34,106 bases of DNA from Parcubacteria group bacterium (GTDB taxonomy: Bacteria > Patescibacteriota > Patescibacteriia > Patescibacteriales > GWC2-42-12), in NCBI GenBank assembly GCA_016188785.1, contig JACPHD010000002.1, forward strand, positions 1-34,106, read 5' to 3'. Within the stretch, counting starts at the first letter, position 1. Each line of letters starts with the position of its first letter. Shown piece after piece: positions 1 to 34,106 of this stretch. Below the pieces are notes generated by a model. That model saw only the letters and a program-made list of their open reading frames with translations, was not told the origin of the DNA and did not search any database. The translations under genes were made by a program, and so were the position numbers.

Positions 1-1056
1 CAAAAAATTGCAAACATCCCCGTCCTGAATTACATAGTCTTTGCCTTCGGTTCTAATCAGGCCTAACTCGCGCGCTTTAGCTTCGGAACCGGCTTCAACT
101 AATTTTTGCCAGTTGATAACTTCAGCGCGAATAAAGCCTTTAGTAAAATCAGTATGAATTACTCCGGCCGCCTGCGGCGCTTTAACGCCGTGGCTAACCG
201 TCCAGGCGCGAGTCTCGTCCGCTCCGGTGGTTAAAAAAATAATTAAGCCGAGAATACCATAAGAGGCTTTAATTAGTTTATCCAATCCGCTTTGCTCTAA
301 ACCCAATTCTTTTATATACTCAGCCTGCTCATCTTCCGGCAAACTCGCGATTTCCGCTTCAAGTCTGGCGTTAATTTTAATAACTTGGCCGTTCCAGTTA
401 GCGCCCTGGCCGCCGGCTTGATCTTTAATATTTAGCGCATAAATTATCGGCTTAACTGTCAATAGGCCTAAAATTTTTACTTGTTTTTTTTCCTCGTCGT
501 TTAGCTCAAGCTCGCGAACCGCCCTGCCGGCTTCCAGCTGAACTTTTAATTTTTCCAATAAATTTTTTAGGGCCAGTATTTCTTTATTGCCGCTTTTGGC
601 TTCGCGTCCAACTTTAGCTAATCTTTTCTCCACGGTAGCTAAATCAGCAAAAATTAGTTCAAGATTGATAGTTTCCCGGTCGCTCGCCGGATCAATCTGG
701 CCGTTAACATGAATGATATTATCGTCTTTAAATTCCCGTATCACTTCGCAGATAGCATCACATTCGCGGATATGGGATAAAAATTGATTGCCCAGACCTT
801 CGCCTTTAGACGCGCCCTTAACCAGGCCGGCGATGTCCACGAATTCAATATAAGCCGGAATAATTTTTTTCGGTTTGGAAATAGCCGCCAGCTGGTCTAA
901 TCTTTCATCCGGAACTTTAACCGCGCCCACGTTAGGCTCAATCGTGCAGAACGGATAATTAGAGGCTTCCACTTGTTTTTTAGTCAAAGCATTGAATAAA
1001 GTTGATTTGCCTACATTAGGCAGACCGACGATACCTATTGATAGACCTGAATGCAT
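1..1056 (-). CDS. ychF: YchF/OLA1-type ATPase, C-terminus cut by window edge
   Basis: Translating the minus strand from the ATG at 1056 gives 352 open codons to the window edge. The protein begins MHSGLSIGIVGLPNVGKST, with the Walker A (G1) loop GLPNVGKS near residues 9-16. It continues with VDIAGLVKGASKGEGLGNQFL, the G3/switch region typical of YchF, then a coiled-coil segment and the C-terminal TGS domain (KGFIRAEVINWQKL, then IRTEGKDYVIQDGDV). YchF is an Obg-related P-loop protein that prefers ATP to GTP and binds ribosomes. The family normally ends a few residues after this point, so only about four residues are missing. The gene points away from the IS remnant upstream. Identification is firm; the cellular role is known only in outline for the family. 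Confidence 0.95.
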   Translation of the reverse strand, partial: MHSGLSIGIVGLPNVGKSTLFNALTKKQVEASNYPFCTIEPNVGAVKVPDERLDQLAAISKPKKIIPAYIEFVDIAGLVKGASKGEGLGNQFLSHIRECDAICEVIREFKDDNIIHVNGQIDPASDRETINLELIFADLATVEKRLAKVGREAKSGNKEILALKNLLEKLKVQLEAGRAVRELELNDEEKKQVKILGLLTVKPIIYALNIKDQAGGQGANWNGQVIKINARLEAEIASLPEDEQAEYIKELGLEQSGLDKLIKASYGILGLIIFLTTGADETRAWTVSHGVKAPQAAGVIHTDFTKGFIRAEVINWQKLVEAGSEAKARELGLIRTEGKDYVIQDGDVCNFL

Positions 1057-1208
1057 AAATATTATTTAAGGCCACCGGCAAATAACCCTCTACTAAAAGC
1101 TCTTGTTTATTACCGGCGACTCGTTCTATATATTTCTCTGATAATTTTTTGTTTAACTTTAAAGCCTAAACAATTTAACATATCCTGCGCTTTTTGGCAA
1201 AATCGTAT
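1057..1208 (-). pseudogene. Possible decayed gene tail upstream of ychF
   Basis: On the minus strand two adjoining reading frames look protein-like. One reads DMLNCLGFKVKQKIIREIY; one base out of frame it continues as RVAGNKQELLVEGYLPVALNN. Joined by a single-base shift, they resemble the C-terminal end of an enzyme, but I do not recognise the family. The fragment lies between the IS3 remnant and ychF, so it may be the 3' end of a gene cut by the insertion. This rests on amino-acid composition only and may be chance. Confidence 0.22.
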
Positions 1209-1271
1209 ATCGTATAATGTACCCATATACTGGACAACTGTATTAGGAGAATATGGCAGAATAAAAGCGTT

Positions 1272-1591
1272 ATGAAAAAGCTATCGCCAAAACAAAAAGC
1301 GTCTCTCGCTTTAGCCGCCCTCAAGGGCGAAAAGATTTCCCGGCCGGCCAGCGATTACCAAGTTAATCCCAATCTGATCTGGAAATGGACGGACGCGGCC
1401 GGTGCTTGGACAATATTTTTACGGAGCGGTTATGGCGGACGGTCAAATACGAAAATGTTTATCTGAACGACTACGCGGACATCGGCGAGGCCGGCCAGGG
1501 GCTAAACGAATACTTTAAATTCTACAACGAGAAAAGACGGCATCAGTCGCTTGATTACAAAACTCCCGCCCAAATATATTTTGTCAAATAA
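1272..1591 (+). pseudogene. IS3-family transposase remnant (OrfA start fused to OrfB end)
   Basis: The first 40 codons (MKKLSPKQKASLALAALKGE, then VNPNLIWKW) match the N-terminal helix-turn-helix of IS3-family OrfA. From about 1385, in another frame, the sequence encodes the last 68 residues of OrfB: DGRGRCLDNIFTERLWRTVK, ending FYNEKRRHQSLDYKTPAQIY. This includes the final glutamate of the DDE triad (in the TERLW context). The whole middle, with the first two aspartates, is missing. The element is therefore a dead internal-deletion derivative of roughly 0.3-0.4 kb. I could not identify clear terminal inverted repeats; a small hairpin (CCACACAAA with TTTGTGTGG, about 1613-1655) lies just downstream. 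Confidence 0.8.
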
Positions 1592-1668
1592 TTTTAAAAT
1601 AATTAATTTACCCCACACAAAGAAAGCCTTTGATCCCGCACAAATTTTTGTGTGGAGTTTACTATATA

Positions 1669-1700
1669 AAAAAACCGAGAAAATAATTTCTCGGTTTTTT
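1669..1700. terminator. Bidirectional intrinsic terminator
   Basis: A perfect 14-bp stem (AAAAAACCGAGAAA at 1669-1682 with TTTCTCGGTTTTTT at 1687-1700) has a 4-base loop and a T-run on either strand. It separates the plus-strand IS remnant from the minus-strand small ORF and can serve both. Confidence 0.8.
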
Positions 1701-1706
1701 ATTTTT

Positions 1707-1874
1707 CTATTTTTTAAATAACTCCAATATCTGTTTAATGTCCGCCAAATCAGCTTGGGTTAGTTTTAATTTTAGCCTATTTTGATAAAGCCTGTATTCT
1801 TCATTGCGGAGAGTCGCCGAGGAAATACCCAGGCCGTTATGAATCTCGCTTAAATGCTTTTTAATAATAGCCAA
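1707..1874 (-). CDS. Small hypothetical protein, TTG start or 5'-truncated
   Basis: The minus strand is open with coding-like composition, ending LKLKLTQADLADIKQILELF and two lysines. No ATG is in frame. A TTG at 1874 would give 55 residues; the frame stays open about a dozen codons further, into a palindromic repeat. The text SEIHNGLGISSATLRNEEYR suggests a helical DNA-binding or antitoxin-like fold, but I do not recognise the family. It is probably the 3' end of a gene whose start was lost when the 1891-2059 repeat arrived. The terminator at 1669-1700 lies directly after its stop. Confidence 0.4.
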   Translation of the reverse strand: MAIIKKHLSEIHNGLGISSATLRNEEYRLYQNRLKLKLTQADLADIKQILELFKK

Positions 1875-1890
1875 AACTATTTTCCGGAAA

Positions 1891-2059
1891 GTATACGAAT
1901 TACAAATTTGTTACGAATTTACGAATAAACAGGGATACGAATTACAAATCTGTTACTAATCTACGAATATTAAAAATTAACTTTGTATTTTATTTGTAAA
2001 TTTGTATTGGATTCGTAATTCGTATTAGTAAATTTGTATAAGATTTGTAATTCGTATAC
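1891..2059. repeat. AT-rich palindromic repeat element
   Basis: The ends are a perfect 17-bp inverted repeat (GTATACGAATTACAAAT at 1891-1907 and its complement at 2043-2059). Further TACGAAT/TACAAAT words inside each arm pair imperfectly, so transcribed RNA would fold into one long hairpin. No coding potential is seen. It separates the small ORF from gdhA. The words resemble the 13507-13580 element upstream of 23S. Confidence 0.75.
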
Positions 2060-2062
2060 TTT

Positions 2063-3304
2063 TTATATTCCCCTTACCTTCAGCGCCTTAACTAATCTTT
2101 CTACCGCTACCATATAAGCGGCCGTGCGCAGATTGCAGTTATTATTCTGCGCCTCCATAGTCTGCCAGACTTTTTTAAAAGCATTAGTAATTTGTTTTTC
2201 CAGATTAGCCTCTACTTTAGCCTGCTCCCAATAATAATGCCGCAGATTTTGCACCCATTCAAAATAAGAGACGATCACGCCGCCGGCATTGGCTAAAACG
2301 TCCGGCACGATTAAGACGGCTTTTTTGTTAAGTTTTATTTCAGCTTCGGCCGTGGTCGGACCATTGCCTAATTCCAAAATTATTTTAGCTTTGATCCGGC
2401 CGGCGTTAGTCTGGTTGATAACGGCTTCCAAAGCTGCCGGCGCTAAAATATCAACCGGCAGTTCCAGGAGCTGTTCATTAGTAATATTTTTCAGGCCGTT
2501 AAAATCAATAACCGAGCCGGTCGTCTGCTTATGGGATAAAACCTCTTCTATATTCAAGCCTTGCTGATCGTAAATTGCGCCCCTAGAATCAGACACGGCC
2601 GCGATTTTATAGCCGGCCGCGTAAGCGATCAGGGCGAAATTCAGACCCACATTGCCAAAGCCCTGTATGGCTAAGCTGATTTTATTTTTTGGCAGTTTCA
2701 TTTTTTCTAAAACCTGCTCAAAAACATAAAAGCCGCCTAAACTGGTAGCTGTGTCGCGACCGAGCGAACCGCCGATTTCCACCGGCTTGCCGGTTACGAC
2801 CGCCGGCGTATTTTCGCCTTTGATATGGCTGTATTCATCCATGATCCAGGCCATGGTTTGCGGGTTAGTGTAAACGTCCGGCGCTGGTACGTCTTTAGAC
2901 GGCCCGATAAAGTCGGCCAAGCCGCGAGTATAGGCGCGGGTTAAACGCTCCAGTTCGCCTTTGCTTAATTTTTTTACGTCCACGGCCACGCCGCCCTTAC
3001 CGCCGCCGTAAGGAATGTCGGCCACGGCGCATTTTATAGTCATCCAAAAAGCCAAAGTTTTAACCTCATCTAAATTAACCTGGGGATGAAAACGAATTCC
3101 GCCCTTGTAGGGCCCGCGGATATTATTATATTGCACGCGGTAACCGGTAAAAACTTTAATCCGACCGTCATCCATTAAAACCGGTAGAGACACTTCTATG
3201 ATCCGGTCCGGTTTTCTTAAAATTTCCAGCTCATCAGGCTCAATTTCCATGATTCGGCAGGTTTTATTTAATTGGTTAATAACTGCTTTGAATTGGTTCG
3301 CCAT
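2063..3304 (-). CDS. gdhA: Glu/Leu/Phe/Val family dehydrogenase (glutamate dehydrogenase)
   Basis: This 413-residue protein has the family's usual length. It catalyses the reversible NAD(P)-linked conversion of glutamate to 2-oxoglutarate and ammonia in the cytoplasm. Visible features are the substrate-binding segment GPYKGGIRFHP (64-74), the catalytic lysine in PYGGGKGG (about K103), and the coenzyme loop QGFGNVG (about 214-220). The C-terminal NVLANAGGVIVSYFEWVQN-type sequence (here DVLANAGGVIVSYFEW) is also diagnostic. The ATG at 3304 opens directly after a dispersed repeat and has no evident Shine-Dalgarno sequence. Glutamate versus leucine specificity cannot be read with certainty, but GDH is the best match. 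Confidence 0.93.
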   Translation of the reverse strand: MANQFKAVINQLNKTCRIMEIEPDELEILRKPDRIIEVSLPVLMDDGRIKVFTGYRVQYNNIRGPYKGGIRFHPQVNLDEVKTLAFWMTIKCAVADIPYGGGKGGVAVDVKKLSKGELERLTRAYTRGLADFIGPSKDVPAPDVYTNPQTMAWIMDEYSHIKGENTPAVVTGKPVEIGGSLGRDTATSLGGFYVFEQVLEKMKLPKNKISLAIQGFGNVGLNFALIAYAAGYKIAAVSDSRGAIYDQQGLNIEEVLSHKQTTGSVIDFNGLKNITNEQLLELPVDILAPAALEAVINQTNAGRIKAKIILELGNGPTTAEAEIKLNKKAVLIVPDVLANAGGVIVSYFEWVQNLRHYYWEQAKVEANLEKQITNAFKKVWQTMEAQNNNCNLRTAAYMVAVERLVKALKVRGI

Positions 3305-3309
3305 AAATA

Positions 3310-3430
3310 ATAAATGTCATTGCGGGCTTGACCCGCAATCCAGAAACTCGGTTCTTGTAACCAATTCTGGATTCCGGCTCGCCTTCGGCTTAAAGGCCGG
3401 AATGACAGAAAAAATCAAAAATTCGCAATG
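3310..3430. repeat. Dispersed palindromic repeat (AATCCAGAA/TTCTGGATT class)
   Basis: The repeat contains nested inverted repeats: GCGGG...CCCGC, AATCCAGAA (3337-3345) with TTCTGGATT (3365-3373), and GCCGGAATGACAG. The same words recur at about 32050-32143. Translated in one frame, it gives the CGLDPQSRN-type peptide seen for this widespread bacterial intergenic repeat. It fills the gap between gdhA and trpS. Confidence 0.75.
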
Positions 3431-3434
3431 ACAC

Positions 3435-4436
3435 TTAGTTTATCCCTAACTTATTTTTAACCGTTTTTAAGGTCTCTTCGGCTAGGGGTCTGACTTTTTC
3501 CGCGCCGTGTTTTAAAATTTGCCTGACTTCATCATCGGTAAAACTATTATATTTAATCTGGAATTCAACTAAAAATTTCTTAACCGCTTCAGCTAAATCT
3601 TTTTTAAACTCGCCATAACCCTGGCCTTGATAATTTTTTTCTATCTCTTTAAGGCTGATGTTGGTTAGTAGAGAATAAATAACCATTAAATTAGCAATGG
3701 CCGGTTTATTTTTTAGATCATATTTAATTTCCGAGCCAGAGTCGGTTACAGCGCGCCTGATTTTTTTAGTCGCCACTTCCGGCGTGTCGGTTAGGGCGAT
3801 ATAGTTAGCCGGCGAAGCCGCGCTTTTACTCATTTTCTTGGCCGGATCATCAAGTCCCATAATGCGCGCGCCTTGTTCGCTTATAACCACTTCCGGTATT
3901 TTAAAAACCTGGCCGTATTGGCGGTTAAACCTTTGCGCTAAAGTACGAGTCAACTCCACATGCTGAACCTGGTCCTCGCCTACGGGCACGGCATCAGTGT
4001 TATATAATAAAATATCCGCGGCCATTAAAACCGGGTAGTCATATAAGCCCACGCTAACCGATTCTTTTTTGGCTGACTTATCTTTAAATTGCGTCATTTT
4101 ATTTAAGTCAGACAGGCGCGCGGCTGCGCAGTTTAAAATCCAAGCTAATTCAGTGTGTGCGCTTATGGCTGATTGCTGAAAAATCACGGCCTTGGCTGGA
4201 TGAATGCCGGCGGCTAAATAAGTTCTAACCACGTCTAAAATGCGCCGCGACAATTGTTTCGGTTCCTGCTTAACCGTAATAGCATGATAATCCACCACGC
4301 AAAAAATGCAATTATATTGCTCCTGCATTTCTACCCATTGCTTAAGCGCGCCCAGATAATTACCCAGATGCAAAACGCCGGAGGGCTGAACTCCGGAGAA
4401 AACGGCTGGCTTATTTTTATTAGTCTTATAATCCAT
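3435..4436 (-). CDS. trpS: Tryptophanyl-tRNA synthetase
   Basis: This 333-residue class I aminoacyl-tRNA synthetase charges tRNA-Trp. SGVQPSGVLHLGNYLGA carries the HIGH-type signature (HLGN, 23-26), and KMSKS is at 201-205. VGEDQVQHVELTR and AHTELAWIL are also TrpRS hallmarks. Length matches the bacterial family (about 330). The gene lies downstream of tsaD on the same strand with a 26-bp gap. A TAGAAT box lies 6 bases before the ATG and might be a -10 for a leaderless transcript. Confidence 0.97.
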   Translation of the reverse strand: MDYKTNKNKPAVFSGVQPSGVLHLGNYLGALKQWVEMQEQYNCIFCVVDYHAITVKQEPKQLSRRILDVVRTYLAAGIHPAKAVIFQQSAISAHTELAWILNCAAARLSDLNKMTQFKDKSAKKESVSVGLYDYPVLMAADILLYNTDAVPVGEDQVQHVELTRTLAQRFNRQYGQVFKIPEVVISEQGARIMGLDDPAKKMSKSAASPANYIALTDTPEVATKKIRRAVTDSGSEIKYDLKNKPAIANLMVIYSLLTNISLKEIEKNYQGQGYGEFKKDLAEAVKKFLVEFQIKYNSFTDDEVRQILKHGAEKVRPLAEETLKTVKNKLGIN

Positions 4437-4462
4437 GATTATATTCTATACTGTTTTATAAA

Positions 4463-5587
4463 TTATCTCAACTCCTGATTAGCGTCCGCTTTCAGCTTTT
4501 GCCAGGGCGTAAAATTTATTTTCCGCCAGCCGGCAGAGGCCTGAAAATATCCGGCCGCGGCGATCATGGCCGCGTTATCAGTACAATATTTAAAATCAGG
4601 AATTATTAAACTGGCGCCGGTTAATTTTTTGCTTACTGCCGATTTTAGCTGATCTCTTAATTCAACATTCGCGGCCACGCCGCCGGACAGCATGATATTC
4701 TGGCAATTATATTTTAGGGCCGCTTTAATGGTTTTATGAACTAAGACCTCGGCCACGGCTAACTGAAACTCATAAGCGTATTCGGGAATTTTCTTTTTCC
4801 AGTTTTTGTCGTTTTGTATGGCATAGAGTAAAGCGGTTTTTAACCCGGAAAAAGAAAAGTCAAAATCGCCGGAATTAAGCATCGGACGCGGCAGAATAAT
4901 ATATTTGGTATTTTGTATTTTGTATTTCCGAGCTTGCTCGGCAATAGCTGGTCCTCCCGGGTAGCCTAAGCCGAGTAGTTGCGCCGCTTTGTCAAAGGCT
5001 TCGCCGGCCGCGTCATCGCGCGTTTCGCCCAGCACTTTATACTTTCCATGGCCGCTCATTAAAACCAGCATAGTGTGTCCGCCGCTCACGGTAAGAACAA
5101 GCGCGGGAAATTGTATTTTGCCTGCCCGCAACGCCAGCAAGCTGGCTTGCATGGCGGGCGGGTATTTTGTATTTTGTATTTTTTTGGAAATTGGGATTTG
5201 GGATTTGGAAATTACGCTAATTGGCTTAAGCCAATTAGCGTAGATATGCCCTTCAATATGATTTACGGCCACCACCGGTTTTTTCCAGGCATAAGCCAAC
5301 GTCTTAGCCGTTTCCACGCCCACGAGCAAAGAAGTTATTAGACCAGGCCCAATCGTTACCGCGATAGCGTCAATTTTTTTCACGCACGATAAAGCTTCAT
5401 TCACCACTGGCAAAATATTCAAGACATGCTGGCGCGCCGCCACTTCCGGCACCACGCCGCCATATTTTTCGTGTATTTTAATCTGCGACGACACTATATT
5501 AGATAATACTTCCAGCTCGCCGCCAAGGCCGCGCACAACTGCGGCCGCGGTTTCGTCGCAGGAAGTTTCAATGCCTAGTATAATCAT
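4463..5587 (-). CDS. tsaD: tRNA N6-adenosine threonylcarbamoyltransferase TsaD with repeat-derived insertions
   Basis: TsaD transfers the threonylcarbamoyl group to A37 of ANN-decoding tRNAs (t6A). The protein starts MIILGIETSCDETAAAVV; the metal-binding HIEGH is at 110-114, followed later by VSGGHT and DFSFSGLKTA. The family is about 335-345 residues, but this copy has 374. The excess is mainly residues 121-159, between HIYANWL and FPALVLTVSGGHT, where family members have only a few residues. A second small insertion, KYKIQNTKY, is at 221-229. Both insertions contain KIQNTKY, encoded by the same AT-rich repeat words, so they look like repeat elements that entered in frame. All catalytic motifs are intact, so the enzyme is probably functional. 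A TAAAAT box lies 7 bases before the ATG. Confidence 0.95.
   Translation of the reverse strand: MIILGIETSCDETAAAVVRGLGGELEVLSNIVSSQIKIHEKYGGVVPEVAARQHVLNILPVVNEALSCVKKIDAIAVTIGPGLITSLLVGVETAKTLAYAWKKPVVAVNHIEGHIYANWLKPISVISKSQIPISKKIQNTKYPPAMQASLLALRAGKIQFPALVLTVSGGHTMLVLMSGHGKYKVLGETRDDAAGEAFDKAAQLLGLGYPGGPAIAEQARKYKIQNTKYIILPRPMLNSGDFDFSFSGLKTALLYAIQNDKNWKKKIPEYAYEFQLAVAEVLVHKTIKAALKYNCQNIMLSGGVAANVELRDQLKSAVSKKLTGASLIIPDFKYCTDNAAMIAAAGYFQASAGWRKINFTPWQKLKADANQELR
5111..5241. repeat. In-frame repeat cluster inside tsaD
   Basis: This stretch holds tandem TATTTTGTATT words, a TTGGGATTTGGG motif, an inverted-repeat hairpin (GCCCGC...GCGGGC near 5112-5162), and a perfect 28-bp palindrome at 5214-5241 whose half-site is ACGCTAATTGGCTT. 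Related TATTTTGTATTTTG words recur at 4901-4927 within the same gene. Confidence 0.8.
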
Positions 5588-5707
5588 AAAATTAATTTTA
5601 GCTTAATCTAAAACAGCCGAAAAGACAAGGAATTTTATAATCTTTATCCGGTTAGAAAAGTGTCGCTTGCCGCGTGGGGTCAAAGACTTTTCCTAACGGG
5701 GAGTATC

Positions 5708-5737
5708 TTGACTAAACCAAGTTTTTTAAGTTATAAT
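5708..5737 (+). promoter_or_regulatory. Promoter of rpmF
   Basis: TTGACT (5708-5713), an 18-base spacer and TATAAT (5732-5737). The presumed 5' leader carries a 9-bp inverted repeat, AATTAGTTT/AAACTAATT (5741-5760), which could be a translational or transcriptional control hairpin. Between tsaD and this promoter (5588-5707) an imperfect inverted repeat, GTTAGAAAAGT/ACTTTTCCTAAC, is the only other structure. Confidence 0.7.
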
Positions 5738-5779
5738 TAAAATTAGTTTTGAAACTAATTAACTGATTTAACAAAATTT

Positions 5780-5980
5780 ATGTCCGTACCAGCTAAACGA
5801 AGATCAAGAAGCGAGGCCCGCCGCGGCCGTTCGCACCAGGCTTTGAAAAAAGTAAAATTAAACCAATGTCCTAAATGCGGCCAGGCTATTTTACCGCATC
5901 GCGTCTGCGGTTTCTGCGGCTCATACAAGGGTCGGGACGTTTTAAAAATAAAGAGTAAAGTAAAGAAAGAGAAAAAATAA
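5780..5980 (+). CDS. rpmF: Large-subunit ribosomal protein bL32
   Basis: A 66-residue basic protein starting MSVPAKRRSRSEARRGRSHQ, the standard bL32 N-terminus. A zinc ribbon is visible: CPKCG near residue 35 and CGFCG near residue 48. It binds 23S rRNA near the exit tunnel. Most bL32 proteins are 55-65 residues; the lysine-rich tail (KSKVKKEKK) slightly extends this one. It has its own promoter and heads the rpmF-nusB-rnc-pilT run. Confidence 0.96.
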   Translation: MSVPAKRRSRSEARRGRSHQALKKVKLNQCPKCGQAILPHRVCGFCGSYKGRDVLKIKSKVKKEKK

Positions 5981-6053
5981 AAAGTTAAATTTTAAAGTTT
6001 AATTGTTGTTTTAGAAAACACTTTTAACTTTTAACTTTTAACTTTTAACTTTT
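5979..6053. repeat. Small AT-rich inverted/tandem repeat
   Basis: AAAAAGTTAAA at the left pairs with TTTAACTTTTT at the right, and the right arm consists of four tandem copies of TTTTAAC. It fills the gap between rpmF and nusB and would form a hairpin in their mRNA. Confidence 0.6.
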
Positions 6054-6054
6054 T

Positions 6055-6519
6055 ATGTCCAACCGCCATTTAGCCAGGACTATTGCCATGCAAACTCTAT
6101 TTTCTTGGGATTTTAACGGCAAGCGAGAAAAAGATTTGTCTGATTTGATTGAGCAGAATTTTAAGCAGTTCGCCCCGAAGTTTAATGATTTCGGTTTTGT
6201 TAAATTTATTGTTAATGCGGTCATAGAAAATTTAGCGGAAATTGACGGATATATTACCAAATACGCCACCGAATGGCCGTTGGATCAAATTACTATAGTG
6301 GATAGGAATATTTTACGAATCGGCGTTTATGAATTGATTTTTGATCAGAATATACCGGCCAAAGTGGCCATTAACGAAGCTATTGAAATTGCTAAAGCTT
6401 TTGGCGGTGAATCGTCCGGTAAGTTCGTTAATGGAGTTTTGGGCGCGATTTATGAAGATGTCGGCCCGACTCTTAAAAAAATAGAAAAACCGGCCGCGGA
6501 GAATATTAATAATTTATGA
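6055..6519 (+). CDS. nusB: Transcription antitermination factor NusB
   Basis: A 154-residue all-helical NusB protein. It starts [20 protein letters not shown] and contains [16 protein letters not shown] and [19 protein letters not shown], then GKFVNGVLG; these are the most conserved NusB segments. NusB with NusE binds boxA in rRNA leaders and supports antitermination. Its stop overlaps the rnc start by 4 bases (ATGA), so both are translated from one message. Pairing an rRNA antitermination factor with RNase III is noteworthy, given the large rRNA gene later in the window. Confidence 0.96.
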
Positions 6520-7208
6520 AGGATTTTTCAAAGTTAGAAGAGGCGCTGGAAATTAAATTTAAAAATCAGGATTTGTTAAAGCAAGCGGTCGTGCATCGGT
6601 CGTATCTTAACGAGCATCCTGATTTTGCCTTGCGCCACAATGAACGTTTGGAATTTTTAGGCGACGCGGTTTTAGAGATAATCGTTACGGAAATTTTGTT
6701 TCACGATTTTATGGAAACGCCGGAAGGCGATCTAACCAACTGGCGCGCCAGTTTAGTTAATTACAAAATGCTTTCCTCTATCGCCGATGAGCTGGGTTTG
6801 GAAAAATATTTATATTTATCCAAAGGCGAATCAAAAGACAAAAACTCCAAAGCCAGGCAGATTATTTTAGCTAACGCCATGGAGGCGGTTATTGGCGCGA
6901 TTTATCTTGACCAAGGCATCAAGCCGGCCAAGAAATTCGTTAAAGCTTTCATTATTTCCAAATTAGATAATATTTTAAAAAATCAGCTTTATCTTGATCC
7001 TAAATCAAAATTTCAGGAAAAAGCCCAGGAGCTTTACGGTATTACGCCGCATTATAAAGTCTTAAGCGAGTCCGGACCTGACCATGATAAGCGCTTTGAA
7101 GTCGGGCTTTATCTGGATAGCCATCTGGTCGCCACGGGCAAGGGAACGAGCAAACAGGAAGCGCAGGTTGACGCGGCTAATCAAGGTTTAACCAATAAGA
7201 ATTGGTAA
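6516..7208 (+). CDS. rnc: Ribonuclease III
   Basis: RNase III cleaves double-stranded RNA, including rRNA precursors. Residues 1-150 form the nuclease domain: [13 protein letters not shown] at about 42-54 is the signature, and [15 protein letters not shown] supplies the second acidic cluster. Residues 155-230 are a double-stranded RNA-binding domain ending [19 protein letters not shown]. At 230 residues it has standard length, with all catalytic acidic residues present. It overlaps nusB by 4 bases. The long hairpins inserted in the 23S gene here are the type of structure RNase III excises in other bacteria. Confidence 0.97.
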
Positions 7209-7221
7209 TACTATAAACTAT

Positions 7222-8277
7222 ATGACCATGCCAGACATTTTTAAATTATCGGTCAAGAAAGGCGCTTCTGATATTCATTTAGTGGCGGCGGCTCCGGCTT
7301 TATTAAGAATTGACGGCGAGTTGGCCGCGGTCGAACCTAAAAAGGTTTTAGCCAAAAAAGATATTGAACAAATGGTTTTTTCTTTGCTTAATGAAGAGCA
7401 AAAGAAAAGATTTATGGCTGACAAAGAATTGGATTTCGGCTATGAAGATGATAATGAAGCCAGATTCAGAATAAATTTGTTTTACGAAAGAGGCAATCTC
7501 GGTCTAGTCGCCAGAGTGATAACCGACACTATTCCCAGTTTAGAAGATCTGTTTATGCCCAAAGTGGTTTATGATTTGCTTAATCTGCAGCAGGGTTTGA
7601 TTTTAGTCACCGGCCCGACCGGCTGCGGCAAATCGTCCAGCCTGGCCGCCATGATAAATTATATCAATCAGCAGAGAAGTTGCAGCATTGTCACTTTGGA
7701 GGACCCGATTGAATTTAGATTTAAGCATGACAAAAGCATTATAACCCAGCGGCAATTAGGTTCGGATATGACTTCTTTTAATGAAGGCTTGAAGCATGTT
7801 TTAAGGCAGGATCCGAATGTAATTATGGTGGGTGAAATGCGGGATCTGGATACTATTGCCGCCACCATAACTTTGGCCGAGACCGGACATTTAGTTTTGG
7901 CCACCTTGCATACTTATAGCGCGGCGCAAACCATTGATCGTATTATAGATATTTTTCCGCCCTATCAGCAGACCCAGATCAGGATGCAGCTTTCCCTGAC
8001 TCTGGCTGCGGTAATTTCACAAAGATTGGTCGTTAAAATAAAGGGCGGCCGGCTGGCGGCTAGAGAAGTATTAACCAATACTCCGGCTGTATCTAATTTA
8101 ATTCGGGAAAGTAAAATCGCTCAAATTAAAACTGTGATTGAAACCAGCTCCAAAGAAGGCATGATAAGTTTAGACCATGATTTAAAGAGGCTGTATGACG
8201 CAAAAATTATTGCCAAAGAAACAGCGCAAAGCCATATGAATAATCCGGAATTGCTGGAGAAATTCAGGATAATTTAA
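7222..8277 (+). CDS. PilT-like type IV pilus retraction ATPase
   Basis: This 351-residue secretion ATPase has all PilT family boxes: Walker A GPTGCGKS (131-138), Asp box VTLEDPIE (157-164), Walker B IMVGEMRD (201-208) and His box TGHLVLATLHT (221-231). The N-terminal PAS-like domain contains KKGASDIHL. PilT hexamers power pilus disassembly at the membrane base, giving twitching or DNA uptake. The C-terminal third is less canonical, so a PilU-like or other paralogue is possible. No other pilus genes are nearby. The gene follows rnc by 13 bases and is likely co-transcribed. Confidence 0.9.
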   Translation: MTMPDIFKLSVKKGASDIHLVAAAPALLRIDGELAAVEPKKVLAKKDIEQMVFSLLNEEQKKRFMADKELDFGYEDDNEARFRINLFYERGNLGLVARVITDTIPSLEDLFMPKVVYDLLNLQQGLILVTGPTGCGKSSSLAAMINYINQQRSCSIVTLEDPIEFRFKHDKSIITQRQLGSDMTSFNEGLKHVLRQDPNVIMVGEMRDLDTIAATITLAETGHLVLATLHTYSAAQTIDRIIDIFPPYQQTQIRMQLSLTLAAVISQRLVVKIKGGRLAAREVLTNTPAVSNLIRESKIAQIKTVIETSSKEGMISLDHDLKRLYDAKIIAKETAQSHMNNPELLEKFRII

Positions 8278-8283
8278 TTAAGC

Positions 8284-8289
8284 TAAAAT
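8284..8289 (+). promoter_or_regulatory. -10 box for a leaderless transcript of the toxin-antitoxin pair
   Basis: TAAAAT lies exactly 6 bases before the ATG at 8296. The same 6-base spacing occurs at three other promoters in the window, so transcription probably starts at or next to the A of the start codon. No good -35 is seen. Confidence 0.4.
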
Positions 8290-8295
8290 TAAATT

Positions 8296-8565
8296 ATGGA
8301 TTTGCATGATTTTATTAAAAAAAGAAAATATTTGATTTGGTGGGTTAAAGATTATGATAAGCTTAAAGCCGAATCAATCGTTGAGGCAACTTTGAATTAC
8401 GGCGACTGGGATGACGTGCAGACGCTCATCAAAATTTTGGGCATTAAAAAGGTGGCTAAAATTTTTCGTGAAAAATCCCAGCCGTCCGAGGTTGGCCGGC
8501 AGAATTATTTTCCCGAAGTAGTACATTATTTTAAGCTGTATTTTAATAAATATTTACCCCGTTAA
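8296..8565 (+). CDS. Small putative antitoxin partner of AbiEii-type toxin
   Basis: An 89-residue protein: MDLHDFIKKRKYLIWWVKDY, then EATLNYGDWDDVQTLIKILG and VVHYFKLYFNKYL. The YLIWW...YGDWDDV...LIKILGIKK pattern matches small proteins commonly found directly upstream of AbiEii-like nucleotidyltransferases. There they are taken to be the cognate antitoxin, perhaps through a winged-helix-like fold. Its last codons (Pro-Arg-stop) are supplied by the CCCCGTTAAAT repeat arm, so the C-terminus may have been altered by the repeat. The partner function is inferred from gene order. Confidence 0.65.
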   Translation: MDLHDFIKKRKYLIWWVKDYDKLKAESIVEATLNYGDWDDVQTLIKILGIKKVAKIFREKSQPSEVGRQNYFPEVVHYFKLYFNKYLPR

Positions 8566-8633
8566 ATATTTTATTAAATGAACATCAAATAATCAAAATA
8601 AAAAAATATGAATTATAAAAAATTTAACGGGGT
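8556..8633. repeat. CCCCGTTAAAT inverted-repeat element spanning antitoxin end and toxin start
   Basis: ACCCCGTTAAAT (8556-8567) and its exact complement (8622-8633) enclose 54 bases. The left arm provides the stop of the upstream gene and the right arm encodes residues 5-9 (KFNGV) of the downstream gene. Equivalent 11-12-bp arms occur at 20841-21010 and 33757-33853. Confidence 0.8.
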
Positions 8634-9243
8634 GCATAAGGAAATATTATCAAACCAACAATTAGAATTATTGCCGTTGCTTAAAATGGCGAATAGAAAT
8701 TTTGGTTTGGTTGGAGGTACGGCTGTCGCCCTGCAAATCGGCCATAGACGATCTATTGATTTTGATCTTTTCTCTTATGAGGAATTTAAAAATAAGGATA
8801 TTCAAAAAAAAGTTGGGCGCGTCGCTAAAATAACCAAAGTGCTGGTTAATAAAACCGGTGAATATACTTTTTTTAGTCAGGACGTGAAAGTTACTTTTTT
8901 TAATTATCCATACAGAATTGAATATGAGAAAAGTTTTGATAAAATAATTAAAATGCCGGATCTGCTGACTTTGGCGGCCATGAAGGCTTTTGCCTTGGGG
9001 CAGCGGGCCAAATGGAAGGATTATGTTGATTTGTATTTTATTATAAAAGATTTTTTTTCTTTTGAAAAAATTTCCCGAAAAAGCAAAGAAATTTTCGGCC
9101 CGGAATTCAACGAAAAATTATTCCGTATACAACTGTCATATTTTAATGACGTCAATTATGAAGAAGAAGTTGAGTTTTTACCCGGCTTTAAAGTAAGCGA
9201 TGAAAAAATCAAAACCAAGCTGGTTGAATTTTCTTTAAATTAA
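8608..9243 (+). CDS. AbiEii/AbiGii-type nucleotidyltransferase toxin
   Basis: A 211-residue DUF1814-type nucleotidyltransferase. GLVGGTAVALQIGHRRSIDF, directly followed by DLFS, is the GG[T/S]-x(n)-DhD core (about residues 35-58), with the acidic pair DFD binding metal and NTP. LLTLAAMKAFALGQRAKWKDYVDLYFI contains the conserved K and D near 115-140. Related AbiEii/MenT enzymes transfer nucleotides to tRNA or other targets and act as toxins. It has the small partner directly upstream, with a repeat between them. The N-terminus (MNYKKFNGVHKE) partly derives from that repeat. Substrate unknown. Confidence 0.85.
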   Translation: MNYKKFNGVHKEILSNQQLELLPLLKMANRNFGLVGGTAVALQIGHRRSIDFDLFSYEEFKNKDIQKKVGRVAKITKVLVNKTGEYTFFSQDVKVTFFNYPYRIEYEKSFDKIIKMPDLLTLAAMKAFALGQRAKWKDYVDLYFIIKDFFSFEKISRKSKEIFGPEFNEKLFRIQLSYFNDVNYEEEVEFLPGFKVSDEKIKTKLVEFSLN

Positions 9244-9288
9244 AAGGAAAATAATTTTAAGTTATAATAAACTTTAAATAATTATATT

Positions 9289-12200
9289 ATGACAAAAAAT
9301 ATTTTTTTGAGAAGCCTCTTGGGGGTAAGTATAGTGCTTTTCTTTTTTGTTTACTTTGCTGTTGAGGCGTTGGCAGCTACTCCGGCGATCACCAGTATCA
9401 GCCCTAACCCGGTCCGGCAATCAACGCCAGCCAATGGGTCACCATCAACGGCGCTGGTTTTGTTTCGGGATTGAAGATTATTTTACGCACTGGTAGCGAA
9501 GTCTATACTATCCCCATCACCTCGGCAGGGTGGGTGAATTCCAGTCAGATAAAAATCTATCCTAACTTTACCGCCCAGCCGGCTCAATGGACTGTTCAGG
9601 CAGTAAATTCTGACAACCAGCAATCCAGTGCATTTAGTTTTTCGGTAACTGCAATTAGTGCGTCAACCCCTACTCCTATTATTTTTCCCAAACCAACGGC
9701 AAGTATCATTGCTAACCCTATGGCTGTCTATTTCAAGCGGAGCATCCGGAGTAAATAGCGGGGTGATAAATGTTCAATATGCTCAAAACAATGAGTCGTC
9801 TCCAAGAGTGGCGCTAGTAACTATCAGCGCCTCTGGCGCAACAGGAAGTCCAAAGACTATCACCATAACCCAAGCAACCCTTTCTGTTGCTCCCACTCCT
9901 TCCATACCGACTGCGCCGAGCAATATTTCAGCCACAGCTTTATCGTCAAGCCGCATAGCACTTGTCTGGCAGGATAATGCCAATAATGAGTCAGGTTTCA
10001 AGATTGAAAGAAAAGCTTCTGGCGGGATGTTTTCCCAAATAAATACATCCGGCGCAATCTCCGGCTCCGGCGGTTATTACGAAGATACCGGCTTGTCAGG
10101 AGGCACTAATTATTGTTACCGAGCGCGCGCCTATAATTCAGCCGGTGACTCGGCGTATTCTAATGAGTCATGCGCGACAACAACGGCAACCCCTTCCGTC
10201 CAACCCGTTGTCAATACTGGTTCGGCCACGACCATTACGTCAAATTCCGCCACTTTAAACGCTACAGTTAACCCCGGTGGTACGGCGACAGGAGCATTCT
10301 TTCAGTGGGGAAATTCCTCTTCTTTTGGCAATATCACTCCATCTCAAACCATGGGAAACGATAATACTAATATAGACGTATTAACTAACTTGACAGGACT
10401 TATCTCAGCCACCACATATTATTTTAGAATTGTCGCAGTAAATGGCGCCGGAGGAACAGTATTTGGAGCAACCCAGTCTTTCATTACAAGTCAAGTTGTC
10501 ACGCCTTCACCAGCTGATTTAGCCATTGAAAATTTTACGATAGATAAACAAAGCGCGAATGCTGGAGATAAGGTAAAAATACAGTTTATTGTCCGCAACC
10601 GAGGTGGAATTTCTTCCCAGCCATTTTCCGGCCGCATTTTGCTTTCCTCGGATAGTAATCTGACAAACGGCAAAGAATTGTTTAGCAATAGCATCAGTTT
10701 CCCCAGCATCAATCCCAATTCATACAATGATTATTTCGGTGATACTTATACTACTCCGTCTATCCCCGCCAACACTCAAACTGGAACTTATTATATTGGT
10801 ATACTAACAGACAATGGTCTTCAGAAATCTTTGCCTATTGCGGTAATAGGAAGTGTTGAGGTAACCCCCCTTCCAACTCCTGTTTATGAGCTAACTGCTA
10901 AAATTTCCGCAAATCCTTCAAGTGTTCCCTCTGACTCTCAGGTTACCATCAGCTGGACATCAACAGACGCGACAAGTTGCACTGTAAGCCCCATTGGCTG
11001 GACCGGCACCTCGGGGAGTAAAATTGAAACTCTTATTGCTTCAAAAACTTATACTTTAAATTGCAGCGGCCAAGGAGATTCGGCATCCGACAGTATTACT
11101 GTAAATGTTGATAATAGCCCAATTTTATCAAATGTCACACTCACGCCCCAACAAGAAGTAGATATTGGTAAAAATCTAAAAAATGATACGATAAAGTATA
11201 AAGGATATAAAGAATTGAATATCAGTCAATATAAAACAGCTCAAGCTGTTTGGACAAAGTTGATAAATATTGCTGATAAAATAGAAAAAATACAAAAGGG
11301 TAGAACTTCTAGCGGTTGGCGAGATTTCGGAGGGTGGCAACTTTCAAAGTTGCGGTTTATATTACTAAAAAGTGGATTGGATACCTTAATGAGGCAGCAC
11401 GAGAGAATGAAAGGATGGCAGACAATTTTGGAATTTCATATTTATTAGCGAGTGGTTTTAATGTTGAGAAATCGCTTGAGTATCTTAAAAAAAGAGCTAG
11501 CAGTGAATGGAAAATAGTTGGTTATTGGAAAGATTTTTTTTCAGCAGATCCTTCCTATCGTTCTCGATTAGAAGAAATATTGAAACGTAAAATTAATCCT
11601 CTACCCGTTACCACTCTCAGAATATCACCCCAGTCTGTATTACTGCCTTTAAATAAAACACAACGTTTGTCTGTGGAAGCTCTTGATGGGCAAGGCAAGG
11701 CAGTAGCACTTAAACCGGAGAATGTTTCATGGTCGATCATTACCAATAACACCCCAGCGAAAAGTATCCCTCTCAGAAAAGTTGTTCTCCAAAATTCTCA
11801 TAAAGAAATTTTAAGAGGGTGGGGTGAATTATCGTCTTCAAACGGAATTAGTGTTGATTTTACTCCTTTGTCTATGGGTAGTGGTAAAGTAAGGGCTATC
11901 GTAAATAATTTGGTAGTAGATTCCACAGTAATGATAACAATGAGCCAAGAGATGAAAAATTCTCTCTCGAAGATCGGCGATTCAACTGTTTTCATATCTA
12001 GTGTAGGTGGTGGAGGAACAGGAACGCTTATTCGTGAGGATGGAGGGTATGGTTATGTGTTAACTGCAAGGCATGTTGTAGAAAAATCAGGAACTAAGGA
12101 TAATTCTAAAAATATAGTCATTGTTGTTCCTTCACGAGATGCTACATCTCCTGCGTCTCTTAGCGCACAAGTTATCGCTAAGCATCCTACATTAGATTTG

Positions 12201-13309
12201 GCTCTTTTGAGAGTAGATAAGTCTGGATGGAAATATCTAAAACCAGCGACCATTGGCACAGGTACAGTTATGGAGAGTGATCTTGTAATAACGATTGGCA
12301 ATCCAATTACAGGTAATCCCACCAATGACGAAAAGGAACGAGAAATCATAAAGGATCAAAAGAAGAACGGCTACACCTTACTGACATTGAGAATTAGTAT
12401 GGGCATAGTAGTGAATAACCAATCGCGATCTGGCAGAGATAATCTTGATAAAATTTATCGTGTTTATCCAGGTATCAAACATGATGACATACCTTTTCTA
12501 ACAGTTTTATGGGATATTCTTCCGGGATATGTTGATGGTAACGATCAGCCCTTAAGAGGTTTTGTTGGCGGGTATAGTGGTGGTCCGTTAATTGATTTAC
12601 AGGGAAATTTGATAGGAGTTAATGTTCTCGGCGGAAAAGCGAACGATATTTACCCTGATTCTATTTCATCGGTTGAGTATGGTTCTGCCATTCCCGTTCG
12701 GTTAGTTAAGCCATTATTCTTCTTAAAAACATTGATTCTGACGCCTCACATATCACTACATCACCAGTCTCGGAAGTAGCGTCTGTAGTGAATGAAAAGC
12801 GCGACCTGGATCGCGAGACGCAAACCAATAACCAATATATTTTACCTTTAATAAATGAAGCTGAAGATATTGTGGAAGCAGTAAAGAATGCGCTAAACAA
12901 TTTTATTACCTATGGCACAGAGACGACAAGGTCGCTGGGCGCGGGCGAACGCGCCGGTGTGGTCAACTCTTATAAATCAGCTTTCGGCAAAGTGCCATCA
13001 ACCGAAGCCGAGTGGTCTGACGCGATTAAAATCAGCAATGGCCGATGGCCCACGACTAGAAGCGCGGAATCGGAAAAAAACGCCACTAACGTTTTTAAAA
13101 AAATCTACAAGCGCTCGTCTGATCGGAAAAATACGCATGACGATGCGGCTGTTTCTGTTATCTCCTACGGCTTAAGGCCGTCTATCAGAAATACTAATAG
13201 CGAAAAAGCCGCGATTAAAAGTTTTAGAGCTATTTACGGCAAGACGCCTGTTTCGGCCATTGATTGGGACATAATAAGAGCGATTGCGTATTCTGGAGCG
13301 AAGAGATAA
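9289..13309 (+). pseudogene. Large secreted multidomain protease with CPR C-terminal module, four frameshifts
   Basis: One gene is spread over five reading-frame segments, joined by shifts near 9412, 9732, 11332 and 12712. The N-terminus has a signal peptide (hydrophobic SLLGVSIVLFFFVYFAVEALA, cleavage near ALA|ATP). Next come an IPT/TIG-like domain (ITSISPNP...WVTINGAGFVSG), a truncated BACON-like segment, two fibronectin-III-like domains (about 9900-10490), a CARDB-like domain (about 10510-10860) and another Ig-like domain to about 11120. A helical linker leads to a trypsin-like protease: His in TARHVV (12072-12074), Asp in TLDLAL (12195-12197), Ser in GGYSGGPL (12576-12578). The tail (GERAGVVNSYKSAFGKVPST to RAIAYSGAKR) is a module I recognise from secreted CPR proteins. 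A TATAAT at 9263-9268 could promote it. Domains are clean between the shifts, so decay is recent, or the shifts are sequencing errors. Confidence 0.8.
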
Positions 13310-13317
13310 AATTCCTC

Positions 13318-13345
13318 TTGACAGATAATATACATCCTGTATAAT
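13318..13345 (+). promoter_or_regulatory. Strong sigma70-type promoter upstream of 23S rRNA
   Basis: Consensus TTGACA (13318-13323), a 16-base spacer and TATAAT (13340-13345). It begins 8 bases after the pseudogene stop. No 16S gene lies upstream, so 23S appears to have its own transcription unit. Confidence 0.75.
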
Positions 13346-13407
13346 ACAATTATTAAATCTTCTATTATTTTTTGTATGAAAATAATTTCATCATTCATTA
13401 AATTTAC

Positions 13408-13466
13408 AAGCGGTTAAGTCCGGCTCTATTTTGCGCATTAACTTACCGCTTGACCGGCGGTTTTTT
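13408..13466 (+). terminator. Hairpin with T-run in 23S leader (possible attenuator)
   Basis: AAGCGGTTAAGT (13408-13419) pairs with ACTTACCGCTT (13441-13451). A second short CCGG pairing and six Ts (13461-13466) follow. It lies about 65 bases after the promoter's -10, so it may end a short leader RNA or act as an attenuator. A 13-codon reading frame (ATG at 13376) precedes the hairpin. Confidence 0.4.
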
Positions 13467-13506
13467 GTTTGTTTTAAACGTTTATTTAAATAAAAATCTT
13501 GAGTAT

Positions 13507-13580
13507 CCACAAATCTACAAATCAGCTACAAATAATACAAATTTATTCGTGATATTCGTAGCGGATTTGTAGATTTGTGG
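13507..13580. repeat. Palindromic element in 23S leader
   Basis: A perfect 17-bp inverted repeat, CCACAAATCTACAAATC (13507-13523) with its complement (13564-13580), extended inward by GCTACAAATA/TATTCGTAGC with one mismatch. Similar words occur in the 1891-2059 element. Together with the promoter and hairpin it accounts for most of the 378-base gene-free stretch 13310-13687. Confidence 0.75.
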
Positions 13581-13651
13581 GAGTTAAAGATAGAACTTTA
13601 ACAATTGATTAAATAAAAATAAAAATAATTAGAGAATAGAGCATCTTAAAT

Positions 13652-13657
13652 TATAAT
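13652..13657 (+). promoter_or_regulatory. Second possible -10 close to 23S
   Basis: TATAAT with a weak TTAGAG -35 (17-base spacer, -35 at 13629-13634). A 7-bp hairpin, CACTTTT/AAAAGTG (13668-13686), directly precedes the 23S 5' end. It could be a proximal rRNA promoter; weaker evidence than the 13318 promoter. Confidence 0.35.
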
Positions 13658-14256
13658 AAACAAAAAACACTTTTAAGACAAAAGTGTGGGAAAATCTCAT
13701 TAAGGGTATATGGCGGATGCCTTGACTCAAGAAGCCGATGAAGGACGTAGCAGCCTGCGATAAGCCTCGGTTAGGTGGCAAGCAACCTTTGATCCGAGGA
13801 TGTCCGAATGGGGAAACCCGCCCCGCCAAAAGCGGGGCGTCCGCCAGCTGAATACATAGGCTGGCGAGACGACTACCCGGTGAATTGAAACATCTTAGTA
13901 GCCGGAGGAAAAGAAAAAAATATTTATTCCCTAAGTAGTGGCGAGCGAACGGGGAACAGTCTAAACCTTTTAAACCGCGTCCCCTGCCACATTGTGGCGG
14001 GAGACTGAAGGAGCTGGGTCCATATGTTTTAAAGGGGTTGCAAGATAGTTATTATCGCTCCCAGAAGAGCGAGGCGGAGGCAATAAAAGTAATTTTCTAG
14101 TTGAAGCGAGCTGGAAAGCTCTGCCAGAGCGGGTGATAGCCCCGTAAGCCAAAGGAATTACTACTCTGCGATAGCATATCTTAAGTACCGCGGGACTCGT
14201 GAAATCCCGTGCGAAGCCGGGTCGACTATGACCCAAGACTAAATACTTCTTGAGAT

Positions 14257-14293
<37 letters not shown>

Positions 14294-14351
14294 CATCCCG
14301 GTAAGGGAGATGAAATAGTATCTGAAACCATATACTTACAAGGAATGGGAG

Positions 14352-14541
14352 CCGTGTCTCACTAACGTTCGACACGGAATTCCTAATTTCTAATTCCTAA
14401 TTCCTAATAAAATGTCTAATTATTTAATGTCCAATGTCAAAAAATATTTGTTGATAATTTGGAGATTAAAGATTTAGTATTTAATTGGAAATTGGAAATT
14501 GGAAATTGGAAATTCACGTGGCGAGCGATAGCGAGACACGG
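14352..14541 (+). other. Intervening sequence in 23S helix 25
   Basis: CCGTGTCTC (14352-14360) pairs with GAGACACGG (14533-14541). The pairing continues imperfectly through flanking CTAACGTTCG and CGAGCGATAG. Inside are AATTCCTAA and AATTGGAAATTGG repeats. The site corresponds to the E. coli helix 25 tip (about nt 545), a classic location for 23S intervening sequences that RNase III removes without religation. Confidence 0.75.
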
Positions 14542-14653
14542 TGACCGTGTGCCTATTGAGGAATGAGCCAACGAGTTTGCTGTATGTGGCTTGCCTAAGT
14601 GCCAAATGGCATGCAGGCGTAGTGAAAGCGAGGGTTAATAGCCCGCCAGGTCT

Positions 14654-14852
14654 TATATTCACAGTATTTAGATATTGCTTCATTCATAGAATTATTTGTA
14701 TTTTTTCCATGGATAACGAATTTTAGATTTATGATTTTCGATTTTTGATTTAAATCTCAAATTGAAAATCTAAAACCGGAAATAAACCATGGTAAATGAA
14801 TAATAATATGAATGAAGCAATATCAAGTTCTATGAACTTTACTGTGATTATA
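14654..14852 (+). other. Long-hairpin insertion in 23S domain II region
   Basis: TATATTCACAGTA (14654-14666) pairs with TACTGTGATTATA (14840-14852). Inside it, an exact 18-bp inverted repeat, GATATTGCTTCATTCATA (14671-14688) with its complement (14807-14824), is followed by further AT-rich complementary words and two CCATGG sites. It lies between sequence matching E. coli nt about 650 and about 665. It predicts an almost continuous hairpin of about 80 bp. Confidence 0.75.
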
Positions 14853-15365
14853 TGTCCTAGGTCGCATATACAAGACCCGAAGCCGTGTGATCTAGCCATG
14901 ATCAGGTTGAACCCTTGAGAAATCAAGGGGGAGGACCGAACCCACTAGCCGTGCAAAACTAGGGGAGGAATCGTGGTTAGCGGTGAAATTCCAATCGAAC
15001 TCGGCAATAGCTGGTTCTCCTCGAAATAGCTTTTGGGCTAGCCTCGAGTGTTCCTTTCAGGGGGTAGAGCACTGAATGAGGGCAGGTCGCAAGATACTGC
15101 CCTTAACCAAACTCCGAATACCTGGAAGTTAAGCTCGGGAGTCAGACTATGGGCGCTAAGGTTCATTAGTCTAAAGGGAAACAGCCCTAATCACAATCTA
15201 AGGTCCCTAAATATAGGCTAAGTGTAAAAGGTGGTGTCGCGACTGCGACAACTAGGAGGTTGGCTTAGAAGCAGCCATCCTTTAAAGAAAGCGTAATAGC
15301 TCACTAGTCAAGTTGCCGCGCGCCGAAAATATATCGGGGCTAAGCATATTACCGAAGATGTGGGC

Positions 15366-15465
15366 GTCCCAGTGCCGATGTTGATACCGATGTTGAGTTT
15401 CGTCCCTGCCGCAATTGCGGTTAGGGACGAGGCCAAAAGGCAGGTAGCAATCTCGGCACTGGGAC
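15366..15465 (+). other. Structured RNA module inserted in 23S helix 45
   Basis: GTCCCAGTGCCGA pairs with TCGGCACTGGGAC to close a 100-nt module. Inside is a hairpin (CGTCCCT...AGGGACG with an inner CCGCAATTGCGG) and the conserved stretch GACGAGGCCAAAAGGCAGGT, which itself makes a GCC-AAAA-GGC mini-hairpin. The position matches E. coli helix 45 (about 1164-1185), the second classic IVS site. A sequence-related module is at 16024-16129. Confidence 0.75.
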
Positions 15466-16023
15466 GCGGTAGAGGAGCGTTCTAAATTCGCTGAAGCTTA
15501 AATGTGAATTTGAGTGGAGGATTTAGAAGAGAGAATGTTGGCATGAGTAGCAAAAAGGCAGGTTAAAACCCTGCCCACCGAAAACTTAAGGTTTCCTGGG
15601 CAACGCAAATCGACCCAGGGTTAGTCGGTCCTAAGACGAGGCCCGTGTAGTGCGGGCGTAGCCGATGGATGAGCTGGTTAATATTCCAGCACTGCCGTAG
15701 TCTGCTGATGGGGGGACGCGGTTTAAAAGTTTGAGCGTTTTTAATGGTATGAACGTTAATGGCGTTGGCGATAGGCCTAGGCAAATCCGGGCCAATATTT
15801 TTCAACGTTGTTGAAAGACAAAGCTTCGGCCGAGTCAATTCAGATGGATAAATCGCCCAGAAAAACCTCTAAGGCCGCTCCGTATATTGCGGAGCAAAAG
15901 GATTATGGCAACCGTACCGTAAACCGACGCAGGTAAGTAAGGCGAGAAGCCTAAGGTGTACGAGAGAACCTTCGTTAAGGAACTCGGCAAAATAGCGGCC
16001 GTAAGTTCGCAATAAGGCCTGCC

Positions 16024-16129
16024 GTCCCCGTGCCGATATTGATCCTTGTGTTGAGCCAAGTCCAGTGCCGAAGTTGCAATTTCGGCGGGGACGAGGCCAA
16101 AAGGCAGGTGTCAATATCGGCATTGGGAC
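16024..16129 (+). other. Second copy of the structured RNA module, in 23S helix 63
   Basis: GTCCCCGTGCCGATATTGA pairs with TCAATATCGGCATTGGGAC. Inside are a hairpin (GTCC...GCCGAA with TTCGGC...GGAC) and the identical 20-nt stretch GACGAGGCCAAAAGGCAGGT found in the helix 45 module. The site replaces the E. coli helix 63 segment (about 1707-1751). Confidence 0.75.
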
Positions 16130-16261
16130 GGCCGCAGCTAAAGAATTCAAGTGACTGTTTAACAAAAACACAGCTCCCTGCTAACTCGCAAGAGGATGTA
16201 TAGGGGGTGATGCCTGGCCAGTGTCCGAACGTTAAGGGGAGAGGTCAGCCGTGCATAGCAC

Positions 16262-16400
16262 GGAAATCCCAATAACCAAATTCCAAATTACAAACAATAT
16301 CAAAATTCAAAATACTAAATTCAAAACGATTTTGTTTAGAAATTATAATTTTGAACATTAGAATTTGTTTGTGATTTGGTACTTGTGATTTGGAATTTCC
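16262..16400 (+). other. AT-rich hairpin insertion in 23S helix 68 region
   Basis: GGAAAT...CAAATTCCAAATTACAAACAA on the left pairs imperfectly with TTGTTTGTGATTTGGTACTT and GTGATTTGGAATTTCC on the right. The adjacent GCCGTGC/GCACGG forms the base. It is the same kind of AT-rich palindrome as the intergenic elements, here inside a transcribed rRNA gene, at a position equivalent to E. coli about 1870-1890. Confidence 0.65.
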
Positions 16401-16457
16401 GCGCTGTGCGCGGCAAAGCTTTAAACCTAAGCGCGGATGAACGCCGGCGATAACTAT

Positions 16458-17212
16458 AAATTGACGGTTGTAGTTATAAAATTTGGCTAAATGCTGGAAA
16501 CTCCGGAGTAAAAAATGTACTCGTCTGAAAAATGGCAGTGAAAATCATTTTTTGTATCCCGCCATTCGGGATGCCGGACAATCAGCAGGAAAGACTCTTA
16601 AAAAATATTATGAGCAATCAAAATTGGTTAAATAAGATTCCATTAGAATGGGGGCATTATTTATCAGGATTTACTGATGGAGAAGGCAGTTTTAATGTTT
16701 CTCTTCGCAGAAGAGAAGATCATCTAATGAAGTGGCAAGTTGTCCTGGCCTTTAATGTTTCCCAAAAAGAATCTTATATACTTTCGCAGCTTAAAAAGCA
16801 TTTAGGTTGTGGAAGAATCCAACAAAGACAAGACGGATTGTTTATGTATGTTTGTTCTAATCCCTTGTCGATTCAAGAACGAGTTATTCCGTTTTTTCGG
16901 AAATTTAATTTTCGTTCTCAACAAAAAAAGAAAAATTTTTCTATTTTTTGCCAGATTGCCGAAAAGATATTCAGAAAAGAACATCTAACTTCTCAAGGCT
17001 TGGCGGAAATTGTCAAACTAAGAGAAAGTTTAAATGAAGGCAGGGGTAGGAAAAGAAAATACGAACAGAGTGATTTTCAAAAATCACAAGAAGAGTATCC
17101 TCAGAGACTATATGCCAAACCGCGAAAATTCAGAAGAGAATTTTTCACGGATGATATAGTCCGATCTCATGGGCAACTATGAGGATCCCGAGAGTGGGTG
17201 ATAACGTGAATG
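16458..17212 (+). ncRNA. Group I intron 1 of 23S (site L1917)
   Basis: The 5' exon ends TAACTAT (16451-16457) and the 3' exon resumes AATCGTCCTAAGG at 17213, matching insertion after E. coli U1917. The intron's GTAGTTA (within 16465-16480) pairs with TAACTAT through a terminal U-G wobble, the required P1 feature. The intron ends with G. Core elements: P (AATGCTGGAAAC) and Q (AATCAGCAGGAAAG) pair GCTG/CAGC as P4; R is CAGAGACTATATGCC near 17104; S is GATATAGTCC near 17153. The endonuclease gene lies between Q and R. Bacterial 23S introns at 1917 are known, for example in Coxiella. Confidence 0.9.
16610..17182 (+). CDS. LAGLIDADG homing endonuclease of intron 1
   Basis: Starting at ATG 16610 (MSNQNWLNKIPLEWGHYLSG) the protein has 190 residues. 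An upstream in-frame ATG at 16532 would have to be translated through the Q core element. A single LAGLIDADG motif is visible, LSGFTDGEGSF, so it likely acts as a homodimer (LAGLIDADG_1 type). It would cut intronless 23S alleles at the insertion site and so spread the intron. The C-terminus (QRLYAKPRKF to TDDIVRSHGQL) is encoded by the intron's own R and S elements, a common economy. Intact frame, so possibly active. Confidence 0.88.
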   Translation: MSNQNWLNKIPLEWGHYLSGFTDGEGSFNVSLRRREDHLMKWQVVLAFNVSQKESYILSQLKKHLGCGRIQQRQDGLFMYVCSNPLSIQERVIPFFRKFNFRSQQKKKNFSIFCQIAEKIFRKEHLTSQGLAEIVKLRESLNEGRGRKRKYEQSDFQKSQEEYPQRLYAKPRKFRREFFTDDIVRSHGQL

Positions 17213-17216
17213 AATC

Positions 17217-17274
<58 letters not shown>

Positions 17275-17732
17275 AACTTGAATACTGTCTCAACGAAGGA
17301 CTCGGTGAAATTGCAAGACGAGTAAAGATGCTCGTTAACCATAGTTGGACGAAAAGACCCCGTGAAGCTTTACTATAACTTGATATTGAGTTAGGGGTAC
17401 GGATGTTCAGTATAGGTGGGAGCCCCGCATTTTGCGGGGCGACAGTGAGATACCACCCTTGCGTGCTTTTAATTCTAACCCAAATCCCGTGAATCCGGGT
17501 TGGGGACAGTATCTGGCGGGTAGTTTGTCTGGGGCGGATGCCTCCCAAAAGGTAACGGAGGCGTTTACAAAGGTTGGCTATCCCGGGATGGAAATCCGGG
17601 AGATAGTGTAAAGGCACAAGCCAGCTTTACTGCAAGACCCGCAAGTCGAGCAGTCGCGAAAGCGGAACTTAGTGATCCGACCGTGCGATATAGGACGGCG
17701 GAAGCTCATCGGATAAAAGCTACTCCGGGGAT

Positions 17733-18654
17733 ACGCTTGTGTCCCTGTCCCGCAGCAATGCGGGACAAAGTACGTGGCTAATAACGGTGAAACCCTTTAT
17801 AAGTCAGAGGTGAATTGTAAAGGGCAATACCGTGGGAAGTTAGAGGGCTTAACATAAAATGTATGAAGTTAAGCAAAAGACAAAAAATGATTATCTATGG
17901 CTTGGTTTTAGGTGATGGTTTTTTGCAAAAAACCGGCTTAAAGAACGCACGTTTGCGCTTGGAGCATTCTGCTAAACAACGTGAATATATGGATTGGATT
18001 TTTCAGTCCCTGTCTAACCTGTTTGAGACAAAACCCAAACCATTGAGCCGTCAGCATCCAAAGACAAAGCAAATTTATCATTATTATAGGCTGCAGAGCC
18101 ATTCTTCGCCTGTGTTTGGTAAATTGCGGCGACAATTTTATTATGATAATCAAAAAATTATTCCGGAAAACATCAATAAATTATTATCAAGCAGATTAAC
18201 TTTAGCGGTTTGGTATATGGATGACGGCTATTATTACCGGCGTGATAAGTCAGCTCATATTTACTTATCGCGGCTTGATCATTTTAGCCGACAAAGATTA
18301 TTGAAATGCCTAAAAGATAATTTTAGCTTATTGGCTAAAATTTACTGCCGGCCTGATAGACGGGCCTGCCAGTTGAATTTTAGCGGTCCAAATAAGGACA
18401 AATTGTTTGAGTTAGTGCGTCCTTATATGATACCGATGTTTAATTATAAATTACCCTCTAACCCCGTATCGACTAAGAGCGAGAAATAATGGAAGCTGTC
18501 AGCTTCATTACTGACAGGCGTTAAGAGCTCAAGATGCCGGTCAATTACACCGGCATAATATGCCGCGCCCCCGCATAATGCGGGGTGAAGATATAGTCAG
18601 TGCTTAAGGTAACTTAAGAAGTAGCCCTGTAATACTGCGGGGCGAAATTAAATG
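17733..18654 (+). ncRNA. Group I intron 2 of 23S (site L2449)
   Basis: The 5' exon ends ACTCCGGGGAT (17732) and the 3' exon starts AACAGGCTAG (18655). This corresponds to insertion after E. coli U2449 in the peptidyl transferase centre. P1: exon GGGGAT with intron GTCCCT (about 17741-17746), with a U-G pair at the splice site. P is AACGGTGAAACCC, Q is CAATACCGTGGGAAG, R is CGTATCGACTAAG, S is GAAGATATAGTCAG (about 18586). The intron ends with G (18654). The P and Q words are shared with introns 3 and 4, so these three are one lineage. Confidence 0.9.
17863..18489 (+). CDS. LAGLIDADG homing endonuclease of intron 2 (two-motif)
   Basis: A 208-residue protein, intact from ATG 17863. The first motif is IYGLVLGDGFL (near residue 11) and the second LAVWYMDDGYY (near residue 114), so it is a single-chain LAGLIDADG_2-type enzyme with two half-sites. 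The gene sits after Q and its last codons (SNPVSTKSEK) overlap the R element. Expected to cut 23S DNA around the peptidyl transferase loop in intronless copies. Related to the broken gene in intron 3 (both share PENINKLL/PNDINKLL and YMDDGY). Confidence 0.9.
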   Translation: MKLSKRQKMIIYGLVLGDGFLQKTGLKNARLRLEHSAKQREYMDWIFQSLSNLFETKPKPLSRQHPKTKQIYHYYRLQSHSSPVFGKLRRQFYYDNQKIIPENINKLLSSRLTLAVWYMDDGYYYRRDKSAHIYLSRLDHFSRQRLLKCLKDNFSLLAKIYCRPDRRACQLNFSGPNKDKLFELVRPYMIPMFNYKLPSNPVSTKSEK

Positions 18655-18716
18655 AACAGGCTAGTCACGCCCAAGCGTCCACAGCGACGGCGTGGTTCGG
18701 CACCTCGATGTCGGCT

Positions 18717-19570
18717 CGTGTAAGGGTCGAGTTATTGAGTAATCGATAACATGTAAATTGGCTAATAACGGTGAAACCCTATTGATGAAACCCAGAAACA
18801 ATAGGGCAATACCGTGGGAAGTTGATTAATTTATATTGTTTATGGTTTTAACTCAAAGACAAATTAATATCATAATAGGATTAATATTGGGGGATGGCGG
18901 ATTAGAAAAAAATGGCAACAATGTTCGCTTAAGAGTGGAGCATGGATTCAGTCAGAAAAAAATATTTAATGTGGTTGTACGGCGAATTAAAAAACATAAT
19001 AAGCCGTCCGCCCCGCATAGTTTCCAGCCGAAGCTCTAAAAGCGGTAAAATTTATTCCAGATGGCATTTTTCAACCCTATCCTTAAAATGTTTAAACTCC
19101 TATTATCATAAGTTTTATCAGAAGGCTAAAAAAGTAGTTCCTAATGATATAAATAAACTATTAATATCGCCTTTGAGTTTAGCGATTTGGTACATGGATG
19201 ATGGTTATCGGCGCAATGATTGCAGAGCGTTGCGCATTAGTAGCGATTCATTTAACTATAATGAACAAATTAAACTCACTAGTTGTTTAAATAGTAACTT
19301 TACTATTAATTGCAAGTTGCATAAAAAAGCCGGCGCTTGGAATATATACATACCGGTTAAAAGTTCTGATAGTTTTTGTACTCTAGTCAAACCATATATC
19401 ATACCATCAATGCGATATAAATTAATTTAACCCCGTATCGACTGATTCCGCAAGGATGAGATGGAAGGTACCTGATAATCAGGAAATAAACTTCCATCAT
19501 ATGCCAACCCCTGTTAATTTTAATGGGGTGAAGATATAGTCAGTGCCATTAGTAATAATGGAATAATATG
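18717..19570 (+). ncRNA. Group I intron 3 of 23S (about site L2511)
   Basis: The 5' exon ends GATGTCGGCT (18716) and the 3' exon resumes CGTCGCATCCTGGGGG (19571). Intron GGTCGAG (18725-18735) pairs with exon GTCGGCT, giving U-G at the splice site and setting the site after E. coli U2511. The intron ends with G. P is AACGGTGAAACCC, Q is CAATACCGTGGGAAG, R is CGTATCGACTGATT, S is GAAGATATAGTCAG. It shares the downstream GGTACCTGATAATCAGG block with intron 4. The preceding exon is only 62 nt. Confidence 0.88.
18842..19430 (+). pseudogene. LAGLIDADG homing endonuclease of intron 3, one frameshift
   Basis: The ATG at 18842 gives MVLTQRQINIIIGLILGDGG (first motif), and the frame is lost at a run of seven A (about 18957-18963). 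The next frame continues KKYLMWLYGELKNIISRPPR through LAIWYMDDGYR (second motif) to a stop at 19428-19430. Six A in the run would give an uninterrupted protein of about 196 residues, similar to the intron 2 enzyme. The stop lies just before the R element. It is a pseudogene, a product of polymerase slippage at A7, or a homopolymer sequencing error. Confidence 0.85.
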
Positions 19571-19595
19571 CGTCGCATCCTGGGGGTGGAGAAGC

Positions 19596-19648
<53 letters not shown>

Positions 19649-19715
19649 CCGTCGTAAGACAGGTCGGTCTCCTATCTACTATGGTCGCGGAAACTTGAGA
19701 AGGACACTCTTTAGT

Positions 19716-20494
19716 AGACCCTGACGGGTTATGCTACTTGCGGGAGTAATCCCGCATGACAATACGGCTAATAACGGTGGAAGCTTTAAAATATTTATGG
19801 TACAATATATGTGAGGACCATAAATATTAAGTCAATACCGTGGGAAGTCGATCAAATATTACAAATAAAACATCCGAACTCGCCTATATTGCTGGTTTTT
19901 TAGACGGCGATGGCAGTTTGATGCTGCAAATAAAAAAACGAAGCGACTCCAAGCGAGGCTGGCGTTTCATGGCTACAATCTGTTTATATCAAGACAGTCG
20001 ACACGATAAGCCGCTTTATTGGATGAAGAGTCGTTTAGGTATCGGTTATATATCAAAGAGAAATGATAATATTACAGAACTACGCATTAACGGATACAAG
20101 CAATGCAATAAAATATTGCGTAAATTGTATCCGTTTATAAAGTTTAAGCAGCCACAGATTAAATCATTGCTTAAGGCGATTGATATATTAATCAGGAAGC
20201 CGCTAGATAAGCTGACTCGCGGTGACCGGAAAAAATTATTATTTTGTATAATGACCATACAAAATTTTAATTATCAATCTCCGAGAAAAAGATCGATTGA
20301 GCAACTTAAAAAAATATTTGATTTGACCCCGTAACGACTGATTTACTCCCGAATTTTCGGGAAAATGAGATAGAAGGTACCTGATAATCAGGATTTAAAC
20401 TTCTATCATATGCCGTCACCCTACCCCGCTTATAATTTAAGCGGGCAAGAGGGTGAAGATATAGTCTATGCATCTAGTGATAGATGATAACATG
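19716..20494 (+). ncRNA. Group I intron 4 of 23S, inside the sarcin-ricin loop (about L2656)
   Basis: The 5' exon ends CTCTTTAGT (19715) and the 3' exon resumes ACGAGAGGACC (20495). Joined, they recreate the sarcin-ricin sequence AGTACGAGAGGACC, so the intron lies between the equivalents of U2656 and A2657. It ends with G. P is AACGGTGGAAGC, Q is CAATACCGTGGGAAG, R is CGTAACGACTGATT, S is GAAGATATAGTC. The P1 I can find is short (GCTA with TAGT, including U-G). The 3' part is very like intron 3. Confidence 0.85.
19840..20334 (+). CDS. LAGLIDADG homing endonuclease of intron 4
   Basis: The open frame encodes 164 residues with one motif, LAYIAGFLDGDGSL, at residues 14-27; this suggests an I-CreI-like homodimer. 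No ATG is available. The only sensible start is a GTG at 19840 that lies inside the conserved Q element. The stop TAA (20332-20334) lies inside the R element (CCCCGTAACGACTG). The gene therefore exactly fills the space between two catalytic core parts. Predicted target: the sarcin-ricin loop DNA of intronless 23S genes. Confidence 0.85.
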   Translation: MGSRSNITNKTSELAYIAGFLDGDGSLMLQIKKRSDSKRGWRFMATICLYQDSRHDKPLYWMKSRLGIGYISKRNDNITELRINGYKQCNKILRKLYPFIKFKQPQIKSLLKAIDILIRKPLDKLTRGDRKKLLFCIMTIQNFNYQSPRKRSIEQLKKIFDLTP

Positions 20495-20786
20495 ACGAGA
20501 GGACCGAGAGTGACGAAGCTCTAGTGTACCAACTGTCCCACCAGGGGCACCGCTGGGTAGCTATCTTCGGTTAGGATAAACGCTGAAAGCATCTAAGCGT
20601 GAAGCCGTCTTCAAGATTAGGTTTCATAGGCTGGTCAGAGAATATGACCTTGATAGGCTCTAGGTGTAAGGCCCGCGAGGGTTTGAGCCGAGGAGTACTA
20701 ATAAGCCATTTGATTTTCCCACATTTTTGTTTTAAAAAATTATATAAAAAAGCGCCATAGTTCTGGTGCTTCTAGCGACGAGGCCA

Positions 20787-20822
20787 CCCGCCCGAACGAC
20801 TGAAGTCGTTCAGTCGGGCGGG
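20787..20822 (+). other. 36-nt hairpin inserted in outer 5S
   Basis: CCCGCCCG/CGGGCGGG encloses AACGACT-GA-AGTCGTT. Deleting exactly these 36 nt restores the same length between GAGG and CCCATCC as in the inner 5S. The GC-rich arms resemble the hairpin at 23856-23885. Confidence 0.75.
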
Positions 20823-20837
20823 CACCTGATCCCATCC

Positions 20838-21010
20838 TTCACCCCGTTAAATTTTTTGTGTTTAATGTCTCCGGTGCTTCTAGCGACGAGGTCATACCCG
20901 TTCCCATCCCGAACACGGAAGTCAAGCTCGTCAGCGCTGATGGTACTTGGGCATAAGCCCCGGGAGAGTAAGTCAGTGCCGGGGACTTTAAACATAAATA
21001 TTTAACGGGG
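20838..21010. repeat. Inverted-repeat-flanked insertion in 5S loop C, carrying a full 5S gene
   Basis: Arms CCCCGTTAAAT (20842-20852) and ATTTAACGGGG (21000-21010), plus inner TGTTTAA/TTAAACA, surround the inner 5S. The arms are the same as those of the elements at 8556-8633 and 33757-33853, which suggests one repeat family that here contains a 5S gene as cargo. Confidence 0.75.
20867..20986 (+). rRNA. rrf: Inner complete 5S rRNA
   Basis: GTCTCCGG (20867-20874) pairs with CCGGGGAC (20979-20986), closing a 120-nt 5S. Internal landmarks are GCGACGAGGTCAT, CCCGTTCCCATCCCGAACAC, GAAGTCAAGCTC, GCGCTGATGGTACTTGGG and GGGAGAGTAAGTC. This is the best-formed 5S copy in the window and most likely the functional one. 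Confidence 0.93.
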
Positions 21011-21121
21011 CAAGCTCAGAAGTTAAGCTCGTCAGCGCCGATGGTACTTGGACATTAGTCCTGGGAGAGTAGGCCAGCGCCGGAACCATGGTGCTTTTTT
21101 AATTGGAAAAATTTTTTCCGC

Positions 21122-21150
21122 TTGACATGGATTAATTTTTATGATATAAA
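21122..21150 (+). promoter_or_regulatory. Promoter of DGR target gene
   Basis: TTGACA (21122-21127), a 17-base spacer and TATAAA (21145-21150). It lies 30 bases after the outer 5S terminator, so the DGR target is transcribed independently of the rRNA. Confidence 0.7.
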
Positions 21151-21196
21151 TTAGGGTTAGCATTGCCCTTTTAAATTTAGCCAATATTTAAGCTAT

Positions 21197-21244
21197 CATT
21201 GCAGCTTTTAGGAAATTTAAGTTAAATTTTCTGGAAGCTGCAAT
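21197..21244 (+). promoter_or_regulatory. 5' leader hairpin of DGR target
   Basis: CATTGCAGCTTTTAGGAAAT pairs with ATTTTCTGGAAGCTGCAATG with few mismatches, giving a stem of about 20 bp. A second stem, TGATATT/AATATCA (21257-21285), follows. The long structured leader ends at the strong Shine-Dalgarno AAGGAGG (21310-21316), rare in this window. A regulatory role is inferred. Confidence 0.5.
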
Positions 21245-21325
21245 GAACCGCGAGTCTGATATTCGGCAGGCGCTGAAATATCAGGTAAGCCCAAACCACC
21301 ATTTAATTTAAGGAGGATGACGCTA

Positions 21326-21838
21326 ATGGAAAAGACATTAACCCCATCTGTAAAAGAACCTACTGAACCGCAGGCCGGAAAGCTACACGACCGGATTTTA
21401 TCGGCGGCTCGCAAATCTGGAATTGACTCGGGTCAATTCCAGGATGCGCTGGCCTACCCTGGCACGGAGCTGGAGGACAATATGGTCGCTCTGCTCGTCC
21501 GGTTCGGTAAGAAAGTCCGCGGTATCATCACGCCGGTCCGCGCCCAAGACACCGGCCTCGTTCCCAACGGTTGGACGATCAAGAGTGATAATTTGGAAGG
21601 CGACATTAGTCTCGCTAACTTGGATTATTCCTCTTGCCCGGTTCGGGAAGGCGAGAAGTATGTCGGTGGCGACACGATGTTTGAACGAGCAGGTAACGCT
21701 TACGGCAGTCTGGGTTTCGCGGCCGCATTGCTTAAAGCGCAGGATGAGGGGAAGGAAATTTTCCCGGTTGAGTCGCGCGGCAAGCATTATTTTATTATGC
21801 CGCGAACAATTTTGATCGTTGATGTCCGTCTCCGCTAG
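21326..21838 (+). CDS. DGR target (variable) protein, currently stopped inside its variable repeat
   Basis: AAGGAGG ends 9 bases before the ATG at 21326; an ATG at 21317 touches it and is too close. The present product is 170 residues with no signal peptide. Its middle (NGWTIKSDNLEGDISLANLD, then KYVGGDTMFERA) looks like known CPR DGR targets, and GKHYFIMPRTILIVD leads into the variable repeat. A TAG at 21836-21838 stops it. Reading through, the frame continues VACFDWNGRRWVLRFHWLGS to a TAG at 21938-21940, for 204 residues. The template repeat has AAG (Lys) where VR has TAG, so the stop arose by adenine mutagenesis. The C-terminus probably forms a C-type-lectin-like ligand-binding fold; the ligand is unknown. 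Confidence 0.85.
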   Translation: MEKTLTPSVKEPTEPQAGKLHDRILSAARKSGIDSGQFQDALAYPGTELEDNMVALLVRFGKKVRGIITPVRAQDTGLVPNGWTIKSDNLEGDISLANLDYSSCPVREGEKYVGGDTMFERAGNAYGSLGFAAALLKAQDEGKEIFPVESRGKHYFIMPRTILIVDVRLR

Positions 21839-21934
21839 GTGGCCTGCTTCGACTGGAATGGCAGGCGGTGGGTACTCCGCTTCCATTGGCTCGGCAGCTT
21901 CTTCGACGGCCTTGATCGCTTCGTTCGTCCCCGC
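21806..21934 (+). repeat. DGR variable repeat (VR)
   Basis: 129 bases align without gaps to TR at 22276-22404 (offset 470). There are 20 differences, and all fall on adenines of TR (to G, C or T); no C, G or T of TR is changed. The 3' end TTCGTTCGTCCCCGC is identical and is the likely initiation of mutagenic homology. Confidence 0.95.
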
Positions 21935-21992
21935 GAGTAGCTCTTGGGCGCTGGGCGGCTTAGTCCTTGACCCCTTGGCGCTCCGTATTTTC

Positions 21993-22029
21993 CCCGCATT
22001 TAGACTTAGGTCCTTATGCGGGTTTTTTT
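21993..22029 (+). terminator. Terminator after DGR target
   Basis: CCCGCAT (21993-21999) pairs with ATGCGGG (22016-22022), followed by seven Ts. A hairpin just downstream of VR is also a known aid to DGR homing, so it may have both roles. Confidence 0.75.
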
Positions 22030-22050
22030 ATGTTTAAAATTTTAATTTTT

Positions 22051-22059
22051 TGATATAAT
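22051..22059 (+). promoter_or_regulatory. Extended -10 promoter of the template RNA
   Basis: TGATATAAT carries the TGn extension and a consensus TATAAT at 22054-22059. No clear -35. It precedes the non-coding template region. Confidence 0.55.
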
Positions 22060-22275
22060 GTAAGCAGATGGGAATTGTGCTCGCGGTTACGGCTTCGGGC
22101 AACCGCATCTCGCGTTTCTAAGAATCAGTATATCGGTAGTTAAGGCTTCCGGTAGAGTATTTTTAGAAATTTGAAAAGAAGATACTCGGTGCAAAGTATT
22201 GGCGGGCTTTGATGGCCTCGAATAAAATACAACCCCAAGAGTATTCAAGGGGTGGTGGACTAGACGATACTTTGT

Positions 22276-22404
22276 ACAATTTTGATCGATGATGACCGTA
22301 ACCGCAAGGTGGCCTACTTCAACTGGAATGGCAAGCGGTGGGTACTCAACTTCAATTGGCTCGACAACAACTTCAACGACAATGATCGATTCGTTCGTCC
22401 CCGC
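22276..22404 (+). repeat. DGR template repeat (TR)
   Basis: TR would translate to VAYFNWNGKRWVLNFNWLDN and onward, NNFNDNDRFVRPR. Most adenines sit in AAC/AAT codons, which cannot mutate to stops by adenine changes. Two AAG codons can, and one has become TAG in VR. TR's last base coincides with the end of the avd stop codon on the other strand. Confidence 0.95.
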
Positions 22405-22763
22405 TAGTATCTTCTTACTCCTCCCGTAATCGGAGGAGTTTCTTTTATTAGCTGTCTTTGCCAGCCGCCCAGCATTTTGCCTATTTCAACTAGAGGCGCG
22501 GACAGTTCGGCGAATTTTTTGTTGTCAATCGCTTTAAGCTCCCAAGCGATTTGGATAAAAAATTTTAGCAAATCTAATTTTAATGAAGCCTTTTTAATAA
22601 TTACCGCCTTATTTTCTTTGGCGGCGAAGCCGGCCGTGAAGATAAGTTCCGCCAGCTCAATAAATAATAAATTAATTTTTTCGCTCAAAGAGTAGCGAGT
22701 TAACCTTTGGATGTGCGGCAGAATGTTATGCCATAATTTGTAAGCTTCGGCGGTCTTTTGCAA
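22404..22763 (-). CDS. avd: DGR accessory variability determinant (Avd), four-helix bundle
   Basis: A 119-residue helical protein: QKTAEAYKLWHNILPHIQRL, then KLDLLKFFIQIAWELKAIDN and LVEIGKMLGGWQRQL. These are hallmark segments of Avd, which forms a pentameric ring with the DGR reverse transcriptase and is needed for template-primed cDNA synthesis. The frame as given starts at TTG 22763, but Avd proteins normally begin a few residues earlier with NLPVLQKT. Here NANLPV is encoded in frame just upstream without a start codon. An ATG at 22821 would supply it if the intervening C-run (G-run on plus) had 10 or 13 bases rather than 11. It ends convergently with TR. Confidence 0.88.
   Translation of the reverse strand: MQKTAEAYKLWHNILPHIQRLTRYSLSEKINLLFIELAELIFTAGFAAKENKAVIIKKASLKLDLLKFFIQIAWELKAIDNKKFAELSAPLVEIGKMLGGWQRQLIKETPPITGGVRRY
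22417..22439 (+). terminator. Terminator after TR
   Basis: ACTCCTCC (22417-22424) pairs with GGAGGAGT (22432-22439), followed by a T-rich run. It lies inside the 3' end of avd on the opposite strand. Confidence 0.65.
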
Positions 22764-22795
22764 GACCGGTAAATTAGCATTGCTAAAATTCCGTT

Positions 22796-22806
22796 GGGGG
22801 GGGGGG
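22796..22806. repeat. Homopolymeric G11 tract between avd and RT starts
   Basis: Eleven consecutive Gs in an AT-rich region. It lies between the avd ATG (22821, minus) and the avd body, and 22 bases before the RT ATG. With 11 C on the avd strand the reading is MPLSKPPPPTEF then stop; with 10 or 13 it enters the Avd frame. Confidence 0.85.
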
Positions 22807-22828
22807 CTTGCTTAAAGGCATTATTATT

Positions 22829-23851
22829 ATGAAAATTCAGCTGGTTCATAAATTTGAAGATATAATTAGTGTTGAAAATTTACTCGCGGCCTGGCGCGAG
22901 TTTATTCGCGGCAAAAGAAACAGGCGGGATGTTCAAGAATTTTTGCTGAACTTAATGGATAATATTTTTGACCTGCATTATTACCTAAAAAGCTTAACAT
23001 ACCGGCACGGCGGTTATCAAGCCTTTAAAATTAATGACCCTAAGCCCAGAGATATTCATAAGGCCAGCGTGCGTGACCGATTATTGCATCATGCGATTTA
23101 CCGGATTCTATATCCGTTTTTTGATAAAACATTTATCGCCGACTCATATTCCTGCCGGATAAATAAAGGCACGCATAAAGCAGTTAATAAGTTTCTCCAG
23201 TATGCCTATATAGTGAGTAAAAACAATACTAAAACTTGCTGGGCGCTAAAAGGCGATATCAGAAAATTTTTTGCCAATATTGACCATGACATATTGATTG
23301 GCAGATTAAGAGAGTATATTCAGGATGAAAAGATTATTTGGCTTTTAAAAAATGTGATCGGCAGTTTCTCGCCCGGACTGCCTTTAGGCAACCTAACTTC
23401 GCAGTTGTTCGTTAATATTTACCTGAATAAGTTTGATCAATTTATTAAGCACAAGTTAAAAGCCAAGTATTATATCCGCTATGCTGATGATTTTGTAATT
23501 TTCTCGGAAAATAAAGAGTGGCTGGAAAATTTAATTGAACCGATAAAGGAATTTTTGCGCCAAGAACTTAAACTGGAACTGCATCCGAATAAAGTTTTTA
23601 TTAAAACCATTGCTTCGGGCGTTGATTTCCTGGGGATGGTTAATTTTTCCGATTATCGGGTTTTTAGGACTAAAACCAAAAGAAGAATGTTAAAGAAAAT
23701 AAGCGACAGATATGGCGAATCGCAGAATGAAATAATTTCCGAAGAATCTTTTAAGCAAAGTCTGCAGTCGTATTTGGGTATGTTGAAGCATTGCCGAGGG
23801 TATAAAGTGGAGAAAAAGATTGAGGCTATATGTGAGACTCCAGCTTCGTGA
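22829..23851 (+). CDS. DGR reverse transcriptase
   Basis: The ATG at 22829 (MKIQLVHKFEDIISVENLLA) gives 340 residues; a TTG at 22808 is less likely. RT motifs in order: VRDRLLHHAIYRILYPFFD, DSYSCRINKGTHKAVNKF, WALKGDIRKFFANIDHDIL, GLPLGNLTSQLFVNIYLN and the catalytic IRYADDFVIF. LGNLTSQ with YADD places it among DGR/retroplasmid-like bacterial RTs. The thumb ends with YLGMLKHCRGYKVEKKIEAI. The last seven residues (CETPAS region) come from a GC-rich repeat. It copies TR RNA with errors at adenines. Start codons of RT and avd are divergent and 7 bases apart. Confidence 0.95.
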   Translation: MKIQLVHKFEDIISVENLLAAWREFIRGKRNRRDVQEFLLNLMDNIFDLHYYLKSLTYRHGGYQAFKINDPKPRDIHKASVRDRLLHHAIYRILYPFFDKTFIADSYSCRINKGTHKAVNKFLQYAYIVSKNNTKTCWALKGDIRKFFANIDHDILIGRLREYIQDEKIIWLLKNVIGSFSPGLPLGNLTSQLFVNIYLNKFDQFIKHKLKAKYYIRYADDFVIFSENKEWLENLIEPIKEFLRQELKLELHPNKVFIKTIASGVDFLGMVNFSDYRVFRTKTKRRMLKKISDRYGESQNEIISEESFKQSLQSYLGMLKHCRGYKVEKKIEAICETPAS

Positions 23852-23855
23852 GATT

Positions 23856-23885
23856 GCCCGCCCGTACCGTTCGGTACGGGCGGGC
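23856..23885. repeat. GC-rich palindromic repeat after RT
   Basis: GCCCGCCCGTACCG (23856-23869) and its complement (23872-23885) form a perfect 14-bp stem with a TT loop. It can act as a terminator-like hairpin. Similar GCCCGCC arms occur inside the outer 5S and in tsaD. Confidence 0.7.
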
Positions 23886-23923
23886 TTCGCTCCCTCCGGT
23901 CGCTCGCAATTACAATTATAATA

Positions 23924-23932
23924 TGATATAAT
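23924..23932 (+). promoter_or_regulatory. Extended -10 promoter, leaderless
   Basis: TGATATAAT with TATAAT at 23927-23932, exactly 6 bases before the ATG at 23939. Start of transcription is expected at the start codon. Confidence 0.6.
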
Positions 23933-23938
23933 TTAACT

Positions 23939-24937
23939 ATGAAAATCGCCATTTTTGAGACCAAGCCTTGGGAAAAGAAATTTTTTAATAAAGCCTTGAA
24001 AGGCCAGGCTTTGGCATTTGTTAAAGAACCAATCAGCCCGGCTAATTGCCAGCTGGCCAAAGACTGCGAAATTATTTCAACTTTTATCTCTTCAAAAGTG
24101 AATAATGAAATTTTAAATAAATTGCCCAAGCTGAAAATGATCGCTACCCGCTCTACTGGTTTTGACCACATTGATTTGAAAGCCTGTAAAAATAAAAATA
24201 TCGCGGTTTGCAACGTGCCGTTTTACGGCGAAAATACCGTGGCCGAGCATGCCTTTGCCTTGATTTTAACTCTGTCGCGCAATATTCATAAAGCCTATTT
24301 GCGTACCACGCGCGGGGATTATAGCGTAGAAGGACTTAAAGGTTTTGATTTGCGCGGCAAAACTTTAGGCGTCATCGGCGCCGGCCATATTGGTTTGCAT
24401 TTAGTAAAAATGGGCCGGGGCTTTGACATGAAAGTTTTGGCCTTTGATAATTGCAAAAATTATTTTCAGGCTGATTTTTTAGGCTTTAAATATGTTAGCT
24501 TGGCCGAGCTTTTAAAAAATTCCGATATTATAAGTTTGCATGTGCCGGATAATCAGGCTACGCATCACTTAATAAATAAAAATAATATTAAACTAATTAA
24601 AAAAGGCGCGATTTTAATCAACACGGCGCGCGGCGGGGTGGTGGAAACCGAAGCCTTAATTGAAGCGCTAGACAAGAAAATATTAGCCGGCGCCGGGCTG
24701 GATGTTTTAGAGGGAGAGAATCTAGTCATGGAAGAAAAGCAATTGGCCTTTGATAAAAAAACCGCTGAAGAGATGCTGGCTTTGGCCAAGGATCATATTT
24801 TATTTTCCCGCGATAACGTGATTTTCACGCCGCATATCGCTTTTTACAGCGAGGAAGCCATTAGGCGCATTATGGAAGTAACCGCGGATAATATAAAATG
24901 TTTTATGGAAAAAAACGGCAAAAATACAGTTTTATAA
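23939..24937 (+). CDS. D-2-hydroxyacid dehydrogenase (D-lactate dehydrogenase-like)
   Basis: A 332-residue NAD-dependent enzyme. It has the catalytic-domain text TRSTGFDHIDLKACK, the NAD loop GVIGAGHIG (about 145-153), NTARGGVVETEALIEAL with the substrate arginine, and the C-terminal acid-base histidine in FTPHIAFYS (about 297-305). It matches LdhA-type D-lactate dehydrogenases, which reduce pyruvate to D-lactate and regenerate NAD+ in fermenting cells; this fits CPR metabolism. Related enzymes use other 2-hydroxyacids, so the substrate is inferred. Confidence 0.9.
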   Translation: MKIAIFETKPWEKKFFNKALKGQALAFVKEPISPANCQLAKDCEIISTFISSKVNNEILNKLPKLKMIATRSTGFDHIDLKACKNKNIAVCNVPFYGENTVAEHAFALILTLSRNIHKAYLRTTRGDYSVEGLKGFDLRGKTLGVIGAGHIGLHLVKMGRGFDMKVLAFDNCKNYFQADFLGFKYVSLAELLKNSDIISLHVPDNQATHHLINKNNIKLIKKGAILINTARGGVVETEALIEALDKKILAGAGLDVLEGENLVMEEKQLAFDKKTAEEMLALAKDHILFSRDNVIFTPHIAFYSEEAIRRIMEVTADNIKCFMEKNGKNTVL

Positions 24938-24947
24938 TTTTCGGCCC

Positions 24948-24976
24948 TTGCAAAAAATTTTTTAGTGTGCTATAAT
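24948..24976 (+). promoter_or_regulatory. Promoter upstream of coiled-coil protein gene
   Basis: TTGCAA (24948-24953), a 17-base spacer, and TGCTATAAT with TATAAT at 24971-24976. The transcript would begin near 24983 and carry a leader of more than 200 bases. Confidence 0.6.
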
Positions 24977-25055
24977 TAAAACATAAAATAAAAATAAAAA
25001 CAAAAAATCAAATGAAGTCGGTTTTTTTATTAAAAATTAATACTTTATATATTTA

Positions 25056-25285
25056 CCCCGTTAGAAAGATTCTTTCTGACTGGGTTCACAGCTAAAACCA
25101 GCGCGCTTTGGCTGTTTTTTAGTTCTCAAAAAATAAAAATAAAAACTATGAACCCCGTTAGAAATCTATATAAAAAATGCGGGGTCGCATAGTAAAAACA
25201 AAAATTATGACAAATCTAATTTCTAACCCCGTTAGAAATAAATTTCTAAACGGGGCTAACGGGGTGAAAACAAAAATTTCTCATT
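25056..25285. repeat. Cluster of CCCCGTTAGAAA-type repeats
   Basis: Copies: ACCCCGTTAGAAAG with TCTTTCTGACTGGG (25056-25084), AACCCCGTTAGAAAT (25151-25165), a perfect palindrome ATTTCTAAC-CCC-GTTAGAAAT (25219-25239), then AATTTCTAAACGGGGCTAAC and GGGGT to 25265. The cluster sits in the leader and the first codons of the next gene. Confidence 0.75.
25088..25120 (+). terminator. Leader hairpin with T-run
   Basis: ACAGCTAAA pairs with TTTGGCTGT, followed by TTTTT. It lies about 105 bases after the promoter and before the coding start, so it could be an attenuator or end a short RNA. Layout resembles the 13318-13466 promoter-hairpin unit. Confidence 0.5.
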
Positions 25286-27042
25286 CATTAGCTCTTTTGG
25301 TTCTGGTAACCGCGGCTATATTGGCTGAAAATGCTTTTTTGCAGAGCATGGCCATCAATAAGCGGACGTATGATTTAATTACTCAAACGACGATTGGTCA
25401 ATCGTCGCCGCAAAGTTTTAATTTATTAAAAACCGCCGATAGAGTGGCCTTAGCCGAAACCGCTATTCCGCTTTTTCCCGGCGCCAAAAGATTGACTTTT
25501 AGCCATAACGGCTTAGTGCGTTATCGCATTGATGCCCCGATTGCCAAGGTCAGGAGTTTTTACAATCAAGTTATGTCATTAGCCGGCTGGCAGCGAATTA
25601 AGGGTTCAGCCCAGGCCATGGTGGCTAAGGGTAATTTTGATAAAGTGATGATTGCTTTAGCGGAAAACCCCATAACTAAAAAAACCGAAGCGGTTTTTTA
25701 TCACCTGTCTGCGCAGGCAGGTCAGCCGTTAAGCGGCAACGATATTTTGGGCGCGCAAAAAGCGCAAGCCGAAGAGACGACCGGCTTTGTCGCTCCCGAA
25801 GAGCCGGTTCAGACCCAGCCTTTAATGCCGACAGGTGGAAATCAAGTTAATCAATCCGCGCCGGTTAATATGGAACAGCAACCCATACAGCCAGGCGGTG
25901 AAAATCAGACTAATCAAACCGCTCCAACTAATCATGAAACTCAGCCGTTTAAGTCTGAGGAGCAATTTAATAATAATAATTCTAATAATGGGCCGCAGAC
26001 GAAGAATATGGAATTCGGCCGTCCGAACGGAGACCAAGGCCAGCAGCAAGGCCCGTCCGAAGAAGACATGAAAAAAATGGATGAGCGCCGTTTTAAAGAT
26101 ATGAAGCGCGGCTTAAGCCAGTTCACCCGTTCGGCACAGATGATGAAAAAAGTCGTGGCTAAAACTAAAACAGCCATAAATAAATGTGGCGTTAATATAC
26201 CGGAAGAATTAAGTAATGCTTTAAATAGCATTGATGACCTGGTTAAAAAAATAAATGAGGCCCAAACCGCCGACGAATTGGATGAAGTTATTGGTGATAT
26301 TGAAGATGTTGGTTCGGTCATGCAGGATTGGGGACCCAGAATGGGTGATCTGCACCGTTTATGCCAGATGTTAAAGCAAGCTGACCGCGACCTTAAGCAG
26401 CTTGACCGCTCTTTAGCGCGCTACCAAGCAAAAAATAAAGGCAAGATAGATATCAGCGAAATATTAGCTGATTATAAAAGCGACCTGGAAAATATGCGGC
26501 AGGCTTTGCGCCAGGCCAGGGAGCTGGCTAAAACCGAGGCGGATGAAGCTCTATCAAAAATAGAAGATGATTTTTACGGCAGTATGGACAATATCCGCAA
26601 CGCGGAGCAGGCGATCAACATGGTACTTAATATCGGCCAGGGTATCCGTCAAGCCACCGCGGAAATAAAAAAGATTGACCGTGACATAAAAAATTTAAAG
26701 AGAAAGAAAATAGATACGGCGCAACTGGAAGAATTAGCGGTTGATTTTAAGGCGCGGGTGGAGGAGATAAAAACTATGGTTAAAGGAAAGTTTGATGTAG
26801 ATGAGCTGATTGATAAAGTAGAAGCGGCCTTTGATGTTCGCGAACAAATTTATGATGCCATGCAAGAGTATGGCCTGGGTCTAATGGCGCCGCAAATTAA
26901 AGAAAATAAAAGCCTGAACATGCAGGTTAACTTGCCCGAGGCTTTTAGAAAACAAGCCGGCGGCGAAGAAGATGATGAAGCGGGCGAGATTGATAATAGA
27001 GCCGGCAAGCCAGGCGCGCAAAACATGATGCCAAAATTTTAA
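25207..27042 (+). CDS. Membrane-anchored coiled-coil protein, function unknown
   Basis: Starting at ATG 25207 (MTNLISNPVRNKF) gives 611 residues; ATG 25177 and GTG 25264 are alternatives, because repeats cover this region. A hydrophobic segment (HSLALLVLVTAAILAENAF, about 26-44) is an uncleaved signal anchor. Then comes a small domain, IPLFPGAKRLTFSHNGLVRY to FYNQVMSLAGWQRI, resembling lipoprotein-type domains of the PGA...FY...GW pattern. Next is a Q/N/P-rich linker (about 190-290), and finally a long helical charged region (300-560) rich in Lys/Glu/Asp/Leu that should form coiled coils. The Gly/Asp/Glu tail is disordered. Probably exposed outside the membrane. I do not recognise the family. 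Confidence 0.8.
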   Translation: MTNLISNPVRNKFLNGANGVKTKISHSLALLVLVTAAILAENAFLQSMAINKRTYDLITQTTIGQSSPQSFNLLKTADRVALAETAIPLFPGAKRLTFSHNGLVRYRIDAPIAKVRSFYNQVMSLAGWQRIKGSAQAMVAKGNFDKVMIALAENPITKKTEAVFYHLSAQAGQPLSGNDILGAQKAQAEETTGFVAPEEPVQTQPLMPTGGNQVNQSAPVNMEQQPIQPGGENQTNQTAPTNHETQPFKSEEQFNNNNSNNGPQTKNMEFGRPNGDQGQQQGPSEEDMKKMDERRFKDMKRGLSQFTRSAQMMKKVVAKTKTAINKCGVNIPEELSNALNSIDDLVKKINEAQTADELDEVIGDIEDVGSVMQDWGPRMGDLHRLCQMLKQADRDLKQLDRSLARYQAKNKGKIDISEILADYKSDLENMRQALRQARELAKTEADEALSKIEDDFYGSMDNIRNAEQAINMVLNIGQGIRQATAEIKKIDRDIKNLKRKKIDTAQLEELAVDFKARVEEIKTMVKGKFDVDELIDKVEAAFDVREQIYDAMQEYGLGLMAPQIKENKSLNMQVNLPEAFRKQAGGEEDDEAGEIDNRAGKPGAQNMMPKF

Positions 27043-27060
27043 GATAATTTTTTAACAATA

Positions 27061-27094
27061 AAATAAAACCGCCAAATTTATGGCGGTTTTATTT
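27061..27094 (+). terminator. Intrinsic terminator
   Basis: A perfect 14-bp stem, AAATAAAACCGCCA (27061-27074) with TGGCGGTTTTATTT (27081-27094), 6-base loop and a T-rich 3' arm, 18 bases after the stop. Confidence 0.85.
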
Positions 27095-27174
27095 TATATT
27101 GACATTTATATTATAAATAAATAGCTAATTTAAGCTGTTTATTTTTATTTTTTCTTATTTTCGTAGAAAAATAG

Positions 27175-27202
27175 TTGACAATACTTGATTATATAATATA
27201 AT
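27175..27202 (+). promoter_or_regulatory. Promoter of TrmB-like regulator, leaderless
   Basis: TTGACA (27175-27180), a 16-base spacer and TATAAT (27197-27202), exactly 6 bases before the ATG at 27209. Confidence 0.75.
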
Positions 27203-27208
27203 TACTTT

Positions 27209-27955
27209 ATGGATATTTCCGTATTTAAAAAATTAGGTTTGACTGACAAAGAAATAGCGGTTTATTTTTTTCTATTAGAGTATGGCGCCAGTTCGGTGAG
27301 AAATTTAGCCGCGCTTACTAATTTAAATCGCGGCACGACTTATGACATTTTAAAGAAATTGCAGGAAGCCGGTTTGGTAAGTTTTTTTCATAAAGATACC
27401 AAACAGCAGTTCGTAGCCGAAGACCCGGATAAAATTTTAAAGCTTTTGGCTGTGCGCGAAGACGAATTAAAAAGGGCCGAGGAGAAAATAAAAGAGTTAA
27501 TTCCGGAATTAAGGTCGCTTCAGGAAAAAGGCGGCGGCAAACCGGTTACTAAATTTTATGAAGGCAAGGCCGGCATAAAATTCATCTTAGACGATATTTT
27601 AAGCTCTATGAAAGAAATCGGCGCCGGCCAGTATTATGTTTATTCAGCCGCCGGCGTGCGTGAAGACATTTATGGCGCTTATCCGGATTTTAATAAAAAA
27701 AGAATTAAAAATAATATCAAGGCTAGGACGATTTCTTTGTCCGAGGGCGGCGGCACTTATGGTTTGGATGAACGTAAGTGGTTAAGCGCTGAAAAACCAA
27801 GCGAAGGCAATATGACTTACATTTTAATTTACGCGGATAAGTGCGCTTTTATTTCGCGCGACAGCCATAACAATCCGGTCGGCGTGATTATAGAGAATAA
27901 GATGATTTATGAGACGGAAAAAACTTTGTTTTTGCAAATGTGGAAACTGATTTAA
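27209..27955 (+). CDS. TrmB-family transcriptional regulator
   Basis: A 248-residue protein. Residues 1-75 are a winged helix (KLGLTDKEIAVYFFLLEYGA, then NRGTTYDILKKLQEAGLVSF) typical of TrmB regulators. A coiled-coil linker (about 78-108, REDELKRAEEKIKELIPELR) leads to a C-terminal domain (KFYEGKAGIKFILDDIL) like the TrmB effector domain. TrmB proteins in archaea bind sugars and control sugar metabolism; in CPR the ligand is unknown. glmS starts 14 bases after its stop, so it may control that gene or be co-transcribed with it. Confidence 0.85.
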   Translation: MDISVFKKLGLTDKEIAVYFFLLEYGASSVRNLAALTNLNRGTTYDILKKLQEAGLVSFFHKDTKQQFVAEDPDKILKLLAVREDELKRAEEKIKELIPELRSLQEKGGGKPVTKFYEGKAGIKFILDDILSSMKEIGAGQYYVYSAAGVREDIYGAYPDFNKKRIKNNIKARTISLSEGGGTYGLDERKWLSAEKPSEGNMTYILIYADKCAFISRDSHNNPVGVIIENKMIYETEKTLFLQMWKLI

Positions 27956-27969
27956 TAATAAGAAATATT

Positions 27970-29805
27970 ATGTGCGGTATCATTGGCTATTTAGGAAAAA
28001 ATAATGCTTTGCCGGTTTTAGTTGACGGCTTAAGACGTTTAGAATATCGCGGTTATGATTCGTCCGGTCTGGCTTTAATGATCGGCCGGGGCGATGTTTT
28101 CGCGGTTAAGTCAGTCGGGCGGGTTAAAGATTTAGAAGATAAATTAGGCCAAAGCGGAATGGAACGTACCGGCAATTTAGGCATTGCCCATACTCGCTGG
28201 GCGACTCATGGCCGGCCGACTGAAGCTAACGCCCATCCTCACGCGGATTGTAAAAATAAAATTTGGCTGGTTCATAATGGAATTATTGAAAATTATAAAG
28301 AGCTGAAGAACCGCCTGGAGGCAAGAGGCCATGATTTTAGATCAGACACCGATACTGAAGTTATTGTTCACCTAATAGAAGATTTGTACACGGGAAATTT
28401 AACTCAAGCCTTGGTTAAGGCTTTATTGATGTTAAAAGGCGCTTACGGTTTGGTTTTATTCCATACGGATGAACCGGATAAAATGTTGGCCGCCAGACGC
28501 GGCTCGCCTCTGGTCGTTGGTTTGGCGGACAGAGAGACGATTGTTGCTTCGGATATTTCAGCCATTGTGAGCTATACGCGGCAAATAATTTATCTTGACG
28601 ACGGCGAAATAGCCGAGATAAACGGCCAGGGTTTTAAAATTATTAATCTAAATAATCAAGAAATAAATAAAAAAATCAATAATATAGATTGGGATATAAC
28701 CGAGTGTGAAAAAGGGGGCTATCCTCATTTTATGCTCAAGGAAATTTTTGAACAGCCGGAAACTATTAAGGACAGCCTGCGCGGCCGCCTTATTTTGGAA
28801 GAGGGCAAAGCTAAATTAGGCGGGTTGGAAGCCATTGCCGAAAAATTAAGGCAGATAGAAAAAATTGTGATCGTAGCCTGCGGCACGGCCAGATACGCCG
28901 GGCTGGTAGGCGAATATATGCTGGAAGAATATGCCAGCTTATCGTGCGAGGTTGATTACGCGTCAGAATTCCGCTACCGTAAGTTGGAGCTTGATAAGCG
29001 GACGGCGGTTATAGCCATTAGCCAGTCAGGCGAAACCGCGGATACTTTGGCCGCGATTAAAGAAGCCAAAGAAAAAGGCGTTTTAACTTTAGGCATAGTG
29101 AACGCGGTCGGCTCAAGTATAGCGCGCGAAACTGAGGCCGGCGTTTATAATCATATCGGGCCGGAAATATCAGTCGCTTCCACCAAGGCTTTTACTTCGC
29201 AAGTGACAATTTTAACGCTTTTAACCGTATTGCTCGGGCGGCAAAGACAGATGTCGCTCGTCACCGGGCAACGCATTATCAAAGAATTATTAGATCTGCC
29301 GGAAAAGATAAAAAAAGTTTTACAGTTAAACGGCCAGATAAAAAATATCGCGGAAAATTATTATCAAGCCAGGCATTTTGCTTATTTGGGTAGAAAATAT
29401 AATCAGCCGGTAGCTAAAGAAGGCGCGCTTAAGTTAAAGGAATTATCCTATATTCATGCCGAAGGTTTTGCTTCGGGCGAAATGAAGCACGGCTCTATCG
29501 CTTTAGTAGATGAAGATTTTCCCAGTTTATTTATCGCGCCGCAAGACAGCGTTTATGAAAAAAATTTGAGCAATATGCAAGAAATCAAATCGCGCGGCGG
29601 CAAGATTATTGCCGTTACTACTGAAGGCGATGATACCATAATGGATTTGGCTGATGATATTATTTATATTCCTAAAACTTTGGAAACGCTAACGCCGATT
29701 TTATCAGTCATACCCTTGCAGTTGTTTGCTTATTATATGGCGGTTTTAAACGGCCGGGACGTTGACAAGCCGAGGAATTTGGCGAAAAGTGTGACCGTTG
29801 AATGA
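27970..29805 (+). CDS. glmS: Glutamine-fructose-6-phosphate aminotransferase (isomerizing)
   Basis: GlmS makes glucosamine-6-phosphate from fructose-6-phosphate and glutamine, the first step to UDP-GlcNAc. The start is ATG 27970, because the nucleophile Cys must follow the initiator Met (MCGIIGYLG). An upstream GTG at 27940 would bury it. Residues 1-220 form the class II amidotransferase domain (GIAHTRWATHGRPTEANAHP). Two SIS domains follow (VACGTARYAG, SQSGETADTLAA; later KELSYIHAEGFASGEMKHG). The end PRNLAKSVTVE is the invariant C-terminus. Length 611 is normal. Confidence 0.97.
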   Translation: MCGIIGYLGKNNALPVLVDGLRRLEYRGYDSSGLALMIGRGDVFAVKSVGRVKDLEDKLGQSGMERTGNLGIAHTRWATHGRPTEANAHPHADCKNKIWLVHNGIIENYKELKNRLEARGHDFRSDTDTEVIVHLIEDLYTGNLTQALVKALLMLKGAYGLVLFHTDEPDKMLAARRGSPLVVGLADRETIVASDISAIVSYTRQIIYLDDGEIAEINGQGFKIINLNNQEINKKINNIDWDITECEKGGYPHFMLKEIFEQPETIKDSLRGRLILEEGKAKLGGLEAIAEKLRQIEKIVIVACGTARYAGLVGEYMLEEYASLSCEVDYASEFRYRKLELDKRTAVIAISQSGETADTLAAIKEAKEKGVLTLGIVNAVGSSIARETEAGVYNHIGPEISVASTKAFTSQVTILTLLTVLLGRQRQMSLVTGQRIIKELLDLPEKIKKVLQLNGQIKNIAENYYQARHFAYLGRKYNQPVAKEGALKLKELSYIHAEGFASGEMKHGSIALVDEDFPSLFIAPQDSVYEKNLSNMQEIKSRGGKIIAVTTEGDDTIMDLADDIIYIPKTLETLTPILSVIPLQLFAYYMAVLNGRDVDKPRNLAKSVTVE

Positions 29806-29808
29806 ATA

Positions 29809-30153
29809 ATGTATAAACATATGGACATCAAACAAAAAATAATCAACGCGACTGGCATAAAATTTTTTATTGAAAATAATGGCCGGGAAGTAGCCCGGGC
29901 GTATTTATATATTTTAAACAATAGCCATGAACGGCCATTTGGTTTTATGGAGGATGTTTTTGTTGAGGAAAATTATAGAAGCCAGGGCTGGGGCGGAAAA
30001 TTAATTACCGAGTTAATCAAAACCGCCCAACAGAATAATTGCTATAAGTTAGTCGGCACCTCAAGGTACGGCCGGCCGAAAGTTCATAATTGGTATTTGA
30101 ATTTTGGCTTTAAAGACTGGGGCAAGGAGTTTAGAATGGATTTTGATAGTTAA
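29809..30153 (+). CDS. GNAT-family N-acetyltransferase
   Basis: A 114-residue single-domain acetyltransferase. The acetyl-CoA loop is visible in VEENYRSQGWGGKLITELIK (the Q/R-x-x-G-x-G/A pattern, near 58-65), and HNWYLNFGFKDWG is the usual C-terminal element. It starts 3 bases after glmS. ATG 29821 is an alternative start. Position after glmS would suit an amino-sugar acetylation role, but the small size and sequence give no substrate. Function beyond GNAT fold is unknown. Confidence 0.75.
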   Translation: MYKHMDIKQKIINATGIKFFIENNGREVARAYLYILNNSHERPFGFMEDVFVEENYRSQGWGGKLITELIKTAQQNNCYKLVGTSRYGRPKVHNWYLNFGFKDWGKEFRMDFDS

Positions 30154-30174
30154 AAGTTGAAAAAGGAAATTTAC

Positions 30175-30298
30175 AATGACAAATTTCCAATGACGAATGT
30201 CAAATCAATGTCAAATTACTAAATGACAAATTAATTAATTTTTTGACATTGGGATTTAGGATTTGATTTGTCATTTGACATTAGTCATTCGTCATTAA
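30175..30298. repeat. AT-rich palindromic repeat element
   Basis: AATGACGAATGTC-type words on the left pair with GACATTAGTCATTCGTCATT on the right, with GACAAAT/ATTTGTC words between. The whole gap between the GNAT gene and the YvcK-like gene is one imperfect palindrome of about 120 bases. Confidence 0.65.
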
Positions 30299-30344
30299 GA
30301 GTAATTTTAAATTTTTATCTTTTAGATTTTTATTTTACATTAGC

Positions 30345-31337
30345 ATGGTGAATACTAAAATAAATCAAAAAATAGTCACTATTGGCGGCGGATCAGGCAG
30401 TTTTATGGTTTTAACCGGTTTAAAAAAATATCCGGTGGATTTATCGGCGATCGTCAGCATGGCTGATGACGGCGGTTCGTCCGGAATTTTGCGCCGCGAG
30501 TTCGGAGTATTGCCGCCTGGCGACGCGCGGCAATGTTTAGTTGCTTTAGCCGAGGCGGATAAAATTTTAAAAGAGTTGTTTGCTTACCGTTATGATAACG
30601 GCGGCTTAAAAGGGCATGTTTTCGGCAATTTGTTTTTATCAACTTTGGAAAAAGTGAGTGGCGGATTTGATTTGGCGGTTAAGCAGGCCGGGAGCATTTT
30701 AAAAATTAAGGGCCGGGTTCTGCCGGTAACATTGCAAAGCGCCCAGCTGGTAGCGGAGCTAAAAAACGGCAAAAAAATAATCGGCGAAAGTAAAATTTAC
30801 GGCCAGGCCGTAGGTTTGATTGATTTAAAAAAATTATATTTAAAACCGGCGGCGGTGTTGAATGCTGAAGCGAAAGAGGCGCTTAAGCGGGCCGATAAAA
30901 TAGTTATCTGCCCGGGAGATTTATGTTCCAGTTTAATCGCCAATTTTTTAGTCAAAGGCTTAAGTCAAGCAATTGCCCGAGCCAAAGCCAAAGTTATTTA
31001 TGTAAGCAATTTAATAACTAAGCCAGGCCATACCGACGGTTTTACTTTAGCGGATTATATTAAAACTTTGGAAAAATATTTGGGCCGGGGCGCTATTGGT
31101 TATGTTGTTTATAATAAAGAAAGGCCGGCTGAAAAATTTTTAAAAAAATACTTGCGGCCGGGTGAAAATTTGGTCGCGGCCGGCGATTTAAGCCGGTTGT
31201 CAAAGATAAAATTTTTAGGCTATAATTTGTTGAGTCATCAATTTTATAAAGCGACCAAGGGCGATGTGTTGGGCGGTTTCAGATCTTTAGTTAGGCATGA
31301 CAGCGACAAATTGGCCAAAGTGATTTACGATTTATGA
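30345..31337 (+). CDS. YvcK-like gluconeogenesis factor (CofD-like fold)
   Basis: A 330-residue protein. TIGGGSGSFMVLTGLKKYP at residues 12-30, then MADDGGSSGILRREFGVLPP followed by GDARQCLVAL, are diagnostic of the YvcK/CofD family. In Firmicutes, YvcK binds UDP-GlcNAc and is required for growth on gluconeogenic carbon sources and normal cell wall. Here it lies near glmS and a GlmU-like enzyme, which supports a link to UDP-GlcNAc. Its stop overlaps the HAD gene start (ATGA). Confidence 0.9.
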   Translation: MVNTKINQKIVTIGGGSGSFMVLTGLKKYPVDLSAIVSMADDGGSSGILRREFGVLPPGDARQCLVALAEADKILKELFAYRYDNGGLKGHVFGNLFLSTLEKVSGGFDLAVKQAGSILKIKGRVLPVTLQSAQLVAELKNGKKIIGESKIYGQAVGLIDLKKLYLKPAAVLNAEAKEALKRADKIVICPGDLCSSLIANFLVKGLSQAIARAKAKVIYVSNLITKPGHTDGFTLADYIKTLEKYLGRGAIGYVVYNKERPAEKFLKKYLRPGENLVAAGDLSRLSKIKFLGYNLLSHQFYKATKGDVLGGFRSLVRHDSDKLAKVIYDL

Positions 31338-31951
31338 TAATTATTTTTGATTTGGATTATACTTTATTTGATACGGCCAGGTTTAAGCGGGACGGTTTAG
31401 CTTTGTTTTTTAATATGAGCCAAACCGAATTCAAAAATTATTATAAAATAAATTTTAAGGACAAGGGGATAAATTACAGCCCGAAAGAGCATTTGCGGAT
31501 TTTGGGCTGGAAGCATAAAGAGATGATGGCCAAATTAAATGAGTTTGATGATTGGCTGGAAAAGGAAATTAGCCGGTACTTATTTCCGGAAGCGAATAAG
31601 ATTTTAAATCGGTTTAAGCAAGCTGGCCATAAAATTATTTTAGCCACTTTTGGCGACAAGGAATTTCAGGAGCAAAAAATTTCTGCTTTAAAAATTAACG
31701 ATCTAAGCGCCAGAGAGTTTTTTGACGAGGTTATTATTTCCAATAAAATCAAAGCCGAGTTGGAAGAATTAAAACGTTTTCAGGGCGAAGATATTTTATT
31801 GGTTGATGATAATTTAAAAGAAGCTCTTGAGCTTAAGGGAATTTTAGGAGATAAATGCGAGATTTTTTTAATTGACGGTCCGTATGCTCGCTCCGGCGAA
31901 TATAATATAGCTCCGCGCGGCTTAAAAGATTTGGCGGAGAAATTTTTCTGA
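31334..31951 (+). CDS. HAD-family hydrolase
   Basis: A 205-residue protein. Motif I is FDLDYTLFDT (residues 4-13, nucleophile Asp 5). A motif II/III-like ILATFGDKEFQEQK follows near 110, and motif IV is DILLVDDNLKEA (about 154-165). The helical cap lies between 20 and 95. A cytoplasmic phosphatase of unknown substrate. It overlaps the YvcK-like gene by 4 bases. Confidence 0.85.
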   Translation: MIIIFDLDYTLFDTARFKRDGLALFFNMSQTEFKNYYKINFKDKGINYSPKEHLRILGWKHKEMMAKLNEFDDWLEKEISRYLFPEANKILNRFKQAGHKIILATFGDKEFQEQKISALKINDLSAREFFDEVIISNKIKAELEELKRFQGEDILLVDDNLKEALELKGILGDKCEIFLIDGPYARSGEYNIAPRGLKDLAEKFF

Positions 31952-32049
31952 AAAAGTAAAAAGTAAATAAGATATAAAAATATAAAATTATTTATTATTG
32001 TCATTGCGAGAGACTAATTTTTTTTGTCATTCCCGTACAGCAGGTTGTC

Positions 32050-32143
32050 TAAAAAGTATCGTCATTCCTGCGAAAGCAGGAATCCAGAAAAACCACGTTG
32101 GTTGATATTCTGGATTCCGGCTCAAGGCCGGAATGACAGAATA
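32050..32143. repeat. Dispersed palindromic repeat, second copy
   Basis: CATTCCTGCGAAAGCAGGAA, then TCCAGAA with TTCTGGA, and CCGGCTCAAGGCCGGAATGACAG-type words (last part about 32120-32140). The same family as 3310-3430. It fills most of the 194-base gap between the HAD and GlmU-like genes; the remainder (31952-32049) contains only TCATTGCGAG and GTCATTCCCG words of the same family. Confidence 0.75.
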
Positions 32144-32172
32144 ATATGCTCCTCATAATGAACATAGATGTT

Positions 32173-32928
32173 ATGTCCAATGAATTAAAAAATTTCGGTG
32201 TGGTAATTTTAGCGGCCGGCCAGGGTAAAAGATTGAACTGCGCCGATTTGCCCAAAGTGTTATATAAAATAAATGAGCGGCCGATAATTAGTTATATTTT
32301 AGAAGAACTAATACGGGGCGGTTTAGCTAAAAGCCAAATTTGCCTGGTGGTCGGTTTTAGGGCGGAAATGGTTAAGGCCGAGTTTGGCCCGGACTATATT
32401 TATGCCCGGCAAACTGAATGTTTGGGCACGGCGCACGCGGCTCTGGCCGGAGCCAAGGCCTTGCCGGCTGATTTTAATAATTTTTTAGTGTTGAATGGCG
32501 ACGATTCGGCGTTTTATAAATTTAATTCGCTCAACGAATTAATTGAGATGCACTTAGAAAATAATAATGATTTAAGTTTGTTAACCTGCGAACAGGATGA
32601 TCCGCAAGGCTTGGGCCGGATAGTGCGCGGTCAAGACGGCCGGATTATCAAAATAGTGGAAAAAGAAAATATGACGCCCGAGCTGGAGCAATTTAAAGAG
32701 ATCAATACCGGCACTTTATGTTTTAAAAAAGATTGGTTTTTAGATCATTATCCTAATTTAAAGCCGTTTAATCAGGTAAAAGGAGAGTACGGCCTGCCCA
32801 GTTTTATTGAAGAGGCTTTAATGACCGGCTCCAGACTGGGCGCGGTTAAGCTGGAAAATTCAAGTGAGTGGTTCGGCATCAACACGCCCGAGCAGTTAGC
32901 CGAGGCGGATAGGAGAAAAAGAAGCTAA
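32173..32928 (+). CDS. GlmU-like nucleotidyltransferase (sugar-1-phosphate uridylyltransferase)
   Basis: A Rossmann-like GT-A nucleotidyltransferase. VVILAAGQGKRL (about 11-22) is the NTP loop, LPKVLYKINERPIISYIL follows, and QTECLGTAHAAL and LVLNGDDSAFY (metal-binding Asp) match the GlmU uridylyltransferase domain. Later EINTGTLCF and GEYGLPSFIEEAL also fit. The acetyltransferase left-handed helix of full GlmU is absent. ATGs at 32146, 32158 and 32173 are possible; 32173 best fits the family N-terminus. Likely makes UDP-GlcNAc or a related UDP-sugar, downstream of glmS in the pathway. It ends convergently with the hepT-like gene, overlapping by 4 bases. Confidence 0.85.
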   Translation: MSNELKNFGVVILAAGQGKRLNCADLPKVLYKINERPIISYILEELIRGGLAKSQICLVVGFRAEMVKAEFGPDYIYARQTECLGTAHAALAGAKALPADFNNFLVLNGDDSAFYKFNSLNELIEMHLENNNDLSLLTCEQDDPQGLGRIVRGQDGRIIKIVEKENMTPELEQFKEINTGTLCFKKDWFLDHYPNLKPFNQVKGEYGLPSFIEEALMTGSRLGAVKLENSSEWFGINTPEQLAEADRRKRS

Positions 32929-33359
32929 TGATTTTTTATCAAATATTTTGCAATATAGCGCGAGTATTCTTTAAATATCGGTAAGCCTTTAGATAGGTTT
33001 TTATAAACTAATTCCAGATTAATTTCAACATAATCATGAACTAAGATATTTCTAAAGCCGCCCAGTCCCCATAACTTTTCTTTAAACGATTCCGGATAAA
33101 TTTTTTCTTGAGCTAAAATCTCAAATATTTCGTCTTTAGTTTCGGCTTTAGAAAAATTATTTTCAGCAATTAGCATTTCTCCTACAGTCAGCATAGCTTC
33201 AATTACCCGTTCCAGCGCTTTAATAATCGCGTCTCGGGCCATTTCATCATTAAGGAATCTTTTTTTATCAACCATTTTTTGGTATTTTTCTAATTGCTTG
33301 ATAAATTGCTGCAAATAATTATTATGAGCGCTGATTGTATATTTTGCGGCTGAAACCAT
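32925..33359 (-). CDS. HepT-like ribonuclease toxin (DUF86)
   Basis: A 144-residue helical protein with the HEPN catalytic motif R-x4-H-x-Y: RNILVHDY (near residues 104-111). HepT cleaves RNA and is neutralised by its MntA partner, which adenylates the motif tyrosine. It starts 3 bases after the mntA-like stop on the same strand, the usual order for MntA-HepT. All key residues are present, so it should be functional. Confidence 0.87.
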   Translation of the reverse strand: MVSAAKYTISAHNNYLQQFIKQLEKYQKMVDKKRFLNDEMARDAIIKALERVIEAMLTVGEMLIAENNFSKAETKDEIFEILAQEKIYPESFKEKLWGLGGFRNILVHDYVEINLELVYKNLSKGLPIFKEYSRYIAKYLIKNH

Positions 33360-33362
33360 ATA

Positions 33363-33875
33363 TTATATTTTATTTTCGGCTATTTTTTTATTATAAATAT
33401 CTGACCAAAGATTTTCATAATATTGCCAATCCCGCCATTCGCGCATAATAGAAACTTCCAAAGCCACTCGTTTATTTTTTGCTTGAGAGTAAATTAGCCG
33501 TCCGTCTTTAATAATATTAAAGTTGAGCAGGGTTGGCGTTTTTTTATCATTCATTACCACGATGTCAACTTTGGTTTTTAATAGTTTAGCCAAATCAGCG
33601 CTTAACTTTATTTTTAAATTAAAGATATTTTCCGGCTTTAATCCGGGCGTTAACTCTATACCGACATCATAATCGCTGAATTTAGTGGTTTTGCCGGTAG
33701 CTTGCGAACCGAACAGATAAGCATTGATTATAGGATATTTTTTTAAAATTTTTTTTACCCCGTTAAATAAAGCTGCTGATGAAATCGGCGGTAATAAATC
33801 AATCGCAGTCGGTGGTTTAAAGCCTTTGACAAGCGATACAGATTTAACGGGGTTTAGTTGATCAAGTTCTCTCAT
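33363..33875 (-). CDS. MntA-like nucleotidyltransferase antitoxin
   Basis: A 170-residue minimal nucleotidyltransferase. YLFGSQATGKTTKFSDYDVG (about 53-72) is the GS-x10-DxD motif, and KTKVDIVVMND supplies the third Asp. MntA enzymes transfer AMP to HepT and block its RNase activity. The first 40 residues (LNPVKS...LFNGVKK) are extended relative to typical MntA and are encoded by a CCCCGTTAAAT inverted-repeat element, so the N-terminus is probably repeat-derived. Confidence 0.85.
   Translation of the reverse strand: MRELDQLNPVKSVSLVKGFKPPTAIDLLPPISSAALFNGVKKILKKYPIINAYLFGSQATGKTTKFSDYDVGIELTPGLKPENIFNLKIKLSADLAKLLKTKVDIVVMNDKKTPTLLNFNIIKDGRLIYSQAKNKRVALEVSIMREWRDWQYYENLWSDIYNKKIAENKI
33757..33853. 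repeat. CCCCGTTAAAT inverted-repeat element in mntA-like N-terminus
   Basis: ACCCCGTTAAAT (33757-33768) and its exact complement (33842-33853) enclose 73 bases, all within the coding frame. Confidence 0.8.
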
Positions 33876-33881
33876 ATAAAT

Positions 33882-33910
33882 ATTATATCTCTTAATTATA
33901 AGATTGACAA
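33882..33910 (-). promoter_or_regulatory. Promoter of mntA-hepT, leaderless
   Basis: On the minus strand: TTGTCA (33910-33905), a 17-base spacer, TATAAT (33887-33882), then exactly 6 bases to the ATG at 33875. Confidence 0.7.
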
Positions 33911-33977
33911 CAAGGTATTTTTTGCTTTAAAAATAAAATATTATTAGCTAATTTTAGAGAAAATTTATAAAAAGCCA

Positions 33978-34006
33978 TTGACATTATTATTATGTGTTAT
34001 TATTAA
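33978..34006 (+). promoter_or_regulatory. Promoter reading out of the window
   Basis: TTGACA (33978-33983), a 17-base spacer and TATTAA (34001-34006). AGTTCTTTAAAATT (34021-34034) downstream resembles the boxA of rRNA leaders, so an rRNA operon could follow; this cannot be checked here. Confidence 0.5.
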
Positions 34007-34048
34007 AAGTTAATTAAAATAGTTCTTTAAAATTACAATGTTTTCAAT

Positions 34049-34104
34049 AAGGCGCAGGGACAGTTTTCCCTGTACCCAAGTGCTCGCCTTAATTCAGACG
34101 AGCA
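34049..34104 (+). promoter_or_regulatory. Structured leader RNA with two competing folds, truncated
   Basis: AAGGCG (34049-34054) can pair with CGCCTT (34085-34090) around a CAGGGA/TCCCTG hairpin (34055-34072). Alternatively TGCTCG (34081-34086) pairs with CGAGCA (34099-34104). The two folds exclude each other, as in riboswitches or rRNA leaders. I do not recognise a known class. Confidence 0.4.
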
Positions 34105-34106
34105 GA

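Follow-up and report, generated by a model that had tools for sequence, protein, structure and literature searches.

The 5S rRNA locus of the window, i.e. the whole 34,106-nt stretch of DNA analysed herein, contains one copy of the gene positioned inside another, raising the question of whether a single transcript yields two 5S rRNAs, or whether one of the two copies has been retired. It lies downstream of a 23S rRNA gene that is rich in group I introns, and belongs to a 1.0-Mb genome assembled in 45 contigs. A sequence-only reading of this DNA had proposed a complete 5S gene within a second, twice-interrupted one, with the inner copy being the cargo of a repeat element.

Anatomy of the nested 5S locus

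The inner gene matches the Rfam 5S model over its full length and above the gathering score (Table 1), whilst the outer gene, as present in the DNA, does not reach this score. The two flanks repeat the inner gene in nested order, with direct repeats pairing positions 20762-20786 with 20870-20894 (92%) and 20918-20982 with 21019-21083 (86%). Their likeness to the halves of the inner 5S gives scores of 41 and 85, compared to maxima of 28 and 24 across 2000 shuffles, and 94 of 111 aligned positions are identical between the outer and inner genes. The proposed architecture is thus borne out, in that a complete 5S lies within a second copy broken by a short hairpin in the loop B region and by a cassette in loop C; the latter insertion had been put at about 173 nt, which is nearly the right size, but measures 177 nt.

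Table 1. Positions of features in the window, with the evidence for each
Feature	Position	Strand	Evidence
RNase III gene	6516..7208	+	PF14622 1.6e-40, PF00035
Empty CCCCGTTAAAT hairpin element	8557..8632	.	Arm-copy search
ACCCCGCTTATAATTTAAGCGGGCAAG hairpin, of the same kind	20423..20449	+	Sequence; direct repeat D4 (20435-20449 vs 21000-21014, 87%)
Extended outer helix I, 5′ strand	20745..20770	+	Inverted repeat I2 with 21076-21101, 26 nt, 85% complementary
Outer (native) 5S, 5′ half, first part	20761..20787	+	92% direct repeat with inner 5S; outer 102/109 identical to 5S of sister genome G001
36-nt CCCGCCCG-type hairpin, outer 5S loop B region	20788..20823	+	Inverted repeats I3/I5, sequence
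Outer 5S, 5′ half, second part (ACCTGATCCCATCC, helix III and loop C)	20824..20837	+	Sequence
177-nt cassette TTCACCCCGTTAAAT...5S...ATTTAACGGGGCAAG, loop C apex	20838..21014	+	Sequence; same ends flank tRNA genes elsewhere in genome
Cassette 5′ arm (linker stem)	20838..20869	+	Duplex -27.1 kcal/mol vs shuffled mean -7.1, sd 2.5
Inner complete 5S rRNA gene	20870..20984	+	RF00001 93.2 bits, full model 1-120, gathering score 38
Cassette 3′ arm (linker stem)	20985..21014	+	Linker duplex folding, repeat analysis
Outer 5S, 3′ half	21015..21087	+	86% direct repeat with inner 5S; weak RF00001 match 20978-21085, 19.5 bits (best overlapping match), below cut-off
Extended outer helix I, 3′ strand, then T run	21076..21101	+	Inverted repeat I2
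RT-16 and RT-7 matches	22124-22282		Weak, sub-threshold Rfam
bAvd protein	22404-22763	-	Retroelement-like neighbourhood
Reverse transcriptase	22808-23851	+	RVT_1
CCCCGTTAAAT hairpin element without RNA cargo	33758..33852	.	Arm-copy search

The predicted fold of the full stretch is that of a 5S bearing a second 5S on a long loop C stem, with the outer halves still pairing. The extended helix I that encloses the outer gene is also found around the plain 5S genes of two relatives, G001 and G002, and its 3′ strand, ending in a T run, gives a terminator-like arrangement. In the numbering adopted here, the cassette enters the outer gene at about E. coli positions 42-47, within loop C.

The surroundings of the locus display several further features. 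The 23S rRNA gene (13695-20728) is interrupted by a number of group I introns; in its 3′ part, four of these possess LAGLIDADG endonuclease genes (16532-17182, 17863-18489, 18942-19430 and 19840-20334). The last 23S intron apparently harbours the hairpin at 20423-20449 at the apex of its P8 element. Just downstream of the 5S locus lies a neighbourhood resembling a diversity-generating retroelement (22124-23851), and a second CCCGCCCG...CGGGCGGG hairpin (23857-23884) is located at the end of its reverse transcriptase gene.

Nested 5S and tRNA genes in related genomes

The sequence-only reading had suggested that related genomes be searched for the same nesting, and it is indeed present in independent genomes of the order and beyond. 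A 5S search of 60 relatives returned double matches in other families, and reading of the flanks identified the arrangement in G003, G009, G013, G017, G027 and G033, and also in G052. A pattern scan for nested 5S with an intact outer 5′ half found 6 of the 111 genomes of the order, including that of the window. Named records of this order that display the nested 5S are mostly Candidatus Falkowbacteria, which places the window genome among the CPR (Patescibacteria) bacteria. The outer gene is eroded in G003 and G013, and is reduced essentially to its 3′ half in G014 and G057; in near relatives, G001, G002 and G050 among them, the 5S gene is plain. Across eight nested 5S loci the linker stems have predicted energies of -27 to -37 kcal/mol, compared to -7 to -12 for shuffled arms, and their arm sequences differ. 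A scan of 84,980 species genomes added nested 5S genes in several Falkowbacteria, one Buchananbacteria and one Moranbacteria genome. Matches in Pseudomonas Leaf48 and Root562 proved on inspection to be partial tandem-type 5S arrangements rather than nested genes, and one in a Clostridia genome was due to chance and not nested. The Moranbacteria locus (L054) has an extra hairpin in the outer 3′ half and a 5S-like fragment downstream. Elsewhere, at L042 (G008), L048 (G050), L046 (G016) and L036 (G011), repeated or incomplete 5S 3′ ends lie downstream of a plain 5S gene and are possibly remnants of earlier nesting.

Nesting is not confined to 5S genes. When the CCCCGTTAAAT loci that enclose tRNA genes are read in the tRNA sense, a complete tRNA is found to lie within the anticodon loop of another, cognate tRNA. 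At least seven fully nested tRNAs occur in the window genome (Val-UAC, Val-CAC, Thr-UGU, Pro-GGG, Glu-UUC, Gly-CCC and elongator Met), giving eight nested loci with the 5S gene, and in four other cases (Val-GAC, Leu-CAG, Arg-CCG and Thr-CGU) one outer half is left. The inner tRNAs are confirmed by Rfam at 53.9-78.7 bits, and for each nested tRNA the inner copy is the sole intact gene found in the genome for its anticodon (for CAU, initiator Met aside). In many cases the insertion separates anticodon bases 35 and 36, and no base has been lost in Thr-UGU, Thr-CGU, Gly-CCC and Trp-CCA.

With regard to the distribution of nested tRNAs, the pattern matched 28 of the 111 genomes of the order, several of these matches being chance occurrences outside tRNA genes. 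Inspection confirmed Val-UAC in G007, G035 and G036, Thr-UGU in G027 and G043, Thr-CGU in G043, Ile-UAU in G036 and Phe-GAA in G018. In a sample of the phylum, a narrower pattern matched 10 of 380 genomes; reading confirmed five of these outside the window's class (Val-UAC, Val-CAC, two Ile-GAU and Ile-UAU), and three His-tRNA matches were discarded as chance patterns within a single tRNA. Nesting is three deep for Val-UAC in G036, for Pro-CGG in the same genome, where two successive outer 3′ halves follow, and for Ile-UAU at L255.

Shared arms and the origin of the two copies

The TTCACCCCGTTAAAT...ATTTAACGGGGCAAG arms are common to the 5S cassette and to tRNA cassettes, and also form empty hairpins in the same genome, whose tRNA loci display three recurring arm types (TTCACCCCGTTAAAT, TTCACCCCGCACC and CCCGCCCG). 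An exact match to the CCCCGTTAAAT arm occurs 22 times in the 1.0-Mb genome, almost always within facing inverted pairs, as expected of a dispersed palindromic repeat; most of these pairs are hairpins without RNA cargo, and some flank tRNA genes. This supports the suggestion that a repeat element carries the 5S gene, and the arms that had been reported elsewhere in the window are found there as two further CCCCGTTAAAT pairs (Table 1). Hairpins of the cassette-arm types are also located in the D loops of outer tRNAs and in loop B of the outer 5S. Directly after a CCCCGTTAAAT hairpin of the window lies an AbiEii-like nucleotidyltransferase gene (8608-9243; PF08843, 3e-9).

REP elements (PMC3733652) are likewise short dispersed hairpins. 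Their GTAG/CGTC end tag is absent from the element described here, which ends TTCACCCCG...CGGGG, followed by CAAG, TAAA or TGAA. A search for Y1 (RAYT) transposases gave matches in 6 of 7 genomes regardless of nesting, which they do not clearly track. The one weak match in the window genome (G000), a divergent Y1 transposase-like frame (PF01797; G000:C15:1948-2352), is the sole candidate found for moving short palindromes, and such frames are also present in relatives both with and without nesting. No integrase gene is present, the 5S gene and the two arms taking up all of the 177-nt 5S cassette and the tRNA cassettes spanning about 105-180 nt, and neither the 5S cassette nor the seven nested tRNA loci, up to an E-value of 0.01, match an intron family in Rfam. 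A viral origin was also considered and set aside: the arm-plus-tRNA pattern has no match in viral contigs, and matches of the 5S cassette to phage records are of just 60-80% identity, as expected of ordinary deposited 5S genes.

The sister genome G001 carries uninterrupted genes at matching places, with Val-UAC following Leu-GAG in both genomes and the sequence upstream of Val-CAC common to the two. To these genes the outer copies are mostly the closer: Thr-UGU (outer 74/74, inner 59/71), Val-CAC (71/72, 57/77), Val-UAC (69/72, 65/75), Pro-GGG (53/54, 59/74) and the 5S (102/109, 97/113). Glu-UUC is reversed (outer 61/68, inner 70/73), and for Gly-CCC neither copy is favoured. By a rough scoring against the tRNAs of the sister or own genome, each outer gene is matched best by a tRNA that shares the isotype of the corresponding inner gene. 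Since the outer genes match the uninterrupted G001 genes better than the inner ones do, the outer copy is mostly the native gene, and the inner one a divergent cognate copy. A C at T-loop position 55 of the outer tRNAs was rejected as a mark of inactivation, as it is also present in G001, in the native genes for Val-CAC and Thr-UGU.

Phylogenetic analysis of 5S genes, on 115 columns, is in keeping with an incoming origin of some inner copies. The inner 5S genes of G000, G013, G017 and G027, which represent four families, form one clade (98/94) adjoining the plain 5S genes found in the window's own family, and the outer gene of G027 groups with that of its congener G050 (100/100). A sister relationship of inner and outer copies is rejected for G000 (p 0.032), G017 (p 0.0003) and G027 (p 0.047), and grouping every inner 5S copy in one clade is neither established nor firmly rejected (AU p 0.052), several tests having been run on this tree. 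Together these results are good, if not final, evidence that 5S cassettes have moved between lineages.

An alternative is that the gene copies itself, template switching during replication re-copying it into its own loop hairpin, with later divergence and no traffic between genomes. This would account for nesting that is always cognate, and it suits G009, where inner and outer 5S are sisters in the best tree (96/96), and G361, where the two are 96% identical. It sits poorly, however, with outer genes that match their sister genes almost perfectly whilst the inner ones differ by 13-26%, and with the clustering of inner genes from four families and the rejection of sisterhood in three genomes; as the general explanation it is thus judged unlikely. 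As G009 has sister copies and inner-outer sisterhood is not rejected for G033, self-copying or gene conversion also happens. In G033 the inner and outer genes are more similar in their 3′ halves (0.93) than in their 5′ halves (0.82), which suggests gene conversion between the two.

Disruption and rescue of RNA genes as a proposed explanation

The explanation preferred here, to which a probability of roughly 0.6 is given, is that mobile hairpin cassettes enter the loop apexes of RNA genes, inactivate the host gene and rescue its function with their own copy, following which the outer gene erodes. The nested 5S would then be a single instance of a process that is widespread in these CPR bacteria. 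Each cassette would comprise a complete RNA gene between two complementary arms, and would insert at a hairpin-loop apex of the corresponding native gene, i.e. the anticodon loop of a tRNA or loop C of 5S. Insertion would kill the outer gene and the divergent inner copy would take over; with the native copy dead and the inner copy in use, the cassette would become indispensable. The transcript would fold as a 5S carried on a 5S, from which RNase III, or an enzyme like it, would probably free the inner RNA by cleaving the linker stem. The window contains an RNase III gene (Table 1), making this enzyme a candidate for the task; neither RNase M5 nor RNase E/G, which were also considered, was detected in the window genome. 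Inner tRNAs would probably be released by RNase P and 3′ trimming. The outer halves would serve at most as a terminator or processing scaffold before eroding.

A cell can survive the interruption of an essential RNA gene present in one copy only where the insertion also delivers a working copy, and so a filter of survivorship alone could produce fully cognate nesting. The same filter also predicts loaded cassettes outside RNA genes, of which none was seen; it is therefore likely that the cassettes are directed to loop apexes, or that cargo and target are in some way coupled. The arm-type hairpins at other RNA loops (5S loop B, D loops and the putative P8 apex) fit a bias towards the tips of hairpins.

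It might instead be that the outer gene is retained under selection, its fold aiding termination as well as folding and maturation of the inner RNA, such that nesting is itself a processing device. Eight nested 5S loci have preserved both the outer helix I and the linker stem, neither RNase M5 nor RNase E/G was detected, and plain 5S genes likewise end in an extended helix I and T run. Conservation is, however, equally explained by recent insertion and gene conversion; moreover, many outer genes bear further hairpins or are cut to one half, and close relatives manage without nesting. A selected scaffold is therefore considered improbable, and somewhat more so than self-copying.

There remains the question of whether both copies work, either through intron-like removal of the cassette and joining of the outer halves, or as an expanded or two-piece outer 5S, with two RNAs from each transcript. 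In favour of this, the outer halves are almost intact in the window, G017, G033 and G027. Structured insertions in 5S, some of them in loop C, are known as expansion segments (PMC7812874; Halococcus morrhuae, PMC7530397); those of prokaryotes measure 13-109 nt, and uL5 is described as obstructing positions 42-43 (PMC7812874). None of these segments is a second 5S, whereas the insert described here is of 177 nt, contains a whole 5S and lies near the blocked positions, and hence is probably not at a site where the ribosome tolerates insertion, as judged from PMC7812874 and our own position numbering. Use of the outer 5S in ribosomes is on this ground unlikely. In addition, the cassettes match no intron family, a second hairpin also splits the outer 5S, and the joined outer halves of Val, Glu and Met would lack an intact anticodon loop, leaving this possibility with very little weight. 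Given the uL5-blocked site and the erosion of the outer gene in several relatives, the evidence favours an inner 5S that is the working gene and an outer that is the retired native one, over two 5S RNAs per transcript.

Lastly, although two Pseudomonas scan matches look like partial tandem 5S assemblies and such errors do occur, an assembly artefact or chance alignment can be dismissed almost entirely, as one genome holds eight nested loci, complementary arms lie between the copies, and many independent assemblies share the one architecture, which excludes the collapse at a repeat that the sequence-only reading had named as grounds for refutation.

Nested tRNA or 5S genes were not found described in the open-access literature searched. 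The survey of 5S expansion segments discarded internally duplicated sequences, and so nested 5S genes could have been passed over (PMC7812874). A survey of insertions in CPR rRNA genes reported zero of ≥100 bp in any 5S gene (PMC11270868). The insertion sequences and group I introns described there share with the cassettes the kind of host and rRNA gene targets, but the cassettes match no intron family and hold an RNA gene in place of a homing endonuclease.

As for other elements, several partial parallels exist. The palindromic elements of Rickettsia and the double-hairpin elements of fungal mitochondria are, in the same manner as REP, short dispersed hairpins, and some members of this group are inserted in structured RNA genes, as is the case here; palindromic repeat elements are, however, not known to carry a complete copy of the gene that they interrupt. 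Integrative elements of tRNA genes likewise damage an RNA gene and bring a replacement, but they bear an integrase and restore a short 3′ end of the target, whereas the cassette has no protein gene and places a whole replacement gene inside the interrupted one. Engineered cleave-and-rescue gene drives disrupt an essential gene and, coupled to this, supply a rescue copy that is divergent in sequence. The logic is the same, except that the cassette is natural, involves RNA genes only and has no linked cutting enzyme.

The nesting phenomenon is rated herein as categorically new, on an anatomy and recurrence that are observed and a mobility that is proposed. Whether it amounts to a new class of minimal mobile element, comprising hairpin cassettes free of protein genes that enter essential RNA loop apexes, supply a cognate replacement, are retained by force and drive CPR-wide turnover of tRNA and 5S genes in rounds up to three deep, is an even call. 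Bacterial tRNA and 5S genes are usually treated as uninterrupted and mostly vertically inherited. If true, the explanation proposed would therefore add a new route of gene replacement and of horizontal exchange of translation machinery, would provide a natural parallel to disrupt-and-rescue gene drives, and would account for tRNA and 5S genes whose annotation in CPR genomes is odd or lacking. How insertion finds the apexes of hairpins, and always with a matching gene, would then become a testable question.

Follow-up and report, generated by a model that had tools for sequence, protein, structure and literature searches.

Can a short run of a single base decide whether a DGR is armed? We asked this question of a 34,106-nucleotide stretch of DNA from a Parcubacteria group bacterium, referred to here as the window, in which eleven consecutive G residues lie between the avd reading frame and the reverse transcriptase (RT) gene. 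The window is contig 29 of a 45-contig, 1.007-Mb genome that is 95% complete. An initial annotation, made from the letters of the window, had proposed that this G11 tract may switch avd on and off.

The DGR of the window and its G11 tract

We found that the window carries a complete DGR, with a target gene containing a variable repeat (VR), a template repeat (TR), avd on the minus strand and the RT gene on the plus strand (Table 1). The RT is assigned to the group II-like/DGR type by its match to RVT_1, a general RT profile that is not specific to DGRs, together with the Avd adjoining the RT in relatives. The avd product matches Pfam bAvd above the cut-off (E 1.2e-13), which identifies it as the accessory protein Avd, and matches NCBIfam DivGenRetAVD at E 1.3e-17 and 64 bits, below the curated cut-off of 80. 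As in other DGRs, the differences between TR and VR are directed at adenines: 22 of 137 positions are mismatched and 20 of the 22 are TR adenines, a pattern that points to past activity only. The target gene as assembled ends early. The TAG at 21836-21838 in the VR is AAG, an adenine position, in the TR, and therefore the DGR itself seemingly created the stop codon in its target; past this TAG the target frame would carry on the variable domain. Elsewhere, positions 16532-20334 of the window seem to be a ribosomal RNA region and contain ORFs whose motif resembles that of LAGLIDADG homing endonucleases, which makes them candidates for this family.

Table 1. Positions of the DGR parts, the G11 tract and the candidate avd start codons in the window
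Feature	Position	Strand	Remark
Target gene	21317..21838	+	frame terminates inside VR at TAG
Variable repeat (VR)	21806..21942	+	aligned to TR
Template repeat (TR)	22276..22412	+	9-base overlap with avd 3' end
avd reading frame	22404..22793	-	bAvd domain approximately 22452-22763; all upstream ATGs out of frame at 11 C
G11 tract (C11 in avd mRNA sense), proposed phase-variation repeat	22796..22806	+	homologous repeats in relatives
ATG cited in the initial annotation	22819..22821	-	not in the avd frame at 11 C
DGR-type reverse transcriptase (RT)	22829..23851	+	340 aa + stop; RVT_1 E 5e-25
Conserved avd ATG	22847..22849	-	antisense to RT codon His7; start position common to relatives; out of frame at 11 C

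The G11 tract is real, occupies the beginning of the avd coding region within a complete DGR, and is the sole G/C run longer than seven in the window. Long G-runs had been called strikingly rare in AT-rich DNA. When the window was shuffled 100 times with its dinucleotides preserved, G11 never appeared, and the whole 1.007-Mb genome holds three G/C runs of at least nine on both strands, G11 included. The flanks of the two other runs, both G10, were checked and neither run adjoins avd or RT.

In the assembled sequence the Avd domain is not read from any upstream ATG, since ATG 22821 runs into a stop and ATG 22849 lies in another frame. The initial annotation had read minus-strand ATG 22821 as MPLSKPPPP followed by a stop. 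The out-of-frame stop stands, while the peptide continues for three further residues, so that at 11 C this ATG opens 12 codons, MPLSKPPPPTEF, before the stop. That ATG 22821 joins the Avd frame with one C fewer or two more was stated correctly (the one-fewer length was checked). Minus-strand ATG 22849, which is in frame with avd when the tract is one unit longer, had been overlooked. TTG 22763, inside the Avd domain, might yield a slightly short Avd at any tract length.

We hypothesized that G11, placed as it is near the start of the avd coding sequence, works as a simple-sequence contingency locus in which slipped-strand mispairing would alter the number of C units and thereby move ATG 22849 or ATG 22821 in or out of the Avd frame. 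Slipped-strand phase variation of avd, randomly arming and disarming the DGR, is our best reading of the locus, with a probability of about 0.82.

Repeats at avd starts across Patescibacteria

We compared avd starts across species, with one genome per species, in two samples. The relatives retrieved with the window RT are Patescibacteria MAGs. Sample 1 comprises the best 80 of 108 RT relatives and four more loci, picked regardless of the tract; these four came from a set of 15, of which the other 11 (L005 to L015), partial or weaker RT matches, were excluded. Judged by the Avd profile, avd is antisense to RT and adjoins it in 79 of these 84 loci (best 80 of 108 relatives plus four). The five loci with no Avd match are L037, L057, L062, L069 and L090; in four of them the contig breaks off at the tract or where RT starts. 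Sample 2 came from a Pfam bAvd search of 379 genomes across the phylum, in which 177 genomes matched, 106 above the cut-off; 148 loci drawn among the matches listed were read, leaving out G156:C10 (internal stops) and the window's own match. Avd matches with E above 1e-5 or starting past HMM position 20 were excluded from the repeat count, 4 of 231 avd records were removed as more than 95% identical, and L022, L050 and L206 were removed for N near the tract. With near-copies removed, samples 1 and 2 together comprised 184 antisense avd genes that adjoin an RT and whose start is readable.

We found a simple sequence repeat at the 5' end of 125 of these 184 genes, where sample 1 represents the best 80 of 108 relatives plus four and sample 2 was drawn among the matches listed. 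The frequency is 66/72 in sample 1 (best 80 of 108 relatives plus four) and 59/112 in sample 2, and with stricter repeat limits 110 of the 184 genes still carry a repeat. Among the sample-2 genomes with an RT-adjacent antisense avd, 48 of 80 have at least one repeat-bearing copy, as do 34 of 53 family codes. By comparison, a repeat occurs within the first 110 bases of 6 of 968 other ORFs (at least 100 aa) in the sampled loci, and repeat density falls from 6.6 per kb in avd start windows to 0.069 per kb in the remainder of these loci (approximately 1 Mb). Repeat tracts in the avd 5' coding region are thus far beyond chance, as in contingency loci.

The units among the 125 repeats are C (102), CT/TC (13), CA (7), GA (2) and AGGAC (1), with C tracts ranging from C7 to C14 across species, and repeat number differs between aligned relatives. 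In most sample-1 loci a G-run lies just 5' of RT; (GA)n or (GT)n replaces it in others. Since the unit varies, it is the repeat itself that recurs and not its sequence, and a poly-proline or G-specific RNA role was rejected on account of the CT, CA, GA and AGGAC units. The pentanucleotide repeat, (AGGAC)7, is found at the avd start of L110, and units of this kind are familiar from other phase-variable genes. One genome, G190, contains six antisense avd/RT pairs (L119, L130, L133, L138, L149 and L179). Five of these six avd genes have dinucleotide repeats, four being (CA)n with lengths from 12 to 24 bases and the fifth (CT)9, and only one of the five is ON, that is, has an in-frame upstream ATG. 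L049 has a G10 run at 1294-1303, distant from its avd.

Consensus lengths of G-runs may be off by one, which raises the question whether the tracts are products of homopolymer sequencing or assembly error. Some contigs do break at the tract. Among the best 80 of 108 relatives, 4 have a contig that terminates no more than 60 bases 5' of RT, where 0.35 are expected from other ends (p approximately 5e-4, with the 60-base limit picked after inspecting the data), and none lies within 120 bases 3' of RT in the same 80 loci (best 80 of 108). L022, L050 and L093 have a scaffold gap at the tract, and L206 has one nearby. L093 reads G6-N19-G6 where the near-identical L092 reads G9, so that the gap splits the run itself. 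Two further near-identical pairs have equal lengths (L078/L080, C11; L044/L075, C9), which counts against the phase-variation reading. The contig ends and gaps are hints that would fit mixed tract lengths and also plain trouble with G-runs. However, the repeats occur in 125 loci from many projects and in several units, including three repeat-bearing avd genes (L129, L166 and L238) in G036, a genome assembled as a single contig, and error could change a single ON/OFF call but could not create the repeats. We consider error as the source of the tracts very improbable. An error of a single assembly was rejected on the same 125 loci, and C7 to C14, other units and random phase across species therefore exclude an error confined to the window assembly as the origin.

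We found that the repeat goes with the antisense avd arrangement. Avd-like genes without an RT in the stretch carry a repeat in 1 of 18 cases, and avd genes with an RT elsewhere in the stretch in 1 of 17 (sample 2) and 3 of 5 (sample 1). As an outgroup we used 87 loci (80 viral contigs and 7 phage records), which after removal of 22 duplicates left 65: 52 with avd on the RT strand, 11 with avd on the opposite strand and 2 without RT. None of the 52 distinct same-strand genes from IMG/VR contigs and phage records has a repeat, unlike the window, while 2 of the 11 opposite-strand genes do, namely (GA)19 and C8, both without an in-frame ATG. These two, L247 and L248, are antisense avd genes on IMG/VR contigs filed as viral, and the contigs may be Patescibacteria proviruses or chromosome pieces. 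No in-frame ATG lies within 200 bases in 16 of the 52 same-strand genes, which often have GTG or TTG instead, and ATG-only counts are therefore too strict in these phages.

In the majority of loci avd and RT diverge from adjoining starts, and therefore position alone cannot assign the tract to one gene. The initial annotation had suggested that RT promoter spacing may change with tract length. More broadly, the tract could act on the plus strand, as RT promoter, 5' leader or TR-RNA, with the avd frame incidental, and its location 15-40 bases 5' of the RT start in most loci would suit such a role. Against this, where approximately 130-1100 bases separate avd from RT (e.g., L016, L027, L032, L034, L041, L044, L067 and L075), the tract is found with the 5' end of avd; L016, the closest relative among the best 80 of 108, retains C11 and the bases directly around it, although the sequence upstream is replaced. 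RT promoter spacing as a conserved role was rejected on this ground, as the tract follows avd when the genes separate, and changed promoter spacing is accordingly not favoured. Furthermore, the distance from the end of the repeat to the Avd domain is 8-50 bases, with a median of 12.5, and the C, CT, CA, GA and AGGAC units misfit sequence-specific RNA roles. In the window, an AAAGG sits between the tract and the RT ATG, so tract length leaves the AAAGG-RT spacing unchanged. We regard a plus-strand role as improbable.

Frame states, inheritance and selection

A switch of the kind proposed requires that a change of one unit moves avd in or out of frame, and this is what we found. As assembled, 34 of the 125 repeat-bearing avd genes are ON, 90 are OFF and become ON at plus or minus one unit, and a single gene (L154) lacks an ATG whichever of the three phases is read. 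Hence 124 of 125 are ON or one unit away, and both states occur, with avd intact when OFF, in a comparison made across species and not strains. No ATG, GTG or TTG precedes the domain in 67 of the 91 repeat loci lacking an upstream ATG; 21 OFF loci have a GTG or TTG in the interval from tract to domain, and 3 have one upstream.

Repeat-free avd genes have an in-frame ATG in 57 of 59 cases, and in their two wrong frames in 5/59 and 11/59. With wrong-frame ATGs so few, the one-unit distance from ON is not due to chance. In 104 loci the ATG is available at one phase only; it is antisense to an in-frame RT His codon in 79 of these and at the same HMM position in 58. The avd start is therefore a fixed site, and since this start codon is antisense to a conserved RT His codon, both genes constrain each other's 5' ends. 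By phase, the single-phase loci divide into 24 (ON), 36 and 44. ON is rarer than random phase predicts, both here (24/104 versus 34.7) and among all repeat loci (34/125 versus 48.0, sd 5.2), possibly due to a cost of the ON state or to assembly bias.

These counts also bear on whether the frame matters at all. During RNA synthesis, slippage on C-runs of 9-11 is possible in principle, and transcriptional slippage or ribosomal frameshifting at the tract would give some Avd at every length, a low constant dose with no heritable switch. Random phase and scarce ON states are also expected if the frame barely matters. However, polymerase slippage would hardly read through the two- and five-base units at the same site, the near-even phases are unlike a programmed -1 or +1 frameshift, and the repeat-free genes, all but two, keep a plain in-frame ATG. 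We consider this explanation unlikely.

An RT tree was built with FastTree from the 163 of 184 records with enough RT, one row per locus. Presence of the tract changes 16 times on this tree versus 38.1 when shuffled, and the repeat unit 9 times versus 22.3, which indicates that both are inherited. The ON/OFF state changes 27 times versus a shuffled mean of 27.6, and is random. Thus, the state is forgotten between sampled species and the tract is kept.

Since 91 of 125 repeat-bearing avd genes have no in-frame upstream ATG as assembled, avd might be a decaying pseudogene in many Patescibacteria DGRs. The OFF genes do not behave as such: their domain is intact and under purifying selection (median dN/dS 0.137 over 58 OFF/OFF pairs), stops in the first 100 codons are few (1 OFF, 2 ON and 1 repeat-free row), and all but one are ON or a single unit from ON. 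Pairs of OFF and repeat-free genes (n=17) have a median dN/dS of 0.128, and the avd genes of the window and L016, both C11 and OFF, have a dN/dS of 0.017 at dS 0.59. Pseudogene decay is rejected on the purifying selection in OFF avd genes, and we give it hardly any weight. Adenine-biased TR/VR pairs are present in 76/91 OFF, 27/34 ON and 51/59 repeat-free loci, and therefore elements now OFF were once active.

A proposed random switch on a targeted mutator

The proposal that the tract makes avd phase-variable is supported, as it passed all comparative tests that were run. In the proposed mechanism, cells whose tract is out of frame would retain TR, RT and VR and would leave the target undiversified, and revertants would diversify it. 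Avd is required in BPP-1 mutagenic homing, so out-of-frame cells should not diversify the target; a 2026 study reports that BPP-1 avd nonsense mutants are inactive in E. coli (PMC12875486). Because RT and TR are untouched, the switch would disarm mutagenesis without losing it. A population would be a mix of mutator and non-mutator cells, with a random switch set over a targeted hypermutator. We infer slippage in living cells, expression from ATG 22849 or ATG 22821, a need for Avd in Patescibacteria and a benefit of switching, and tract length would presumably vary inside one strain. Extended to the phylum, it seems likely that DGRs across Patescibacteria are second-order contingency systems, in which slippage of simple sequence repeats randomly toggles Avd, a clone goes back and forth between hypermutating its target and fixing a good variant of it, and selection built and rebuilt the switch with at least four repeat units.

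The avd tracts resemble the contingency loci of Neisseria, Haemophilus, Campylobacter and Helicobacter in several respects: the repeat is in the 5' coding end, the length of its unit is not divisible by three, the gene is a single unit away from ON, the frame downstream is conserved and the state is random between relatives. Known contingency loci switch surface structures, restriction-modification and similar functions, whereas in the present loci switching would act on the gene for the accessory factor of a targeted mutator, and the hosts are Patescibacteria. Compared with BPP-1-type DGRs (avd-TR-brt), the window shares the RT, a bAvd family protein and TR/VR with adenine-directed differences, but its avd is antisense to TR and RT, starts inside the RT gene and carries a repeat. 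Roux et al. 2021 describe a DGR clade 2 that is restricted to Patescibacteria, the same host group as the window (PMC8144416). The window RT probably belongs to this clade.

The words avd, homopolymer and frameshift are absent from the main text of PMC8144416. Its authors devised a test of whether DGR targets alternate between diversification and purifying selection. Such alternation is what a random Avd switch would give. PMC3521204 lists contingency loci and DGRs as two distinct ways of generating diversity and describes DGRs whose RT genes are frameshifted. PMC12926258 contains terms for both phenomena in unrelated places, and PMC9948471, with PacBio CCS reads including Patescibacteria and a DGR in one bin of a table, is a possible data source. 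In the open PMC literature, we found no publication on a phase-variable DGR, and nothing relevant on phase variation in Patescibacteria.

The regulation of DGRs in the wild has been called an exciting frontier by the 2026 study (PMC12875486). If our reading is true, a heritable random switch of Avd would be a direct answer to how a useful DGR variant is kept together with the capacity for new ones. The share of reads with an ON length should then track VR diversity, which is testable from reads alone. This would be, as far as found in the open PMC literature, the first control mechanism proposed for the DGRs of the large uncultivated phylum Patescibacteria, and an instance of a mutator, not a surface structure, under phase variation.
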